DNA from: Pseudokineococcus lusitanus
GTDB lineage: Bacteria > Actinomycetota > Actinomycetes > Actinomycetales > Quadrisphaeraceae
Reading direction: 5' to 3'
Assembly: GCF_003751265.1 (NCBI RefSeq)
Contig: NZ_RJKN01000002.1
Coordinates: 434,001-498,000, forward strand
DNA: 64,000 bases
Shown piece by piece: positions 1 through 64,000 of this stretch. The position numbers were made by a program, and so were the translations under genes. Each line of letters starts with the position of its first letter. Position 1 is the stretch's first letter. The notes under the pieces are model-generated. The model did no database searches. It was given only the letters and a program-made list of their open reading frames with translations, and was not told the DNA's origin.

Positions 1-42
1 CCCCCTCGCGGGGACGGGCGTCGTCGGGCCGGGCGGGAGAGG

Positions 43-1485
43 TCAGCGGCGGCCGCTGCTCTCCAGGTGGTCCGGGGTGCCGCCCTCGGGCGTGCTGGCG
101 TTCGTCACGCCGACCGGGTCGGCGCTGGGCTTCGCCGCCGGGCCGTGGTGGTCGTCGACCATCGTCGACTCGTCGAACGGGTCGTCGCCCGAGAGGACGC
201 GCTGCATCTGCGCCCGGTCGAGCGCCTTCGTCCAGTGGCCGATGAGCACGGTGGCCACGGCGTTGCCGGAGAAGTTGGTGAGGGCGCGGGCCTCGGACAT
301 GAAGCGGTCGATGCCGACGATGAGGCCGACGCCGTCCACGAGGTCGGGGCGGTGGCTCTGCAGCCCGCCGGCCAGCGTCGCGAGGCCGGCGCCGGTGACG
401 CCCGCCGCGCCCTTCGAGGCGATGATCATGAAGACGAGCAGGGAGATCTGCTGGCCGATGCTGAAGGGCGCGCCCGACGCCTCGGCGATGAAGAGCGAGG
501 CCATCGTCAGGTAGATCGCCGTGCCGTCGAGGTTGAACGAGTACCCGACGGGGACGGTGATGCCGACGACCGAGCGGTCGACGCCGACGTGCTCCATCTT
601 GGCGATGAGGCGGGGCAGCGCCGTCTCGGAGGACGAGGTCGCGACGATGAGCAGCAGCTCGCGGCCGAGGTACTTCAGCAGCGTGAAGATCGAGATGCCG
701 GCGACGAGCCGCAGCAGCGTGCCGAGGACGACGAAGATGAAGAGCGCGCAGGTCACGTAGAACGCGAGCATGACGAGCAGGAGCCCGCGGATGGCGCTCC
801 AGCCGGTCTCGCCGACGACACCGGCGATGGCGCCGAAGGCCCCGACCGGCGCGACCCACATGATCATCGCGAGGACCTTGAAGACGACCTTCTGGAAGAC
901 CGCGACGCCGCGCAGGGCCGCCTCGCCGGTCTGGCCGAGGGCCTGGACGGCGAAGCCGACGAGGATCGCGACGAAGAGGGTCGAGAGGACCGACTCGCCG
1001 ACGAGCGGGGAGACGAGCGTCGTCGGGATGATCGACAGGACGAAGCCGAGCGTGCCGCCGGGGCCGTCGCCCTCCGACTCCGGGGCCTCGTAGTCGTAGC
1101 TGGAGCCGGAGTAGTTGATGTCCGCGCCCGGCTGGACGAGGTTGCCGACGACGAGGCCGATGGCCAGCGCGAACGTCGACATCCCGATGAAGTAGCCGAG
1201 GGCCAGGCCGCCGACGCGGCCGACCTGCGCGGCGGCGCGGATCGAGCCGATGCCGAGGACGATCGTGCAGAAGATGACCGGCGAGATCATCATCTTCACG
1301 AGGTCGACGAAGGCCGAGCCGATGGGCTTGAGGGCCACGCCGGCCGAGGGCGACAGCAGCCCGACGGCGGCACCGGCCACCACGGCGATGATCACGCTGA
1401 TGTACAGCCAGTGGCTGCGGTCCTTCTTGGCGGGCGCCGCGGTCGGCGTCTCCTGGGGGCTCTGCGGCGGCGGCTGGGCGCTCAT
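43..1485 (-). CDS. Dicarboxylate/amino acid:cation symporter (DAACS family, DctA-like)
   Basis: A 480-residue integral membrane carrier that would import C4-dicarboxylates or acidic amino acids with Na+ or H+. The family landmarks are all present: the serine-rich hairpin SSSETALP (about 284-291), NLDGT (318-322) as the NMDGT equivalent, and the last-helix pattern with Asp392, Arg399/400-region and Asn404 (IDRFMSEARALTN). The latter wording resembles DctA more than GltP. Both termini are hydrophilic, the C-terminal tail being about 50 residues of acidic and Pro/Gly-rich sequence. It starts at ATG and diverges from a CitA/CitB-type two-component system, which probably controls it. Substrate is inferred from that neighbour, not seen directly. 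Confidence 0.93.
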   Translation of the reverse strand: MSAQPPPQSPQETPTAAPAKKDRSHWLYISVIIAVVAGAAVGLLSPSAGVALKPIGSAFVDLVKMMISPVIFCTIVLGIGSIRAAAQVGRVGGLALGYFIGMSTFALAIGLVVGNLVQPGADINYSGSSYDYEAPESEGDGPGGTLGFVLSIIPTTLVSPLVGESVLSTLFVAILVGFAVQALGQTGEAALRGVAVFQKVVFKVLAMIMWVAPVGAFGAIAGVVGETGWSAIRGLLLVMLAFYVTCALFIFVVLGTLLRLVAGISIFTLLKYLGRELLLIVATSSSETALPRLIAKMEHVGVDRSVVGITVPVGYSFNLDGTAIYLTMASLFIAEASGAPFSIGQQISLLVFMIIASKGAAGVTGAGLATLAGGLQSHRPDLVDGVGLIVGIDRFMSEARALTNFSGNAVATVLIGHWTKALDRAQMQRVLSGDDPFDESTMVDDHHGPAAKPSADPVGVTNASTPEGGTPDHLESSGRR

Positions 1486-1513
1486 GCCATCTCCTCGTCG
1501 AGATCTGCGGTCT

Positions 1514-1535
1514 GCACCGCTCAGGGCAGCGGTGC
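1514..1535. promoter_or_regulatory. Inverted repeat in the divergent symporter/two-component promoter region
   Basis: Perfect 8-bp arms GCACCGCT and AGCGGTGC separated by CAGGGC, in the 140-bp gap between the symporter and the sensor kinase. A direct repeat of CCTTGCGT follows at about 1574-1590. Either could be the operator of the adjacent response regulator. This is inference from position and symmetry only. Confidence 0.4.
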
Positions 1536-1625
1536 CCGCGCAGCATCGTGGGGCCGCCCGGCCCGCCGCGCAGCCTTGCGTTCCTTGCGTCGACGCGACG
1601 GCGACGCAGCGGCGACACTTCCGCC

Positions 1626-3359
1626 GTGGCGGTGACGACGACGGGGCGCGGGGGACGACGTCGTCCCGCCGGCCGGCCCCGGAGCGTCGCGGCCTCGCTC
1701 ATGTGGTGGCAGGTGGCCCTCGTCGTCGCGCTCGTCGTCGTCGCCGCGGTGCTGGCCACCGTCGACGTCCGGGCGGACGCCCGCGACGGTGCCGGCGAGC
1801 GCGCCGAGGCGGTGGCCGTCTCCGTCGCCGACTCCCCCGAGGTGCGCGAGGTCGCGGTCGACGCCGACCTCGACGTGGCCGCCCGCAGCGCGCGGCTGCA
1901 GCCCTTCGTCGAGCGGGTCCGCCGCGACACGGGCACGAGCTTCGTCGTCGTCATGGCGACGGACGGGACGCGGTGGACCCACCCGGACCGGGGCCAGATC
2001 GGCCGCACCTACATCGGCAGCCGCGACGCCGCGCTCGCCGGCGGCCGCGTCGTCGAGACGTACACCGGCACGCTCGGGCCGTCGGTGCGCGCGGTCGTGC
2101 CCGTCGTCGAGGGCGGCGACGTCGTCGCGCTCGTCGCCACCGGCATCAGCGTCACGTCGGTCGGCGAGGACGCCGCCGACGGCCTGCGCCTCGTCCTCCT
2201 CGCGGGCGCCGGCGTCCTCGCGCTCGCGCTGGGCGGCTCGTACCTCGTCGCGCGGCGGGCGCGGCGCCTCACGCTGGGGCTCGCCGGGCCCGAGCTGGCG
2301 CGGATGGTCACCTACTACGACGCCGTCCTCCGCTCGGTCCGCGAGGGCCTGCTGCTCGTGGACGCCGACGGGCGCGTGCAGCTGCTCAACGAGGAGGCCC
2401 GCGCGCTGCTGGACCTGCCGGACGACGTCGTCGGGCGGCCCGTCGACGACCTCGGCCTGCCGCCCGGCCTCGTGCGCCTGCTGCGCGGCGACGACGACGT
2501 CGCCGACGAGGTCGTCCTCACCGCGTCGCGGGTCCTCGTGGCCTCGGTCCGTGACGCGCGGGCGCCGTCCGGCGCGGGCGCCGCGCCCGCGCACGACGCC
2601 GGCCGCGTCATGACGCTGCGCGACCGCACCGACCTCCTCGCCCTCTCCGACGAGCTGGAGACCACCCGCTCGCTCGCCGAGGCGCTGCGCAGCCAGGCGC
2701 ACGAGCAGGCCAACCGGCTCCACACCGTCGTCCAGCTCGTCGAGATGGGCCGCTCGCGGGAGGCGGTGGAGCTGGCCGTGGACGAGCTCGCGGCCGCGCA
2801 GGCCCTCACCGACCAGGTGGTGGGCGCCGTCGCCGAGCCCGTCGTCGCCGCCCTCCTGCTGGGCGCGAGCGCCCGGGCCGCCGAGCGCGGCGTGGACGTC
2901 GTCGTCGCCGGGCAGAGCCGCCTCGACGAGGGGGCGCTCGACCGCACGGGGACGCCGGTGCGCGACGTCCTCACGGTGCTCGGCAACCTCACCGACAACG
3001 CCGTCGACGCCGCGGCGGCGGCACGCGACGCGGCCGGCGGGGGCGACGCGCTCGTCGAGGTGGTGCTGCGGGCCGACGACGACGGGGTGGTCGTCGAAGT
3101 GTCCGACTCGGGCGCCGGCCTCGCCCCGGAGGACGCCGAGCGGGCCTTCCGCCGCGGCTGGTCGACGAAGGGCGACGGCGGCCGGCTGCACGGGCGGGGG
3201 CTGGGGCTCGCGCTCGTGGGCCAGGCGGTGGACCGCCTCGGCGGCCGGATCGACGTCTCCCGCTCCGACCTCGGCGGGGCGTGCTTCGCCGTCCGGCTCC
3301 CCGCCGGGCCCGGCCCGTCGGGCGCCGGGCGGGCCGACGCCGTCGTGGGCGCGCCGTGA
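1626..3359 (+). CDS. CitA/DcuS-type sensor histidine kinase
   Basis: Sensor kinase of about 577 residues that likely senses an external carboxylate. Counting from the GTG at 1626, a membrane segment lies at about 26-47, an extracytoplasmic Cache/PAS-like sensor domain follows (with the family-typical stretch around TDGTRWTHPDRGQIG), then a second membrane segment at about 181-203 and a cytoplasmic PAS. The phosphorylation helix contains AHEQANRLHTV, as in CitA-type kinases. The ATPase domain has NLTDNAVDAA (N box), DSGAGL and GRGLGLALV (G boxes). The start is uncertain: an upstream codon at 1548 is open, and GTG at 1632 is also possible. It overlaps the response regulator by GTGA. Confidence 0.92.
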   Translation: MAVTTTGRGGRRRPAGRPRSVAASLMWWQVALVVALVVVAAVLATVDVRADARDGAGERAEAVAVSVADSPEVREVAVDADLDVAARSARLQPFVERVRRDTGTSFVVVMATDGTRWTHPDRGQIGRTYIGSRDAALAGGRVVETYTGTLGPSVRAVVPVVEGGDVVALVATGISVTSVGEDAADGLRLVLLAGAGVLALALGGSYLVARRARRLTLGLAGPELARMVTYYDAVLRSVREGLLLVDADGRVQLLNEEARALLDLPDDVVGRPVDDLGLPPGLVRLLRGDDDVADEVVLTASRVLVASVRDARAPSGAGAAPAHDAGRVMTLRDRTDLLALSDELETTRSLAEALRSQAHEQANRLHTVVQLVEMGRSREAVELAVDELAAAQALTDQVVGAVAEPVVAALLLGASARAAERGVDVVVAGQSRLDEGALDRTGTPVRDVLTVLGNLTDNAVDAAAAARDAAGGGDALVEVVLRADDDGVVVEVSDSGAGLAPEDAERAFRRGWSTKGDGGRLHGRGLGLALVGQAVDRLGGRIDVSRSDLGGACFAVRLPAGPGPSGAGRADAVVGAP

Positions 3360-4063
3360 CCGGCCGGCGCGACCTCGTCGTCCTCGTCGTCGAGGACGAG
3401 CCGGTGGCCGCGGCGGCCCACCGCACCCACGTCGACGCGACGCCCGGCTTCCGGGCCCTGCCGCCCGCCGCGACCGCCGCGGAGGCGCTGCGCCGGCTGC
3501 GGGCCGCGGACGAGATCGACGGCGAGCCCGTGGACCTCGTCCTGCTCGACATGCACCTGCCGGACCGGCCGGGCCTCGACGTCGTCCGGGCGCTGCGGGC
3601 GGCCGGGCGGTGGACCGACGTCCTCGCCGTCACGTCGGCGCGCGAGCTGTCGACAGTGCGGGCGGCAACGTCGCTCGGCGTCGTCGGCTACCTGCTCAAG
3701 CCCTTCGCCGGGGCGGCGCTGCGGGAGCGGCTCGAGCAGTACGCGGCCGCCCGCGCCGCGCGGTCCGACGACGGCACCGCGCTGTCGCAGGAGGAGGTCG
3801 ACCGGGCGGTCGGGGGGCACCTGGCGCCGCGCGGCGCCACCACTGGCCGGCCGGGCGGGCTGTCCCCCGAGACCCTCACCGCGGTGGCCGAGGTGGTGCG
3901 TGCCGCGCCGTCCTCGGCCGGGGAGGTCGCGTCCGCCGTGGGGGTCGGCCGGGTCACCGCGCGCCGCTACCTCGAGCACCTCGTGGGCCAGGGGACGGCC
4001 GACCGCCGACCGCGCTACGGCGGGACGGGGCGCCCCGAGCTCGAGTACCGCTGGACCGGCTGA
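3356..4063 (+). CDS. CitB/DcuR-type response regulator
   Basis: A 235-residue response regulator, the partner of the upstream kinase, to which it is translationally coupled through a GTGA overlap. The receiver domain shows the acidic pair in VVEDEP, the phospho-acceptor Asp in LVLLDMHLPD, the Thr/Ser in VTSA and the conserved Lys in LLKPF. The C-terminal part (about 165-235) holds a winged-helix-like DNA-binding segment (ASAVGVGRVTARRYLEHL), as in CitB/DcuR. It probably activates the divergent dicarboxylate symporter. Confidence 0.92.
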   Translation: MTGRRDLVVLVVEDEPVAAAAHRTHVDATPGFRALPPAATAAEALRRLRAADEIDGEPVDLVLLDMHLPDRPGLDVVRALRAAGRWTDVLAVTSARELSTVRAATSLGVVGYLLKPFAGAALRERLEQYAAARAARSDDGTALSQEEVDRAVGGHLAPRGATTGRPGGLSPETLTAVAEVVRAAPSSAGEVASAVGVGRVTARRYLEHLVGQGTADRRPRYGGTGRPELEYRWTG

Positions 4064-4076
4064 CCCCCGGGCCGGC

Positions 4077-4376
4077 TCAGGGGGCGTGCAGCGGCCGCAG
4101 GCACGACGCGGGCAGCCACCCCATGACGACGCCGCCCGTGCCGTCGTCCCCCAGCGCGTAGGCGACGCGGGCCTGCCACGCGCCCTGCTCGTCGCGCCGC
4201 CAGCCCGCGACGACGCCGGGCATCGGCTCGACGTCGGGCATGAGCACCCAGCAGTGCGTGCCGCGCGGCGAGCGCCGGGGCGTGGCGCCGGGCGCTCCCC
4301 CGTCGGCCCTGTCAGCCCCGTCAGCCCCGTCGGCCTCGTCGGGCGCGGCGGCCGACTGCTCGTGCTGGTCGGCCAT
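4077..4376 (-). CDS. Small HCWVL-core protein with a LexA-type box upstream (paralogue 1)
   Basis: Protein of 99 residues that I do not recognise. The first 35 residues are a low-complexity Ala/Asp/Gly tail. The conserved part (about 40-99) contains THCWVLMPDV, GVVAGW, a W-ARV-YALGD strand and LRPL, and aligns nearly end to end with the C-terminal half of the gene at 30120-30557. The alternation of short hydrophobic strands suggests a small beta-barrel. The ATG at 4376 is chosen because it precedes the tail and lies 58 bp from the LexA-type box at 4435-4450. Damage-inducible expression is inferred from that box. No catalytic motif is visible. It ends 13 bp from the convergent response regulator. 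Confidence 0.75.
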   Translation of the reverse strand: MADQHEQSAAAPDEADGADGADRADGGAPGATPRRSPRGTHCWVLMPDVEPMPGVVAGWRRDEQGAWQARVAYALGDDGTGGVVMGWLPASCLRPLHAP

Positions 4377-4434
4377 GGATCGGCGGAAGGCGGCCGCCCT
4401 GCTGCTCGACCACCCTCCGCCCACGACGGAAGGT

Positions 4435-4450
4435 TCGCACAGACGTTCGA
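4435..4450. promoter_or_regulatory. Near-consensus LexA (SOS) box
   Basis: TCGCACAGACGTTCGA matches the actinobacterial LexA palindrome TCGAAC-N4-GTTCGA with one mismatch, in the left half-site. It lies between the macro-domain gene and the small HCWVL gene, 58 bp upstream of the latter's ATG. Support comes from the perfect box in front of the paralogous gene. Confidence 0.62.
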
Positions 4451-4507
4451 GTGATCGCACGGCCGCTCCCCCGGTCGGTGGACGACGGCGGGGCAGGGCG
4501 GCCGGGG

Positions 4508-5014
4508 TCAGCCCTCGGCGAGGGCCCCCTCCCACAGGCCCGCCTGCTCCTCCGTGCGGGCGACGAGCAGGGCCAGCTCGACGCGGGTCCGGGCGGCACG
4601 GAGGGCGCCGACCGAGACGCGGGCGGCCTCCGGCGCCGGGTAGCCGTAGACGCCGGTGGAGATCGACGGGAAGGCCACCGACGTGGCGCCCACCTCGTCC
4701 GCCCGCGCGAGCGACGCCGTGTACGCCGAGGCCAGGAGCACCGGGTCCTCCGGCCGGCCCGACCAGCGGGGGCCGACGGCGTGGACGACCCAGCGCACGG
4801 GCGCGAGGTCGAACGCCGGGGTCACGACCGCCGAGCCCGTGGGGCAGGGCGCCAGCGCGCGGCTCGCCGTGAGGAGCTCGGGCCCGGCGGCGCCGTGGAC
4901 CGCGGCGTCGACCCCGCCGCCGCCCCTCAGCGCCCGGTTGGCCGCCGTGACGACGGCGTCGACCGGCTGGCGGGTGACGTCGCCCGACGTGCCTGCGACC
5001 ACCTCGATGCGCAC
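4508..5014 (-). CDS. Macro-domain protein (ADP-ribose/O-acetyl-ADP-ribose hydrolase-like)
   Basis: A single macro domain of 168 residues starting at GTG 5014. It shows the ribose-binding AVVTAANRALRGGGGVDAAV segment with the invariant Asn and glycine loop, a WVVHAVGPRW strand, and the phosphate loop FPSISTGVYGYP. Family members bind ADP-ribose and often remove ADP-ribose from proteins or deacetylate O-acetyl-ADP-ribose. The gene lies upstream of, and on the same strand as, the LexA-boxed small gene, with a 131-bp gap that carries the box, so the two are probably transcribed separately. Confidence 0.93.
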   Translation of the reverse strand: MRIEVVAGTSGDVTRQPVDAVVTAANRALRGGGGVDAAVHGAAGPELLTASRALAPCPTGSAVVTPAFDLAPVRWVVHAVGPRWSGRPEDPVLLASAYTASLARADEVGATSVAFPSISTGVYGYPAPEAARVSVGALRAARTRVELALLVARTEEQAGLWEGALAEG

Positions 5015-5078
5015 GCGCCCATGGTGCGCGGGCCGCGGGCCCGCCGGGGGCGGACGTCCCGACGGCGCCGTCGGCGGG

Positions 5079-6227
5079 TCAGCGGCGGGCGGCCACGGGG
5101 CGGCCGGCGGCCACCCGGTCGTAGAGCTCCTCGAGCCGGGCGGTCTGGCGGGCGAGGTCGAAGTCGCGCTCGACCATGCGGCGCCCCGCCAGCCCCATCT
5201 CCTGCGCGGGGGCGCCGTCGGCCATGACGGCGCCGAGCGCGCGGGACAGCGCCGGGACGTCGCCCTCGGGCACGAGGTGGCCGGTGACGCCGTCCTCGAC
5301 GGCCTCCGGGACGCCGCCGTGCCGGTAGGAGACGACGGGCAGCCCGGCCGCCGCGGCCTCGAGGAAGACGGTGCCGAGGCCCTCGGCGTCGCCGGCCGCG
5401 CTGCTGCGCGAGGGCCCGCAGAAGACGCCGCCGCCGCGGTACGTCGCCGCGAGCTGGGCGGGCGTGAGGTGGCCGCGGAACTCGACGGTGAGGCCGAGCT
5501 CGGCCGCGCGGCGCTCGAGGTCCTCGCGGAGCGGACCGTCGCCGCAGATCTCCACGGGCGTGCCGCGCAGGTCGCCGGGCAGCGCCGCGACCGCCTCGAG
5601 GAGGTCGGCGACGCCCTTCTTCTCCACGAGGCGGCCGACGAAGAGCACCCGCCGCACCGGCGGGGCGGGCGGCGCCGCCGGGCCCGGGTCGATCCCGGTG
5701 GGCAGCCGCACGAGCCGGTCGGCGTGGGCCCCCAGGGCCAGCACCTGCTCGCGGACGAAGTCCGACACGACGACGACGGCCGCCGCCTGGTCGAAGAGCC
5801 GGCGCAGCCCCGCCCGGTAGGCCGGGCCGGTCCGCGGGTGCCGCGGCAGCTGCGTGACGTCGTAGCCGTGGAGCGTGACGACGAGCGGCCGCCGGGCCCG
5901 CGCGGCCGCGGGCGCGACGAGCTGGGCGTCCCGGCCGAAGTGGGCGTGCACGACCCGGACGTCGGGACGGCGCAGCAGGGCGTCGAGGCGCCGGCTGCGG
6001 CCGCTGCGCCGGACCCATCGCCGGTAGGGCGCCGCCCAGCGGGCCGACGGCGAGAGCACCAGCTCGGGCCGCACGTCGAGGACGCTGGGCGTCCGGTAGA
6101 GCCCGGCGACGACGGGATGCCACCGCCGCATCGCCCCCACCTGCCCGGCGACGAACGTCTCCGACGCCGGCAGGACGTCGTCCCGCCACACGACGACCGA
6201 CCCGGCCGACCCGTCCTGCTGCTGCAC
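5079..6227 (-). CDS. Glycosyltransferase family 4 (GT-B fold)
   Basis: A 382-residue cytosolic glycosyltransferase. The N-terminal acceptor half contains VVHAHFGRDAQLVAP and TLHGYD. The C-terminal nucleotide-sugar half contains VGRLVEKKGVADLLEAV, CGDGPLR and the donor-binding EGLGTVFLEAAAAGLPVV. The overall pattern resembles colanic-acid/WcaL-type transferases. The start is GTG with GGAG five bases upstream. It stands alone, so its glycan product cannot be deduced. A long repeat-filled gap lies upstream. Confidence 0.92.
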   Translation of the reverse strand: MQQQDGSAGSVVVWRDDVLPASETFVAGQVGAMRRWHPVVAGLYRTPSVLDVRPELVLSPSARWAAPYRRWVRRSGRSRRLDALLRRPDVRVVHAHFGRDAQLVAPAAARARRPLVVTLHGYDVTQLPRHPRTGPAYRAGLRRLFDQAAAVVVVSDFVREQVLALGAHADRLVRLPTGIDPGPAAPPAPPVRRVLFVGRLVEKKGVADLLEAVAALPGDLRGTPVEICGDGPLREDLERRAAELGLTVEFRGHLTPAQLAATYRGGGVFCGPSRSSAAGDAEGLGTVFLEAAAAGLPVVSYRHGGVPEAVEDGVTGHLVPEGDVPALSRALGAVMADGAPAQEMGLAGRRMVERDFDLARQTARLEELYDRVAAGRPVAARR

Positions 6228-6346
6228 CGCTCCACCCCCGTGGTGCCGGCACGCCGTCGCGCCGACCGGTGGTCGACCCTAGGGCGCGGCGGCACGCCCG
6301 CGGGCGGCGTCGGGTCGACGTCGCCCGGCGGGGAGCCGCCGCCGTC

Positions 6347-6737
6347 CGACCGGGGAGCGCTGTGCACGGTCGCGCGGCGTCCGGGGAACGCCCGGCACGG
6401 CTGGAGGTCTCTCGGCCGGACCGCACGCTCCCCAGTCGACGCTCCACCGGACCGCACGCTCCCCGGACGCCGCCGACGCCCCACGGCGAGGCTCACCAGC
6501 CCGCCGAGACCGATTGGGGAACGCCCTGCACGGCCGCAGGGCCCTCAGCCGGACCGCACGCTCCCCAATCGACGCTCCACCGGACCGCACGCTCCCCGGA
6601 CGCCGCCGACGCCCCACGGCGAGGCGCCCCAGCCCGCCGGGACCGACGGGGGAACGCCGTGACCGGCCGAAGGGCGACCGGGGAACGCCCTGCACGGCCG
6701 CAGGGCCCTCAGCCGGACCGCACGCTCCCCGGTCGCC
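6347..6737. repeat. Array of palindromic intergenic repeats with co-varying arms
   Basis: The 515-bp gap between the glycosyltransferase and the VOC gene is filled by related elements starting GGGGA(A/G)CG and ending CGCTCCCC. Direct copies of the segment beginning GGACCGCACGCTCCCC lie at about 6418, 6448, 6551, 6581 and 6715. Arms pair as follows: 6376-6387 GGCGTCCGGGGA with 6460-6471 (again at 6593-6604); 6511-6520 CGATTGGGGA with 6562-6571; 6673-6684 GGCGACCGGGGA with 6726-6737. The outer bases differ between copies but stay complementary, which indicates selection for pairing. I see no coding sequence here. Confidence 0.8.
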
Positions 6738-6742
6738 GCCCG

Positions 6743-7141
6743 TCACCCGAGGTAGAGGCAGAAGGGGTGGCCCGCCGGGTCCAGCACCACGCGGACGTCC
6801 TCCTGCGGCTGGTGCTCGGGCAGCCGGCCCCCGAGCGCGACGGCGCGGTCCGCCGCGGCCGCGAGGGCCGCGGCCGGCGTCGTCCCGTCCGGGACCGCCA
6901 CCTCGACGTCGAGGTGCAGCTGCATCTGCTGGTCGCCCGGCCCCTGCGGCCAGACGGGCGGGACGTGGTCGGGCTCCCGCTGGAACGACAGCCCGGCACC
7001 GCCGTCCGGCGCCCTGAGCGTCACCCAGTCCGGCTCGTCCGTGCCGGGCGTCAGCCCCAGCAGCTCGCGGTAGTACGCCGCGAGCGCACGGGGGTCCGGG
7101 GCACCGAGGACGGTGGCGTTGAGGCGGAGAGGTGCGTCCAT
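6743..7141 (-). CDS. VOC-superfamily (glyoxalase/dioxygenase-like) protein
   Basis: A 132-residue protein with two beta-alpha-beta-beta-beta modules typical of the vicinal oxygen chelate fold: LNATVLGAPDPRALAAYYRELLG opens the first half, and the second half ends in VRVVLDPAGHPFCLYLG. It contains the LHLDVEV strand with a potential metal-binding His. Subfamily and substrate are not evident. It lies between the palindromic array and the M16-like gene, on the same strand. Confidence 0.85.
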   Translation of the reverse strand: MDAPLRLNATVLGAPDPRALAAYYRELLGLTPGTDEPDWVTLRAPDGGAGLSFQREPDHVPPVWPQGPGDQQMQLHLDVEVAVPDGTTPAAALAAAADRAVALGGRLPEHQPQEDVRVVLDPAGHPFCLYLG

Positions 7142-7183
7142 CCCCCGAGCCTGGCCGACCGGCGCCGCGGGCGGGGGCGCCGG

Positions 7184-8791
7184 TCAGCCCGGGGCGGGAC
7201 CGGCCCCGGCGAGGGCGCCGTGGCCCGAGGCGCTGTGCGCGTCCGCCCGCGCCCGCAGGTGCTCCGGCACGTGCCGGAGCACCTCGGCCATCGCCCGACC
7301 GCCGCCGCGCCAGTCGCCGCCGTCCAGCGGCACGGTCGCCGTCGTCCCGACGAGGACGTGCGTGAAGCCCTCGCTGTCGTCCTCCAGCAGGCCGAGGACG
7401 TCCTCCCACCGCACGGTGGCGCGGTGGTCGGGGCCGGTCGTGAGCGTCACGCCCTCCTCGCCGACGACGAGCCGCGCGCGCCGCGGCACGCCCTTCCACC
7501 ACCGCGGCAGGTAGGTCCGCCCGGTCACGGTGGTCGGGGACGACGTCGGCCACACCGAGAGGTCGGCGACGCGCTCTTCCGCGTCCGTCTCCTCCGGGAC
7601 GACGACGAGCGCGGACCGCTCCACCGCGCGGAAGACGTCGCGGACGTCCTCCGGGCGCACGGACCGCGCCTCCTCGTCGATGTCGGCCGTCTCCTCGCCC
7701 GCCCACCCCAGCACCCGGCACTCCGCCCGCCACCGGGCGTAGCCCCGGAGCCGCTCGGGGTCGGGCTGCTCGCCGGGGTCCTCGCAGAAGATCTCGACCT
7801 CCTCGGCCAGCTCGGCCGCCGAGGGGCCGCGCTGGGCCAGGTCGCGGAGGACCGACCTCACCACGTCCACGACCTGCCCCTCACGTCCCTCCGGCGGCGC
7901 GGCCGTCACGAGCAGGTGCCGCTCCCCGTCCGACAGGCGGAGGAGGTCCACGTCGACGTCGTAGACGAGGCCTCTGCGGGTCCTCAGCTCCGTCACGAGA
8001 CGCTCCTCGAGCAGGTTCGCCCCCATCGACGTGGCGACGGCGTGCGGCACGACGGCGGTCACGGCGACCGGTACGTCCGGCAGCGACAGGCGGGCCGGGA
8101 GCGGCGCACCCACCGGCAGCTCGCCACGGTCGACCGACGGCGGTCGGCCCGGCGGCAGGGGCAGGGCGAGGTGCCCCGGCACCGGCCCGGACAGCCAGAC
8201 GCAGGCGTTGCCGGCGACCGCCCAGCGCGCCGCCCACTCCCTGACGGCGGACGCGTCCAGGGTCGCCGTCGCGGGCTCGACCAGGGCCGCCAGCCCCGCC
8301 CGACGCCGGCCGAAGCGCTCCGCCAGGAGGGTGGCGCCGAGATCCGGTCCGCCGTCCTCCCGCTCCTCGGCGGCGAGGACGTCGAGCTCCAGGGCGAGGT
8401 GGTCGGTCGGCGGGTCGGCCAGGAGCTCGCAGACCCGGCGCAAGAAGGTGACGACCACGTCCGGGGAGCCGCTGACGTGGAACTCGGTCGACAGGACGTC
8501 CACCGAGGCCCCCACCGCCGCCCTCCGGGTGTGCACCTCGCGCATGACGAGGTGCTCGAGGAGGTGGGTCACGCCCCGCCGGAGGTAGGGCTCGTCACGC
8601 CAGCCGACCCCGAGGACGAGACCCGCCGACAGCTCCCCCGGCGCCTCCACCGAGACGACGGGCACGCCGTCGACCTCGGTCCAGCGGGTCCGGCGGCCGG
8701 TCGTCCGGCCGACGGTGGTCGCGTCGTGGCCCGCGGAGGAGGTCGAGGTGGTCACCCCGGCATGCTCACCGCCGGGCACGCGCCGGCGCAC
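7184..8791 (-). CDS. M16-like (insulinase family) zinc peptidase with C-terminal PH-like domain
   Basis: About 535 residues from GTG 8791 (GGAAAGG just upstream); GTG 8755 is an alternative start. The zinc motif HLLEH is intact at about 76-80, with a candidate third ligand in VLAAEE (about 138-143), closer than usual. The second M16 half is recognisable by ELRTRRGLVYDVDV. The last about 80 residues, from RARLVVGEEGVTL onward, look like a bacterial PH-like strand pattern. There is no signal peptide or membrane span, so it is probably cytosolic. Unlike most bacterial M16 proteins it is not next to a partner subunit. Substrate unknown. Confidence 0.78.
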   Translation of the reverse strand: MRRRVPGGEHAGVTTSTSSAGHDATTVGRTTGRRTRWTEVDGVPVVSVEAPGELSAGLVLGVGWRDEPYLRRGVTHLLEHLVMREVHTRRAAVGASVDVLSTEFHVSGSPDVVVTFLRRVCELLADPPTDHLALELDVLAAEEREDGGPDLGATLLAERFGRRRAGLAALVEPATATLDASAVREWAARWAVAGNACVWLSGPVPGHLALPLPPGRPPSVDRGELPVGAPLPARLSLPDVPVAVTAVVPHAVATSMGANLLEERLVTELRTRRGLVYDVDVDLLRLSDGERHLLVTAAPPEGREGQVVDVVRSVLRDLAQRGPSAAELAEEVEIFCEDPGEQPDPERLRGYARWRAECRVLGWAGEETADIDEEARSVRPEDVRDVFRAVERSALVVVPEETDAEERVADLSVWPTSSPTTVTGRTYLPRWWKGVPRRARLVVGEEGVTLTTGPDHRATVRWEDVLGLLEDDSEGFTHVLVGTTATVPLDGGDWRGGGRAMAEVLRHVPEHLRARADAHSASGHGALAGAGPAPG

Positions 8792-8845
8792 GCCCTTTCC
8801 GGCGACGTCACCGGTCCGGGCGTCACCCGGCGGTCGCGGCGGGGC

Positions 8846-9742
8846 TCAGGCCGACGTCGTCCGCACGTCCCGCCACGAGTGCTCGGGCTCGTAGCCGAGG
8901 AGCTCGCGGGCGGTGTCGATGGACAGCAGCGTCTCGTGCTCGCCGAGGTCCTTGCGCACCTCGACACCCGGGAAGACCTCCGCGAGGAGGCTCGCGCTGG
9001 AGCGGCTCATCACCGTGTCGGCCGCCGCGATGATCGCGACGTGCGCGCCGGGGCGGTCGAGCTCGAGGCCCTTCCGGACGGCCTGGGCGCCGTCGCGGGC
9101 GTCGATGTAGCCCCACAGGTTCCACTTGCGCAGCATCGGGTCGGCGTCGAAGGACGGGAAGCGCGCGTAGTCCTGCGGCTCCATGACGTTGGAGAAGCGC
9201 AGCCCCACCATCGTCAGCTGCGGGTCCCACCGGCACAGGTGGTGCGCCATCTCCTCCTCGAGCGTCTTGACGAGCGAGTAGGTGGAGCCGGGGCGCGCGC
9301 GGTAGCGCTCGTCGACGGGCGCGTACGGCGGCGCCTCGTCGAAGGGCAGGCCGAGCACGGTCTCGCTCGAGGCCCAGACGACGTGCCGGACGCCGGCGGC
9401 GCGCGCGGCCGTCTGGACGTTCCACGCGGCGGTCATGTTGTTCGTGAAGGTCGCCGAGTTCGGCACGATCCCGGGCGCCGGCACCGCGGCGAGGTGGGCG
9501 ACGGCGTCGACCGGGCCCTCGCGCTCGTCGGTGCGCCCCGCGATCACCTCGACGACCTGCGCCTGGTCGGTGAGGTCGACGACCAGGAGGTCCTCGGGCG
9601 CGTGCGGCGTCCGCTCGCGGTCCACCGGCAGGACGTCCCAGCCGTGCTCACGGAGGTCCGCGACGACGGCCCGGCCGAGCTTGCCGGCGGCGCCGGTGAC
9701 GACGACGCGACGGGCACGGCCGGAGGGGGTGTCAACGCTCAC
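8846..9742 (-). CDS. NAD(P)-dependent epimerase/dehydratase (extended SDR)
   Basis: About 298 residues from GTG 9742. The N-terminal nucleotide motif is VTGAAGKLG, the extended-SDR catalytic Tyr and Lys are in STYSLVK, and the catalytic Ser lies in VVWASSETV. Such enzymes interconvert or reduce nucleotide sugars and related carbonyl compounds. No neighbour fixes the substrate. It sits between the peptidase genes without forming an obvious operon. Confidence 0.88.
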   Translation of the reverse strand: MSVDTPSGRARRVVVTGAAGKLGRAVVADLREHGWDVLPVDRERTPHAPEDLLVVDLTDQAQVVEVIAGRTDEREGPVDAVAHLAAVPAPGIVPNSATFTNNMTAAWNVQTAARAAGVRHVVWASSETVLGLPFDEAPPYAPVDERYRARPGSTYSLVKTLEEEMAHHLCRWDPQLTMVGLRFSNVMEPQDYARFPSFDADPMLRKWNLWGYIDARDGAQAVRKGLELDRPGAHVAIIAAADTVMSRSSASLLAEVFPGVEVRKDLGEHETLLSIDTARELLGYEPEHSWRDVRTTSA

Positions 9743-9821
9743 AGCGAGGACCGTGGCAGCAGTCGGTCCCGGCCGCACCCCGGCGCGGGGACGGCAGCCG
9801 CCGGCTCACCCGGTCGCCGTC

Positions 9822-9862
9822 GTCGTCGGTGCCCCCGCCCCCTGCGCGGGAGCACCGACGAC
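9822..9862. terminator. Hairpin downstream of the subtilisin-like gene
   Basis: Arms of 17 bp (9822-9838 and 9846-9862, 16 of 17 paired) around a 7-base loop, ending 8 bp from the stop of the S8 peptidase gene on the minus strand. There is no long U tract, as is usual for terminators in high-GC actinobacteria. Confidence 0.65.
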
Positions 9863-9870
9863 GGGCGGGC

Positions 9871-11367
9871 TCAGCGGACGGTGACGGCCGCGTAGGCGTC
9901 GACGAGGCCCTCGCCGAAGTAGGCGTTGTCCTCGGCGCCGCCGGTGCAGGGCTTGGTGGCGGGCGCCGTCGCCGGGCAGGGCACGTCGGTGGCCTGCTCC
10001 TCGAGCAGCGCGGTCAGCTCGGCCGGCGTCGCGTCCGGGTGCGTCGTCGCGAGCAGCGCCAGCACCCCGGCGACGTGCGGCGAGGCCATCGACGTGCCGG
10101 AGATGGAGGCGTAGCCGGACGGCGAGACGGAGAGCGGGAAGGTCGAGACGACGGAGCTGCCCGGGGCCGCGACGTCGACGACGCCCTCGCCGTAGTTGGA
10201 GAAGGACGACAGCGCCCCGGCCGACGTCGTCGACGAGACGGTGACGACGCCCGGCAGCTCGGTCGGGAGGTCGAGGCAGCCGATGACGGGCCGCTGGACG
10301 GGCGTGCTGTCGTTGGGGCTCGAGCCGCTCGTCGTCTTGTGCGCGAGGTCGTACGAGGAGTTGCCCGCGGCCGCGGCGCTGACGACGCCCTGCTCCTGGC
10401 TGTACGCGACGGCCTTGGCGACGGCCTCCCGGGCGGCGGCCTGGCTCGCCTGGTCGGCGCACCAGAACTCCCACGGGTCGACGTAGTAGCTGTTGTTCGT
10501 CACCTCGAAGCCCTCCTCCGCGGCGTGCATGAAGCCGCAGATGGCCGACTCGGGGTAGATGAAGCCCTCGTCGCTGACGACCTTGACGGCCGCGAGCGTG
10601 ACGCCCGGCGCGACGCCGACGATGCCGACGCCGTTGTCCGCGGCGCCGATCGTGCCCGCGACGTGGGTGCCGTGGTAGCTCCCCGCCGTCGGCAGGTACG
10701 CGCCCGCGCTGCCGTCGAAGCGGCCGCCGCCGGTGCAGTCGCCGGAGAGGCTGCGGTCCACCCGGCCGGCGAGGTCGGGGTGGCTGTCGTCGATGCCGTC
10801 GTCGAGGACGCCGACCACGACGTCCGGGCTGCCCGGCTCGACGGCGTTGGCGCGGTCGGCGCCGATGGCGGCCATGTCGTACTGCACGGCCTCGCCCGGG
10901 TCGGGCACGTTGACCTGCGCCGCCTCGACGGCGGTGCGGCCGCCGAGCCCGCGCAGGTCCGTCCGCTCGCGGCCGGCCACGGGGCCGCGGTCGCGGCCGG
11001 GCAGGCCCTCGACGACGGGGGTCGTCCGTGTCGGGCCGACGGAGTCGACGACCCGGGCGTACGGGCTGGCGAGGACCCGCGCGGGGAAGTCGGCGGCGGT
11101 CGAGCGGGCCACGACGACCCCGATCTCGGGGTAGTCGACGACGACGCTGCCGCCGGCGCGCGCGACGGCGAGGCGGGCGCGGGCGACGTCGGCGACGCTC
11201 GCGTCCGTGTTGACGACGTAGCTCATGAGGCCGGGGGCCGGCGTCGTGCGGGTGAGCGGCTGGGCGACGGCCGGGCCGGCCACCGCCGTCGCCGCGGCCG
11301 CCCCCGCGAGGGCGAGGGCGGCGGCAGCAGCGAGGGCGCGGGACGTGCGGCGGGAGGGTGAGGTCAC
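9871..11367 (-). CDS. Secreted S8 family serine peptidase (subtilisin-like)
   Basis: A 498-residue extracellular protease. It begins with an Arg-rich n-region and a long Ala-rich signal peptide (about 1-36). A propeptide-like region follows, then the catalytic domain with Asp189 (VLDDGID), His232 (HGTHVAGT) and Ser426 (SGTSMASPHVAG). The oxyanion Asn lies in AAAAGNSSYD. Several cysteines in the mature part (SGDCTGG, AICGF, WCAD, PCPA, KPC) suggest disulfides. There is no C-terminal anchor. It has its own hairpin terminator and a GTG start. Confidence 0.95.
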   Translation of the reverse strand: MTSPSRRTSRALAAAAALALAGAAAATAVAGPAVAQPLTRTTPAPGLMSYVVNTDASVADVARARLAVARAGGSVVVDYPEIGVVVARSTAADFPARVLASPYARVVDSVGPTRTTPVVEGLPGRDRGPVAGRERTDLRGLGGRTAVEAAQVNVPDPGEAVQYDMAAIGADRANAVEPGSPDVVVGVLDDGIDDSHPDLAGRVDRSLSGDCTGGGRFDGSAGAYLPTAGSYHGTHVAGTIGAADNGVGIVGVAPGVTLAAVKVVSDEGFIYPESAICGFMHAAEEGFEVTNNSYYVDPWEFWCADQASQAAAREAVAKAVAYSQEQGVVSAAAAGNSSYDLAHKTTSGSSPNDSTPVQRPVIGCLDLPTELPGVVTVSSTTSAGALSSFSNYGEGVVDVAAPGSSVVSTFPLSVSPSGYASISGTSMASPHVAGVLALLATTHPDATPAELTALLEEQATDVPCPATAPATKPCTGGAEDNAYFGEGLVDAYAAVTVR

Positions 11368-11445
11368 CGGCGGACCGTACGCCCGGGCAACGACAAAGGG
11401 AACGGGTCCGGACAGGTCGGCGTCGCGCCGGTGGCCCGCCCGGCG

Positions 11446-12873
11446 TCAGGGGCGGTCGAGCTCCCCCACGAGGCGGCCGGCGAGGCCCGTGTACGTCGCC
11501 GGCGTGAGGGCGGCGAGGCGGGCGGCGACGTCGTCGGGCAGGCCGAGACCGGCGACGAACTCCTGCATCGCGGCGCCGTCGACGCGGCGGCCCCGGGTCA
11601 GCTCCTTGACCCGCTCGTACGGCTCGTCCATGCCGGGGACGCCGGCCACGGCCTGGGCGCGCATGACCGACTGCACGGCCTCGCCGAGCACCTCCCACGT
11701 CGCGTCGAGGTCGCTGGCCATCGCGTCGGCGGCAACGTCGAGCCCCCGCAGGCCGCGGCGGACGTTGTCGACGGCGAGCAGCGAGTGGCCGACGGCCGTG
11801 CCGATGTTGCGCTGCATGGACGAGTCGGTGAGGTCGCGCTGGAGCCGCGACGTGACGAGCGTCTGCCCGAGCACGTCGAGGAGCGCGTTGGAGACCTCGA
11901 GGTTGGCCTCGGCGTTCTCGAAGCGGATCGGGTTCACCTTGTGCGGCATCGTCGACGAGCCCGTGGAGCCGTGGGCCCCGAGCTGCTGGCGGAAGTAGCC
12001 GACGGAGATGTAGCTCCACACGTCCGTGCAGAGGTTGTGCAGCACGCGGTTGAAGCGGGCGAGGTCGGCGTAGAGCTCGGCCTGCCAGTCGTGCGACTCG
12101 ATCTGCGTCGTCAGCGGGTTCCACGTGAGCCCGAGGTGCTCGACGAACGCGCGGCCCTCGGCGGGCCAGTCGACGTCCGGCAGCGCGGCGACGTGGGCGC
12201 CGAAGGTGCCCGTGGCGCCGTTGAGCTTGCCGAGGTACTCGGCGCCCTCGACCCGGCGGAGCTGGCGGCGGAGCCGGTGCGCGAGGACGGCGAGCTCCTT
12301 GCCGAGCGTCGTCGGCGTCGCGGGCTGGCCGTGGGTGCGGGCGAGCATGGGCACGTCGGCGCTCTCGTGCGCCATCTGCGCGAGCTGGTCGACGAGCGCC
12401 GTCGCGGCGGGCAGCCACACCTGCGTGACCGAGCCGCGGACCATGAGCGCGTAGGCGAGGTTGTTGACGTCCTCGCTCGTGCAGCAGAAGTGGACGAGCG
12501 CCGCGGCGTCCTCCAGCGACGTGCCCTCGAGGTGGCGGGCCACGTAGTACTCGACGGCCTTGACGTCGTGGGCGGTCTCCCGCTCCAGCGCGGCCAGCTC
12601 GGCGACGGCGTCGGCGTCGAAGCGCTCGACGAGGCCGCGGAGGGCGGTCACGTCCTCCGGCGTCGGCTGCGGCGCGCCCGGGACGACGCGCGTGAGGTGC
12701 AGCAGCCACTCGACCTCGACGCGGACCCGCTCGCGGTTGAGCGCGGCCTCGGAGAGGTGCTCGACGAGGGGGGCGACGACGCCGCGGTAGCGCCCGTCGA
12801 GCGCGCCGAGCGGGATGCCCGCGTCGGCCAGCGGGGTCGGGGTGGGCTGGGCGGCGGCGGGCGCGTCGGTCAC
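11446..12873 (-). CDS. purB: Adenylosuccinate lyase
   Basis: A 475-residue enzyme of purine synthesis that cleaves adenylosuccinate and SAICAR, releasing fumarate. The fumarase/lyase signature is exact (SSTMPHKVNP), the substrate-binding TSEDVNNLAYALM and ARTHGQPATPTTLGKE segments are present, and the length and wording match the E. coli-type PurB subgroup. GTG start at 12873. It stands alone between the secreted protease and the VKOR gene. Confidence 0.96.
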   Translation of the reverse strand: MTDAPAAAQPTPTPLADAGIPLGALDGRYRGVVAPLVEHLSEAALNRERVRVEVEWLLHLTRVVPGAPQPTPEDVTALRGLVERFDADAVAELAALERETAHDVKAVEYYVARHLEGTSLEDAAALVHFCCTSEDVNNLAYALMVRGSVTQVWLPAATALVDQLAQMAHESADVPMLARTHGQPATPTTLGKELAVLAHRLRRQLRRVEGAEYLGKLNGATGTFGAHVAALPDVDWPAEGRAFVEHLGLTWNPLTTQIESHDWQAELYADLARFNRVLHNLCTDVWSYISVGYFRQQLGAHGSTGSSTMPHKVNPIRFENAEANLEVSNALLDVLGQTLVTSRLQRDLTDSSMQRNIGTAVGHSLLAVDNVRRGLRGLDVAADAMASDLDATWEVLGEAVQSVMRAQAVAGVPGMDEPYERVKELTRGRRVDGAAMQEFVAGLGLPDDVAARLAALTPATYTGLAGRLVGELDRP

Positions 12874-12940
12874 GGCCCCGATCGTCCCAGACGTCGGGCC
12901 GGCGCCGCGCCGCCGGAGCGGGCGGCGGAGGTCCGGTGGC

Positions 12941-13630
12941 TCAGGAGGGCAGCAGCGTCTGCCAGTAGTCCCAGAAGCGGGTGCCCACGAGGGCGACGAC
13001 GACGGCGTACGACAGCAGGACGAGCGGGACCCGCAGGTCCACGACGGCCCGCACGAGACCGGACGGCGCGGGCAGCGCGCCCTGCTCGAGGGTCCGCGCC
13101 GTCGTCGTCCAGAACAGCGGCACCATGACCGCCCACACGACCATGCAGTACGGGCACAGCGCGTTGATCGAGTAGAGGCTCTGCGCGATCAACCAGCCCA
13201 CGAGCACGGTGCCGGCGGTCACGCCGACCTGCAGCCCGAGCTGCACCCACCGCGCGAGCCGGCCGCCGCCGAGGAGCACCGCGCCGAGCGCGAGGAGCAC
13301 CGGGAAGGCCGCCACCCCGATGAGGGGGTTGGGGAAGCCGAGGAGCGCGGCCTGCGGCGTCGCCATGACGCTGCCGCACGACAGCACCGGGTTGATGCTG
13401 CAGGAGGGGACGTACGTGGGGTCCTCCGCCAGCGCGAAGCGCTCGACGGCGAGGACGAAGGCGGCGACGAGGCCGATCGCCCCGCTGACGACGAGCCAGA
13501 CGCCGAAGCGCCGGTCCCCGAGGACGGGCTCCGGCGCGAGGTCGCCGTCGTCCCAGGTGTCGTCGACCGGCTCGTCGGCACCGGCGGGGAGGGCGTCGCC
13601 GCCCCGGGACGAGCGGTCGGTGAGGGCCAT
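12941..13630 (-). CDS. Vitamin K epoxide reductase (VKOR) family membrane protein
   Basis: A 229-residue four- or five-helix membrane protein. The paired loop cysteines are in CSINPVLSCGS, and the active-site CXXC is CPYC in LYSINALCPYC. In actinobacteria VKOR reoxidises the periplasmic DsbA-like oxidase using quinone. The first 40 residues are an acidic cytoplasmic tail. No thioredoxin-like partner lies next to it. Confidence 0.93.
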   Translation of the reverse strand: MALTDRSSRGGDALPAGADEPVDDTWDDGDLAPEPVLGDRRFGVWLVVSGAIGLVAAFVLAVERFALAEDPTYVPSCSINPVLSCGSVMATPQAALLGFPNPLIGVAAFPVLLALGAVLLGGGRLARWVQLGLQVGVTAGTVLVGWLIAQSLYSINALCPYCMVVWAVMVPLFWTTTARTLEQGALPAPSGLVRAVVDLRVPLVLLSYAVVVALVGTRFWDYWQTLLPS

Positions 13631-13694
13631 ACCACGAGGGTAGGTCGCCGACCCTGGGCCGCCGCTGGGAACGACCTGGCCGGACGCCCCGGGC

Positions 13695-13721
13695 CACCCG
13701 TCCGGAGCATCCGGACGGGTG
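13695..13721. terminator. Perfect 12-bp-stem hairpin between MFS and VKOR genes
   Basis: CACCCGTCCGGA and its exact complement are separated by GCA. It lies about 100 bp beyond the MFS stop and about 65 bp before the VKOR start on the minus strand. The same gap (13631-13822) also has a smaller palindrome GACCTGCACAGGTC at about 13733-13746. Termination or regulation cannot be told apart. Confidence 0.5.
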
Positions 13722-13822
13722 ACCCCCGACGGACCTGCACAGGTCGGCCGCCGCCAGCGTCGCCGCAGGTCAGCGGCCTGCCATCCCCGCCGGGCGGCGG
13801 TTGTACAGGTCCGCCCGCGGGC

Positions 13823-15385
13823 TCAGCCCTCGCGGACGGCGTCCGCCGGGCGACGCTCGCGCAGCGCCCGGGCCACGAGCACCGCGGCGGCGAGGACGAC
13901 GACGCCGCCGATGGCCGCGGTGACGTCGACGCCCGCGGCGAAGGCGTCGCGCGCCGAGGCGAGCAGCGCGTCGCCGTCCGCCCCGCCGAGGGCGCCGGCG
14001 GCCTCGACCGCGCCGCCGAGCGTCTGGGTCGAGGCGTCCACGGCCTCGGCCGAGGCCGTGGCCGGGACGAGGAGGTGCGAGCGGTAGACGGCGCCGAGCA
14101 CGCTGCCGAGGACCGCGGTGCCGAGGACGGCGCCCAGCTCGTAGGCCGTCTCGGAGACCGCGGACGCGGCACCGGTCCGCCCGGCGGGCGCCGCGGTGAG
14201 GATGGCGTCGTTCGTCAGCGTCTCCGCGAGTCCGACGCCCGCACCGACGAGGACCGACGCCGCGACGAGCAGCGCCGCCTCGGGGCCGCCGCCGAGCTGG
14301 GTGGCGACGGCGTAGCCGAGCGCCGACGTCGCGAGCCCCGTGGGGACGAGGACCCGCAGCGACCACCGCTTCGCCAGCTGCACCGCGAGCAGCCCCGTGA
14401 CGACGGTCGCGACCATGGCCGGGACGAGGTGCGCCGCGGCGACGAGCGGCGACAGCCCGACGACGAGCTGCAGGTACTGCGCGGTGAAGAAGAGCAGCCC
14501 GGCGAAGGCGAAGATGCTCATGAGGTTCGCCGCGACGGAGGCGCTGAAGACCGGGAGCCGGAAGAGGCCCAGGTCGAGCAGCGGGTCGGCGAGGGTCAGC
14601 TGGCGGCGGACGAAGAGCACGAGGCTCACCGTCCCGAGCACCGCGGCGGCGAGCGCCGTCGTCCACGGCGCCGACCCGACGGCGGCCTTCACGGCGTACA
14701 CGAGCGGCACCATCGTCAGCAGGGACAGCAGCACCGAGGGGAGGTCGAGCGGCCCCGGCGAGGCCTCCTTCGACTCCGGCAGCACGCGGCGGCCGACGAC
14801 GACGAGCAGCGCGATGACCGGCACCGAGGACAGGAAGACCGAGCCCCACCAGAAGTGCTCGAGGAGCACCCCGCCGACGACCGGGCCGACCGCGGCGCCC
14901 GCCGAGAAGCCCGTCGCCCAGATGGCGACCGCGAGGCGGCGCTGGCCGCCGTCGGGGAAGACGGTCCGCAGGAGCGCCAGCGTGGAGGGCATGAGCATCG
15001 CGCCGAAGAAGCCGAGCCCCGCCCGGGCGCCGACGAGCGCGCCGGCGCTCGGCGCGTACGCGGCCACGACGGAGAGCACGCCGAAGCCCGTGGCCCCGAC
15101 CATGAGCAGCCGACGACGTCCGACGCGGTCGCCGAGCGAGCCCATCGCGACGAGGAGGCCCGCCAGGACGAGCGGGTAGATGTCGACGATCCACAGCAGC
15201 TGGGACGCCGTCGGCGCGAGCGAGGTGCTGATGGTCGGCAGGGCGAAGGACAGGATCGTGCCGTCCGCCGCGACGAGGACGGTGGGCAGCACCAGCGCCA
15301 CGAGCGCGACCCACTGGCCCGGCCTGATGCGCGGGGGCGCCGGCGGGCGCTCGCGCAGGGCGGGGGCGGTCACGGCGGCGGTCAT
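13823..15385 (-). CDS. MFS drug:H+ antiporter, DHA2 (14-helix, QacA-like) family
   Basis: A 520-residue efflux transporter. The N-terminal motif VLVAADGTILSFALPTI is the DHA2 motif D1, LGDRVGRRRLL is motif A, and GFSAGAAVGPVVGG is motif C. About 14 hydrophobic segments are visible. It diverges from a TetR gene across a 126-bp gap that contains a strong inverted repeat, the standard arrangement for a locally repressed multidrug pump. Confidence 0.93.
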   Translation of the reverse strand: MTAAVTAPALRERPPAPPRIRPGQWVALVALVLPTVLVAADGTILSFALPTISTSLAPTASQLLWIVDIYPLVLAGLLVAMGSLGDRVGRRRLLMVGATGFGVLSVVAAYAPSAGALVGARAGLGFFGAMLMPSTLALLRTVFPDGGQRRLAVAIWATGFSAGAAVGPVVGGVLLEHFWWGSVFLSSVPVIALLVVVGRRVLPESKEASPGPLDLPSVLLSLLTMVPLVYAVKAAVGSAPWTTALAAAVLGTVSLVLFVRRQLTLADPLLDLGLFRLPVFSASVAANLMSIFAFAGLLFFTAQYLQLVVGLSPLVAAAHLVPAMVATVVTGLLAVQLAKRWSLRVLVPTGLATSALGYAVATQLGGGPEAALLVAASVLVGAGVGLAETLTNDAILTAAPAGRTGAASAVSETAYELGAVLGTAVLGSVLGAVYRSHLLVPATASAEAVDASTQTLGGAVEAAGALGGADGDALLASARDAFAAGVDVTAAIGGVVVLAAAVLVARALRERRPADAVREG

Positions 15386-15445
15386 GGTGTCCTCCTCGGA
15401 CGTCGGGGCGCCCTCGGCGCACGGTGCTCGACGACGGCCCTGCTG

Positions 15446-15482
15446 GACCGTCCGGTCGGTGAACTGTACCGGCTGGACGGTC
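15446..15482. promoter_or_regulatory. Candidate TetR operator between MFS and TetR genes
   Basis: Inverted repeat with GACCGTCC at 15446-15453 and GGACGGTC at 15475-15482. The inner parts of the arms also pair (12 of 15 positions over each 15-base arm). It sits about 30 bp before the TetR ATG and 60 bp before the MFS ATG, a position suited to controlling both. Confidence 0.6.
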
Positions 15483-15511
15483 TATTCCTCGCCGCTGGCT
15501 ACGCTGCCCGG

Positions 15512-16033
15512 ATGACGGCACGCGACCGCGTCCTGGACGCCTACGAGACGTTGCTCGTCGACACCGGGCCCGCGGCGGCCACGCTCGACGCGGTGTCGTC
15601 GGCGGCCGGGGTCTCCAAGGGCGGTCTCCTGTACCACTTCCCCAGCAAGGAGGCGCTGGTCACGGGCCTGCTGGAGCGGCTGCGCGTGCGGGCCCAGGCG
15701 GACGCCGAGTCCATGCGCACGGCCCCCGAGGGGGCGACGGACGTGTGGCTGCGGACGTCCGCGCCGCCCATCGAGGCGACGAGCGGCCTGTCGCGCACCT
15801 ACGTCGCGGCCCTGCGCATCGCCGGCGGCGACGAGGCCGCCGACCTGGCCCGCGCCGTCTTCGCCGAGATCGACGACGCCTGGTACGCCGCGCTGCTCGA
15901 CGAGCTGGGCGACCCCGCCCGCGCCCGCCTCGTCCAGCTCGTCGGGGACGGGCTCTACCTGGCCGCCCTCACGGGCGCGGAGCAGGTCGGCCCCGTGCCC
16001 GTCGACGACCTGCTGGCGGCCCTGCGCCCCTGA
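15512..16033 (+). CDS. TetR family transcriptional repressor
   Basis: A 173-residue regulator. The N-terminal helix-turn-helix reads TLDAVSSAAGVSKGGLLYHFPSKE in two halves (about 24-47), typical of TetR. The C-terminal ligand domain (about 60-173) is short. It is transcribed away from the MFS pump, and the gap has a symmetric operator candidate, so it probably represses the pump and itself. The ATG at 15512 is the first start after the operator. Confidence 0.92.
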   Translation: MTARDRVLDAYETLLVDTGPAAATLDAVSSAAGVSKGGLLYHFPSKEALVTGLLERLRVRAQADAESMRTAPEGATDVWLRTSAPPIEATSGLSRTYVAALRIAGGDEAADLARAVFAEIDDAWYAALLDELGDPARARLVQLVGDGLYLAALTGAEQVGPVPVDDLLAALRP

Positions 16034-16151
16034 GGCGCCGCCCGACCTTCGTCGGTCGCCCGCTCCGGGTGTCGCAGGTCGGCGACCCGGCGCCCCGGCG
16101 GGTGGCGACCGACGCCTGCCGCCCGGCGGCCCACCGCCCTAGCCTCCCGGC

Positions 16152-16844
16152 ATGGCTGACGCGCGCGGACCCGCCCCGGACGTCGAGCACGAGCTGACGC
16201 TGCCGGAGGAGCTCGTCCTGCTCGCGTACGACGACGAGAAGGGCCACACCTGGAACGGCTCCCTCGACACGGGCCTGGGCGGGGCGGTGATGCTCGACCT
16301 GTCGCTGCGCGGGCGGGTCGAGGTGCGCGAGAAGGACCTCGTCGTCGTCGACCCGGCACCGACGGGAGAGCCGGTCCTCGACGCGGCGCTGGCCGAGGTC
16401 GCCGGGGCCCGCCGCCCGAAGCCCCCGAAGAGCTGGCTCGGCGGACTGGGCCGCGCCGCGCGGCCGGCGACGCTCGACCGGCTCGTCGAGCGCGGCGTCC
16501 TCGCCCGGGACGAGCGGAAGGCCCTCGGCCTCTTCTCGTACACCCGCTACCCGGAGGCCGACGGCGGGCCCGAGCAGCGGGTGCGGCAGCGGCTCCACGA
16601 CGCCGTCGTCGTCGGCACGACCCCCGACGCCCGGACGGCGGCCCTCGCGTCGCTCGTCAAGGCCCTCGGGATGCGGCGGGAGGTCTTCCCCGACGCGGAC
16701 CGCCGTGCCACCGACCGCCGCCTCGCCGAGCTGGCGGAGGGGGCGTGGGCCTCGGACGCCGTGAAGAAGGCGGTCGACGAGATGGCGCTCGTCGTCATGA
16801 TGGTGACGACGTCGGCCGTCGCGACGGGCGCCGCGTCGAGCTGA
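16152..16844 (+). CDS. GPP34 (GOLPH3/Vps74) family protein
   Basis: A 230-residue protein of the family whose eukaryotic members bind PI4P at the Golgi. Here LTLPEELVLLAYDDEKG and GLGGAVMLDLSLRGRV give the characteristic N-terminal signature, and LVERGVLARDERKALGLF and LVKALGMRREVFP the later parts. Actinobacteria carry many such genes of unknown function, presumably acting at the membrane. It ends 18 bp from the convergent radical SAM gene. No operon partners. Confidence 0.88.
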   Translation: MADARGPAPDVEHELTLPEELVLLAYDDEKGHTWNGSLDTGLGGAVMLDLSLRGRVEVREKDLVVVDPAPTGEPVLDAALAEVAGARRPKPPKSWLGGLGRAARPATLDRLVERGVLARDERKALGLFSYTRYPEADGGPEQRVRQRLHDAVVVGTTPDARTAALASLVKALGMRREVFPDADRRATDRRLAELAEGAWASDAVKKAVDEMALVVMMVTTSAVATGAASS

Positions 16845-16862
16845 CCGTGAGGACCGGCCCCG

Positions 16863-17975
16863 TCAGAACGCGTAGCGGACGGTGAGCCAGGGCGTCCGCT
16901 CGGCCATGAGGTCGAGCAGCCGCTGCAGCCACACCTTCTTCCACCGGGCGCGGTAGCGGACGTTCTCCATGCCGTTCTGGGAGCGCTTGGTCTCCTGGAT
17001 GTCCGGACGCCAGATGGCCTCCTCGCCCTTGGGGTGCCACCCGAGGTTGACCTCGTGGAGCCCGGCGTTGTGGGTGAGGAGGATGACCTCCGCAGCCGCC
17101 TGGGCCTTGGCGGCCGGCGAGAGGACGTCGTCGAGCTCGTCGAGGAGCTCGGCCCACTCCTCGAGCCAGCCCTCGTGGACGACGACGGGCGACAGGTTGA
17201 GGTGCACCTCGTAGCCGGCGGCGACGAAGTCGTCGACGGCGGCGACCCGCTGGGCGACCGGGGTCGTGCGGACGTCGAGCAGCCGCGCCATCCGGTGCGG
17301 CATGACGGAGAAGCGCACCCGGGTACGGCCCTGCGGGTCGTAGTCGAGGAGGTCGCGGTTGACCTGCTTGGTGGCGAAGGACGCCTTGGCCGTCGGGAGG
17401 TCGCGGAAGGCGGTGACGAGGTCGCGCACGTTGTCGCTGACGACGGCGTCGACCGACGCGTCGCTGTTCTCGCCGATGTCGTAGACCCACGCGTGCGGGT
17501 CGCACTGGTCCGGCCCCGGCTTGGGCCCCTGCCGCGCGACGTGCCGCTGCAGGTACCCGACGACCTGGTCGATGTTGGCGTAGACGGTGATGGGGTTGGC
17601 GTACCCCTTGTGCCGCGGCACGTAGCAGTACGCGCAGGCCATGGCGCAGCCGTTGGCCGTCGACGGCGCGATCCAGTTGGCGGACCGCTCGTTGCGCCGC
17701 GCGGTCAGCGTCTTGCGGACGCCGAGGGCGAGCACCTCCGTCTTGACGCGCACCCACCGGTCGACGCTCGCGGCGTCGTCGTGCAGGCCCTGGACGCGCT
17801 GCGCGGACGGCACCTCGACGACCTCGGCGCGCGGCCACCGCTCGACGACCTGCCGCCCCCGGTCGAGGGCCAGCGCCGCCGGCTCGGCGTAGATGGTGCG
17901 GACGTCGAGCAGCTCGCCCGGCGCCCGGGTGGGCGCGGGGCGGGCCGCCGTGCCGTCGGACGCCGAGGTGCTCAC
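16863..17975 (-). CDS. Spore photoproduct lyase family radical SAM protein
   Basis: A 370-residue protein. The radical SAM cluster motif is CAMACAYC (CX3CX2C), as in SplB, and the surrounding TANGCAMACAYCYVPRHKG matches the family. TKQVNRDLLDYDP, RVRFSVMPHRM and NLSPVVVHEGW are further conserved blocks. The catalytic domain of true spore photoproduct lyases repairs thymine dimers of the spore type. No sporulation gene is near, so the substrate in this host is uncertain. ATG start at 17975. Confidence 0.9.
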   Translation of the reverse strand: MSTSASDGTAARPAPTRAPGELLDVRTIYAEPAALALDRGRQVVERWPRAEVVEVPSAQRVQGLHDDAASVDRWVRVKTEVLALGVRKTLTARRNERSANWIAPSTANGCAMACAYCYVPRHKGYANPITVYANIDQVVGYLQRHVARQGPKPGPDQCDPHAWVYDIGENSDASVDAVVSDNVRDLVTAFRDLPTAKASFATKQVNRDLLDYDPQGRTRVRFSVMPHRMARLLDVRTTPVAQRVAAVDDFVAAGYEVHLNLSPVVVHEGWLEEWAELLDELDDVLSPAAKAQAAAEVILLTHNAGLHEVNLGWHPKGEEAIWRPDIQETKRSQNGMENVRYRARWKKVWLQRLLDLMAERTPWLTVRYAF

Positions 17976-18018
17976 GCCCCCATGCTCGCCCGGGCCACCG
18001 ACAGCCGCCCGCCCCCCT

Positions 18019-18085
18019 CCCGGTGCTCGTGCGCTTCCACCGCCCTCGGGGCGGCCTCAGGAGGTGGAAGTGCACGAAGACCGGC
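18019..18085. terminator. Long imperfect inverted repeat between DoxX and SplB-like genes
   Basis: Arms 18019-18041 and 18063-18085 pair at about 19 of 22 positions, with an inner CCGCCC/GGGCGG hairpin. The right arm begins GGTGGAAGTGCACGA, resembling the GGTGGCTGCACGA arms of the elements at 20421 and 61281. It lies 26 bp past the DoxX stop, consistent with termination. Confidence 0.6.
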
Positions 18086-18110
18086 GTGGGGGCGCCGAAG
18101 GGGATCGGGG

Positions 18111-18590
18111 TCAGCGGGCGACGCGGCGGCGGCCACGGGAGCGGCGGCCGAGGAGGGCGTGGTCGACGCTGGCCCGGCCGGGGCCCGCCGCGGCGAGCGC
18201 GAGCGACACCGCCGCGATGACCCCGACGAGCTCCCACCCGCCGTCGGTGACGAAGACGCCGTTCTCCGCGTGGACGAGCCAGGCGGCCAGCGCCATGTCG
18301 ACGACGACGAGCAGCCCGACGACGGCCGTCGCCGCGCCGAGGACGAGCAGGAGCCCGCCGACGAGCTCGAGGACGCCGACCGCCACCGCCGCGACCTGGG
18401 GGGCGGGGACGCCGAGCGAGCCCATGAAGCCCGCCGTGGCGGCGACGCCCTGGCCGGCGAGCTTGTCCCAGCCGTGGGCCACGAGGACCGCGCCGACGAG
18501 GAGGCGGGCGAGCAGCAGGGCGACGTCCTGGACGGGGGCGGGCAGCGGCACGGGGTCCTCCGGTGGGGTCGACGGGCGGGCCAGATGCAT
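18111..18590 (-). CDS. DoxX family membrane protein
   Basis: A 159-residue protein with four hydrophobic helices. ARLLVGAVLVAHGWDKL near the start and GVLELVGGLLLVLG in the middle are typical of DoxX. In mycobacteria a DoxX homologue works with superoxide dismutase and a thiosulfate sulfurtransferase, but neither is present here. It diverges from an SDR gene across a 135-bp gap. Confidence 0.87.
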   Translation of the reverse strand: MHLARPSTPPEDPVPLPAPVQDVALLLARLLVGAVLVAHGWDKLAGQGVAATAGFMGSLGVPAPQVAAVAVGVLELVGGLLLVLGAATAVVGLLVVVDMALAAWLVHAENGVFVTDGGWELVGVIAAVSLALAAAGPGRASVDHALLGRRSRGRRRVAR

Positions 18591-18725
18591 GAGCCCTCAA
18601 TGACTGATAAGCCTAGCGGTGCGCGCGGCACGCCCGACGGCGCGACGGCAGCGAACTGCCGCCCCGTCCGGGCCCGGCGACGCAGGGCGCCGACCGTCGG
18701 CGCCGACGAGCGGCAGGAGCAGACG

Positions 18726-19481
18726 ATGGCGCAGTACGACGTCCAGGACAGGTCCGCGGTCGTGACGGGCGGTGGGTCCGGCATCGGCCGGGCGGTGGCA
18801 CTGGCCCTCGCGGCGAGCGGGGCCGCGGTCCTCGTGGCCGACCTCGACGAGGACGCGGCCCGCTCCGTGGCGGACGAGATCACGGCTGCCGGCGGGACGG
18901 CACGGCCCTTCGTCGTCGACGTGACCGACGCGGGGCGCGTCGCCGAGATGGTCGCCGCCGCCGGCGAGATGGGCCCTCTCAAGGTGGCCGTCAACAACGC
19001 CGGCATCGGCGGGCCGGCCGCCACGGTGGCCGACTACCCCGCCGACGCGTGGCGCCGAGTCATCGACGTGAACCTCGTGTCGGTCTTCACGTGCCTCCAG
19101 GCGGAGATCCCCGCCATGGCGGCCGTCGGCGGCGGGTCGATCATCAACATGGCGTCGGTGCTGGGCAGCGTCGGCTTCGCCGGCTCCAGCGCCTACGTGG
19201 CGGCCAAGCACGCCGTCGTGGGCCTGACGAAGTCGGCGGCGTGGGAGCACGCCGAGCAGGGCGTGCGGGTCAACGCCGTCGGCCCGGCCTTCATCGCCAC
19301 GCCGCTCGTCGAGGCGACCCTCGACGAGCCCTCGCGCGCGGCGCTCGCCGCCGCCCACGCCGTCGGTCGCCTGGGCACGCCCGAGGAGGTCGCCGGGCTC
19401 GTCACCTTCCTCGCGAGCGACGACGCGGCCTTCGTGACCGGCAGCTACCACCTGGTCGACGGCGGGTACAGCGCCCGCTGA
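18726..19481 (+). CDS. Short-chain dehydrogenase/reductase
   Basis: A classical SDR of 251 residues. The NAD(P)-binding motif is TGGGSGIG, NNAG is present, and the catalytic tetrad includes Ser in NMASVLGS and SAYVAAKHAV with Tyr and Lys. An Asp after the second strand (VADLDEDAA) favours NAD+ over NADP+. It ends in the usual VDGGYSAR. ATG at 18726 follows GGAGCAGACG. Substrate not evident. Confidence 0.93.
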   Translation: MAQYDVQDRSAVVTGGGSGIGRAVALALAASGAAVLVADLDEDAARSVADEITAAGGTARPFVVDVTDAGRVAEMVAAAGEMGPLKVAVNNAGIGGPAATVADYPADAWRRVIDVNLVSVFTCLQAEIPAMAAVGGGSIINMASVLGSVGFAGSSAYVAAKHAVVGLTKSAAWEHAEQGVRVNAVGPAFIATPLVEATLDEPSRAALAAAHAVGRLGTPEEVAGLVTFLASDDAAFVTGSYHLVDGGYSAR

Positions 19482-19536
19482 CGTGCACGGCGGCACGACG
19501 ACGCGTCGTCGTGCCGCCGTCCCTACCCCCGTCCCG

Positions 19537-19947
19537 TCAGTCGAGGACCGCGGTGGCCTCCAGCTCGACGAGGACGTCGGGCTCGAAGAGCACCGAGACG
19601 CCGACCAGCGAGGCGGGCGGCATCGGCGTCGGGAGGCCCACCTCCTCCGCGACGGCCTCGACGCCCGCCATGAAGGCGCCCATGTGCCCGGGCTCCCACC
19701 CGGCGGCGTAGAAGGTGAGCCGGACGACGTCGTCGAACGTCGCGCCGGCGGCGGCGAGGCCACGGGCGGTGGCGCGCAGCACGTGCGCGACCTGGCCGGC
19801 GAGGTCGCCCTCGGCGACGGGGCGGCCGTCGGGCGTACGGGCCACCTGGCCGGCGACGTGCACGTGGCGGCTGCCGGTGCCGACGGCGACGTGGGCGTAC
19901 GGGACGGGCTGCATCATGCCCTCGGGGGCGAGGCGCTGGACGGCCAC
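19537..19947 (-). CDS. RidA/YjgF family protein
   Basis: A 136-residue protein of the family that hydrolyses reactive enamine/imine intermediates. Visible features are HVHVAGQVARTPDG, the GATFDDVVRLTFY block and a C-terminal FEPDVLVELEATAVL. Start at GTG 19947, with AGGAGA seven bases upstream. It diverges from an HxlR regulator, which may control it. Wording is that of the divergent RidA subgroups rather than RidA itself, so deaminase activity is not certain. Confidence 0.9.
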   Translation of the reverse strand: MAVQRLAPEGMMQPVPYAHVAVGTGSRHVHVAGQVARTPDGRPVAEGDLAGQVAHVLRATARGLAAAGATFDDVVRLTFYAAGWEPGHMGAFMAGVEAVAEEVGLPTPMPPASLVGVSVLFEPDVLVELEATAVLD

Positions 19948-19961
19948 GGCGGGTCTCCTCT

Positions 19962-19984
19962 GACGGGGTCGGACGGACCCCGTC
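19962..19984. promoter_or_regulatory. Candidate HxlR operator between RidA and HxlR genes
   Basis: A perfect 9-bp inverted repeat, GACGGGGTC and GACCCCGTC, spaced by GGACG, only 14 bp upstream of the RidA-like start and about 45 bp before the HxlR start. Position suggests control of both divergent genes. Confidence 0.5.
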
Positions 19985-20028
19985 TTCCTACGGGCCGAGG
20001 CCCGACCACTTCCACGAGACCAGGTGTC

Positions 20029-20412
20029 ATGACGGATACCGCGCCCGCGGCACGCGAGGACGCCCTCCACGTCGGCCGGCCGCACCGCGAGCTGCTCGAC
20101 CAGGTGCTCGACCGGTGGTCGCTCGGCGTCCTCGGCGAGCTGTGCGAGCGGCCGTGCCGCTTCGCCGAGCTGCGGCGGGCCCTGCCGCCCGTGACGCAGA
20201 AGTCGTTGACGGCGACGCTGCGCCGGCTGGAGCGGAACGGCGTCGTCGAGCGCCAGGTCCTCGGCACCCGCCCCCTCGCGGTGCAGTACCGGATCACCCC
20301 GCTCGGCAAGACCCTGCGCGAGCCCGTCGACGCGCTGCTCGCGTGGGCCGACGTCCAGATGCCCCGCATCGAGGCGGCGCGCCGCGCCTACGACGACGCC
20401 CTCGACGCCTGA
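20029..20412 (+). CDS. HxlR family transcriptional regulator
   Basis: A 127-residue winged-helix regulator of the HxlR type. LDQVLDRWSLGVLGEL opens the domain, RFAELRRALPPVTQKSLTATLRRLERNGVVER is the recognition region (broken here as RFAELRRALP and LTATLRRLERNG), and VQYRITPLGKTL forms the wing. HxlR proteins usually respond to reactive aldehydes or oxidation. It probably controls the divergent RidA-like gene and itself. Confidence 0.92.
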   Translation: MTDTAPAAREDALHVGRPHRELLDQVLDRWSLGVLGELCERPCRFAELRRALPPVTQKSLTATLRRLERNGVVERQVLGTRPLAVQYRITPLGKTLREPVDALLAWADVQMPRIEAARRAYDDALDA

Positions 20413-20420
20413 CAGCCCCG

Positions 20421-20468
20421 GGGTGGCTGCACGACGACGCGGTAGAAGGCGTCCTCGTGCAGCCACCC
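20421..20468. terminator. Shared palindromic element A, copy 1
   Basis: Stem-loop with arms GGGTGGCTGCACGACGACGC and its near-complement, 8 bp after the HxlR stop and 6 bp before the convergent MerR stop, so it can serve as a bidirectional terminator. Arms and loop match, in reverse orientation, the element at 61281-61330. Confidence 0.8.
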
Positions 20469-20473
20469 GTCGC

Positions 20474-21232
20474 TCAGGCGAGGTGGGCGTCGGCCCAGAG
20501 ACCCATCGCCTCGCGGAGCCAGGCGGCGAGGCCCGGCTCGACGTCGTCGTAGTAGGCGCGGAAGCGCTCGTCCTCGACGTAGGTGTCCGCCAGGCCGCGG
20601 TAGGCGGTGCGGTCCGGCGTCCAGTGCGCGGCGACGGCGGCGTGGTGCTCGGCGACGAGCGCCTGGACGGCGTCGTCCCCCGGTGCCGCACCGCCCCGCT
20701 TGGCCGCCCCCATCCGCTCGGCGAGCTCGCGGTGCTCGCGCCCGCCGCGCTCGTAGTCCTCGCGGCTCCAGCCGGCCGTGCGCTCCCGCGCCTCGGCGAA
20801 CGCGGCCCGGACGCCCTCGCCGTGCCGGCCGACGAGCTCCTCCTCGTACCGGTCGCGGTCGCTCGCCAGCCCCTCGAAGAACTGCTGCTCGGTCATGTCG
20901 CCCTCTCCTTCCAGGTGGGCCGCGGTGCGACGGGCGGTCTCGGCGAGGCGGGCCAGCCGGCCCCCCTCCTCCTCGAGCCGGTCGGCGTGGGCCCGCAGGG
21001 CCGCGACCTCGTCGCGCTCCCCGTCGAGCACCTGCCCGACGACGGCGACGGGCACCCCGAGCTCCCGGAGCAGGAGGATCCGCTGCAGCCGCAGCAGGTG
21101 CTCCCGCTCGTAGAGCCGGACCCCGCCCGCCCCGGTCCCGGCGGGCACGAGCAGCCCGACGGCGTCGTAGTGCCGCAACGTGCGCGCCGTCGTCCCCGAC
21201 ATCCGCGCCACCTCGGCGGTCGTCCACGCCAT
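20474..21232 (-). CDS. MerR family regulator with TipAS ligand domain
   Basis: A 252-residue regulator. Residues 1-70 form the MerR winged helix (TTAEVARMSGTTARTLRHYD), followed by a coiled-coil linker (about 75-110) and a TipAS-like antibiotic-recognition domain (about 120-250). The latter is recognisable by the Trp/Tyr-rich AGWSREDYERGG and YVEDERFRAYYDD. TipA-type proteins bind thiopeptide and related drugs covalently or tightly. The promoter carries a MerR-type repeat at 21290-21315, so autoregulation is likely. Confidence 0.92.
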   Translation of the reverse strand: MAWTTAEVARMSGTTARTLRHYDAVGLLVPAGTGAGGVRLYEREHLLRLQRILLLRELGVPVAVVGQVLDGERDEVAALRAHADRLEEEGGRLARLAETARRTAAHLEGEGDMTEQQFFEGLASDRDRYEEELVGRHGEGVRAAFAEARERTAGWSREDYERGGREHRELAERMGAAKRGGAAPGDDAVQALVAEHHAAVAAHWTPDRTAYRGLADTYVEDERFRAYYDDVEPGLAAWLREAMGLWADAHLA

Positions 21233-21289
21233 CCCTGCTGCCCCTCCCGCTCACCACGGCACCGGCGGGCCCTTCCCCCCGGCCCGCCG

Positions 21290-21315
21290 GACGCTAAGGA
21301 CTGACGCAGCGTCAA
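21290..21315 (-). promoter_or_regulatory. MerR-type promoter/operator of the TipAS regulator
   Basis: Read on the minus strand, TTGACGCTGCGTCAG contains a -35-like TTGAC inside the dyad TGACG-CTG-CGTCA, and a further AGCGTC half-site follows. Operators of this wording are common in front of actinobacterial MerR genes. It lies about 60 bp upstream of the start. Confidence 0.6.
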
Positions 21316-21437
21316 CCGCAAGCCCGGACGACAACCCCAGCGCCCCGAGACGCCGCCCCGACGTGCCGACGGCGACCTCGACCCCGCCGCGCGGAGACGA
21401 CCGTGCGCCCGCCCGACAAGGCGCACCGGTCGGACGA

Positions 21438-21547
21438 GCGCCGGGGTGCGGGTCGCGCGGCAGGCACGTCAGGCGAGCACCCCCAGCAGCCGTCAGGCTG
21501 CCGGGGGTGCGTAGCCAGTGCCTCGCGCGCGACCCGCACCCCGGCGC
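21438..21547. repeat. Nested 110-bp inverted repeat (cruciform-like) downstream of oligopeptidase B
   Basis: Outer arms 21438-21467 and 21518-21547 match at 28 of 30 positions. Inside them a second hairpin has arms 21477-21491 and 21496-21510 (14 of 15) around GTCA. It occupies the gap (21233-21585) between the MerR promoter and the oligopeptidase B stop. It may terminate the latter, but it is far longer than a normal terminator. Confidence 0.75.
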
Positions 21548-21585
21548 GGAGGCGACCCGCCGCACCCGACCGGAGCGGGACCGGC

Positions 21586-23766
21586 CTACGAGCGCAGCGG
21601 GGCCGAGGCCGCCCCCAGCACGTCCAGCACCCACGCGTTCTCGAAGGCGCGCTCCTCCCAGCCCTTGTACCGCCCCGACGGCCCCCCGTGCCCACCGTCC
21701 ATCTCGGTGCGGAGGAGGACGGGCCGGTCGCCGGTGCCGAGCTCGCGGAGGCGGGCGACCCACTTGGCGGGCTCGACGTAGAGCACGCGGGTGTCGTGGA
21801 GGCTCGTCATGGCGAGGACGGCGGGGTGGTCGACGGCCGCGACGTTCTCGTAGGGCGAGTAGCCCTTCATGTACGCGTAGACCTCGGGGTCGGCGAGGGG
21901 GTTGCCCCACTCGTCCCACTCGGTGACCGTCAGCGGCAGCGACGGGTCGAGGATCGAGGTGAGGGGGTCGACGAAGGGCACCTGGGCGAGGACGCCGGCG
22001 AAGGCGTCGGGCGCGAGGTTGAGCGCGGCGCCCATGAGGAGGCCGCCGGCGGACCCGCCCATGGCGACGGTGCGCTGCGGCGTCGTCCACCCCTGCTCGA
22101 CGAGGGCGCCGGCCGCGGCGACGAAGTCCGTGAAGGTGTTGACCTTCGTCAGGGTCTTGCCGTCGTCGTACCAGTGGCGCCCCAGCTCGCCGCCGCCGCG
22201 GACGTGGGCGACGGCGAAGACGACGCCGCGGTCGAGCAGCGACAGGCGGGAGATCGAGAAGGACGGGTCGATGCTCGTCTCGTAGGAGCCGTAGCCGTAG
22301 AGGACGAGCGGCGCGGGCTCGCCGGCGGCCACGGCGTCGGCGACGTCACGGCGGGCGACGACGGAGACGGGCACGCGGACCCCGTCGGGCGCGGTGGCCC
22401 AGACCCGGCGCTGGACGTAGCCCTCGGAGGCGTACCCGCCGAGGACGGGCGTCTCGCGGCGCAGGTGCTGCTCGCCGGTGGCGACGTCGAGCTCGAGCAC
22501 GCGGGGCGGCGTGACGAACGACGTGCGGACGAAGCGCAGCGTGGGGCTGTCGAAGGCGCGGTCGCCGCCGGCGCCGACGGCGAAGAGCTCCTCGTCGACC
22601 TCGACCTCGACCGGGGTGCCGATGGCCTCGGCGGTCAGGGGCGCGACCGCGAGGCGGGGCAGGGCGTCGCGGCGGTAGGAGACGGCGACGAAGCGCGCGA
22701 AGGGCGAGACGTCCTCGAGGCGGCGGCCCGGCTCGTGCGGCAGCACCTCCTCCCAGCGCTCGGGGCGCGGGTCGTCGGTGTCGACGACGGACAGCGCGAA
22801 GTCCTCGGCGCCGTCGGTGTTGTGGAGGACGAGGAAGCGGTCGCGCACGGACCCGTCGGGCTGCGGCAGGACGACGTGGTCGACGTCGTACTCGACGCCC
22901 TCGCGGCGCGGGGCGACGACGCGGAGCTCGCCCTCGGGGTCGCGGGTGTCGAGGACGTGCACCTCGCTCGTCGTCTTGGCCGCCGCGGAGACGACGAGGA
23001 AGCGGCGGCTGCGGGTGCGGCCGACGCCGACCCAGAAGCGCTCGTCGTCCTCGCGGAAGAGGACGTCGTCCTCGGCGGCCGGCGTGCCGACGCGGTGGCG
23101 CCGCACCTCGTGGGGGCGCCAGGCGTCGTCGACGACCGTGTAGTGGACGACGGCGGAGTCGGCCGACCACGTCGCGCCGTAGAAGGCGCCCGGCACCTCG
23201 TCCGCGAGGTCCTCGCCCGTGGTGAGGTCGCGCACGCGCAGCGTGTAGCGCTCGTCGCCCGTGACGTCGCTCGACCAGGCGAGGCGGGCGCCGTCGGGGC
23301 TGACCGAGGCCGCGCCGAGCGAGAAGAACTCGTGGCCCTCGGCCTCGACGTTGGCGTCGATCATGACCTGCTCGCCCGGCAGCGAGCCGTCCTCGGCGGC
23401 GGCGGGCGGCGTCCACGAGTCCTCGTCGACAACGGGCGCGCGGCAGGCCAGCCCGTACTGCTGCCCCTCGACGGTCCGGCCGTAGTACCACCAGGACCCC
23501 TCGCGGGCCGGCACGGAGAGGTCGGTCTCCTGCGTCCGTCCCTTGACCTCGGCGAAGAGCGCCGCGCGGAGCTCCTCGAGGTGGGCGGTGCGGGCCCGCG
23601 TGTGCTCGTTCTCCGCCTCGAGGTGGGCGAGGACGTCCGGGTCCTCCTTGGCGCGCAGCCACTCGTACGGGTCGTCGACGACGTCGCCGTGGTGCTCGCG
23701 GCGGTGCGGCCGACGCTCGGGGCGCGGGGGCTGGGGCAGGGCGGCGTCGGGAGCGGAGGTGCTCAT
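21586..23766 (-). CDS. ptrB: Oligopeptidase B (S9A prolyl oligopeptidase family)
   Basis: A 726-residue cytosolic serine peptidase that cleaves short peptides after Arg/Lys. The N-terminal half is a seven-bladed propeller preceded by DDPYEWLRAKEDPDVLAHLEAE (two short family blocks). The hydrolase half has the nucleophile Ser572 in GGSAGG, Asp658 in LHDTRV and His693 in DGGHGG. YGSYETSIDPSFSISRLSLL, the OpdB signature region, supports oligopeptidase B over prolyl oligopeptidase. Full length for the family. Confidence 0.94.
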   Translation of the reverse strand: MSTSAPDAALPQPPRPERRPHRREHHGDVVDDPYEWLRAKEDPDVLAHLEAENEHTRARTAHLEELRAALFAEVKGRTQETDLSVPAREGSWWYYGRTVEGQQYGLACRAPVVDEDSWTPPAAAEDGSLPGEQVMIDANVEAEGHEFFSLGAASVSPDGARLAWSSDVTGDERYTLRVRDLTTGEDLADEVPGAFYGATWSADSAVVHYTVVDDAWRPHEVRRHRVGTPAAEDDVLFREDDERFWVGVGRTRSRRFLVVSAAAKTTSEVHVLDTRDPEGELRVVAPRREGVEYDVDHVVLPQPDGSVRDRFLVLHNTDGAEDFALSVVDTDDPRPERWEEVLPHEPGRRLEDVSPFARFVAVSYRRDALPRLAVAPLTAEAIGTPVEVEVDEELFAVGAGGDRAFDSPTLRFVRTSFVTPPRVLELDVATGEQHLRRETPVLGGYASEGYVQRRVWATAPDGVRVPVSVVARRDVADAVAAGEPAPLVLYGYGSYETSIDPSFSISRLSLLDRGVVFAVAHVRGGGELGRHWYDDGKTLTKVNTFTDFVAAAGALVEQGWTTPQRTVAMGGSAGGLLMGAALNLAPDAFAGVLAQVPFVDPLTSILDPSLPLTVTEWDEWGNPLADPEVYAYMKGYSPYENVAAVDHPAVLAMTSLHDTRVLYVEPAKWVARLRELGTGDRPVLLRTEMDGGHGGPSGRYKGWEERAFENAWVLDVLGAASAPLRS

Positions 23767-23835
23767 GCCCCGACCGTAGGCGGGGGGCCCGACGACGGGC
23801 GGGGAGGGGCGGCGGGCGCCCCGGGGGGGGACGCG

Positions 23836-24300
23836 TCAGGCGCCGGTGCGCAGGACGGCCCACACGTGCTTGCGGCTGCCCTCGACGTACCAGCCGCGGT
23901 CCACCGCGAGCTCGGCGACGAGCGGGAGCCCGTGCCCCCCGAGGCCCGGGGAGCGGTCGTCCTCGGGGTTCGGCGGGACGTGGACCTCGGGGTCGGCCAC
24001 GTCGATGAGGCAGCGGCCGTCCTCCTGCCGGACGTCGACCTCGGCGGGCGGGCTGGCGTGGCGCAGCACGTTGGTCACGAGCTCGCTGAGCAGGAGCGCC
24101 AGGCGGTCCGGGAGCGCGATGGCCGGTCCGGCGGAGGGGTCCGGCGCCGGGGCGGGGATCTCGCGGGCCACGGCCATGAGCTCGCGGCGTGCCGTCGTGA
24201 GCTCGGTGGAGGTGGTGACGACCCAGTGCCCCACGGTCCGGCCGACGGTCGGCGGGCGCCGCGAGGGCCACGTCGTGGCGCCGCCGTCACCTGCCGCCAC
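23836..24300 (-). CDS. RsbW-like ATP-binding anti-sigma/serine kinase
   Basis: About 154 residues from GTG 24300, chosen because GAGGTGGGAC lies just upstream; an earlier GTG at 24351 is possible. The HATPase_c fold is shown by the N box LLLSELVTNVLRHA, VADPEVHVPP and the glycine-rich GLGGHGLPLVAELA. Such single-domain kinases phosphorylate STAS anti-anti-sigma proteins. A STAS protein is encoded 3.8 kb away (27666-28064) and could be a partner. Confidence 0.85.
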   Translation of the reverse strand: MAAGDGGATTWPSRRPPTVGRTVGHWVVTTSTELTTARRELMAVAREIPAPAPDPSAGPAIALPDRLALLLSELVTNVLRHASPPAEVDVRQEDGRCLIDVADPEVHVPPNPEDDRSPGLGGHGLPLVAELAVDRGWYVEGSRKHVWAVLRTGA

Positions 24301-24426
24301 GTCCCACCTCTCACCCGGTCGCCGCCCCGCCCCGGGTGCGTGTGGTCCCACCGTAGGCGTGGTCCTCCCCGCCCGCGCCCCGGACCCGCCGCGGCGGCAC
24401 GACCTTAGGTGCCCGGGCGACCTGAA

Positions 24427-24468
24427 GGGCCCCCGCCCCCGCCGGTGGTCCGGCGTGGACGGGGGCCC
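24427..24468. terminator. Hairpin downstream of the BrkB gene
   Basis: Arms 24427-24445 and 24450-24468 pair at 17 of 19 positions around TGGT, ending 18 bp beyond the BrkB stop on the minus strand. G-C-only stem with no U tract. Confidence 0.6.
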
Positions 24469-24486
24469 GTGGCTCCCGGCCGCGCG

Positions 24487-25590
24487 TCAGCGGTCCGTGC
24501 CGCCGCGGCGGTCGTCGCCCTCCGCGCGGTCCTGCTCGGCGCCGACGCGCAGCGCCCAGCCGCGGTCGACGTCCTTGGCCTCGGCGGCCGCCTTCTTGTC
24601 GCTCGCGCGGGTGTCGCGCGGCGGCAGCTGGACGCTCTCCTCGGCGGCGATGCCCGCCTGCAGCTCGCGGCCGCGCTCGACCTCGGCGTCCACCTCGGCG
24701 CCCAGGAGCAGGGCGATGTTGGTGATCCAAAGCCACAGGAGGAAGACGACGACCCCGGCCAGCGCGCCGTACGTGGCGTCGTAGCTGCTGAAGTTGGTCA
24801 CGTAGACGGCGAAGCCCACGGACGCGACGAGCCACACGACGATGGCGACGACTGACCCGAGGCTGACCCAGCGGAACTTCGGCTGCTGCACGTTCGGCGT
24901 CGCCCAGTACAGGAGGGCGATGACGAGGACGACGACGCCGGCGAGCACCGGCCACTTGGCGATCGACCACACCGTCACGGCGGTGGAGCCCAGGCCCACG
25001 ACGTCGCCGACGGCCTCGGCCACCGGGCCGGAGACGACGACGATGACGAGCGCGACGGCGAGCAGCAGCAGCGCGACGAGGGTCACGAGCAGCATGACGG
25101 GGCGCAGCTTCCACACCGGGCGCCCCTCCTCCACCTCGTAGACGCGGTTCATCGCCCGCGAGAAGGCGCCGACGTACCCGGACGCCGACCAGAGGGCACC
25201 GACGAGACCGATCACGAGGCCGAGCCCCACGGCGGTGCCGCTCTGGGAGTCGACGAAGTTGCCGACCGTGCGCGTCACCGTGTCGGTGGTGTCCTGGTCC
25301 GCCACCGCCCCGACGACCTGGCCGACGACGTCGGTCACCGCGCCGCCCTGGCCGACGAGGCCGAGGAGCGAGACGAGGGCGATGAGGGCGGGGAAGAGCG
25401 CGAGCACCGCGAAGTAGACGAGCGCCGCCGCGAGGTCGGTGCACTGGTCCTTGGAGAACTCGCGCAGGGTGCGCCGCAGGACGTACTTCAGGGTCGGCTT
25501 GTGCAGGTCCGGCGGGTCGTCCGGCTTGCGGGGGTCGTCCGGGTCCGGGGCCGTCCGGCCCTTCTGCTGCGTCTGCTGGTGGTCGGCCAT
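24487..25590 (-). CDS. YihY/BrkB family inner membrane protein
   Basis: A 367-residue membrane protein with six hydrophobic segments. Family landmarks are LAAALVYFAVLALFPALIAL in the first helix, LWSASGYVGAFSRAMNRVYEV and YGALAGVVVFLLWLWITN. The N-terminal about 35 residues and C-terminal about 60 are charged and cytoplasmic. Once called ribonuclease BN, the family is now regarded as transporters or membrane proteins of unknown substrate. ATG at 25590 replaces an upstream in-frame codon without signal. Confidence 0.92.
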   Translation of the reverse strand: MADHQQTQQKGRTAPDPDDPRKPDDPPDLHKPTLKYVLRRTLREFSKDQCTDLAAALVYFAVLALFPALIALVSLLGLVGQGGAVTDVVGQVVGAVADQDTTDTVTRTVGNFVDSQSGTAVGLGLVIGLVGALWSASGYVGAFSRAMNRVYEVEEGRPVWKLRPVMLLVTLVALLLLAVALVIVVVSGPVAEAVGDVVGLGSTAVTVWSIAKWPVLAGVVVLVIALLYWATPNVQQPKFRWVSLGSVVAIVVWLVASVGFAVYVTNFSSYDATYGALAGVVVFLLWLWITNIALLLGAEVDAEVERGRELQAGIAAEESVQLPPRDTRASDKKAAAEAKDVDRGWALRVGAEQDRAEGDDRRGGTDR

Positions 25591-25778
25591 GGTCGAGCTC
25601 GCTCCCGCTGGTGCTGCAGCCCCGTGCGCCGTCGTCTGGACGCCGTGCCGCGCCCCCACCGTGGCGCTCCCCCGCGGCGGGCGCGACCGGGGCGGCCGCT
25701 GGGCCGGACGGCTCGTCGCTCCCCCGACCGCCGCGCCCGGCGCTCAAGGCGGGACGCCGTCGCGCCGATCCCCTGCCC

Positions 25779-27638
25779 GTGAGCGCCCCCTCCTCCACCA
25801 CCGCCGGCCGCGGACGACGCCTCGCGGCGGGGCTGCACGCCGCCCTCCGGCCGGCCGCCGGCACGCCGCCGGTGGCGGTCGTCGGGCAGCGCCGTCGGCG
25901 CCGGCGCGTCCAGGGCCTGCTCACCGGGCTGCTCGTGGCGCACGTCGCCCTGCTCGACGTCGTCATGTCGCTCGGCGACGCCCCGGGCACGCCGGCGCTC
26001 GCGGCGGCGACCGTCCTCGTCCTCGCGCTGCTCGCCGTCACGGCCGCCCCGCTGCTCCTGCCCGCCGCCCGCGTCCCTCACCGGGCGGCCACCGCCGCCG
26101 CGGCCGTCGGCCTCCTCGTCGCGGCCGTCGCCACGGGCACCGCCTGGCCCGCCCTCCCCGTGGCGGCCACGACGGCGCACGTCCTCCTCCTCGTGGTCGT
26201 CGTCGTCGCCGTCGCTGCCGTCGGGCACCCCGGGCCCGGCGCCCGCCGCCGCGGCGACGCGCCCCTCGTCGTCCACGTCGACGACGCCGAGGCCCTCCGC
26301 GACCTCCTCGTCGACCGCCTCGCCGCCCGCCCCGGCCGCCCGCTCGCGCTGCTGCGGGTCCGCCTCGAGGCCGGCGAGGGCCCGGACGGCGCCGGCACGG
26401 ACCCCGACGACGTGCTCCACGCCGTCACCGCCCGCACCGCCGGGGTCCTGCGCGGGGACGACGTCGTCGTCCGCCTCCCCTGCGGCGACCTCGCCGTCCT
26501 CCTCGACGGCGGCACCGCGGACTCGGCCCGCCGGGTCGGCGAGCGCGTGCGCACCGTCCTCGTCAGCGGGGTCGTCGTCGCCGGCGCCCTCGTCGACGTC
26601 GACGCCGCCGTCGGCGCCGGACGCGCCGTGACGGCCGCCCCCGGCGAGCGCTCGGCCGCCGCGGACGCGGACCGCCTGCTCGCCCAGGTGGAGGCCGCCC
26701 TCGACGTGGCGCGCGAGACCGGCACGGGGGTCGCCGTCGTCGACCCCGACGAGCGCGAGGGCGCCCGCCTCGCCGACCTCGCCCTCCTGCGCGCCGACCT
26801 CCGCGCCGCCCTCGACGCCGACGAGGAGCCGGACGCCGCCGCGCCGTCCGTGCTCGACGTCCGCTGGACCCCCCGCTTCGACGTCCGCCGCGGGCGGTGG
26901 ACGACGGCGACCGCCGAGCTCGTGTGGCACCGGCCCGACGCCGCCGGCCGGGCGCCCGCGCCCCTCGAGCTCGGCGCCGGCACCTCGCTGGCCCCCGACC
27001 TCTTCTCCCTGCTCCTCGGCCGCGCGGTGGCGGCCGCCGCCGCGTGGCGCCGCGACGGCGTCCCCGTCGTCGCCGCGGTGGCCCTGCCCGCGGGGGCGCT
27101 GGGCCGCCAGGGCCTCGTCGACCTCGTCACCGAGGCCCTGGCCGGCTCGGGCGCCGCGCCCGCCGACCTGCGCCTGCTCGTGGCCGACGCCGACGTGGCG
27201 CGCGACCCCTCCGCCGCCGCGACCGCGCTCGCCCGGCTCTCCGTCCTCGGCGTCGCGGTCGCCGTCACGGGCCTCGGCGCCAGCAGCTCGTCGGTCGCCT
27301 CCCTCGGCTCGCTGCCGGTGGACGAGGTCGTCGTCGACCCGGCGCTCGTCTGCTCCACGGCCGCCGGCCGCGAGGAGGACGCCCGGCTCGTCCGGGCCGT
27401 CGTCGGCCTGGGCCACGGCCTGGGCCTGCGGGTCGTCGCCGCGGGCGTCCACGACGAGCGCGTGCACCGCGCCGTCGTCGGCCTCGGCTGCGACGCCGTG
27501 CAGGGGGCGCACGTGGCGCCGGCGACCGGCTCGGCGGCGGACGTCACCGCCCTCGTGCGCGGCGCGTCGGGCGCCGAGCTGCTCGCCCCCGCGCGCCGTC
27601 CGCTGCTGCCCTCGCCCCGGCGCCCCGAGGGCGCCTGA
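25779..27638 (+). CDS. Membrane-anchored degenerate GGDEF-EAL protein
   Basis: About 619 residues from GTG 25779. The first 170 residues hold about five or six hydrophobic helices. The next region has diguanylate cyclase fold landmarks, but the active-site GGDEF is replaced by CGDLA (in RLPCGDLAVLL, about 232-242). The C-terminal half aligns with EAL domains (RWTPRFDVRRGRW, then ATAELVWHRPD, about 380), where the EAL signature is ELV and the metal-binding residues appear to be lost. It is therefore likely a catalytically dead c-di-GMP-type sensor or binding protein. It diverges from brkB. Confidence 0.8.
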   Translation: MSAPSSTTAGRGRRLAAGLHAALRPAAGTPPVAVVGQRRRRRRVQGLLTGLLVAHVALLDVVMSLGDAPGTPALAAATVLVLALLAVTAAPLLLPAARVPHRAATAAAAVGLLVAAVATGTAWPALPVAATTAHVLLLVVVVVAVAAVGHPGPGARRRGDAPLVVHVDDAEALRDLLVDRLAARPGRPLALLRVRLEAGEGPDGAGTDPDDVLHAVTARTAGVLRGDDVVVRLPCGDLAVLLDGGTADSARRVGERVRTVLVSGVVVAGALVDVDAAVGAGRAVTAAPGERSAAADADRLLAQVEAALDVARETGTGVAVVDPDEREGARLADLALLRADLRAALDADEEPDAAAPSVLDVRWTPRFDVRRGRWTTATAELVWHRPDAAGRAPAPLELGAGTSLAPDLFSLLLGRAVAAAAAWRRDGVPVVAAVALPAGALGRQGLVDLVTEALAGSGAAPADLRLLVADADVARDPSAAATALARLSVLGVAVAVTGLGASSSSVASLGSLPVDEVVVDPALVCSTAAGREEDARLVRAVVGLGHGLGLRVVAAGVHDERVHRAVVGLGCDAVQGAHVAPATGSAADVTALVRGASGAELLAPARRPLLPSPRRPEGA

Positions 27639-27665
27639 GCCGGCTCCCGCGGAGGGGCGCCGCCG

Positions 27666-28064
27666 TCAGTCCTCGACGGCGAAGAAGTCCGACATCGCGG
27701 TGATCTCGAGCATCTGCACGACCGGCCGGGACGGGCGCACGAGCCGCACCTTCTCCTGCCGCCCCCGTGCGGCCACGGCAGCGGTGATGAGGCAGTGGAG
27801 CCCCATCGAGTCGATGAAGGTGACGTCGCCGGAGTGCACCGTGGCGACGGTCCGCAGCCGCTCGTCGAGGTCCGGGCCGGCCGTCTCGACGGCGTGGAGG
27901 TCCACCTCGCCGCGGAGGAAGAGCGTGCCCGTGCCGTCGTCGGCGGTGACGACCTCGAGCGACGGGAGCGGCCCGTCGTGCGACGCGGCGACCTCGTGCG
28001 GGGCGACCGGCGTGCCCTCGTCGGGCGCGCTGCCAGGTCGTCCGAGGTCGCTCACGCCCCCCAT
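27666..28064 (-). CDS. STAS-domain protein (anti-anti-sigma factor-like)
   Basis: About 132 residues from ATG 28064 (GAGG upstream); GTG 28055 is an alternative. The STAS fold reads LFLRGEVDLHAVETAGPDL, then FIDSMGLHCLITA, where the Ser in DSMGL is the usual phosphorylation site. A 35-residue disordered N-terminus precedes it. It would bind or release an RsbW-type kinase. It converges with the GGDEF-EAL gene and is transcribed divergently from cardiolipin synthase. Confidence 0.9.
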   Translation of the reverse strand: MGGVSDLGRPGSAPDEGTPVAPHEVAASHDGPLPSLEVVTADDGTGTLFLRGEVDLHAVETAGPDLDERLRTVATVHSGDVTFIDSMGLHCLITAAVAARGRQEKVRLVRPSRPVVQMLEITAMSDFFAVED

Positions 28065-28201
28065 GGTGGCGCCTCGACGCGCTCCGGGCACACGCAGGCC
28101 CCGGCCTCGCGCCGCCGCGGACGCCGACGGGCGCTCCCCCGCGGCCCTCCTAGGCTCGCCCCGTGCGGCCAGGACGGTCGCCGTCCACCCCCGGAGTGTC
28201 C

Positions 28202-29800
28202 GTGACGACAGGCCTGCCCCTCCCCGTCCTCGGCGGCATCTCGCTGCCGGACGTGCCCGACGTCCTGCCCGACGTCGACCTCCCCGGCCTCGACCTCTCG
28301 GGCCCCGTGGGGCGCATCGACCTCTCGGAGCTGTCGCTCACCCTCGCCGCCGTCGTCGCGGTGGTCGACCTCGTCCTCCGCGTCGTGGCCCTCGTCGTCG
28401 TGCCGCGGGACCGCCGGCCGTCGTCGGCCATGGCCTGGCTGCTGCTCATCTTCTTCGTGCCCTCGCTGGGCGTCATCGCCTTCCTGCTCATCGGGAGCCC
28501 GAAGCTGCCGCGGCACCGCCGCGAGAAGCAGGCGAGCATGAACCGGCTCATCGAGGAGGCCGCCCGGGACGCGGAGGACGTCGTCGTCGACCACCCGTGG
28601 CCGGCCTGGGTCGAGGGCGTCACCCGCCTCAACCACCTGCTGGGCGCCATGCCGCTCCTCACGGGCAACGCGGCGCGGGTCGTCCCCGACTACGACGACC
28701 AGCTGCGGGTGCTCGCCGAGGAGATCGGCCGGGCACAGCGGTACGCCCACGTCGAGTTCTACATCCTGTCCTTCGACGAGGCCACGGCCCCCGTCTTCGC
28801 CGCCATGGAGGACGCCGTCCGGCGCGGCGTGCGGGTCCGCCTCCTGCTCGACCACATCGGCTCGTGGCGCTACCCGTCCTACAAGAAGACGAAGGCCGAG
28901 CTCGACCGGATCGGCGTCCAGTGGGAGCTCATGCTCCCGGTGCAGCCGCTCAAGGGCCGCTACCAGCGGCCCGACCTGCGCAACCACCGGAAGCTCGTCG
29001 TCGTCGACGGCGAGCGCGCCGTCATCGGCTCGCTCAACCTCATCGACCGCACCTACGGCAAGCGCGCCAGCCCGCGCTCGCGGCGGATGCTGTGGCAGGA
29101 CGTGCTCGTCGTCCTCGAGGGACCCGTCGTCGCCGAGGTCGACGCGCTCTTCGTCACCGACTGGTACAGCGAGACCGACGAGCTCATCGACGAGCGCGAC
29201 CCCGACGGCGAGACGCCGCCGGGCCCCCTCGACCGGGAGCCGGCGGGCGACCTGCACTGCCAGGTCGTGCCCAGCGGGCCCGGCTTCGAGGGCCAGAACA
29301 ACCTCAAGATGTTCAACAGCCTCATCTACGGCGCGCAGCGGCGGCTGTCGATCACGAGCCCCTACTTCGTCCCGGACGAGTCGCTGCTGACCGCGGTGAC
29401 GACGGCCGCCGAGCGCGGCGTCCAGGTGGAGCTCTTCGTCGGCGAGGTGGGCGACCAGTTCCTCGTCTTCCACGCGCAGCGCTCGTACTACGAGGCGCTG
29501 CTGCGGGCCGGCGTGAAGATCTGGCTGTACCCGGCGCCGTACGTCCTCCACGCCAAGCACCTCACGGTGGACGAGGAGATCTCCGTCGTCGGCTCGAGCA
29601 ACCTCGACATCCGCTCCTTCGAGCTGGACCTCGAGCTGATGCTGCTCGTCCTCGGGCGCGGCTTCGCGGATCAGATGCGGGACGTCGAGGACGCCTACCG
29701 GCGCCGCAGCCGCGAGCTGACGCTCGAGGAGTGGTCCGAGCGGGGCTTCTGGCGGCGCCTGGCCGACGACCTCGCGCGCCTCACCTCCGCCGTGCAGTGA
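28202..29800 (+). CDS. cls: Cardiolipin synthase (phospholipase D superfamily)
   Basis: About 532 residues from GTG 28202, which has GGAG five bases upstream; GTG 28163 is also open. Two hydrophobic segments near the N-terminus anchor it (LAAVVAVVDLVLRVVALVVV and MAWLLLIFFVPSLGVIAFLL). Two HKD motifs are complete: NHRKLVVVDGERAVIGSLN and HAKHLTVDEEISVVGSSNLD. It joins phosphatidylglycerol units at the membrane. Bacterial-type (PLD) cardiolipin synthase is notable because many actinobacteria use the CDP-alcohol type instead. Confidence 0.92.
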   Translation: MTTGLPLPVLGGISLPDVPDVLPDVDLPGLDLSGPVGRIDLSELSLTLAAVVAVVDLVLRVVALVVVPRDRRPSSAMAWLLLIFFVPSLGVIAFLLIGSPKLPRHRREKQASMNRLIEEAARDAEDVVVDHPWPAWVEGVTRLNHLLGAMPLLTGNAARVVPDYDDQLRVLAEEIGRAQRYAHVEFYILSFDEATAPVFAAMEDAVRRGVRVRLLLDHIGSWRYPSYKKTKAELDRIGVQWELMLPVQPLKGRYQRPDLRNHRKLVVVDGERAVIGSLNLIDRTYGKRASPRSRRMLWQDVLVVLEGPVVAEVDALFVTDWYSETDELIDERDPDGETPPGPLDREPAGDLHCQVVPSGPGFEGQNNLKMFNSLIYGAQRRLSITSPYFVPDESLLTAVTTAAERGVQVELFVGEVGDQFLVFHAQRSYYEALLRAGVKIWLYPAPYVLHAKHLTVDEEISVVGSSNLDIRSFELDLELMLLVLGRGFADQMRDVEDAYRRRSRELTLEEWSERGFWRRLADDLARLTSAVQ

Positions 29801-29815
29801 CGCCGGGCGGCCCCG

Positions 29816-30022
29816 TCAGCGGAGGCCGGCGCGGCGGGCCCGGTCGGTGCCCTCGGCAGGGATGAGGACCCACAGGACGGCGTAGACGACGACCTGCGTC
29901 CCCGGGAGCAGGAACGACAGGACGAAGAGGAACCGCACGAGGCCGGTGCCGAGGCCGAAGCGGCGGGCGAGGGCGGCGCAGACGCCGGCGACGACGCGGC
30001 CGGAGCGGGGACGGACGAGCAC
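29816..30022 (-). CDS. PspC domain protein
   Basis: A 68-residue membrane protein consisting of one PspC domain: RPRSGRVVAGVCAALARRFG followed by a long hydrophobic helix and VVYAVLWVLIPAEG. In enterobacteria PspC senses envelope stress, and in actinobacteria stand-alone copies are common. Start at GTG with GAGGAGACCCC directly upstream. It converges closely (15 bp) on cls. Confidence 0.9.
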   Translation of the reverse strand: MLVRPRSGRVVAGVCAALARRFGLGTGLVRFLFVLSFLLPGTQVVVYAVLWVLIPAEGTDRARRAGLR

Positions 30023-30119
30023 GGGGTCTCCTCGGGACGGACGGCCCCGGCGCGGGACCGCGCCGGTCCGCCAGCGTCCCAGCGCCCCCGCCGGTCCGCA
30101 CGACGTCGCGGCCGGGCCG

Positions 30120-30557
30120 TCAGGCGGGGCGGAGCTGCTCCGCGGCGAGCCAGGTCTCCACGACCGTGAGCATGTCGCCGTCCCCCAGCGCGTAGACGAC
30201 GCGGGCGCGCCAGCCCTCCGGCGTCGCCCGCCACTCGGCGACGACGCCCGCGTACGGCTCGTCGTCCTCGCCGGCGGCCCCGTCCGCCCCGTCCGCCGGG
30301 ACGTCCCCGACGTCGCCGGGCAGCACCCAGCAGTGCCGGTGCGCGCGGCGCAGCTCCGCGGGGTCGGGCAGCGCGGCGGGACCGCGCGGCTCGGGCACGC
30401 GCTCCTCGACCGGCGGCGGCCCCACGGGCCCGGACGGCCCCGAGGACGCCGCCCCGCCCGGTCCGCGGCTGCGCCCGAGCAGGGCGTCGCCCGCCGCCGT
30501 ACCGCCCGACGACGCCCCGCGCCGGGGTCCGCGCCCGGCCGTCATGCCCCCTGCCAT
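30120..30557 (-). CDS. HCWVL-core protein with a perfect LexA box upstream (paralogue 2)
   Basis: Protein of 145 residues from ATG 30557 (ATG 30545 is in frame too). The N-terminal 70 residues are Gly/Pro/Ala-rich and probably disordered. The C-terminal part has HRHCWVLPGDV, an acidic insertion, YAGVVAEW, W-ARVVYALGD and LRPA, aligning with the 4077-4376 protein across its whole core. I do not recognise the family. A perfect SOS palindrome lies 31 bp upstream. The downstream neighbour is pspC on the same strand (97 bp away). Function unknown, and no catalytic residues are evident. Confidence 0.75.
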   Translation of the reverse strand: MAGGMTAGRGPRRGASSGGTAAGDALLGRSRGPGGAASSGPSGPVGPPPVEERVPEPRGPAALPDPAELRRAHRHCWVLPGDVGDVPADGADGAAGEDDEPYAGVVAEWRATPEGWRARVVYALGDGDMLTVVETWLAAEQLRPA

Positions 30558-30588
30558 GCCGCCATGCTGGACCGCCGGCGGCCTCCTG

Positions 30589-30604
30589 TCGAACGCGTGT
30601 TCGA
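30589..30604. promoter_or_regulatory. Perfect LexA (SOS) box
   Basis: TCGAACGCGTGTTCGA is an exact match to the actinobacterial/Gram-positive LexA consensus TCGAAC-N4-GTTCGA and fully palindromic. It lies 31 bp before the HCWVL paralogue 2 start and 46 bp beyond the putA stop, both genes on the minus strand. Confidence 0.8.
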
Positions 30605-30650
30605 GTGCTGGACGGCCGGCGTCCCACCTCCTGGCGGCGGTGCGCCGGGC

Positions 30651-33600
30651 TCAGCCCTCCCGCGGGGCGACGTGCCCGAAGCGGTGCCGCGTGCGGCTGA
30701 TCGCCTGCTCGCGGAGGACGGACAGCATCTCCCGCCGCCCGGCCCGCAGCGCCGGCCCGGCGACGAGGCTGACGCCCGCCCCCGCGGCCGCCACCTGCAC
30801 CGCCCCCTCGGGCGTCCCCAGCAGCCGGACCCGGCTGCCGGTCACGAGGCGCGCGCCGAGCGCGGCGGCGTCCTCGACGACGACCGCGGCCCGCGGCGCC
30901 GGCGCGGCGCCCGCGGCGGCGACCCGGCGCAGCGCCTCGCCGTCGTCCCCCGCGGGCACGCTGACCTCCAGCGGCGTCCCGGCCCGCGCGGCCGCGAGCC
31001 GCAGCCGGGCGACCTCCCGGGGCGTCGTCCCCGGCCCGCACCGCACGAGCAGCGACGGCAGCGGCCGGCGCCGGAAGGTGTTCTCCTCCACCAGCAGCCC
31101 GGTGGCGTCGGTCGCGCGGCCCAGCTCGGTGGCCCAGGCGTGCTCGTCGGAGGCGGCGGCCGCGCGCAGCCACGCGGCGTCGTCGGGCAGCGCCGCCGTC
31201 GTCGCGGCGAGGACGGCGGCCACCTCGGGCGTCACGTCGCCCGCCGTGGTCGTCGGCTGCGCGTCGGCGCCCGCGTCGGCCCACGTCCCCAGCTGCGCGA
31301 CGTAGTCGGGCCCGCCCGCCTTGGCGCCCGGGCCGACGGCCGAGCCGGCCCAGCCGCCGAAGGACTGCCGCTCGACGACCGCCCCGGTGATGTGCCGGTT
31401 GACGTAGGCGTTGCCCACCGGGACCCGCTCGAGCCAGTGCTCGACCTCCGCCTCGTCGAGCGCGTGGAGGCCACCGGTCAGCCCGAAGCCCGTCTCGTGC
31501 GCCACGGCCACGGCCTCGTCGAGGTCCGCCACGGCGACGACGCCGAGCACGGGCCCGAAGCACTCCGTCGTCGCGAACCACGAGCCGCGCCGCACGCCCT
31601 CGCGGACGCCGGGCGACCAGAGCCGGCCGGCGAGGTGCTCGTGCCCGGGGGGCGGCGTGAGCTCGCGCGGCTCGACGAGCCAGCGCTCGCCCGGCTCGAG
31701 CGTCGTCAGCGCGCGGCGCAGGTCGTCGCCGGGCGGCTCGACGAGCGGGCCGACCACGGTGGCGAGGTCCGTCCCCGGGCCCACGGGCAGCGAGCGGACG
31801 GCGTCGGCCAGCTGCCGGCGGAAGCGCTCGGAGCGCGCCACCGACCCGACGAGCACGACGAGGCTCGCCGCCGAGCACTTCTGGCCCGCGTGCCCGAAGG
31901 CGGAGCGGACGACGTCGGCGACGGCGAGGTCGAGGTCGGCCGTCGGCGTGACGACGAGCGCGTTCTTGCCGCTCGTCTCGGCGAGCAGGCGCAGGTCCGG
32001 CCGCCACGAGCGGAACAGCCGCCCCGTCGCCGACGAGCCGGTGAGCACGACGGCGTCGACCGCCGGGTGCGTGACGAGCCGGCGCCCGGCGTCCGCCTCG
32101 TCGGTGCGCAGGAGCTGCAGGACGCCGTCGGGCGCGCCCGCCTCCCCGAGCGCCCGGGTGATCGCCTCGAGGCCCACCTCGACGCACCGCACCGTCTGCG
32201 GGGCGGGCTTGATGACGACGGCGGCCCCCGCGGCCAGGCCGGCGAGCACGCCGCCCAGCGGGATGGCCACGGGGAAGTTCCACGGCGGGGTGACGACGAC
32301 GACGCGCGCCGGCGTGAAGGTCACCGCGTGCTCGCGCTCGGTGGCCTCGAGGTCGAGCGCGCTGCCTGCGTAGTAGCGGGCGAAGTCGACGGCCTCGGAG
32401 ACCTCGGGGTCGGCCTCGGCGACGGTCTTGCCGGCCTCATGCGCCATGACGGCCACGAGGTCGCCGCGGCGCTGCTCGAGCAGGTCGCCGGCGCGCAGGA
32501 GCGCACGCGCGCGCTCGGCGGCGGGGACCCGGGCCCACGCGCGGGCCGCCGCCTGCGCCCGGTCGAGGGCGGCGTCGACCTCCGCCGGGTCGGTGACGAC
32601 CGGCGAGCCGACGGGCCCGGGGTCGCGCCCCAGGACCTCCTGCGCCCACACGCGGTTGGCGGGCAGCGACGGGTCGGTGTCGGGCTCGCCGCGGAAGGGC
32701 GCGTCCTCGCCGGCGACGCGCGGCGCGGGCCCGGCCGCCTCCTCGGCGGGACGGTCCTGGCGGCGGCGCGGCCCGGCCTCGACGGCGAAGCGCCGCTCGA
32801 CCGACGTCCGGAACCGCTGCTCCTGCTCGGCCAGCGGGGCGAGCCCGTCGCCCGACGTCGGCGCGAAGAGCGCGAAGAGGTAGTTCTGCGGCGCCGCGTT
32901 CTCCTCGAGCCGGCGCACGAGGTAGGAGACGGCGACGTCGAAGTCCTCGGGCCGGACGACCGGCGTGTAGAGGACGAGCCGGCCGTCCTCCCCGAGGTCG
33001 GAGCGCACGGCGCGCGCCTGCGCCGGGGCCATGCCCTGGAGCATCTCGACGTCGAGGCCGAGCTCGGCGCCGCGGGCGCGGGCCACCTCGACCGCGAGGG
33101 CGACGTCGGGGAGGTTGTGGCTCGCGACGCCGACCCGCAGCCAGCGGGTGCGCTCGGCGGTCAGCGCCACGTCGAGCAGGCGCACGTACCCGGCGTCGAC
33201 GTCCTCCTTCGAGGTGAAGGGCGCCTGCTCCCAGTCGTGCAGCTCGGCGTCGACCTTCTCCATGGCGAGGTTGGCGCCCTTGACGAGGCGGACCTTGAGC
33301 GGCGCGCCGCCGGCCTCGACGCGGGCGCGGGCCACCGCCGTCAGCCGCTCGAGGGCGGGCAGCGCGTCCGGCAGGTACGCCTGGAGGACGACGCCCGCCT
33401 CGAGGTGCTCGAGCCCCGGCGTCGTGACGACGGCCTCGAAGACGTCGAGCGTGAGGTGCAGGTCCTTGTACTCCTCCATGTCGAGGTTGACGAAGACCTG
33501 CGGCGAGCGGGCCGCGGCGGCGCGGTACAGCGGGAGGAGCCGCTCCACGAGGCGGTCGCGGCTGCCCTCGACGTCCCACGGGACGAGCTGCGCGGCGACG

Positions 33601-34316
33601 GACGACGCCTTGACGGAGACGTAGTCGACGTCGGGCCGCCCGACGAGCCGCTCGACGGCGGCGAGGCGCCGGTCGGCCTCCTCGTGGCCGAGGACGGCCT
33701 CGCCGAGGAGGTTGAGGTTGAGCCGGACGCCGTCCTTGCGCGCCCGGGCGAGGTGGCGGCCCAGCGGGGCGTCGCCGGCGTCGGCGACGAGGTGGCCGAC
33801 GAGCTGCCGCAGGCGGGCCCGCGCCAGCGGCATGGCCAGGCGGGGGGCCAGCGGGGCCAGCCGCGCGCCCGCCGTCATGAGCACCCGGTCCGGCACGGAG
33901 AGGAAGTCCGGGGCCCCGTCGGCGCCGAGGTCGGCCACCATCGCGTTGAGCTCGCGGGCCGCGACGGCGTCGTCCTCGGGCCGCGCCACGCGGTCGACGA
34001 AGCGCATCGTCATCTCGACGCCGCCCGGGTCGTGGACCAGCGACGCGAGCCGCTCCGTGGCCTTCTTCTCGTGCGCCGCCTGCGGGCCCGACGTCGCCTC
34101 GACCCACCGCTGCGCCCGCTCCAGCGCCGCCGGCACGCAGCGCTCGACGACGTCGTCGACGGGCGCCGTGGGCACCTGCGCCACCCAGCGGTCCCACTCC
34201 TCGCGCTGCTGGACGAGGCCGCGGCGGGTGCCGGTGGGCGTCGCCGGGCGGGCGGGGGCGTCGGCGGTGCGCGTGCCGTCGCCGCGGGTGCTCGGGGAGG
34301 GGACGGTGGTGGTCAT
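30651..34316 (-). CDS. putA: Bifunctional proline dehydrogenase / L-glutamate gamma-semialdehyde dehydrogenase
   Basis: A 1,221-residue enzyme that oxidises proline to glutamate in two steps. The FAD-dependent PRODH barrel (about 90-480) contains DYVSVKASSVAAQ, FVNLDMEEYKDL and RLVKGANLAMEK. The NAD+-dependent aldehyde dehydrogenase part (about 560-1030) contains the Glu780 region LLAETSGKNA and the nucleophile Cys814 in GQKCSAA. A C-terminal about 180-residue extension follows. There is no N-terminal DNA-binding domain, so regulation must come from elsewhere, most simply the divergent PAS-AraC protein 53 bp away. Confidence 0.95.
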   Translation of the reverse strand: MTTTVPSPSTRGDGTRTADAPARPATPTGTRRGLVQQREEWDRWVAQVPTAPVDDVVERCVPAALERAQRWVEATSGPQAAHEKKATERLASLVHDPGGVEMTMRFVDRVARPEDDAVAARELNAMVADLGADGAPDFLSVPDRVLMTAGARLAPLAPRLAMPLARARLRQLVGHLVADAGDAPLGRHLARARKDGVRLNLNLLGEAVLGHEEADRRLAAVERLVGRPDVDYVSVKASSVAAQLVPWDVEGSRDRLVERLLPLYRAAAARSPQVFVNLDMEEYKDLHLTLDVFEAVVTTPGLEHLEAGVVLQAYLPDALPALERLTAVARARVEAGGAPLKVRLVKGANLAMEKVDAELHDWEQAPFTSKEDVDAGYVRLLDVALTAERTRWLRVGVASHNLPDVALAVEVARARGAELGLDVEMLQGMAPAQARAVRSDLGEDGRLVLYTPVVRPEDFDVAVSYLVRRLEENAAPQNYLFALFAPTSGDGLAPLAEQEQRFRTSVERRFAVEAGPRRRQDRPAEEAAGPAPRVAGEDAPFRGEPDTDPSLPANRVWAQEVLGRDPGPVGSPVVTDPAEVDAALDRAQAAARAWARVPAAERARALLRAGDLLEQRRGDLVAVMAHEAGKTVAEADPEVSEAVDFARYYAGSALDLEATEREHAVTFTPARVVVVTPPWNFPVAIPLGGVLAGLAAGAAVVIKPAPQTVRCVEVGLEAITRALGEAGAPDGVLQLLRTDEADAGRRLVTHPAVDAVVLTGSSATGRLFRSWRPDLRLLAETSGKNALVVTPTADLDLAVADVVRSAFGHAGQKCSAASLVVLVGSVARSERFRRQLADAVRSLPVGPGTDLATVVGPLVEPPGDDLRRALTTLEPGERWLVEPRELTPPPGHEHLAGRLWSPGVREGVRRGSWFATTECFGPVLGVVAVADLDEAVAVAHETGFGLTGGLHALDEAEVEHWLERVPVGNAYVNRHITGAVVERQSFGGWAGSAVGPGAKAGGPDYVAQLGTWADAGADAQPTTTAGDVTPEVAAVLAATTAALPDDAAWLRAAAASDEHAWATELGRATDATGLLVEENTFRRRPLPSLLVRCGPGTTPREVARLRLAAARAGTPLEVSVPAGDDGEALRRVAAAGAAPAPRAAVVVEDAAALGARLVTGSRVRLLGTPEGAVQVAAAGAGVSLVAGPALRAGRREMLSVLREQAISRTRHRFGHVAPREG

Positions 34317-34369
34317 GCCCCGAGCGTGCCCCGGCGTCCGCGGGGCCGTCTTGTACGTTCGCGCACGCC

Positions 34370-35140
34370 ATGACGGCGCAGCGAGACACCCCCGGCCCGC
34401 CCGGCGCCGACCACCGCCTGCCCGGCGGCTGGCCCGCCGAGGCGCTGGCGCCCGCGCTGCTCGGCCTGCTCGGCGAGGCCGCCGACGTCATGTTCTGCGC
34501 GAAGGACGCCGACGGGCGGTACGTCGCCGTCAACGACGCCTTCGTGCAGCGGACGGGGCGCCGGTCGCGGCGGGAGGTCGTCGGCCGGACCGCGGCCGAG
34601 CTCTTCGTGGAGCAGCTCGCCGAGCGCTACGCCGAGCAGGACGACCGCGTGCTGCGGACAGGCGAGCCGCTGCGGCACGAGCTCGAGCTCATCCGCCGCG
34701 AGGGCGGCGCCCCGGGCTGGTACCTCACGACGAAGCTGCCCGTGCGGGACGGCGCCGGGGTCGTCCTCGGGCTCGTGAGCATCTCGCAGGACCTGCGCGC
34801 CGCCGACGCCGCCGACCCCGCGCTGCAGGGGCTCTCGCGCGTCGTCGAGCTCGTGCACGCCCGGCTCGCCGAGCCGCTGCGCACCGCCGACCTCGCCGCC
34901 GCGGCCGACTGCTCGACAGCGGTCCTCGAGCGCCGGGTCCGCCGCGTCTTCGGCCTCTCGCCGCAGCAGCTCGTCCTGCGCGCGCGGATCGACCGCGCCA
35001 CCGACCTCCTGACGACGACGGACGCCCCCCTCGCCGACGTCGCCACCGCCTGCGGCTTCTACGACCAGCCGTCCTTCACCCGGCAGTTCGCCCGGCTGGC
35101 CGGCGAGACGCCGGGGCAGTTCCGGCGGCGGGGGCGGTGA
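34370..35140 (+). CDS. PAS domain-containing AraC family regulator, divergent from putA
   Basis: A 256-residue regulator. Residues about 30-140 form a PAS domain (ADVMFCAKDADGRYVAVND, then PVRDGAGVVLGLVSISQDL). Residues about 155-256 form an AraC/XylS double helix-turn-helix (TADLAAAADCSTAVLERRVR and DVATACGFYDQPSFTRQFA). It starts 53 bp from the putA ATG, so its most likely job is control of proline catabolism, perhaps with a ligand in the PAS pocket. This pairing differs from the Lrp-type PutR or PucR-like PruR regulators known for putA. Confidence 0.9.
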   Translation: MTAQRDTPGPPGADHRLPGGWPAEALAPALLGLLGEAADVMFCAKDADGRYVAVNDAFVQRTGRRSRREVVGRTAAELFVEQLAERYAEQDDRVLRTGEPLRHELELIRREGGAPGWYLTTKLPVRDGAGVVLGLVSISQDLRAADAADPALQGLSRVVELVHARLAEPLRTADLAAAADCSTAVLERRVRRVFGLSPQQLVLRARIDRATDLLTTTDAPLADVATACGFYDQPSFTRQFARLAGETPGQFRRRGR

Positions 35141-35207
35141 TCACTCGTCGGGGTGACGCGGCTGCCCGCGAGGGGCGGGCCCGGCTGCGGCACGCCACGA
35201 TCCGGCC

Positions 35208-35567
35208 GTGAACCCGATCCGCTTCGTCCGGGCACTGCCGCAGCCGACGAGGACCGTCTACGCCCTCTTCCTCGGGACGGTCGTCGTCGCCTTCGCCGTC
35301 ATGTTCGCGGTCGGGGCGACCGGCGGCGACGCCTTCGTCGCCATCGCCGTCCCGGGAGCCCTCATGGTGCTCGTCGGCGTCCTGCAGCTCCTCGACGTCC
35401 GCGGGACGGCCAGCGCGATGGCCCGCCACATCGCCGAGAGCCGCCCCATGGGCGTCGACTACTCGAGGTCCTTCATGTCGACGCCGCGCTACGTCCGGCT
35501 CCTCGGGCTCGGCTTGGTCGTCATCGGTCTCTTCTGGTGCGCGCTGGGGCTCGGCCTCGTCGGGTGA
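35208..35567 (+). CDS. Small membrane protein (tandem pair, first copy)
   Basis: A 119-residue protein from GTG 35208 with three hydrophobic segments (about 18-37, 42-60, 97-117). The opening IRFVRALPQPTRTVYALF recurs in the following gene. No family recognised. Its stop overlaps the next start by GTGA, so the two copies are co-transcribed and coupled, possibly forming a heteromer. Confidence 0.75.
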   Translation: MNPIRFVRALPQPTRTVYALFLGTVVVAFAVMFAVGATGGDAFVAIAVPGALMVLVGVLQLLDVRGTASAMARHIAESRPMGVDYSRSFMSTPRYVRLLGLGLVVIGLFWCALGLGLVG

Positions 35568-35922
35568 GCGCCGTGCGTCTCGTACGCCTCCTGCCCCACC
35601 CGACGCGGGCGGTGGCCGTCGCCTACGTCGTGTGCTTCGCCGTCCTCATGACGTCGCTGCTGGTCGGTGGGACCCGCCACGTCGACGAGGCCTTCGCCGT
35701 CCTCGGCGGTCTCGCCGCCCTCCTGGGCGCGTGCCTGCTCGGCGACGTCCGCGGCAGCGCCCACGTCGTCGTGGCGGCCCTGCTGACCGGAGCCTCACCC
35801 ACCCGCGGGGTCGACCGCCTCCAGAGGGCGGCGGGCCGGCTCGGCGTCGTCCGAGCGGTGGGGCGGTGCTCGTGGTGGCCGGCGCCTGCCAAGCCCTCGC
35901 AGCCACCGGCCATCTCGGCTGA
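35564..35922 (+). pseudogene. Small membrane protein (tandem pair, second copy) with one-base frameshift
   Basis: Starts with GTG in a GTGA overlap and opens with VRLVRLLPHPTRAVAVAY, clearly related to the first copy. The frame is good to about codon 99, then leaves homology and would run on, antisense through the next gene, to 36364. Adding one G to the GGGG run at 35860-35863 restores a hydrophobic ending (AVLVVAGACQALAATGHLG) and a stop at 35920-35922, giving exactly 119 residues, the length of the first copy. This is either a real inactivating or phase-variable slip or a sequencing error. Confidence 0.75.
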
Positions 35923-35929
35923 TCCGGGC

Positions 35930-36274
35930 TCAGCCCAGCGGGTCGTTGCCCCAGTTCATGAGCGAGTAGCGCCACTTCGACGTCTTCACGTCCTCGTGCT
36001 TCGGCTCCTGCGCCCGGTGCCGGTGCACGTAGCCGACGACCTTCTTCATGTGCGCGACGTCGTCGTCGGTGAGGTCGTCCTTCTTCGTGCGGAGGATCTC
36101 GACGATGCGCCGCCCGCTCTCGTGGCCCGTCGACTCGCCCTTGCCGCCGGTGTCGCCGACCGACTGCGACTCGTCCGTCTCCAGCCACTCCTCCAGCTGC
36201 TTGGGGGTCATGGTGACCGCGTCCTGCCAGTCGTCCCACACGTCGTCGAGGCCCTCGGCCCGCTCCTTCGCCAT
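35930..36274 (-). CDS. DUF3140 family protein
   Basis: A 114-residue acidic cytosolic protein. The blocks VWDDWQDAVTMTPKQLEEWLETDES, split here as VWDDWQDAV and TPKQLEEWLETDES, SGRRIVEILRTKK and HMKKVVGYVHRH(R) match the DUF3140 pattern, often found in actinobacteria with unknown role. It ends in SLMNWGNDP. ATG 36274 is preferred over an earlier in-frame codon. Confidence 0.85.
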   Translation of the reverse strand: MAKERAEGLDDVWDDWQDAVTMTPKQLEEWLETDESQSVGDTGGKGESTGHESGRRIVEILRTKKDDLTDDDVAHMKKVVGYVHRHRAQEPKHEDVKTSKWRYSLMNWGNDPLG

Positions 36275-36409
36275 GGCAGCACCCTGCGACGACGGCGCCC
36301 CGTCGGCACCTCGGCGCACGGCGGCCGGAGATGGTCAGCCTCTCGCGAGGGAGAAGGCCCCTGACCTGCGGCGACGTCATGACGCCCCGACCAACCCCTG
36401 CGGCCCGGC

Positions 36410-36742
36410 TCAGACCCGCGGGGTCGCCATGATCACCACAACGCCGACGAGGCAGATCGCAACGCCGACGAGGTCGCCCGGCAGCGGCCGGAAGCCGTCG
36501 AGCGCCACGCCCCACAGGAGCGACCCGACGACGAAGACCCCGCCGTAGGCCGCGAGCACACGCCCGAAGTCGGCGTCCGGCTGCAGCGTCGCCACGAAGC
36601 CGTAGACCCCGAGCGCCATGACGCCGAGCCCCGCCCACCACCACGGCCGCCCCTCGCGTACGGCCTGCCAGACCAGCCAAGCGCCACCGATCTCGGCGAG
36701 CGCGGCGAGGGCGAACAGCGGCACCGAGCGCAGCAGCGACAT
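36410..36742 (-). CDS. YnfA family (UPF0060) small membrane protein
   Basis: A 110-residue protein with four hydrophobic helices. [47 protein letters not shown] (in parts) and [15 protein letters not shown] match the family. YnfA is an SMR-like transporter candidate in enterobacteria. ATG 36742 is chosen over an in-frame upstream codon. It lies 46 bp beyond the ABC permease stop on the same strand and may be read through from it. Confidence 0.92.
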
Positions 36743-36788
36743 GTCGCGCAGCCTCCCAGCGCCGTCGCACCCGCCGCCGCGGCCTCCC

Positions 36789-37670
36789 CTACTTGAGGCC
36801 GCTGCGCGCCAGCCCCGCGACAAACCACCGCTGCGCGACGACGAACAGGGCGAGCACCGGCAGCGCCGACAGCAGCGCGGCCCCCATGAGCGTCGGGTAG
36901 TCGGTGCCGTACTGGCCCTGGAGGAACGCCAGGCCGACGGGCAGCGTGTAGAGGTCCGGGTCGCGCAGCGCCACGAGAGGCCAGGCGAACTCGTTCCACC
37001 GGTACATGAAGGTCAGCACCACGAGCACGCCGACCAACGGCTTCGCGAGCGGCAGGACGATGCTCGTGAAGGTCCGCCACCGGCCGGCGCCGTCGAGCGC
37101 CGCCGCCTCGAGCAGCTCGTCGGGGATCGCCAGGAGGTACTGACGCGCGAGGAAGACGCCGAAGGCCTCGGCGCTGCGCGGGATGATCACCGCCCAGTAC
37201 GAGTTCACCCAGCCCAGCTGAGCGACCAGCTCGAACTGCGGCAGCAGGAGGACCTGCACGGGGACCATGAGCGTCGCGACGACGACGAGCAGCACGAGCG
37301 CCCGCCCGCGGAAGCGGTGCTTGGCCAGCACGTAGCCCGCCAGCAGGTCGACGACGACCGTCAGCGCCACGGCGACGACGGCGATGGCCACGGAGTTGAC
37401 GGCCCACCGCGAGATCGGGAAGGACGCGAGCGTCGTCGTCAGCGTCTCGGTCGACAGCCGGGCGAGCGACGGCAGGCCGCCCGCCGCGACGTCGGCGCGC
37501 GTGGACAACGCCGTCATCGCCATCCACACCAGCGGGAAGACCCACACGGCGCCGAGGACGAGGAGCGCGGCGACGCGGACGCGGGTGAGGCGGCGCTCCT
37601 CGCGGTACCGGCGGCCGCGCGCGGGGCGGCCGGGGGCCGCCGACGTGGTGGGGACGGTGCCGGCGGCCAT
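36789..37670 (-). CDS. Carbohydrate ABC transporter permease (MalG-like)
   Basis: A 293-residue inner-membrane permease with six helices. The EAA loop reads [27 protein letters not shown]. It is the third gene of a binding protein-permease-permease operon and starts by a TGATG overlap with the preceding permease. No ATPase gene is present, so a shared MsiK-type ATPase elsewhere is likely, as in many actinobacterial sugar importers. Confidence 0.93.
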
Positions 37671-38611
37671 CAGAGCTCGTCCTCCGTGTGCCGCTGCGCC
37701 CGCCACCACACGGCGGTGAACGCCAGCACGACGACGAGCACGACGACGCCGATCGCCGTCCCGTAGCCCTGCCGCCGCGCCTCGAAGCCCTCGGCGTAGA
37801 GGTAGGTGACGAGCAGCTCGGTCGAGACGCCCGGCCCGCCGCCCGTCATGACGAAGACGAGGTCGAAGACCTGGAAGGTCTCGATGACCAGGACGACGGT
37901 GAGGAAGAAGGTCGTCGGGCGCAGCTGCGGCCAGACGACGTCGTGCATCCGCTGCCACCGGCTCGCGCCGTCCAGCTGCGCCTGCTCGAGCAGCTCGCCC
38001 GGCACCTGCAGCAGCGCGCCGAGGTAGATGACGGCGACGAGGCCCACGCGCGACCACGTGAGCATCGTGAGGACGGACGCCGCGGCGGGACCGCCGCTCG
38101 ACTGCCACCGCACCAGGTCGAGCCCGAGACCGCCCAGCGCGGCGTTCACGACACCGACGTTCTCGTCGAACATCCACTGCCCCGTCATCCCGACGACGAC
38201 GCCGGACACGACGACCGGGGCGAGGAACAGGGCCCGGAAGAGCCACCGGCCGGGCACGGGCCCGGAGAGCAGCACGGCCATGAGCAGCCCGAGGGCCAGG
38301 GCGATCGGCACCGAGACGACGGCGAGCCCGACCGTGTTGGCGGCGGCGCGCCAGAAGGTCGGGTCGCCGGCCATCGTCGTGTAGTTCGCGAGGCCGACGA
38401 AGGAGCCGCCCGTGATGCCGTCGGCGTCGGTGAACGACGTCGCGACGGCCCGCCCCAGGGGGTAGACGAGGAAGACGCCGAAGAGGAGCAGCGCCGGGGC
38501 GAGCATCGTCCAGGACGTCGCCGCAGAACGGGCCCGCTGCGCCCGGCCGGCGGCGCGGCGGGGCGGGTCGTCCGGCCGGACGGGTGCCGGACGGGCGGCG
38601 ACGGCGCTCAC
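37670..38611 (-). CDS. Carbohydrate ABC transporter permease (MalF-like)
   Basis: A 313-residue permease. It has an N-terminal cytoplasmic tail rich in Arg/Pro, six hydrophobic helices and an EAA loop at ELLEQAQLDGASRWQRMHDV. GTG start overlaps the binding-protein stop by four bases (GTGA). It pairs with the MalG-like permease downstream. Confidence 0.93.
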   Translation of the reverse strand: MSAVAARPAPVRPDDPPRRAAGRAQRARSAATSWTMLAPALLLFGVFLVYPLGRAVATSFTDADGITGGSFVGLANYTTMAGDPTFWRAAANTVGLAVVSVPIALALGLLMAVLLSGPVPGRWLFRALFLAPVVVSGVVVGMTGQWMFDENVGVVNAALGGLGLDLVRWQSSGGPAAASVLTMLTWSRVGLVAVIYLGALLQVPGELLEQAQLDGASRWQRMHDVVWPQLRPTTFFLTVVLVIETFQVFDLVFVMTGGGPGVSTELLVTYLYAEGFEARRQGYGTAIGVVVLVVVLAFTAVWWRAQRHTEDEL

Positions 38612-39978
38612 CGCGCCAGCTCCGCGTCGACGGCGGCCACGAGGTCCTCGCAGGCGCGGGCGTCGGACAGCTCGTCGCCGCCGAGGAAGGCGACCTCGAG
38701 CTGTTCGACCAGCACCCGGTTGAGCCCGGTGGCCTGAGGCACGGTCACCTGGTCGACGACGTCGGTCGTCACGGCCTCCGCCTGCTGCGCGTACAGGGCG
38801 AGCACCTCCGGGAGCAGTCGGTAGGGGATGTCGGCCACGTCGACGTCGCCCCGGGTCGGCAGCGCGCTGGCCGCTGCGCAGAAGGACGCCTGCTGCTCGG
38901 CGCCGACGCAGTGCTCGAGGAAGGCCAGCGCCCGCTCCTCGCGCGGCCCACGGGTGGCGACGAGCGCGTTGCCGCCGAGGTCGGCGGTCGCCCGCTCCTG
39001 CACCGGGAGGAAGGTGGCCGTCCACGGGAACGACGTCTCGACCGTCGGGAGCGTGAAGTTGCCGACGTGCGCCATGGCGACCTGCTGGGAGGTGAAGAGC
39101 CCGTCGGTGTACTGCCCGGACTTGGTCGACATCGAGCGCGGCGTGATCCCCTCGCGGAACAGGTCGCGGGTGACGCCCATGGCGGCCAGCAGGGCCGGGT
39201 CGTCCGCCGCGACGGCGCCCTCGAGGTCCTCGCGCAGCAGCCGGCCGCCGGCCTGGCCGACCCACGACAGCCAGCGGCTCGCGCCGGCCAGCTGCCAGTT
39301 GACCGCGACCGCCGAGCGCACGGGGCCGGCGGTGTCGCGGACGCGGCGCATGGCGTCGAGGGCCTCGTCCCAGGTCCATGCCGCCTCGGGCGTCGGCTCG
39401 GGCGGGCGGACGCCAGCGGCGGCGAGTGCGTCGTCGTTGACGAGCACCATCGTCGTGTCGGTGTGGTGCGGGACGCCGTAGCTCGCGGCGTCGTCGGTGA
39501 CGGCGGACCAGAACGACGACCCGAACTGCGGCGCCAGCCGCGCGGCGACGTCGGCGGGCAGCGACGCCAGGACGTCCTGCGCCCGGTAGGGGCCGACGTC
39601 GGAGTAGGTGACGCGGAAGACGTCCGGCGCCGCACCGGTGCGCAGGCCGGTGTCGACGGTCGTCAGCGCCTGCGAGAAGGGCACGACCTGCCAGACGACG
39701 CTCCCCCCGTGGGCGGCGACGAAGGAGTCGCCGAGCGCCCGGAACGCCGCCTCCTCCTCGGGGCCGCCCCAGACGGTGACGAGCAGCTCGTCGTCGGGCC
39801 GGTCCGCCACGTCCTGCCGCAGCCGGAAGCCCTCGGCGGCCTGCGAGACCGCCTCGCCGCACCCCGCCAGCGCGGCGGCGCCGCCCGCGACGCCGGCCAG
39901 CCCGGCCAGGCGCAGCAGCGTGCGCCGGCTCGGCGGGGCCGCGTCGCGTCCCGCGGTTCCCTCGACGTCGTCGACCAC
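38608..39978 (-). CDS. Extracellular sugar-binding lipoprotein of the ABC importer
   Basis: About 456 residues from GTG 39978, chosen for AGGAGG nine bases upstream; an upstream ATG at 40137 would add a 53-residue low-complexity tail. A twin-Arg signal (SRRTLLRLAGLAG) ends in a lipobox with Cys40 (ALAGC), so it is a Tat-exported lipoprotein. The mature part has the family-1 solute-binding pattern (TVWGGPEEEAAF, YGVPHHTDTTMVLVN, LAFLEHCVGAEQQ). Substrate is probably a sugar or oligosaccharide, with no glycosidase nearby to specify it. Confidence 0.9.
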   Translation of the reverse strand: MVDDVEGTAGRDAAPPSRRTLLRLAGLAGVAGGAAALAGCGEAVSQAAEGFRLRQDVADRPDDELLVTVWGGPEEEAAFRALGDSFVAAHGGSVVWQVVPFSQALTTVDTGLRTGAAPDVFRVTYSDVGPYRAQDVLASLPADVAARLAPQFGSSFWSAVTDDAASYGVPHHTDTTMVLVNDDALAAAGVRPPEPTPEAAWTWDEALDAMRRVRDTAGPVRSAVAVNWQLAGASRWLSWVGQAGGRLLREDLEGAVAADDPALLAAMGVTRDLFREGITPRSMSTKSGQYTDGLFTSQQVAMAHVGNFTLPTVETSFPWTATFLPVQERATADLGGNALVATRGPREERALAFLEHCVGAEQQASFCAAASALPTRGDVDVADIPYRLLPEVLALYAQQAEAVTTDVVDQVTVPQATGLNRVLVEQLEVAFLGGDELSDARACEDLVAAVDAELAR

Positions 39979-40243
39979 GGCGTGCACCTCCTCGACCGGC
40001 CCCGGCGGCGCGCTGTGCTGCACGGTCTCGGGGCGTCGTCCCGGCGCCGGGGCGCCGTCGGGCTCCGCACCCGGGGGCAGGGGGCGCCCGCCGACCCTAC
40101 GGAGCGTGGCGGCGGGTCGCCGTACGGAGTCGGTCATCGGCGGGCCGACGGTGGGTGGGCCGAGCCGAAGCCCGGACACGGAAGTGCTCCCCGCATGACG
40201 ATGAGCGCGCGGGCGGGTGCCTGCGACGACGAGGGGAGATGCC

Positions 40244-40546
40244 GTGGACGTCAGGCGCAGCGAGCCGGGGAGGGCGCGGGGCTTCGCCGTCCCGCTCACC
40301 GTCGGGGTGGCGGTGTGGATGGTCGTCACCACGTTGCTGCCCGTGGTGCAGGTCGAGACCGGCTTCTACCCCCCGTACGTCCTTGCCGCGCTGTGGGCCT
40401 TCACGCGTCCCCTCGCACTGGCCGCGGCGGGCGTGCTCGTCGTCCTCGGCGTCTTCCGCCTCCTGCGTGCGCTCGAGCGGCACCTCGGCGCCGGACGGCC
40501 GGCACCGACCGCCCGCGTCGACGTCGAGCGGCCCGCCGACCGCTGA
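40244..40546 (+). CDS. Small two-helix membrane protein
   Basis: A 100-residue protein from GTG 40244, which has GAGGGGAG six bases upstream. Two hydrophobic segments (about 15-35 and 45-68) flank VQVETGFYPPYVLAALWAF. A charged C-terminal tail follows. I do not recognise a family. The gene lies between the ABC importer and the methyltransferase with its own promoter region. Confidence 0.65.
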   Translation: MDVRRSEPGRARGFAVPLTVGVAVWMVVTTLLPVVQVETGFYPPYVLAALWAFTRPLALAAAGVLVVLGVFRLLRALERHLGAGRPAPTARVDVERPADR

Positions 40547-40609
40547 CGCGCCGAGGCCGGCGCGGGAAAGCGCTCGGCGGATCGGCCGGTCGTCCCTACG
40601 GTCGCCTGC

Positions 40610-41458
40610 GTGGACCTGCCCCCGGAGCTCCTGGCCAACCGCCGCAACTGGGACGAGCGCGTCCCCATCCACCTCGAGGGCTACGGCACGGACGCCTTCG
40701 TCGCGGACCCGGAGCGGCTGTCCGACGTCGCCCGCGAGGACCTGGCCCTCATGGCGCCGCACCTGCCGGGCGGCTCCGTCGCCGGCCTCGACCTGCTGCA
40801 CCTGCAGTGCCACATCGGCACGGACACGCTGTCCTTCGCGCGGCTCGGCGCCCGCGTGACCGGCGTCGACCTGTCCCCCGCCTCGGTCGCCGCCGCGCGG
40901 TCGCTGGCCGAGCGGGCGGGGCTCGCGGCCACCTTCGTCGAGAGCGAGGTGACGGCGACGCCGGAGGTCGTCGCCGACCGGTTCGACGTCGTGCACACGA
41001 GCATCGGGGCGCTGTGCTGGCTGCCCGACCTCGCGGCGTGGGCGCGGACGGTCGCGACGATGCTGCGGCCCGGCGGGCTGTTCTTCGTCCGGGACACCCA
41101 CCCTGTCCTCGCGTCGCTCGACGACGAGCGCGACGACGACCTCCTCGTCGTCACCCGCGACCACCTCGGCGGCGGCGCGCCCGAGCGCTGGGACGACGAG
41201 ACCACGTACGTCGAGAGCGACGTGCGCATCACGAGCACCGAGACGTGGGAGTGGAAGCACCCGCTGTCGGAGGTCGTCACGGTGCTGCTGGACGCGGGCC
41301 TGCGCATCACCTCGCTCGGCGAGCAGACGACGCTGCCGTGGCGGGCGCTGCCGCAGATGGTCGAGGAGGACACGCCGCACGGGCGGGCGTGGGTCCTCCC
41401 GGCGCGGCGACGCCGTCTGCCGCTGACCTTCTCGCTCACCGCGGTCGCGGACGGCTGA
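40610..41458 (+). CDS. Class I SAM-dependent methyltransferase
   Basis: A 282-residue enzyme. The SAM-binding motif is LLHLQCHIGTDTLSFARLGA with the acidic post-strand VTGVDLSP. The family opening NRRNWDERVPIHLEGYG is common in a class of small-molecule methyltransferases of actinobacteria. FDVVHTSIGALCWLPDL and MLRPGGLFFVRDTHP are further conserved parts. GTG start at 40610. Substrate unknown. Confidence 0.9.
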   Translation: MDLPPELLANRRNWDERVPIHLEGYGTDAFVADPERLSDVAREDLALMAPHLPGGSVAGLDLLHLQCHIGTDTLSFARLGARVTGVDLSPASVAAARSLAERAGLAATFVESEVTATPEVVADRFDVVHTSIGALCWLPDLAAWARTVATMLRPGGLFFVRDTHPVLASLDDERDDDLLVVTRDHLGGGAPERWDDETTYVESDVRITSTETWEWKHPLSEVVTVLLDAGLRITSLGEQTTLPWRALPQMVEEDTPHGRAWVLPARRRRLPLTFSLTAVADG

Positions 41459-41463
41459 CGCAC

Positions 41464-41510
41464 GACGACGCCGCGACGCGGGGGCGACGCGGGGGCGTCG
41501 CGGCGTCGTC
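41464..41510. terminator. Perfect 16-bp-stem terminator after the methyltransferase
   Basis: Arms GACGACGCCGCGACGC (41464-41479) and its exact complement (41495-41510), 5 bp after the methyltransferase stop. A second hairpin for the convergent gene lies at 41536-41563. Confidence 0.7.
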
Positions 41511-41535
41511 ACCGGCCCGGCGGGGGCCGGACCGG

Positions 41536-41563
41536 GCCGGGCCCCGCCGTCGCGGGGCCCGGC
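41536..41563. terminator. Perfect 12-bp-stem terminator for the convergent secreted-protein gene
   Basis: GCCGGGCCCCGC and its complement around CGTC, ending 11 bp from the minus-strand stop at 41575. Confidence 0.65.
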
Positions 41564-41574
41564 GTCCGTCGGGC

Positions 41575-42324
41575 TCAGGAGCCCTGCGTGGCCTCCGGCG
41601 CGGCCGGGGCGTCCTCGGGCGCGGCGGGCGCGTCCTCGGGCGTCGGCGCGCCCTCCGGGGGCGTGGGGGCCTCGCCGTCCGCGGCCGGCCCGCCGGGGCC
41701 GCCGTGCGGGCCGTGACCGCCGGGGCCGCCGGCGGGCAGCTCGGAGGTCACGGCCTCCTCGATGCGGTCGCGGGCCTCGGCGAGGCGCTCGTCGGCCTCG
41801 TCCTGGGTGAGGTCGCCGGCGTCCACGCGCTCCTGCACGCGCTCGGTCTCCGCGGCGAGGAGGGCGTCGACGAGGTCGTCGGTGCTGACGCCCTGCGCCT
41901 CGGCGACCGACGCGAGGGTGGCGCCGTCCTCCTCGAGCGCGGTCCGCAGCTCGTCGACGTCGAGGCCGAGGGCCTCGGCCGCCGTCTCGAGACCGCCGGG
42001 CCCGCCGAGGCCGGGGCCGGAGCCGGGCCCGCCGGGGCCGTGACCGCCGGGGCCGCCCGGGCCGGGCAGCTCGTCGGCGAGGGTTGTGGCGACCTCGTCG
42101 GCCTGGTCCTGGGTCAGGGTCCCGTCGGAGACGAGGCCCGCGAGGGCGTCGGTGATCTGCTGCACGCGGTCGGCGACGACGTCCTTGACGGCGTCGGCCG
42201 TGCTGGTCCCGTCCTCGGTCGCGGTGGCCGCGAGGGCGGGGCCCGCGAGGACCGCACCGCCGATCGCCGCACCGCCGAGAGCGACGGAGCTCGCCACCAC
42301 GATGGTCGTGAGGGTCTTGCGCAT
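41575..42324 (-). CDS. Secreted helical repeat protein of unknown function
   Basis: A 249-residue exported protein. It has a signal peptide (about 1-33, MRKTLTTIVVASSVALGGAA). Two helical modules each contain a (D/T)LTQD(Q/E)ADE segment, resembling the SHOCT/YckD-like short repeats in which Leu-Thr-x-Asp/Glu-x-x-Ala recurs. A Gly/Pro/His-rich linker separates them and the C-terminal tail is Pro/Ala/Glu-rich with PEDAPAA repeats. It is very acidic. No enzyme motif. Confidence 0.75.
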   Translation of the reverse strand: MRKTLTTIVVASSVALGGAAIGGAVLAGPALAATATEDGTSTADAVKDVVADRVQQITDALAGLVSDGTLTQDQADEVATTLADELPGPGGPGGHGPGGPGSGPGLGGPGGLETAAEALGLDVDELRTALEEDGATLASVAEAQGVSTDDLVDALLAAETERVQERVDAGDLTQDEADERLAEARDRIEEAVTSELPAGGPGGHGPHGGPGGPAADGEAPTPPEGAPTPEDAPAAPEDAPAAPEATQGS

Positions 42325-42537
42325 GGTCGTCCTCCTCGTCGGGCGGTCCGTCCGCCCGGATGTGGAGAACCGTGCGGGCCGGACCTGTCAGGACGCTGTC
42401 GACGAGGCATGGCCTCCCTACGGGTCCGGCGCGTACCCGACCGGGCCCGTCGGCACCGCCGGCGGGAACACCGCGGGGTCCTCCAGTGCTCAACGACCTC
42501 GGGCGGCCGAGGGACGGCGCCCGGAGCGGAGGTCGTC

Positions 42538-43398
42538 ATGTCTGTCGTCGTCACCGGGGCCACGGGCCACCTGGGTCGGCTCGTCGTCGAGGAGCTGCTC
42601 GCACGCGGCGTGCCCGCCGACCAGGTGCTCGCCACGGGCCGCGACGCCGGCCGCCTCGCGGAGGTGGGCGCCCTCGGCGTCCGCACGGCCGCCGTCGACC
42701 ACGACGACCCCTCGACCCTCGACGGCGTCCTCCAGCCGGGCGACACCGTCCTGCTCGTGTCGGGCTCCGTGCCGGGCGCGCGCCTGGACCAGCACCGGGC
42801 GGTCATCGGCGCGGCGACGCTCGCGGGCGTCGGGCACCTCGTCTACACGTCCGCGACGAGGGCCGACGACACCGACCTCGTCCTCGCGCCCGAGCACGCG
42901 CAGACCGAGGAGATGCTGCGCGCGAGCGGCCTGCCCGTCACCGTCCTGCGCAACAACTGGTACACGGAGAACTACGCCGCCGACCTCGCCCGCGCGAAGG
43001 ACACCGGCGTCCTGGCCTCCGGCACCGGCGACGGCCGCGTGGCCAGCGCCACCCGCCGCGACTACGCCGCCGCGACGGCGGGCGTGCTCGCCGACCCGGC
43101 CCCGCACGCCGGCCGCACCTACGAGCTGACGGGCGCGGTCGCGTGGACCTACGACGACCTCGCCGCCGCGATGGCCGAGGTCCTCGGCCGCGACGTGACG
43201 TTCCACCGCCTGACCCCCGAGGAGCAGACGGCGGCCCTCACCGGCGCCGGCCTCGACGAGGGGACGGCCGGCTTCGTCGTCGCCCTCGACGGCAACATCG
43301 CCGCCGGCGCGCTCGACGTCGTCACCGACGACCTCCCGCGCCTCGCCGGCCGCCCGGCGACGTCGCTCGTCGACGGGCTGCGGCCGCTCGCGGGCTGA
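42538..43398 (+). CDS. NmrA/QOR2-like NAD(P)-binding reductase
   Basis: A 286-residue atypical SDR. VVTGATGHLGRLVVEELL is the nucleotide-binding start, and VLRNNWYTENYAADL is the sequence typical of the NAD(P)H:quinone oxidoreductase 2 (YtfG) group. The Tyr-x-x-x-Lys of classical SDRs is not evident. ATG 42538 follows GGAGG. It diverges from the secreted repeat protein over 213 bp, in which I see no clear operator. Confidence 0.9.
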   Translation: MSVVVTGATGHLGRLVVEELLARGVPADQVLATGRDAGRLAEVGALGVRTAAVDHDDPSTLDGVLQPGDTVLLVSGSVPGARLDQHRAVIGAATLAGVGHLVYTSATRADDTDLVLAPEHAQTEEMLRASGLPVTVLRNNWYTENYAADLARAKDTGVLASGTGDGRVASATRRDYAAATAGVLADPAPHAGRTYELTGAVAWTYDDLAAAMAEVLGRDVTFHRLTPEEQTAALTGAGLDEGTAGFVVALDGNIAAGALDVVTDDLPRLAGRPATSLVDGLRPLAG

Positions 43399-43404
43399 CG
43401 CCCG

Positions 43405-43580
43405 GGCGCCCCGGGGAGCGAAGTCGACGCCCACTTCACCCCGGGGCGCCTCAGGGCGTGAAGTCGACGCCCACTTCACCTCCAGGGCGCCCCAAGGCGT
43501 GAAGACGACGCCCACTTCACCTCCGGGGGACCCGGGGAGCCGAGTCGACGCCCACTTCACCCGGGGCGCCCGCCCCGGGT
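43405..43580. repeat. Four tandem about-40-bp palindromic repeats
   Basis: The core (A/G)(T/A)CGACGCCCACTTCACC recurs at 43423-43440, 43463-43480, 43504-43521 and 43544-43561 (spacing 40-41). In copy 2 the core is preceded by GTGAAG, giving the hairpin GTGAAGT-CGACGCCC-ACTTCAC. GC-rich GGGGCGCC-type spacers at both ends are also complementary to each other. It fills the gap between two convergent genes, so it may terminate both. It is too short and regular to be coding. Confidence 0.8.
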
Positions 43581-44377
43581 CAGAGCCGGCGCAGCCACCG
43601 CGACGCCGAGGGGTCCGCCACGAGCTCGCGGCGGCCGAGCGGCTGCACCTCGCGGGCGTCGCCGTCGGGGAAGACGGTGCGGAAGCGGGCGACGCCCTCC
43701 GCCGAGACGGTCCGCGGCTCGAGGACGAACCACCGCACCCCCTCGGTGTAGGGGTCGGTCGTCAGCGAGCCGCTGTACCGGACGGCGCCGAGCTGCTCGG
43801 GCAGCATCGCGCGCAGGTCGACGTGCTCGACCGTCACGGGGTCGACGCACTCGTCGGGCAGGACGGACAGCAGCCGGTCGGCCTCCCCCGCCGGTCCCTC
43901 GACGAGGAGGACGGCGAGCACGAGCAGGTTGCCGTCGGCGTCGGAGTGCACCAGGTGCTGCTCCATCGGCGCGTGCCGGCCGTCGACGGTGTGCTCCGAC
44001 GGCGTGTGGAAGTGCGTCTGCAGCAGGTCGTACCGCCGTCCGCCGACGACGACCCAGCCGTCCCCGGGCCGGACCCCGGCCTGCTCGGTCTCCTCGACGT
44101 CGCGCGTCGAGCACCCGTCGGGGCTGCCGGCGTCGCGGGTGACGTAGGCGAGGCTCACGGGGACGTCGCGGCGGTAGTGCACCTGCAGCGGCGGGAGCGC
44201 CCGTCCGCGGCGGACGGCGGAGCGCCGGACGTCGACGGGGCTCTGGCCGAGCACCTCGGGCACGGGGGCACCGGGACGGCCGGGCGCCGCGACGGCGGCC
44301 GGGGCGGCGGCACCGGCCGCCGCGACGAGCAGCGGGGCGGCGAGGACGGAGCGGCGGGACAGGGGGCTGACGGACAT
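43580..44377 (-). CDS. Exported alpha-class carbonic anhydrase
   Basis: A 265-residue enzyme that hydrates CO2 outside the membrane. A twin-Arg signal (LSRRSVLAAPLLVAAAG) is followed by QSPVDV, the zinc site in LLQTHFHTPSEH, the third His in EQHLVH, and the conserved YSGSLTTDPYTEGVRW. Alpha carbonic anhydrases usually have the order QSPI, FHFH, H, GSLTTPP, all of which are matched here with minor changes. ATG 44377 gives the signal directly. Confidence 0.93.
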   Translation of the reverse strand: MSVSPLSRRSVLAAPLLVAAAGAAAPAAVAAPGRPGAPVPEVLGQSPVDVRRSAVRRGRALPPLQVHYRRDVPVSLAYVTRDAGSPDGCSTRDVEETEQAGVRPGDGWVVVGGRRYDLLQTHFHTPSEHTVDGRHAPMEQHLVHSDADGNLLVLAVLLVEGPAGEADRLLSVLPDECVDPVTVEHVDLRAMLPEQLGAVRYSGSLTTDPYTEGVRWFVLEPRTVSAEGVARFRTVFPDGDAREVQPLGRRELVADPSASRWLRRL

Positions 44378-44591
44378 CGGGGCACGGCCTCCGGGCACGG
44401 GCCACCGACGGTGGTGGCCGTAGGCAACGAACGCTACGTCCCCTCCGTCCTCCTGTCAGCAGCCGCCCGCCGCAGCCTCGCCGCCACGCCGGGTCAAGGT
44501 CCGGTCAACTCCGGGACAGGCGACGCCGCGGCGCGCCATGCTCCCCGCGGCGCCGCCGCAGGCGCTGCCACGCCGAGCCCCGGAGGTCCCC

Positions 44592-47129
44592 GTGCCGTCC
44601 TCGCCCCCGCGCCGCCACCGCTCCCGGAAGCGGTTGTCCCGCACGGCCCTCGGCCCGGCCGTCGTCCTGGCCGTCGCCGCCGGCGTCGTGCCCGCGAGCG
44701 CCGCGCCGGCGCCCGTCGCGGCGACCGAGGTGGCGGCCGGCGAGGACTTCGCCGTCGACCGGGTCGCGGGCGGCTACCGCGTGACGCTCGAGCTCGACGA
44801 GCCGCTGCCGGTGCGCTCGGCGGCGCCGGTCCTCGTCGTCGACGGGCAGACGCTCGGCACCGCGGTCGAGACCGACGGCGGCCGCTCGCTGACCCTCCTC
44901 ACCACCGACCCCGAGGTCGCGGGCGCCGACGCCGTCGACCTCGGCTGGTCCACCGACGCCGGGGCCGCCGAGGCCCGCCTCGGCGCCCTCGCGGCGCCGT
45001 CCGCGACGAGCACCCGGCAGGGGCCGGTCCTGGCGGCGGACCCGGGCGCGCGCGGCCGGTTCGGCGTCGTGCGCGCCGACTACGACCTCGGCGACGACGT
45101 CTGGGCGCTCGAGGGCCTCGACGCGTCGCTGCGCTCCGAGGGCCGCGCCGCCGTCTACCTCCCCGGCCCGGCCGCGACCGGCCGGCTGCCCGTCGTCGTG
45201 CTCCTCCACGGCCGCCACCAGTGGTGCACCGACCCGGTGGAGGAGCCGGACGAGGACGACTGGTCGATGCCCACCTACCCGTGCGCGGAGGGCACCGAGG
45301 ACGTCCCCTCCTACCTCGGCTACGGCCCGCTCGCGCAGAACCTCGCGAGCCACGGGTACGCCGTCGTCTCCGTCAGCGCCAACGCCGTCAACGCCTACGA
45401 CAACGAGAGCACGCTGGACTACGGCGCCACCGCGCGCGGCGACCTCGTCCTGCACCACCTCGACGCCCTCGCGGCCGCCGACCGCGGCGAGCCCGGGCTC
45501 GGCGACGCGACGACGGCGGCGCTCCGGGGCCGCCTCGACCTCACCCGCGTCGGCCTCATGGGGCACTCGCGGGGCGGCGAGGGCGTCGTCGAGGCGGCGC
45601 TCATGAACGCCGCCCGGCCCTCGCCGTACGGCGTGCGGGCGGTGCTGCCGCTGGCGCCCGTCGACTTCTCGCGGCCCGTGCTGCCCGAGGTCGACATGGC
45701 CGTGGTCCTGCCCTACTGCGACGGCGACGTCGCCGACCTCCAGGGCCAGCACTTCTTCGACGACTCGCGCTACACGGTGCGGGACGACGTCCTGCGCTCG
45801 TCGCTGCTCGTCATGGGCGCCAACCACAACTACTTCAACACCGAGTGGAACGCCCGGACGACGACGGTCCCCCACAGCGGGGCGGGCGACGACTGGTGGG
45901 ACGTCCGCGACAGCCAGTGCGGCACCCGGAGCGAGAGCCGGCTGACGCCGCGCGAGCAGCTCGCCGTCGGCACCGCGTACATGAGCGGCTTCTTCCAGGC
46001 CACGCTCGGCGGCCGCACGGAGTACCTGCCGCTCCTCGACGGGCAGGGCGCCCGGGCGGCGTCCGCCGGCCGCGCCGTCGTCCACACGCAGGCGCAGGCG
46101 CCGGGCTCGCGCCGGGCGCTGCTGCACCCGCTCGACGGCGGCCGCACCGACCGCCTCCAGGCCGTCAGCGGCGCCCGCGTCCGGGCCTGCGCGAGCGTCT
46201 CGGACCTCCCCGTGCCCGGCACCCTGCCGCCGTGCGGGCCGGCCGACGCCGCCGCCCGGATGCCGCACTGGACGCCTGCGGTCTTCGCCCCGTCGGCGGC
46301 CGCGACGCCGGTCACGGCCATGAGCTGGGTGCGCCCGGCGGGCGGCCCCGCCGCGCAGCTGCGGGTCGGCCTCGCCACGCGCGACCTCTCGGGCTACGAG
46401 GCCCTGACGTTCCGCACCTCGCCGACGGTCGGCGTCGCGCGGACGGGCGACCTGCTCGTCACGCTCGTGGACGGCCGTGGCCGCGGCTCGTCGGTGCGCC
46501 TGTCCGAGGTCAGCGACGCGCTCGTCCCGCTGCCCGCCGGCAGCGAGCCCGAGCTGCTGCCGAAGACGCTGATGCGGACGGCCGAGGTGCCGCTGGGGCG
46601 CTTCGCCGGGGTGGACCTCGCCGACGTCCGGCAGGTCCGCCTCACCGCCGCCTCGACGACGGGGTCGGTGTACCTGTCCGACCTCGCGGCCGTCAGCCGC
46701 GGCCCGGGCTCGGGCAGCGGCCCGACCCGCCTGCCGCAGGTCTCGCTGGACGACGTCGTCGTCGACGAGGGCGACGGGCCGGGCACCGCGCTCGTCCCCG
46801 TCCGCCTGTCCGCGCCGAGCGCCGTCGGCGTGCGGGTGCGGCTCGAGACGACGACCGACCCCTTCGGCGGCGGCGCGGCCACCGCCGGGACGGTGACGAT
46901 CCCGGCGGGCTCGACGTGCGAGACCTTCGCGGTCCCGCTCGCCGGCGACACCCGCCCCGGCACGCAGACGACGGCGTCCTACCCCGTGGTGGCGGCCGTG
47001 CCGGCCGGCGCGGTGACCGGCACCGCGCACGCGCTGCTGACGGTCGTCGAGGACGACGGCGTCGTCGTCGGCGGGCGGCCCGTGCCGGGCGTGCCGCCGG
47101 TGGGGCCGCAGGGCGACCCCTGCGCGTGA
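44592..47129 (+). CDS. Large secreted alpha/beta hydrolase with C-terminal Calx-beta-like domain
   Basis: About 845 residues from GTG 44592 (GGAGG five bases upstream). A signal peptide (about 1-37) precedes a beta-rich region, then a hydrolase domain with VVLLHGRHQWCTDP and the nucleophile elbow GHSRGGEG. HNYFNTEW carries the likely His. A beta-sandwich follows, and the last about 120 residues (VSLDDVVVDEGDGPGTALVPVRLS) resemble a Calx-beta domain. An esterase, lipase or polymer-degrading enzyme is likely, with substrate unknown. Confidence 0.82.
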   Translation: MPSSPPRRHRSRKRLSRTALGPAVVLAVAAGVVPASAAPAPVAATEVAAGEDFAVDRVAGGYRVTLELDEPLPVRSAAPVLVVDGQTLGTAVETDGGRSLTLLTTDPEVAGADAVDLGWSTDAGAAEARLGALAAPSATSTRQGPVLAADPGARGRFGVVRADYDLGDDVWALEGLDASLRSEGRAAVYLPGPAATGRLPVVVLLHGRHQWCTDPVEEPDEDDWSMPTYPCAEGTEDVPSYLGYGPLAQNLASHGYAVVSVSANAVNAYDNESTLDYGATARGDLVLHHLDALAAADRGEPGLGDATTAALRGRLDLTRVGLMGHSRGGEGVVEAALMNAARPSPYGVRAVLPLAPVDFSRPVLPEVDMAVVLPYCDGDVADLQGQHFFDDSRYTVRDDVLRSSLLVMGANHNYFNTEWNARTTTVPHSGAGDDWWDVRDSQCGTRSESRLTPREQLAVGTAYMSGFFQATLGGRTEYLPLLDGQGARAASAGRAVVHTQAQAPGSRRALLHPLDGGRTDRLQAVSGARVRACASVSDLPVPGTLPPCGPADAAARMPHWTPAVFAPSAAATPVTAMSWVRPAGGPAAQLRVGLATRDLSGYEALTFRTSPTVGVARTGDLLVTLVDGRGRGSSVRLSEVSDALVPLPAGSEPELLPKTLMRTAEVPLGRFAGVDLADVRQVRLTAASTTGSVYLSDLAAVSRGPGSGSGPTRLPQVSLDDVVVDEGDGPGTALVPVRLSAPSAVGVRVRLETTTDPFGGGAATAGTVTIPAGSTCETFAVPLAGDTRPGTQTTASYPVVAAVPAGAVTGTAHALLTVVEDDGVVVGGRPVPGVPPVGPQGDPCA

Positions 47130-47162
47130 CGCCAGACCCGACGCCCCGAGGGGCGTGACCGC

Positions 47163-47198
47163 GACGGCGCGGGCGGACCCCGGTCCGCCCGCGCCGTC
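47163..47198. terminator. Perfect 17-bp-stem bidirectional terminator
   Basis: Arms 47163-47179 and 47182-47198 are exact complements with two bases between them. It lies between the convergent hydrolase stop (47129) and TetR stop (47227). Confidence 0.75.
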
Positions 47199-47226
47199 GG
47201 TGTCCCGGGCGCGGGCGGCGCCGGCC

Positions 47227-47895
47227 TCAGCGGCCGGCGACCACGTCCCGCAGCGCCGCCCGCGTCGCGGCGTGGATCGCCACGAGGTCCGGCCGCTCGC
47301 CCGCCTCGGCGCGCCGCGCCCACTCGTCGCAGGACAGGCGCACGGCCGTGCCGGCGAGCTCGGTGACGAGCCGGGTGCGGAGGTCGTCCACCGGCGTCCC
47401 CGCCGCCGCGGCCACGAGGGCGGCCACCCGGTCGGCCTGCTGCGCCTGCAGCCCGAGCGCCGCCGCCGTGAGCGCGGGGTCGGCCAGCACCAGACGGCGC
47501 ACGCGCAGGACGCGGGGGACGACGTCGTCCGCCGGCTGCTGCGCCAGCCGCTCGACGAGCGCCGCGAAGGCCGCCTCGACCCGCTCGAGCAGCGGCACGC
47601 CCGCGTCGGCCCGCTCGAGGTGCTCGACGAGCGACGCCTCGACGCCGTCGTCGGGCGCGAGGACGGCCGCCTCCTTCGAGGGGAAGTACCGGAAGAAGGT
47701 CCGCGGGGAGACCCCGGCGGCGCGGGCGATGTCCTCGACGGTCGTCGCCGCGTAGCCGCGCGCCTCGACGAGGTCCAGCGCGACGGCGCTGATCTCCGCC
47801 TGCGTCTCCCGACGACGGCGCTCGCGGAGGTCCGGGCGCCCGGCGCCCTCGAGGGCCTGCTCGGCAGCGGCGGTCGCCACGGCGGTGTCGGGCAC
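47227..47895 (-). CDS. TetR family regulator (C-terminal TetR_C_7/AcrR-like)
   Basis: A 222-residue regulator. The helix-turn-helix reads TTVEDIARAAGVSPRTFFRYFPSKE, in parts, at about 50-75. A 35-residue Ala-rich N-terminus precedes it, and the C-terminal domain contains LRVRRLVLADPALTAAALGLQ, typical of actinobacterial TetR regulators next to drug exporters. GTG start at 47895 with GGGAGGG upstream. It diverges from an MFS gene and probably represses it. Confidence 0.9.
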   Translation of the reverse strand: MPDTAVATAAAEQALEGAGRPDLRERRRRETQAEISAVALDLVEARGYAATTVEDIARAAGVSPRTFFRYFPSKEAAVLAPDDGVEASLVEHLERADAGVPLLERVEAAFAALVERLAQQPADDVVPRVLRVRRLVLADPALTAAALGLQAQQADRVAALVAAAAGTPVDDLRTRLVTELAGTAVRLSCDEWARRAEAGERPDLVAIHAATRAALRDVVAGR

Positions 47896-47952
47896 GGGCC
47901 CTCCCAGGTCGGTAGCCGTCGGTGACCGCCAGGTTAACAGGGTGTGCCGACG

Positions 47953-47967
47953 TGGCAGTCCGTGCCA
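47953..47967. promoter_or_regulatory. Candidate TetR operator between TetR and MFS genes
   Basis: TGGCAGTCCGTGCCA is an inverted repeat of 5+5 bases with 5-base spacer, extending by one more pair. It lies 57 bp before the TetR GTG and 79 bp before the MFS ATG. Confidence 0.45.
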
Positions 47968-48045
47968 TGATGCGTCGCGTTGCCACGGACACCGTCGTCC
48001 GGGCCGCCCGCACGCACGGACGACACGGACGGTGAGGACCTCCCC

Positions 48046-49581
48046 ATGAGCACGAGCACAGGCCCCGACGCGGGCACGAGGGCGGTGCCCGCCCAGCCGG
48101 CACGCGCCGGCGGCGGCGACGCGAGCGCCGGGACGGGCGTCGTCGGGACGGCCGAGCGGATGGCGCCGGGCAGCGGGCTCGTCATCGGGCTGCTGCTGGT
48201 CTCGGCCTTCGTCGTCATCCTCAACGAGACGATCATGAGCGTCGCCCTGCCGCGCCTCATGGAGGACCTGCAGATCACCGCCACGACGGCGCAGTGGCTC
48301 ACCACCGGCTTCATGCTGACGATGGCCGTCGTCATCCCCGTGACCGGCTTCCTGCTGCAGCGCTTCCACGTCCGGCCGGTCTTCCTCACGGCCATGTCGC
48401 TCTTCAGCGCGGGCACGTTGATCGCGGCGCTCGCGCCGGGCTTCGGCACGCTGCTGCTCGGCCGCGTCGTCCAGGCCAGCGGCACCGCGATCATGATGCC
48501 GCTGCTCATGACGACGGTCCTCACGCTCGTCCCGGCGTCCTCGCGCGGCCGGATGATGGGGCGGATCTCCATCGTCATCGCCGTCGCGCCGGCCATCGGC
48601 CCGACCATCTCCGGCGTCGTGCTGTCCGCGCTGGACTGGCGCTGGATGTTCTGGCTGGTGCTGCCCATCGCGCTGGTGTCGCTGGCGCTGGGGGCCGCCC
48701 GCATCCGCAACGTCACGACGCCGCGGCCGGGCCGGATCGACGTCGTCTCGGTCGCCCTCTCCGCGCTCGCCTTCGGCGGCCTCCTCTACGGCCTCTCGAG
48801 CCTCGGCGAGGGCGGTGGCGGCGAGCACCCCGTGCCGCTGTGGCTGCCGGTCGTCGTCGGCGCCGTCGCGCTCGTGGCCTTCGTCGCCCGCCAGCTGCGC
48901 CTCGCCCGCCGCGACGCCGCGCTGCTCGACCTGCGCGTCTTCGCCACCCGCGCCTTCGCGGTGGCGGTGGGGCTCGTCGTCATCAGCATGATGGCGCTCT
49001 TCGGCTCGCTCATCGTGCTGCCGCTGTACCTCCAGCAGGTGCTCGGCCTCGACACGCTGTCGACGGGCCTGCTGCTGCTGCCCGGCGGCGCCGTCATGGC
49101 CGTGCTGTCGCCGGTGGTCGGCGGGCTGTTCGACAAGGTCGGCCCGCGGCCGCTCGTCACGCCGGGCGCCGTCGTCGTCAGCGCCGCGCTGTGGATCATG
49201 ACGACGCTCGGCCCGGGCACCGCGGTGTGGCACGTCGTCGCCGCCCACGTCCTGCTGAGCGTCGGCCTCGCGTTCGTCTTCACCCCGCTGCTGACGTCCG
49301 CGCTCGGCTCCCTGCCGCCGCGGCTCTACTCCCACGGCAGCGCCGTGGTGGGCACCGTCCAGCAGCTCGCCGGCGGCGCCGGCACCGCGCTGTTCATCAC
49401 CCTCATGACCTCGACCGCGGCCGCCCGCGCCGCCGAGGGCGCGAGCACGGTCGCGGCGACCGGCGCCGGCGTCCGCGCCGCCTTCCTCGTGGGCGCGGTC
49501 CTGTCGCTCGTCGCCGTGGCGGTCTCGCTCCTCGTCCGGCGCCCGGCGCAGGTGCCCTCGCCGGAGGTCGTCGCCCACTGA
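48046..49581 (+). CDS. MFS multidrug transporter, DHA2 (EmrB/QacA-like)
   Basis: A 511-residue exporter with about 14 hydrophobic segments. FVVILNETIMSVALPRLMED is the DHA2 N-terminal motif (20 residues), QWLTTGFMLTMAVVIPVTGF matches helix 2, and GRMMGRISIVIAVAPAIGPT contains motif C. A 40-residue cytoplasmic tail precedes it. The adjacent TetR is its likely repressor. Closest wording is to LmrB/MDR-type proteins. Confidence 0.93.
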   Translation: MSTSTGPDAGTRAVPAQPARAGGGDASAGTGVVGTAERMAPGSGLVIGLLLVSAFVVILNETIMSVALPRLMEDLQITATTAQWLTTGFMLTMAVVIPVTGFLLQRFHVRPVFLTAMSLFSAGTLIAALAPGFGTLLLGRVVQASGTAIMMPLLMTTVLTLVPASSRGRMMGRISIVIAVAPAIGPTISGVVLSALDWRWMFWLVLPIALVSLALGAARIRNVTTPRPGRIDVVSVALSALAFGGLLYGLSSLGEGGGGEHPVPLWLPVVVGAVALVAFVARQLRLARRDAALLDLRVFATRAFAVAVGLVVISMMALFGSLIVLPLYLQQVLGLDTLSTGLLLLPGGAVMAVLSPVVGGLFDKVGPRPLVTPGAVVVSAALWIMTTLGPGTAVWHVVAAHVLLSVGLAFVFTPLLTSALGSLPPRLYSHGSAVVGTVQQLAGGAGTALFITLMTSTAAARAAEGASTVAATGAGVRAAFLVGAVLSLVAVAVSLLVRRPAQVPSPEVVAH

Positions 49582-49585
49582 GGCG

Positions 49586-49633
49586 CAGTGGCAGCCCCTC
49601 GTCCCGTACGTGCACGACGAGGGGCTGCCACTG
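49586..49633. terminator. Shared palindromic element B, copy 1
   Basis: A perfect 18-bp stem (49586-49603 with 49616-49633) around CCGTACGTGCAC, lying 4 bp after the MFS stop and 2 bp before the convergent nuclease-like stop. The same core recurs at 50599-50658, so the nuclease-like gene is bracketed by two copies. Confidence 0.8.
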
Positions 49634-49635
49634 GT

Positions 49636-50550
49636 TCAGGTCGAGAGGTGCCGCCGCAGCACCGCGGCCACCCGCGCGGGCTCCACGCGCAGCGCGCGAG
49701 CCGGCAGCCGCAGCACCACCTCGCCGGGACGGGCCACCTCGGCCGCCCGCAGCAGGTCGTCGTACCAGCGCTCCTCCTCGAGGTGCCCGACGCCGTCCAC
49801 CTCCAGCAGCACGCGCCGGCCGTCCGGCAGGTCCCACTCCGCGTCGAGGTAGCGACGACGGCCCTGCGCGTCGAGGCGGACCACCTGCTGCGACGGCGCC
49901 GGCAGCCCGGCGGCCCGGCACAGCCGCACCAGCCGGACCTCGGACAGCGCCTGCGCCCCGCCCTCCACGTCGTCGAGGAGCGCCAAGAGCTCGCCTCGAT
50001 GGCGCACCGGGCCCGCGGCCCGCACGACGTCGCGCAGCCGCCCCGGCGTCGTGAGGCGCTGCTGGACGACGGCGGCGAGGAGCCCGTCCGCGGTCGTCAC
50101 CGCCCGGGTCGAGGAGGCCGCCGCGAGCGCCGCGTCCTCGACGCCCAGGCAGGGAAGGCCACCGCGGGCCACGAGCCGGACCGGCCGGCGGCTGGACGTG
50201 GCGCGCACCCACTCCGGACCGGCGACGTCACGCCCTCGCGGCACGTGGACGTCGACCGTCGCCCGCTCCCAGCCGCGGAGCCCGTGCACCTCGAGCGCCG
50301 TCAGCCCACCCAGGGCCGACCGGTGCCCCGACGTCAGCACGCCCGCCCACAGCCGCGCGCGGCGCGCGAGCGGCCCTGTCGTCGTCGCCACGACCAGCGG
50401 CCCCACGAGCTGCCACCGGTGCTGGTGCACCTCGCGCGCCACCCGGTCCGCGGTCACACCCATCGCCGTCAGCTGGGGACGGGCGAGGCACCCGGCCTGA
50501 CGGTCGGCCGTCTCGCGCACCTGCGGCGGCAGCGGCGTCGTCCGGGGCAC
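49636..50550 (-). CDS. AbiEi-like/DUF559 (PD-(D/E)XK nuclease-like) protein
   Basis: About 304 residues from GTG 50550; an earlier in-frame codon at 50634 would translate the upstream palindrome and is rejected. The N-terminal part (RQAGCLARPQLTAMGVTADRV) is the winged-helix type found in AbiEi-like antitoxin proteins. The C-terminal part has the Vsr/DUF559 core YLDAEWDLPDGRRVLLEVDG followed by HLEEERWYDDLLR. Asp and Glu of a PD-(D/E)XK site are therefore plausible. Such fusion proteins are very frequent in actinobacteria. No adjacent AbiEii toxin. Real function unknown. Confidence 0.78.
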   Translation of the reverse strand: MPRTTPLPPQVRETADRQAGCLARPQLTAMGVTADRVAREVHQHRWQLVGPLVVATTTGPLARRARLWAGVLTSGHRSALGGLTALEVHGLRGWERATVDVHVPRGRDVAGPEWVRATSSRRPVRLVARGGLPCLGVEDAALAAASSTRAVTTADGLLAAVVQQRLTTPGRLRDVVRAAGPVRHRGELLALLDDVEGGAQALSEVRLVRLCRAAGLPAPSQQVVRLDAQGRRRYLDAEWDLPDGRRVLLEVDGVGHLEEERWYDDLLRAAEVARPGEVVLRLPARALRVEPARVAAVLRRHLST

Positions 50551-50598
50551 CGCCGGAGCCTGCCCGTTGCGACCGCCCGTCCGCTGCAGGCCTGTGGA

Positions 50599-50658
50599 CG
50601 ACGGAGGTGGCAGCCCCTCGTCGCGTACTTGCACGACGAGGGGCTGCCACCTCCGTCG
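50599..50658. repeat. Shared palindromic element B, copy 2
   Basis: A perfect 24-bp stem (50599-50622 with 50635-50658) around GCGTACTTGCAC. The central 42-44 bases match the element at 49586-49633 apart from two or three changes in the loop. It lies 3 bp after the DHFR-like stop and upstream of the nuclease-like gene. Confidence 0.8.
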
Positions 50659-50661
50659 CCG

Positions 50662-51279
50662 TCAGGCGCCGCCCGCCTCCGGCAGGTCCCCCGTCACGTC
50701 GTCGTACCCCTTCGCGCCCGGCAGCTCCGCCGGCGCGTAGACGAGCCGCACGACGCCGGTCGGCAGGGCGCGCGAGGAGAGCAGGCGCAGGGGCTGCAGC
50801 CGGCCCTCCTCGAAGAGCCGCTCGCCGGAGCCCGCGGCGACGGGGTGGACGAGCAGGCGCAGCTCGTCGAGGACGCCGGCCGCCAGCAGCTGCCGGACCA
50901 CGGAGACCGAGCCGGCGACGAGGACCTTGCCGACGGCGTCGTCCTCCTTCAGCGCCCGGACCGCGGCGACGAGGTCCCCGTCGACGCGCTCGACGTTCCG
51001 CCAGCCGAGGTCGGCGTCGCCACGGGTGGCGACGAGCTTGCGGACGTCGCCGAGCTGTCGGGCGAAGCCGGCGTCCTCGCCGCCCGCCTCCTCCCGGCCC
51101 GGCCAGGCGCCGGCGAAGCTGTCGTAGGTCACCCGTCCGAGGAGCAGGACGTCGACGTCCTCGTAGTCCTCGCCGACGGCGGCGCCCATCGCCTCGTCGA
51201 AGTACGGGAAGTGCCAGGTGGGGTCGACCTCCACCACGCCGTCGAGGGCCGAGAAGAGGGTCGAGACGATCGTCGCCAC
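50662..51279 (-). CDS. Dihydrofolate reductase-like (RibD C-terminal) family protein
   Basis: A 205-residue protein with a RibD_C/DHFR-like fold. VDVLLLGRVTYDSFAGAWPG, KLVATRG and VLVAGSVSVVRQLLAAGVLDEL (in parts) are typical, as is the ending LRLVYAP. It would bind NADPH, and the substrate is unlikely to be dihydrofolate. GTG start with AAGGAGACC upstream. Confidence 0.9.
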   Translation of the reverse strand: MATIVSTLFSALDGVVEVDPTWHFPYFDEAMGAAVGEDYEDVDVLLLGRVTYDSFAGAWPGREEAGGEDAGFARQLGDVRKLVATRGDADLGWRNVERVDGDLVAAVRALKEDDAVGKVLVAGSVSVVRQLLAAGVLDELRLLVHPVAAGSGERLFEEGRLQPLRLLSSRALPTGVVRLVYAPAELPGAKGYDDVTGDLPEAGGA

Positions 51280-51383
51280 GTCGGGTCTCCTTGTCGCGGT
51301 GCCCGCGTCGCGGGCGCTCGGAGGATCAGACCGCGCGGCCCCGCGGGGCTCATCGGCGACGCGCCGCCGCTAGCGTCCCGGAC

Positions 51384-52619
51384 GTGCGCACCCCGGTCCG
51401 CGACTACCTGCTCGAGGTCACCGACGGCCTCGTCGACGTCCGTGACGGCGGCGTCGCCGACTACATCCCGGCTCTCGCCGCGGCGGACCCCGACCGGCTC
51501 GCCCTCGCGGTGACGACCGTCGGCGGCCGCTCCTACTCGGTCGGCGACGACGACCTCGAGTTCTCGGTCCAGTCGATCTCCAAGCCCTTCGCCTACGCCG
51601 CGGCGCTGCTGGACCGTGGCACGGAGGCGGTCGACGCGGTGGTCGGGGTCGAGCCGTCCGGCGAGGCCTTCGACGAGCTGTCGCTCGAGCGCGGGACGCA
51701 TCGCCCGCGGAACCCGATGATCAACGCGGGGGCGATCGCGGTGCACGGGCTGCTCGACGCGTCGGCCCCCGGTGGTCGCGTCGGTCGAGTCCTCGACGTC
51801 TTCTCCGCCCTCGCCGGGCGCCGCCTCGTCGTCGACGACGAGGTGCACGCCGGCGAGATGGCCACCGCCGACCGCAACCTCGCCCTGGCGCACATGCTCC
51901 GCACCTACGGGCTGGTCACCGCCGGGGCGCACGACGTCGTCGACGGCTACACGCGGCAGTGCTCGGTCCTCGTGACGGCTCGCGACGTCGCGGTCATGGG
52001 CGCGACCCTCGCGAGCGGCGGCGTCCAGCCCGTCACCGGCGAGCGCGTCCTGCCGGCGGCCGTCGCCCGCCGCACCCTGTCGGTGATGCTCGCGGCGGGC
52101 ATGTACGACGCCGCGGGCAGCTGGATCACCCACGTCGGCATCCCCGCCAAGAGCGGCGTGTCCGGCGGGCTGCTGGGGGCCCTGCCCGGGCAGGCCGGCA
52201 TCTGCTCGTTCTCCCCACGGCTCGACGGGCAGGGCAACAGCGTCCGCGGCGTCCTCGCCTTCCGGCGCCTCTCCGCGGACATGGGCATGCACCTCATGGA
52301 GGCCGAGCGCCTCGGCGAGACGGTGCTGCGCGAGCGGCGCGACGACGACGGCGAGGTCCGCTACGCGCTGCAGGGCGTCGTCGACTTCACCGGCGCGGAG
52401 CACCTCCTCCACGAGCTCGCGCAGGAGGAGGGGCGCTCGCCCGTGGTCCTCGACCTGTCGCACGTCGACCGGCTGACGGACGTGGGCCGGCGCATGGTGC
52501 TCGAGGGGCTGCGACGGCTGCGCCTCGACGGCCGCGACGTCGCGCTCGTCGACGACGACGGCGTCCTGCCGGACCCCGACCCGGGGGACGGGCAGGTCGT
52601 CGCACGACGCACGGCCTGA
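51384..52619 (+). CDS. glsA: Glutaminase A fused to a STAS domain
   Basis: A 411-residue two-domain protein. Residues 1-300 are a serine-dependent glutaminase that makes glutamate and ammonia, with Ser64-x-x-Lys67 in VQSISKPFAYAAAL, RNPMINAGAI and GIPAKSGVSGG. Residues about 310-411 form a STAS domain (VVDFTGAEHLLHELA, VVLDLSHVDRLTDVGRRMV) without an obvious phosphorylatable Ser in the usual place, where Thr is present in DRLTDVG. Starts at GTG 51384. The STAS part suggests regulation by, or docking to, a partner. Confidence 0.93.
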   Translation: MRTPVRDYLLEVTDGLVDVRDGGVADYIPALAAADPDRLALAVTTVGGRSYSVGDDDLEFSVQSISKPFAYAAALLDRGTEAVDAVVGVEPSGEAFDELSLERGTHRPRNPMINAGAIAVHGLLDASAPGGRVGRVLDVFSALAGRRLVVDDEVHAGEMATADRNLALAHMLRTYGLVTAGAHDVVDGYTRQCSVLVTARDVAVMGATLASGGVQPVTGERVLPAAVARRTLSVMLAAGMYDAAGSWITHVGIPAKSGVSGGLLGALPGQAGICSFSPRLDGQGNSVRGVLAFRRLSADMGMHLMEAERLGETVLRERRDDDGEVRYALQGVVDFTGAEHLLHELAQEEGRSPVVLDLSHVDRLTDVGRRMVLEGLRRLRLDGRDVALVDDDGVLPDPDPGDGQVVARRTA

Positions 52620-52716
52620 CCTCCGCCGGCCGACCGGACCGCGGCCGGACCCTGCCGCGGCGGCCGTCGCCGCCCTAGCCTCGTCCCGCACGCAGCGCCG
52701 CGAGCGAGGAGACGCC

Positions 52717-53274
52717 ATGACCACCCTGACCGACCGCCCCGGCACCGCCCTGCTCGTCGTCGACGTCCAGGTCGACGTCGTCGCGCAGGCCCTCGACCGC
52801 GACGCCGTCGTGGGCCGCGTCGCCGGCCTCGTCGACCGCGCCCGCGAGGCGGGCACCCCCGTCGTCTGGGTGCAGCACGCCGACCCCGGCATGGAGCGCG
52901 GCAGCGACGCCTGGCAGCTCGTCCCCGAGCTAGCGCGCGCCGACGGAGAGCCGCTCGTGGAGAAGCGGTACGGCGACTCCTTCGAGGCGACGGACCTCGA
53001 GGAGGTGCTCGCCGCCCGCGGGGTCGGCCACCTCGTGCTCGCCGGCGCGCAGACCGACCAGTGCATCCGCTCGACGGCGCACGGCGCCTTCACCCGCGGC
53101 TACGACGTCACGCTCGTCGGCGACGCCCACACGACGGAGGACCTCTCGGCCTACGGGGCGCCCGGTCCGGCCGACGTCATCGCCCACACCAACCTCTACT
53201 GGGCGCACCAGCAGGCGCCGGGGCGGACGGCGGCCGTCGTCGCGGCGGACGCGGTCGTCTTCCCCGGCGCCTGA
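52717..53274 (+). CDS. Isochorismatase family cysteine hydrolase
   Basis: A 185-residue enzyme with the family triad: Asp in LLVVDVQVDV, Lys in EKRYGDSF and the nucleophile Cys in TDQCIRSTAH. Such enzymes act on isochorismate, nicotinamide or other amides. With no siderophore or NAD genes adjacent, the substrate is open. The ATG has GAGGAGACGCC upstream. Confidence 0.93.
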   Translation: MTTLTDRPGTALLVVDVQVDVVAQALDRDAVVGRVAGLVDRAREAGTPVVWVQHADPGMERGSDAWQLVPELARADGEPLVEKRYGDSFEATDLEEVLAARGVGHLVLAGAQTDQCIRSTAHGAFTRGYDVTLVGDAHTTEDLSAYGAPGPADVIAHTNLYWAHQQAPGRTAAVVAADAVVFPGA

Positions 53275-53283
53275 CCACCTCCA

Positions 53284-53356
53284 CCTCCCCCGACGTGTGA
53301 CCTCCTCGGGCGACCACGACGTCGCCGCGCCCGAGGAGGTCACACGTCGGGGGAGG
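53284..53356. terminator. Perfect 29-bp-stem bidirectional terminator
   Basis: Arms 53284-53312 and 53328-53356 are exactly complementary, with a 15-base loop. It sits 9 bp after the isochorismatase stop and 6 bp before the convergent cupin stop. It is about twice the length of a typical intrinsic terminator stem. Confidence 0.8.
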
Positions 53357-53362
53357 TCGGCG

Positions 53363-53713
53363 TCAGGAGCCGGCGGGCTGGTCCCGGTCGTGCACCTGCG
53401 CGGGCGGGCTCGTCGCCTCGACGGCGGTGAACGGCTCGGTGATGACGTAGGTGTGGACGGCGCCCTTCGGCACCACCCAGGAGTCGCCCGGCTCGAGGAC
53501 GAGGGTCTGCCCCTCGCTGCGGAGCTCGGCGCGACCGGCGATGACGTACCCGACCGTCTCGTACTCGCGGGCCACCTCCGGCTCGGGGTCGCCGGCGGGC
53601 TGCTCGCGCCACATCCGCATGCTCGTCGTCGTGCCGCTCGCGAGGTAGACCTGCCCGAGGGCGCCGCGGGGCGAGTGCGCGCTGTCGACCTTGGTGACCG
53701 TGGAGTCGCTCAT
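53363..53713 (-). CDS. Cupin domain protein
   Basis: A 116-residue single-domain cupin. The first motif reads YETVGYVIAGRAEL and the second PGDSWVVPKGAVHTYVI, giving one His in the second motif. The metal-binding first-motif His residues are missing, so metal binding is uncertain. It may be a small binding protein or isomerase. It is transcribed divergently from the flavoprotein. Confidence 0.88.
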   Translation of the reverse strand: MSDSTVTKVDSAHSPRGALGQVYLASGTTTSMRMWREQPAGDPEPEVAREYETVGYVIAGRAELRSEGQTLVLEPGDSWVVPKGAVHTYVITEPFTAVEATSPPAQVHDRDQPAGS

Positions 53714-53784
53714 GCGCCGACGCTAGGCGCGGGGGCGCCGTCCGGCCCGTCGGCGGCGGGCGCTCCCGACCTACCCTCGGGCCC

Positions 53785-54909
53785 GTGCCCCCCGACGACG
53801 TCGCCGCGCCCGGGCGCCGGGCCGCGGTCCTCGTCGTCGGCGCCGGCCAGGCCGGGCTCTCGACGGCGTACCACCTGCGGCGCAGGGGCTTCGAGCCGGC
53901 GACCGGCCCCGCGCCGGGGCGCACCTACGCCGTCCTTGACGCCGACGCCGCCCCCGGCGGGGCGTGGCAGCACCGCTGGGAGTCCCTGCGGATGTCGACG
54001 GTCAACGGGATCTTCGACCTCCCCGGCGCACCCCTGCCGCCGGTCGACCCCGACGAGCCGAGCCGCACCGCCGTCCCCCGCTACTTCGCCGCCTACGAGC
54101 GCGACCTCGACCTGCCGGTGCACCGGCCGGTGCGGGTGGAGCGCGTCGAGCGGGCCGACGAGGACCCGGCCGGCGACCTCGTCGTCACCACGGACGCCGG
54201 CACCTGGCGCACGTCCTTCCTCGTCAACGCCACCGGCACGTGGACCAACCCGCACCGGCCCGCCTACCCCGGCGCCGACACCTTCCGCGGCCGCCAGCTC
54301 CACACCGGTGAGTACGTCGCCGCGGAGGAGCTCCGCGGTCACCGCGTCGCCGTCGTCGGCGGCGGCATCTCGGCGGTCCAGCTCCTGGAGGAGGTCTCGC
54401 GCGTCGCGTGGACGGCCTGGTACACCCGCCGCGAGCCCGTCTTCCACGAGGGCGCCTTCGAGCCGGAGACGACCGGCCGCGAGGTCATCGCCCGCGTGAC
54501 GGCCGACGCCGAGGCCGGGCACGCACCGCGGAGCGTCGTGTCCTACACCGGTCTCGGCTGGTCCCCCGCCGCCCGGGCCGCGCGCGACCGCGGCGTGCTC
54601 GTCCGGCGCCCGATGTTCACCGAGCTCTTGCCGCACGGCGTCCGGGAGGCCGACGGGACGACGACGACCGTCGACGTCGTCCTCTGGGCCACCGGCTTCC
54701 GCCCGGCGCTGGACCACCTCGCCCGGCTGGACCTCCGCAGCCCCGAGGGCGGCGTCGTCGTGCGCGGCACCCGCGTCGTCGCCGAGCCGCGGGTCCACCT
54801 CGTCGGCTTCGGGCCGTCGCAGTCGACCGTCGGCGCCAACCGCGCCGGCCGCGACGCGGTGGCCGACGTCGTCGCGCAGCTGCGGGCCCGGGCCGCCGCA
54901 GCGGTGTGA
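53785..54909 (+). CDS. FAD/NAD(P)-binding flavoprotein monooxygenase-like
   Basis: A 374-residue protein with two nucleotide-binding motifs: VLVVGAGQAGLSTAYHL for FAD and VAVVGGGISAVQLLEEV for NADPH. PGGAWQHRWESLRMST and VNATGTWTNP match the flavin-containing monooxygenase group. Substrate unknown. GTG start at 53785. Confidence 0.92.
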   Translation: MPPDDVAAPGRRAAVLVVGAGQAGLSTAYHLRRRGFEPATGPAPGRTYAVLDADAAPGGAWQHRWESLRMSTVNGIFDLPGAPLPPVDPDEPSRTAVPRYFAAYERDLDLPVHRPVRVERVERADEDPAGDLVVTTDAGTWRTSFLVNATGTWTNPHRPAYPGADTFRGRQLHTGEYVAAEELRGHRVAVVGGGISAVQLLEEVSRVAWTAWYTRREPVFHEGAFEPETTGREVIARVTADAEAGHAPRSVVSYTGLGWSPAARAARDRGVLVRRPMFTELLPHGVREADGTTTTVDVVLWATGFRPALDHLARLDLRSPEGGVVVRGTRVVAEPRVHLVGFGPSQSTVGANRAGRDAVADVVAQLRARAAAAV

Positions 54910-54991
54910 CGGCCTTCCCCCGGGACGCGCCGACCGTCACGCTGCCCCCGACCGCCGCGGCCGCGGCGCCGACGCGACCGAGGAGCAGCGC

Positions 54992-55495
54992 ATGGCGAGC
55001 ACCACGTGGACCGACGACCTGCGGGGCCGCTGGGACGAGCTGCTCGACGAGTACCGCGAGAGCCTGCTGGGACAGCTCGACGGGCTGACCGAGGAGCAGG
55101 CCCGTCGCTCCCTCGTGCCGTCGCGGACGACGTTGCTCGGCCTCGTCAAGCACGTCACGTACGTCGAGGCGGTCTGGTTCGAGCAGGCCGTCACCGGGCG
55201 GGCGCTCAAGGACATCGGGGTGGCGTCGACGCCGGACCGCTCCTTCGTGCTCGCCCGGACGGACACGGTGGCGTCGATCTCCGCGGCGTACCGCGAGCGC
55301 TGCGCGGCGTCGCGGCGCAACGTCGCCGACCTGGCCCTCGAGGACGAGGTCGACGGGCGCGGGACGCGTGCTGTCTGGGCCCTCTACACGCAGGTCCTTC
55401 GGGAGCTCGCCCACCACAGCGGGCACGCCGACGTCCTCCGGGAGCAGGTGCTGGCCCAGGGCGACGACCCGTCGGCGCCGGCGGGGCGGGCCTGA
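54992..55495 (+). CDS. DinB family (DUF664-type) protein
   Basis: A 167-residue four-helix bundle protein. LLGLVKHVTYVEAVWFEQAV and VLRELAHHSGHADVLREQVL carry the conserved His residues that form the metal site of DinB/YfiT-like proteins. In actinobacteria related proteins are mycothiol-dependent enzymes or of unknown role. It lies 82 bp downstream of the flavoprotein. Confidence 0.92.
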   Translation: MASTTWTDDLRGRWDELLDEYRESLLGQLDGLTEEQARRSLVPSRTTLLGLVKHVTYVEAVWFEQAVTGRALKDIGVASTPDRSFVLARTDTVASISAAYRERCAASRRNVADLALEDEVDGRGTRAVWALYTQVLRELAHHSGHADVLREQVLAQGDDPSAPAGRA

Positions 55496-55524
55496 CGATC
55501 CCCTCGTTGCCGGAGGCACTTAGG

Positions 55525-55543
55525 TTAGGTCAGGCTACCCTCA
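55525..55543 (+). promoter_or_regulatory. DtxR/IdeR iron box before the ferric iron operon
   Basis: TTAGGTCAGGCTACCCTCA matches 16 of 19 positions of the DtxR/IdeR consensus TWAGGTWAGSCTWACCTWA. A second TTAGGT half-site overlaps at 55520-55525. It ends 40 bp before the binding-protein ATG, and low-iron derepression is the expected outcome. Confidence 0.75.
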
Positions 55544-55583
55544 CCTCTCGTCGCCCAGCCTGGGCGCGAGGAGAGGGAGACCC

Positions 55584-56708
55584 ATGACGTGGAGGCGGAC
55601 CGCTGCGGCGGTGGTGGCCGGGACGACGACGGCGCTGGCCCTGGTGGCGTGCGGCGAGGAGGGCGCGGGCGTGGACGGCGCCGCGGAGCCCGGCGCGACG
55701 ACCGCGACGGCGTGCACGGCCGGCGAGCCGACCTACGGGGAGACCGACGAGGAGGTCGCGGCCCAGGAGGTCGACGACGAGGCCCTCGTCGTCTACTCGG
55801 GCCGCAACGAGGACCTCGTCGGGCCGGCCCTCGAGCAGTTCACGGCGTCCACCGGCATCGAGGTCTCCGTCCGCTACGGCGGCACCCCCGGCATCACCGC
55901 GCAGCTGCTCGAGGAGGGCGACGCCTCGCCCGCCGACGTCGTCATCACCCAGGACGCCGGGGCCTTCGGCGCGCTGCACCAGGCCGGCTGCCTCGCCCCC
56001 CTCCCCGCCGCGACGACCGAGCGCGTCGCCGAGGAGTTCCGCGCCGACGGCGGGGACTGGGCCCCGCTCACCGGGCGCGCGCGTGTCGTCTCCTACAACA
56101 CGGACCTCGTCACGCCGGACGAGGTGCCGACGACGCTCGAGGAGCTGGTCGACCCCGCGGTGGCGAGCCGGCTCGGCGTGGCGCCGACGAACGCCTCGTT
56201 CCTCGCCTTCGTCACGGCCGTCCGCGTCCTCGAGGGCGACGAGGCCGCGGAGGACCTGCTGACGGGCCTCGCCGAGGGCGGCGCGCAGACCTTCGAGGGC
56301 AACGGCGACCTCGTGGAGGCCGTGGCCGACGGGCGCGTGGACATGGGCCTGCTCAACCACTACTACCTCTACGAGCTGCAGGCGGAGCGCGGCGCCGACC
56401 AGGTGCCGGTCGTCAACGCCTACGCCGAGGACGGCGGGCCGCTGAGCCTCGTCAACGTCAGCGGCGCGGCGGTGCACACGAGCACCGACCGGGCCGACGA
56501 CGCCCTCGCCCTCGTCGACCACCTCCTGTCGGACGAGGCGCAGGCCTACTTCGCGCAGGAGACCAACGAGTACCCGATGGTCGACGGCGCGCCCGAGCCC
56601 GCGGACGCCCCGCAGCTCGCCGACGTCCGCGCCCCGGCCCTCGACCTCGACGACCTGGCCTCCCTCCGGGAGACCCAGGCCCTCGTCGACGCCTCGGGCC
56701 TGTCCTGA
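55584..56708 (+). CDS. fbpA: Ferric iron-binding lipoprotein of an FbpABC-type ABC importer
   Basis: A 374-residue periplasmic-type binding protein. A lipoprotein signal ends at Cys23 (ALVAC). VVYSGRNEDLVGPALEQFTA is the FbpA-type beginning, and NHYYLYEL carries the Tyr pair that holds ferric iron. A disordered spacer (about 25-60) follows the lipid Cys. Strong GGAGAGGGAG before the ATG, and an iron box 40 bp upstream. First gene of the three-gene operon. Confidence 0.94.
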   Translation: MTWRRTAAAVVAGTTTALALVACGEEGAGVDGAAEPGATTATACTAGEPTYGETDEEVAAQEVDDEALVVYSGRNEDLVGPALEQFTASTGIEVSVRYGGTPGITAQLLEEGDASPADVVITQDAGAFGALHQAGCLAPLPAATTERVAEEFRADGGDWAPLTGRARVVSYNTDLVTPDEVPTTLEELVDPAVASRLGVAPTNASFLAFVTAVRVLEGDEAAEDLLTGLAEGGAQTFEGNGDLVEAVADGRVDMGLLNHYYLYELQAERGADQVPVVNAYAEDGGPLSLVNVSGAAVHTSTDRADDALALVDHLLSDEAQAYFAQETNEYPMVDGAPEPADAPQLADVRAPALDLDDLASLRETQALVDASGLS

Positions 56709-58354
56709 CGACCGACCTCCGGCCCGCCCCGGCCGACCACCGCCCGGCGCGCCGCGGGGACCTCCCGCGGCGCGCCGGGCGTCGGCGCGCGGGGGCAGGC
56801 CGCCCGCCGGCGCTCCTGCTCGTCCCGTCGCTCGTCGCGGCCGCCCTGACCCTCCTGCCGCTGACGTACCTGCTCGTGCTCGCGAGCCGGGCGGACCCCG
56901 CGGTGCTGGGCGCCGTCCTCGCCCGGCCCCGGACGCTGGAGCTGCTGCTCGTCACGGTGGCGCTGGCCGCCGTCGTCACCGCGGCGTGCCTCGTCGTCGG
57001 GGTGGGGACGGCCTGGCTGCTCGAGCGCACCGACCTGCGCGGGCGCCGCGCCTGGGCCGTCCTCGCCGTCCTCCCGCTGGCCGTGCCGTCCTACGTCATG
57101 GCCTACACGTGGGTCTCCGCCCTGCCCGGGACGGCGGGCTTCGGCGGCGCCGCGCTCGTCCTCACCCTGTCCTGCAGCCCGTACGTCGTCCTGCCGGTGG
57201 CGGCCTCGCTGCGGGGGCTCGACCCGGCGCCCGAGGAGGCGGCCCGCTCGCTGGGCCTCGGTCCCGGGGCGGTGGCGCTGCGCGTCGTGCTGCCGCAGGT
57301 GCGTCCTGCCGCCGCGTCCGGCGGGCTGCTCGTCGCCGTCTACGTGCTCTCCGACTTCGGTGCCGTCGCGATCATGCGGCAGGAGACGCTGACCCGGAGC
57401 ATCGCCACAGGGCTCGGGTCCAGCTTCGACCGCACGCCGGCGGTCGTCCTCTCCCTCCTGCTCGTGGCGCTCACCGTCCTCGTCGTCACCGGCGAGTCGC
57501 GCTCGCGCGCCGGCACCCGCTACGCGCGCCTGGGGCCCGGCAGCGCGCGGACCGCCCGCCCGGCCCGGCTCGGACGAGCCGGCGCTCCTGCCGCGGCCGC
57601 GCTGGGCCTCGTCGCCGCCGCCGGCCTCGGCCTGCCGCTGGCCAGCATCGTCGGGTGGCTCGTGGTGGGTCGCTCGGGCGGCCTCGACGGCGAGCGGCTG
57701 CTCGCCGCGCTCGGCGGGTCGGTCGGCCTCGCGGTCGGCGGCGCCGTCCTCACGACGCTCGCCGCCCTGCCCGTGGGGGTGCTGCTGGCCCGGCGCGGCG
57801 GCCGGCTCGCCCGCCTCCTCGAGGCCGCGGTGTTCACCGGCCACGGGGTGCCCTCCGTCGTCGTCGCGCTCTCCCTCGTCTTCCTCACCGTCCGCTACCT
57901 CCCGGCGGTCTACCTCACGGCGCCTGTCGTCGTCGTGGCCTACGCCGTCCTCTTCCTGCCCATGGCCGTGGGAGCGGTGCGGGCGTCCGTCGCGCAGTCG
58001 GCGCCGGTCCTGGAGGACGTGGCCCGCTCGCTCGGCCGACGTCCCGAACAGGTGCTGCGCGAGGTCACCGTGCCGTTGGCCGCGCCCGGTGTCGCCGCCG
58101 GCGCCGCCCTCGTCCTGCTCTCCGGCATGAAGGAGCTGACGGCCACGCTCATGCTCCATCCCACGGGCACGACCACCCTGGCGCTCGCGCTGTGGGACGA
58201 GACGGCGACCCGGTCCTACGCGGCCGCCGCCCCCTACGCCGCGGCGGTCGTCCTCGTCTCCGCGCTGCCCGCGCTGCTGCTCGGCCAGCACGGGCGACGG
58301 CGCGCCGGGCCCCCTGCGGGCACCGCACCCGGCCCGTCCGGGGGTGCGGCGTGA
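56705..58354 (+). CDS. fbpB: Ferric iron ABC transporter permease with probable CTG start
   Basis: About 549 residues with 12 hydrophobic helices in two halves, each with an EAA loop (EEAARSLGLGPGAVALRVVLP and EDVARSLGRRPEQVLREVTVP, given in parts). This is the fused FbpB layout. There is no ATG, GTG or TTG in frame before or within the first part of helix 1. The first GTG would truncate that helix. The CTG at 56705 forms a CTGA overlap with the fbpA stop, the same geometry as the GTGA overlap to the next gene, so it is the best start. Confidence 0.85.
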   Translation: MTTDLRPAPADHRPARRGDLPRRAGRRRAGAGRPPALLLVPSLVAAALTLLPLTYLLVLASRADPAVLGAVLARPRTLELLLVTVALAAVVTAACLVVGVGTAWLLERTDLRGRRAWAVLAVLPLAVPSYVMAYTWVSALPGTAGFGGAALVLTLSCSPYVVLPVAASLRGLDPAPEEAARSLGLGPGAVALRVVLPQVRPAAASGGLLVAVYVLSDFGAVAIMRQETLTRSIATGLGSSFDRTPAVVLSLLLVALTVLVVTGESRSRAGTRYARLGPGSARTARPARLGRAGAPAAAALGLVAAAGLGLPLASIVGWLVVGRSGGLDGERLLAALGGSVGLAVGGAVLTTLAALPVGVLLARRGGRLARLLEAAVFTGHGVPSVVVALSLVFLTVRYLPAVYLTAPVVVVAYAVLFLPMAVGAVRASVAQSAPVLEDVARSLGRRPEQVLREVTVPLAAPGVAAGAALVLLSGMKELTATLMLHPTGTTTLALALWDETATRSYAAAAPYAAAVVLVSALPALLLGQHGRRRAGPPAGTAPGPSGGAA

Positions 58355-59418
58355 GGGACGCCCTCGTCGTCACGGCCGCCCGGCGCCGGCTCGGCGGGCG
58401 GGAGGTGCTGCGCGGGCTCGACCTCGCCGTCGCCCGCGGCGAGGTCGCCGCCGTGCTCGGCGCGTCCGGGTGCGGCAAGACGACGCTGCTGCGGGTCGTG
58501 GCGGGCTTCGAGCCGCTCGACGCCGGCACGGTCGCGGTCGCGGGCGCGGTCGTCACGGCACCCGGCCGCCGCACCGCTCCCGAGCGCCGCGCGGTGGGCT
58601 ACGTCCCGCAGGAGGGGGCGCTGTTCCCGCACCTCTCGGTCGGCCGCAACGTCGGCTTCGGGCTCGGCCGCGGCCGGGGTGGCCGTGCCGCCCGCGAGCG
58701 CGTCGCCCACGTCCTCGAGCTCGTCGGCCTGCCCGGCGCCGCGGACGCCGCGCCCCACGAGCTGTCCGGGGGGCAGCAGCAGCGCGTGGCGGTCGCACGT
58801 GCCCTCGCCCCCCGCCCCGCGCTCGTCCTCCTCGACGAGCCCTTCTCCGCGCTCGACGCGGGCCTGCGCGAGGAGGTGCGCGGCGTCGTCCGCGCGGCCC
58901 TGCGGGCCGACGGGGCCACCGCCGTGCTCGTCACGCACGACCGGGAGGAAGCACTCGGCTGGGCGGACCACCTCGCCGTCATGGTCGACGGCGCCGTGGC
59001 GCAGAGCGGAACGCCGGAGCAGGTGCACGGGCAGCCGGCGTCGCCGGTCGTCGCCCGCTTCCTCGGGGCCGGGGCGCTGCTGCCCGCGGTGCTCGACCGG
59101 GGGCGCGCCCGGACGTCGGCGGGCGTGCTCGAGGCGCGCGGCGCCGTCGTCGACGGACCGGCGACGGTGCTCGTCCGTGCCGACCAGGTCGTCGTCCACG
59201 CGGCGGACGACGCCGCCGCCCGCGGCGTGCCCGCCACCGTGGTCGGGCAGCGCTTCCGGGGCGCCGACGCGCTCGTCACCGCCCGGCCGGCCTCCGGCCC
59301 GCCGCTCGACGCCGTCGTGCCGCCCGGGGCCGCCGCTGCGCCGGGCAGTCGCGTCCGGGTGGAGGTACGGGGGGCCGTCCTCGTCTGGCCGGACCCCGCG
59401 GCAGGCAGCGGGCGCTGA
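58351..59418 (+). CDS. fbpC: Ferric iron ABC transporter ATP-binding protein
   Basis: A 355-residue ATPase. Walker A is GASGCGKTT, the signature is LSGGQQQRVAVARAL, Walker B LVLLDEPFSALD, and the switch His is in VTHDREEAL. The C-terminal about 120 residues form a TOBE-like regulatory domain (VLVRADQVVVHA). It starts in a GTGA overlap with the permease. Powers the iron importer. Confidence 0.94.
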   Translation: MRDALVVTAARRRLGGREVLRGLDLAVARGEVAAVLGASGCGKTTLLRVVAGFEPLDAGTVAVAGAVVTAPGRRTAPERRAVGYVPQEGALFPHLSVGRNVGFGLGRGRGGRAARERVAHVLELVGLPGAADAAPHELSGGQQQRVAVARALAPRPALVLLDEPFSALDAGLREEVRGVVRAALRADGATAVLVTHDREEALGWADHLAVMVDGAVAQSGTPEQVHGQPASPVVARFLGAGALLPAVLDRGRARTSAGVLEARGAVVDGPATVLVRADQVVVHAADDAAARGVPATVVGQRFRGADALVTARPASGPPLDAVVPPGAAAAPGSRVRVEVRGAVLVWPDPAAGSGR

Positions 59419-59424
59419 GGCGCC

Positions 59425-60429
59425 TCAGCGCCGGACGGTGCTCATGTCCGGGTAGCGCTCGCCCGCGGTGGCGCCGACGGGCAGCACGGCCTCGAGCCGG
59501 TCGAGCTCCTCGCGCGTCAGGACGACGTCGACGGCGCCGACGTTCTCCGCGAGGTAGGTGCGGCGCTTGGTGCCGGGGATGGGCACGACGTCGGGCCCCT
59601 TCGCCAGGAGCCACGTGAGCGCGACCTGACCGGCCGTGGCTCCCTTCGCCTCCGCGAGCGCGCGGACCTCGTCGACGAGCTCGAGGTTGCGCGTCATGTT
59701 CTCGCCCTGGAAGCGCGGGTTCGCCCGGCGGAAGTCGTCCTCCGCCAGGTCGTCCGTGCTGCGGATCGCGCCGGAGAGGAAGCCGCGCCCGAGCGGCGAG
59801 TAGGGCACGAAGCCGATGCCGAGCTCCCGCGTCGTCGCGAGCACGCCGTCCTCCTCGACGTCGCGCGTCCACAGCGACCACTCCGTCTGGAGGGCCGTGA
59901 CGGGGTGGGTGGCGTGCGCCCGACGGATCGTCTCCGGCGCCGCCTCGCTGATGCCGAGGTGGCGGACCTTGCCGGCCTGCACCAGCTCGGCCATGGCGCC
60001 CCAGGTGTCCTCGACGGGCACGGAGGTGTCGACGCGGTGCTGGTAGTAGAGGTCGATGACGTCGACGCCGAGCCGTCGCAGGCTCGCGTCGCAGGCCGAG
60101 CGCACGTACTCCGGGCGGCCGTTGACGCGGCGCCCGCCGTCGGGCAGGAGCTCGTTGCCGAACTTGGTGGCGAGGACCACCTCGTCCCGCCGGGAGGCGA
60201 TCGCCCGGCCGACGAGCTCCTCGTTGGTGAAGGGCCCGTACATGTCGGCGGTGTCGAGGAAGGTCACGCCGGCGTCGAGCGCGGCGTGGAGCGTCGCCGT
60301 CGACTCGGTCTCGTCGAGCGCGCCGTAGAAGGCGCTCATGCCCATGCAGCCCAGCCCGAGGGCGGAGACGGTGAGCTCGGTGCCGTTCGCGGCGCTGCCG
60401 AGCGTGCGGGTGGGGAGGGTGTCAGCCAT
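59425..60429 (-). CDS. Aldo-keto reductase
   Basis: A 334-residue TIM-barrel NADPH reductase. The catalytic Asp/Tyr lie in [18 protein letters not shown], Lys in VLATKFGNE and His in YYQHRVD. The C-terminal [16 protein letters not shown] binds the cofactor phosphate. Typical of AKR subfamilies that reduce methylglyoxal and other aldehydes. ATG 60429 is preferred over 60435. It converges on fbpC with 6 bp between stops. Confidence 0.94.
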
Positions 60430-60579
60430 GCCCACCAGCCTGCGCCGCCCCGGTCGGACCAGCGCGGCGAGAAGGTCGTCGCCCGATCGGGTCGGTCCGG
60501 GGCGGGGGGCTGACGGACGAGGCCTCGTGCGGGGACCATCGCGCAGCGGGCGTGCGCCCGGCCCGGAGGAGGACGACCG

Positions 60580-61272
60580 ATGACCGACCTGCAGGCGCCC
60601 GCGCCGGCCGCCGCCGCCGCGGACCTCCCGGCCCGTCCGCGCCGGCGCCGACGCCTCGTGGCGGGGCTCGTCGTCGCCGGGCTCGCCGCGGCGGCGGTGA
60701 CGGCAGGGCTCGTGACGGGGGTCGTGGGGCCGAGCCGGCTGGTGGAGGGGGGCTCGTGGGCCGTCCGCGTCGCCCCCGTCGCGCCCGCGGGCCCCGGCGA
60801 CTACTCGGGCTACGTCGACGGCGCGGTGGAGGAGGCGGCCAACGTCTACGGGAGCGAGTACCTCGTCCGCCCCGTCGACGGGCAGTGGCTGGACCTCACC
60901 GTGTCGCTCGAGAACGACTCACCCGTCCCCGTCCGCGTGACGGGCGTGCAGACCGTCTTCGGCGTCGACGGGCCGCTGGACGTCGTGGACGACGTCCAGG
61001 TCGCCGTCCCGGTCGACGAGCTGGGTCCCGACGACGCATGGCGTCCTCTCGGCGAGGGCCTCACCGTCCCGCCGGGCACCTCGTGGCGCGTCCGGGTCGT
61101 CGGCCGCTTCGACACGGCCTGCGACGACGGCCCGTCCGTCATGACCGACGGTCACGTCGGCACCGACCAGGTGGTGGACGTCGACTACTCCGTCCTCGGC
61201 GTCCCGCGCCACACCTCGCCGACGATGTCGTGGACCGCCACGATGGTGGGCCCCTTCACGCTCGGCTGTTGA
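60580..61272 (+). CDS. Membrane-anchored hypothetical protein (DUF4352-like fold)
   Basis: A 230-residue protein. A basic stretch ([11 protein letters not shown]) precedes one transmembrane helix (about 27-50), giving an extracellular beta-rich domain with [20 protein letters not shown], a pattern like DUF4352 immunoprotection-type domains. Two Cys residues (TACDD, LGC) may form a disulfide. No enzyme motif. GGAGGACGACCG precedes the ATG. Confidence 0.7.
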
Positions 61273-61280
61273 CACCGGCC

Positions 61281-61330
61281 GAGGTGGCTGCACGACGACG
61301 CGCTCTACCGCGTCCTCGTGCAGCCACCTC
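61281..61330. terminator. Shared palindromic element A, copy 2
   Basis: Arms GAGGTGGCTGCACGACGACG... (61281-61302) and 61309-61330, 21 of 22 paired. In reverse complement, arms, the mismatch and the loop GTAGA match the element at 20421-20468. It lies 8 bp beyond the hypothetical gene's stop and 26 bp before the convergent deaminase stop. Confidence 0.8.
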
Positions 61331-61356
61331 GCTCGCCGTGGCCCGCGCGGGCGGAC

Positions 61357-61860
61357 TCAGTCGTCGGCGTGCGTCTCGCGGTACCGCCGGAAAGGCGCCT
61401 GCGGGTCGTCGACCTCGCCCTGGCTCATCGGCAGCGCCCGCTCCGCCTCCGGCCGGGCGTACTCGTCGTAGAAGGTGGCGAGGGAGAAGTACCGGCCGCC
61501 GTCCTCGTAGTGCTCGCCCTCCTGCTCGCGCGTCGCCGCGAAGACGACCCGCTCCGGTGCCGCGTAGTAGAGGGCGCCGAGGCACATGGGGCAGGGCGAG
61601 GCGGTGACGAAGACGTCGCAGCCCGTGAGCTCGCGGCGGCCCGCCGCGGCCAGCGCCCGCAGGGCGGTGATCTCCGCGTGCGCCGTCACGTCGCCGCTCT
61701 GGACGACCTGGTTGGTGCTCTCCTGCAGCACCTCGCCCGTCGACCGCTCGACGACGACGCACGCGAAGGGCTTCCCGCCGTCCTCGACGTTGTCGAGCGC
61801 GAGCGCGACGGAGCGGGCGAGGTGGGTGGCGTCGGAGCCGGCGTCGGGCGAGGTCGTCAT
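61357..61860 (-). CDS. Nucleoside/guanine deaminase family zinc enzyme
   Basis: A 167-residue cytidine-deaminase-fold protein with the zinc motifs HAEI and PCPMC. TASPCPMCLGALYYAAPERVVFA and the C-terminal FYDEYARP favour a guanine deaminase (GuaD)-like role over tRNA adenosine deaminase, which would have a longer family block. Stand-alone gene. Confidence 0.9.
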   Translation of the reverse strand: MTTSPDAGSDATHLARSVALALDNVEDGGKPFACVVVERSTGEVLQESTNQVVQSGDVTAHAEITALRALAAAGRRELTGCDVFVTASPCPMCLGALYYAAPERVVFAATREQEGEHYEDGGRYFSLATFYDEYARPEAERALPMSQGEVDDPQAPFRRYRETHADD

Positions 61861-61896
61861 GGCCGGATCCTCACGCCGCCGCGAGGGCCCCGCCCG

Positions 61897-63102
61897 TCAG
61901 ACCTTGCCCTTGAGCAGGCGGTGCCAGTAGACGACCGGCAGCCCGTAGCGGTCGAGGAGCCAGGTGAGGCGGCGGGGCTTGAAGCGCCCGACGACGGGGA
62001 CGTGGCGGGGCCGCGGGCCCGTGCGGTCGCGCTCGACGAGCACCAGGCGCCGGTGGCTCGTCGTCACCGGCATGACGGTGAAGCCGTCGTACCGGTGCAG
62101 CCTCTTGCCCTTCGCCGCGGCCGTGAGGTTCTTGGCCAGGACGTCGACCTGCTTCCGCAGCCCGCCGCCCGACGAGCTGGTCTCCAGGGCGGCCACGTCG
62201 CCGATCGACCAGACGGCGTCGGAGGCGCGCGAGCGCAGCGTCTCCGGGTCCACGTCGACCTGCCCCGCGGGCGCCCCGAGGCCGGCGTCGGTGACCCAGC
62301 GCGGCCCGCGGTAGTGCGGCACGACGTGGGCGTGCGCGAGGTCGTCGAGCCGCACGGTGCCGGTCGGCGTCGTCAGCTCGACGGAGCGCAGGACGGGGTC
62401 GACGCGCGCCACCCGGGTGTGCCGCAGGACGCGGACCCCGTACCGCTCGAACATCTTCTCGAGGCGGGCGTCCGCCTTCGGCACCTCGGTGACGTGCTCG
62501 CCGGGCAGGGCGAGGACGACCTCGAGGTCGTCGAGGACGCCCGCGCGGCGCCAGGCGTCGCAGGCCATGAGCAGCGGCTTGAGGGCGGTGGCCGCGCACG
62601 GCGCCGGCTCCGGCGGCACGGTGAAGAGGACGGTGCCCGAGCGGATCCCGCTTAGCGCCGGCCAGACGAGCGGCGCGGCGGAGGGCACGTACGTCGAGGT
62701 GGCCCAGCCCGCCGAGTACGCGGACTGCAGGCCCGGGGTGTCGTCCCAGTCCTCCTGCGTGCCGGGGCAGACCACGAGCGTCGTGTACCGGAGGCGCCGG
62801 CCGCGCCCCGTCGTGACCGTGCGGGTCGCGGTGTCGACCGCCGCGACGGCGTCCTTCACCCAGCGGACGCCGTCGGGGACGACCTTCCCCATCGGCTTCT
62901 CCAGCGAGCGCATCCTCACCTCGCCGGCGCCGACGTAGTTCATCAGCGGGCGGTACCGGTGGACGGGCGAGGGCTCGACGAGGACGACGTCGCGCCACCC
63001 GTCCCTCAGCAGCCTCGCCGCCAGCGAGATGCCGGCGTTGCCACCACCCACGACGACGACCTCGGCGGGCTCGGGCAGGACGGCGGTGGCGGGGAGGGGC
63101 AC
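61897..63102 (-). CDS. NAD(P)/FAD-dependent oxidoreductase, sulfide:quinone reductase-like
   Basis: A 401-residue flavoprotein from GTG 63102, just before the first strand; earlier starts would overlap the beta-lactamase gene. EVVVVGGGNAGISLAARLL is the FAD motif, LVVCPGTQEDWDDTPGL is the second conserved block, and VPPEPAPCAATALKPLLMAC carries Cys residues in the position of the SQR active-site Cys. SIGDVAAL is the third FAD block. Quinone-dependent sulfide oxidation is plausible, but an NDH-2-like role cannot be excluded. Confidence 0.88.
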   Translation of the reverse strand: MPLPATAVLPEPAEVVVVGGGNAGISLAARLLRDGWRDVVLVEPSPVHRYRPLMNYVGAGEVRMRSLEKPMGKVVPDGVRWVKDAVAAVDTATRTVTTGRGRRLRYTTLVVCPGTQEDWDDTPGLQSAYSAGWATSTYVPSAAPLVWPALSGIRSGTVLFTVPPEPAPCAATALKPLLMACDAWRRAGVLDDLEVVLALPGEHVTEVPKADARLEKMFERYGVRVLRHTRVARVDPVLRSVELTTPTGTVRLDDLAHAHVVPHYRGPRWVTDAGLGAPAGQVDVDPETLRSRASDAVWSIGDVAALETSSSGGGLRKQVDVLAKNLTAAAKGKRLHRYDGFTVMPVTTSHRRLVLVERDRTGPRPRHVPVVGRFKPRRLTWLLDRYGLPVVYWHRLLKGKV

Positions 63103-63148
63103 CTGCCGACCATCGCCGCGCGCGAGAGGGGGCGCCACCCGTGGGGGC

Positions 63149-64000
63149 TCAGCCCAGCGCGTCGACGACGACCTCGGTCGCGGCGGCGAGCAGGGCGTCG
63201 TCGTACGCCGCGTCCTCGCCCGCGTCACGGCGGTCGGACATCAGCGCGAGGACCAGCGGCGCCCGGTCCGGCGGGCGGACGACGGCGACGACGTCCCGGG
63301 TGCCGTACGCGGCAGCGCCGGACTTGTCGGCGACCACCCACCCGTCGGGCACGCCGGCGCGGACGAGCGCCGACGTCGTCGTCGTCCCGCGCAGCCAGGT
63401 GTCGAGCAGCTCGCGGTCGTCCACCGCGAGCGCGTCGCCGAGCAGCACCCGCTCGAGGGTGCCCGCGAGCGCCCGCGGGGTGCTCGTGTCCCGCTCGTCG
63501 CCCGGACCGACGTCGTTGAGGCCGGGCTCGGGACGGTCGGCGCGGGTGGTCGTGTCGCCGAGGTCGCGGAGCCAGTCCTGCAGCGCCGCGGGCCCGCCCA
63601 GCTCGTCGTAGAGGAGGTTGGCGGCGGTGTTGTCGCTGTCCTGCGCGGCGGCGCGGGCGACCTCCCGGAGCGGGAGACCGTCGTCGACGTGCTGCTCGGT
63701 GACGGGTGAGGAGGTGACCAGGTCGCCCGTCCCCCACGTGACGACGCGGTCGAGGTCGGCGTCGCCGTCGAGGACGGCGGCCGCGGAGAAGGCCTTGAGC
63801 GTCGAGGCCGCGGCGAAGCGCTCGTCCGCCCGGTGCTCGACCACCGCGCCCGACCCGGTGTCGAGCGCCATGACCCCGAGACGGGCGTCGAAGTCCTCCT
63901 CCAGCGCGGCGAGGCGCTCCGCCACCTGCGGGTCGGCGGCGGGCGGCGACGGCGGCACCTCGGCACCCGGCGAGGCGGTCGACGACGACGGCGGCGTGGC
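63149..64000 (-). CDS. Class A beta-lactamase-like serine hydrolase (N-terminus beyond window)
   Basis: The reading frame is open to the window edge, so the start and any signal peptide are missing. The visible about 284 residues include the SxxK motif in AASTLKAFS, the SDN loop in QDSDNTAANLL, the omega-loop Glu in RPEPGLND and the KTG-equivalent KSG in ADKSGAAAYGT. Order and spacing are those of active class A enzymes. A Ser/Thr/Pro-rich segment at the visible start suggests an exported protein with a linker. Confidence 0.92.
   Translation of the reverse strand, partial: ATPPSSSTASPGAEVPPSPPAADPQVAERLAALEEDFDARLGVMALDTGSGAVVEHRADERFAAASTLKAFSAAAVLDGDADLDRVVTWGTGDLVTSSPVTEQHVDDGLPLREVARAAAQDSDNTAANLLYDELGGPAALQDWLRDLGDTTTRADRPEPGLNDVGPGDERDTSTPRALAGTLERVLLGDALAVDDRELLDTWLRGTTTTSALVRAGVPDGWVVADKSGAAAYGTRDVVAVVRPPDRAPLVLALMSDRRDAGEDAAYDDALLAAATEVVVDALG

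Follow-up and report, generated by a model that had tools for sequence, protein, structure and literature searches.

Actinobacteria may hold an unrecognised family of LexA-controlled proteins with an SH3-like barrel and a leaderless mRNA, in lineages that include the Geodermatophilaceae, Nocardioides, the window's own family and Mycobacterium/Nocardia/Rhodococcus types; taken jointly, this reading is tentative and as a whole rather doubtful. The window is the entire stretch of 64,000 nucleotides of Pseudokineococcus lusitanus DNA analysed here, and the gene at issue, located at 30120-30557, lies behind a LexA (SOS) box. Judged from the sequence, control of this gene by LexA is near certain, and the evidence on its product leans towards a damage-tolerance accessory protein. 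The complete chain that we propose, a LexA-repressed stand-alone SOS gene encoding an accessory subunit of error-prone DNA synthesis, is a serious possibility that stops short of being probable. The features on which the following description draws are:

30120..30557, minus strand: SOS-box gene, 145 amino acids (ORF call; MAGG start fits the family; dN/dS)
30123..30338, minus strand: C-terminal domain, residues 74-145, predicted SH3-like barrel by analogy with the L086 model (alignment and L086 model)
30564..30569, minus strand: putative -10 hexamer CAGCAT, six bases 5' of the start codon, without the extended -10 TG of the family (family upstream alignment)
30589..30604, no strand assigned: perfect LexA (SOS) box TCGAACGCGTGTTCGA (pattern match; kept in relatives)
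4077..4424, minus strand: paralogue, 115 amino acids, proposed GTG start at 4424 (family match, promoter register, dN/dS analysis)
4431..4439, minus strand: putative extended -10 TGC GAACCT of the paralogue, overlapping its LexA box (promoter register)
4435..4450, no strand assigned: one-mismatch LexA box of the paralogue (pattern match)

The reading frame is as the first-pass annotation had given it, a minus-strand frame of 145 amino acids with 31 nt between the box and the ATG. This ATG fits the M/V-A/S-GG start of the family; synonymous variation of its Ala and Gly codons among the relatives compared shows that the motif is conserved at the protein level, and the same variation rules out the GCAGGAGG-like string after the start as a Shine-Dalgarno element. 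In comparisons with two genomes of the same genus, dN/dS values of 0.28 and 0.32 were obtained for the C-terminal part of the gene and of 0.63 and 0.43 for the N-terminal part. The earlier statement that the product has no known motif is upheld for Pfam, NCBIfam and PADLOC, in which the protein found no match, and the HCWVL / GVV-W / ARV-YALGD core named on that occasion proved to be conserved across the family. Since several members have HVWV instead, the Cys of HCWV is unlikely to serve in redox chemistry or metal binding. The description as a single-gene SOS unit of an uncharacterised family was likewise borne out, the gene standing alone and the family being without an existing model.

The box had been called perfect, and TCGAACGCGTGTTCGA at 30589-30604 indeed matches TCGAACRNNYGTTCGA with zero mismatches. 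It is the sole perfect match in the window, where four sites fit the pattern with up to two mismatches and shuffles lead one to expect 0.74; across the 3.84-Mb genome there is a single copy of the exact 16-mer. Genome-wide, the pattern TCGAACN4GTTCGA has six perfect sites, this box among them, and 29 with at most one mismatch, compared with two for a reversed-pattern control. Fifteen of these 29 sites were inspected, namely two in the window and 13 of the loci L175-L187: LexA-type boxes are located upstream of recA (L186), around lexA and a divergent LysM gene (three boxes, L183), in front of the DUF6504 gene that heads the dnaE2 operon (L177), in front of DUF222 genes (L175, L176, L179) and of an integrase-type gene (L187), and at the 5' end of a radical-SAM gene as called (L178). 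Two boxes lie within genes, one for an ABC transporter (L181) and one for a WYL-domain protein (L182), so that not every site need be regulatory.

Conservation of the box in relatives is the main evidence for regulation by LexA. Two sets of loci were assembled, set A from 127 confirmed relatives, of which the best 80, mostly from Blastococcus, Geodermatophilus, Modestobacter and Nocardioides, were taken, and set B from 58 loci of other genomes, two of which are common with set A; a distant branch of the family formed a third. Inspection of the regions upstream of homologues had been proposed as a check, with a general lack of boxes as the refuting outcome, and the result speaks against refutation: a box with at most one mismatch is present at 76/76 usable loci of set A (those among the 80 with 400 bp upstream), 63 times as a perfect match and with 3/1730 control bins at the same loci, and a box with at most two mismatches at 57/58 loci of set B (2/56 downstream controls; the exception is L078), many loci of both sets being closely related and the counts therefore not independent. 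The 20 loci of the distant branch all have a box within two mismatches (5/119 in the control), and all eight plasmid copies examined, out of 12 plasmid records with matches, have a one-mismatch box. The operator lies in a promoter and is kept in homologues, and lexA and recA are present in the source genome with the same box type. That the box is a chance match or the site of another regulator is extremely improbable; the few members without a box (the viral copies L085, L166 and L167, L078 and L174 of G044, and L232) would fit such a view, but the conserved boxes with their matched controls, the promoter register described below and the boxes at lexA and recA argue against it, and a chance match as such is ruled out by the conservation in the three locus sets together with the promoter register.

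The promoter was examined by lining up the upstream regions at the xGG start. From 143 entries, 32 without such a start and one that was too short were set aside, leaving 110 sequences, of which 107 are distinct and mostly from Geodermatophilaceae. Within the distinct set, the box ends 19-22 nt 5' of the start in 92/107 cases, an A at -11 is combined with a T at -7 in 91 (ten shifted registers give 0-10), and TG is present at -15/-14 in 88. From these sequences we read the family promoter as an extended -10 element six bases 5' of the start codon with the LexA site just upstream of the -10, and an extended -10 at this distance from the start codon would yield a leaderless mRNA. In the gene at 30120-30557, the register is occupied by CAGCAT, the TG is missing and the box lies farther from the start, at 31 nt. 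The distant branch shows the A at -11 together with the T at -7 in 16/20 cases, with a shifted-register control that is less clear-cut here, 13/20 at a shift of 5, probably owing to the A and T in the box itself; the box of this branch often includes TATGAT and ends 2-4 nt 5' of the start in 17/20 cases.

The proteins of the family are about 100 amino acids long and consist of a conserved N-terminal arm, a linker and the predicted SH3-like barrel. The core profile matches 38/297 genomes of the order (35 clear and 3 weak matches), 35/296 genomes of the class and 5/396 of a phylum sample, in which one match (L172) looks spurious and 14 candidates were scored per genome, so that absence elsewhere is weakly supported. 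The distant branch was detected in 21/101 genomes of another family (Mycobacterium/Nocardia/Rhodococcus-type) and in eight plasmid records from Rhodococcus, Nocardia and Mycolicibacterium, and both branches match each other by profile comparison at 96.5%. A second member, absent from the account of the first-pass annotation, is encoded at 4077-4424 of the same window, about 26 kb from the SOS-box gene, and is recovered by the distant-branch profile alone (E 4e-5). Viral copies number three, one in the Microcystis phage MinS1 (L085) and two on viral contigs (L166, L167), and three further viral scans gave no additional locus. Searches of existing collections yielded three weak names in Pfam for 21 family members (E 0.05-0.15), one weak name in NCBIfam (0.03) for 16 members of the distant branch, the window protein being the one main-branch member scanned there, no PADLOC match for four proteins, five single PHROGs matches among 60 members (E 0.03-0.09, chance level) and no match to the PDB by sequence. 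No description of the family was found in the open literature searched; the family is apparently undescribed, and its gene may be present without a name in published lists of LexA targets. For Streptomyces venezuelae, most LexA-bound genes are of unknown function (PMC9380542).

The fold of the window protein was taken from an AlphaFold2 model of a Blastococcus member (L086; 57 rows), with which it shares 39% identity in the alignment. This model comprises five strands, the last preceded by a short turn, has block-mean pLDDT values of 94-97 over residues 41-97 and contains a less certain helix (residues 14-20) in the arm; the strand order is the same in the model of a distant member (L201), and a long hydrophobic helix is absent from both. 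The fold searches gave low-scoring hits to Tudor, chromo, KOW (including NusG) and ribosomal SH3-like barrels; the best Foldseek E was 0.07 and the best Z 7.5, a type of value that is common according to the tool's own warning, and nothing in the fold libraries fell below E 0.001. On the basis of the models, we read the barrel of the family as SH3-like. In the arm, an M.GG start is present in 48/57 aligned rows and the motif [SPTA][LM]x(0-1)[ED]R in 31/57. The net charge of the barrel has a median of 0 in the 57 rows and is -9 in the window protein, and complete proteins of the distant branch range from +1 to +8; with values spread from -9 to +8, charge is not decisive as a pointer to DNA binding.

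Genomic context provides no constant partner. A Pfam survey of six set A loci and the window revealed no neighbour common to the lineages. The genes downstream of the Blastococcus member encode two small proteins without a match and a DUF998 protein and have relatives in 61, 51 and 57 of the 80 set A loci, in three genera of the Geodermatophilaceae; the DUF998 protein was not found at a Nocardioides locus (L156), and a common operon partner was not seen. The family gene of the same-genus genome G003 has a PspC gene at a distance of about 1.3 kb; neither putA nor the phospholipase gene turned up in its 1.5-kb flanks. When the flanks (1.5-6 kb) of 169 loci were searched by tblastn with DnaE2, DinB, DUF6504, RecA and LexA of the source genome, with positive controls, 168 had no gene resembling any of the five; the exception is L208, where a same-strand gene for a Y-family polymerase precedes the family gene by about 370 bp. 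With polymerase genes absent from the flanks except for this single case, the family gene would normally act in trans.

A link to error-prone synthesis is suggested by co-occurrence. The source genome possesses an operon (L239, 2805-8334) for DUF6504, a SAV_6107-like HEPN protein and a C-family polymerase, which we take for DnaE2; a perfect LexA box lies at 8385, and a Y-family polymerase gene follows further down. DUF6504 is present in 29/35 genomes with a clear family match and in 48/262 without (p 5e-14; uncorrected for phylogeny), in 29/38 versus 48/259 if the three weak matches are included, and, counted by hand per genus and again uncorrected for phylogeny, in 10/12 versus 26/83 (p 9e-4); six of the 35 clear-match genomes are without it. 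The control family DUF222 displays no co-occurrence (27/31-35 versus 161/213-217, p 0.18 to 1, the ranges reflecting four genomes not listed by name). A LexA-type box precedes DUF6504 at all 15 loci inspected, 14 of them perfect and one with one mismatch, and among 14 control genomes DUF6504 was found in Caulobacter only. We infer that DUF6504 corresponds to ImuB-C. Homology of the new family to DUF6504, for which a common W-R-G-R string might speak, is ruled out by profile comparison (0.6% and 0.5%).

Because of the architecture of the proteins and the co-occurrence with DUF6504, we favour an accessory subunit of error-prone synthesis. DNA damage would almost certainly activate RecA and lead to cleavage of LexA and formation of the leaderless mRNA of the SOS gene. 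The protein would probably serve as a trans-acting adaptor, and as a non-catalytic one in view of the fold and the absence of conserved acidic or Cys/His sets. Its arm and barrel could then dock on the error-prone machinery (DnaE2 and/or a Y-family polymerase) in the way of UmuD' or YolD/YqjX, a step that we consider quite possible rather than probable. The polymerase gene at L208 speaks for the accessory-subunit reading; the many functions that SH3-like barrels serve, the weak fold matches, the 168 loci whose flanks have none of the five genes, the six clear-match genomes without DUF6504 and the few members without a box count against it.

Among the known systems closest to the family is YolD/YqjX (PF08863), whose members are described in two reports as proposed accessory subunits for YqjW/UvrX, in Y-family mutasomes of Gram-positive bacteria, and, like the new family, as small, SOS-controlled and composed of an SH3 core with an N-terminal arm; they can also be encoded away from the polymerase with a LexA site of their own, as is yolD apart from uvrX in Staphylococcus aureus (PMC6511836, PMC12926913). 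In contrast to YolD, the window protein, 21 family members and 16 members of the distant branch have no match to the respective Pfam model (E limits 1, 1 and 0.1), and of the 169 loci searched a polymerase gene adjoins the family gene at L208 only. The YolD barrel belongs to the WYL/Sm-like branch of SH3 folds; the barrel of the family is predicted as SH3-like, and its weak fold matches point to no particular branch. UmuD', the SOS-induced accessory subunit for UmuC, shares the SH3-type core and the N-terminal arm (PMC12926913), but Peptidase_S24, the model for UmuD, has no match in the same three groups of proteins. Stand-alone ImuB-C is a further small SOS-linked beta protein tied to DnaE2 (PMC3765255); its barrel, however, is reported as not SH3-like (PMC12926913), and its equation with DUF6504 is itself ours. 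DnaE2 systems without ImuA and ImuB that are tied to a stand-alone ImuB-C are reported from actinobacteria only (PMC12926913). The DUF222 (13E12-type) genes of the source genome carry the same LexA box type but represent an unrelated protein family. The best reading is hence that the family functions like UmuD' or YolD and, on the searches made here, belongs neither to YolD nor to UmuD nor to ImuB-C.

Several other functions would be compatible with a small LexA-controlled protein. An SOS checkpoint of cell division, with a small soluble inhibitor that holds up division after damage by binding to a protein of the divisome or cell cycle, is the least unlikely of them, still at no better than an outside chance, since the size, the stand-alone gene and the tight LexA site resemble those of SOS division inhibitors such as SulA, YneA, SidA and DivS. 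Yet the source genome already possesses the LysM gene divergent from lexA with its three boxes, an arrangement that resembles that of Rv2719c, and the SOS division inhibitors of Gram-positive bacteria are generally membrane proteins, whereas the family models are without a long hydrophobic helix. A Tudor-type domain binding to RNA polymerase is suggested by the best fold matches, which are the Tudor, chromo and KOW barrels including NusG; as none of these matches is significant, we regard it as rather improbable.

A modulator of RecA or LexA that brakes or times the SOS response in the manner of DinI would suit a small LexA-controlled protein whose plasmid copies also have boxes, but no link by sequence (PDB) or fold was found, and little probability remains for it. 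About equally improbable is a domesticated phage or plasmid function that damps prophage induction or acts against phages: copies do occur on actinobacterial plasmids, in phage MinS1 beside an integrase gene and on the two viral contigs, but the viral ones are restricted to these three, PADLOC and PHROGs provide no support beyond chance level, and chromosomal copies that keep the LexA box are far more numerous.

LexA boxes accompany the members of the family with unusual regularity. The family occurs in Geodermatophilus, Blastococcus and Modestobacter, which are radiation- or desiccation-tolerant genera, and it is a good lead for a new damage-response helper. Were it a mutasome subunit, it would provide actinobacteria with a part of the UmuD/YolD type, and the make-up of the DnaE2 systems described as being without ImuA and ImuB (PMC12926913) would become directly testable.

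Some additional observations concern individual loci. In two same-genus genomes (L022, L023), the relative of the paralogue retains an adjoining response-regulator gene, and at L260 (2312-4369) a Y-family polymerase gene and a distant family member lie side by side behind a perfect LexA box. The MinS1 copy (L085, 7884-8174) retains the arm motif next to the integrase gene, and two Rhodococcus plasmids (L235, L237) carry a divergent member with a one-mismatch box between mihF and a CopG-type regulator gene. The gene tables of Nocardioides and Pimelobacter plasmids (L083, L084, L238) have no entry for the family gene at the matching position, so that such tables may under-count the family. The site within the WYL/WCX-domain gene (L182, 1368-2345) has one mismatch, and another ORF follows this gene, an arrangement resembling pafBC, the other damage regulator of actinobacteria. 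The DUF222 genes with LexA-type boxes also include L180 (in addition to L175, L176 and L179; box sites in G000 at C6:302 and C8:335), and some of the boxes are no more than about 1 kb away from the end of a contig, which would fit a break in the assembly at these repeats.
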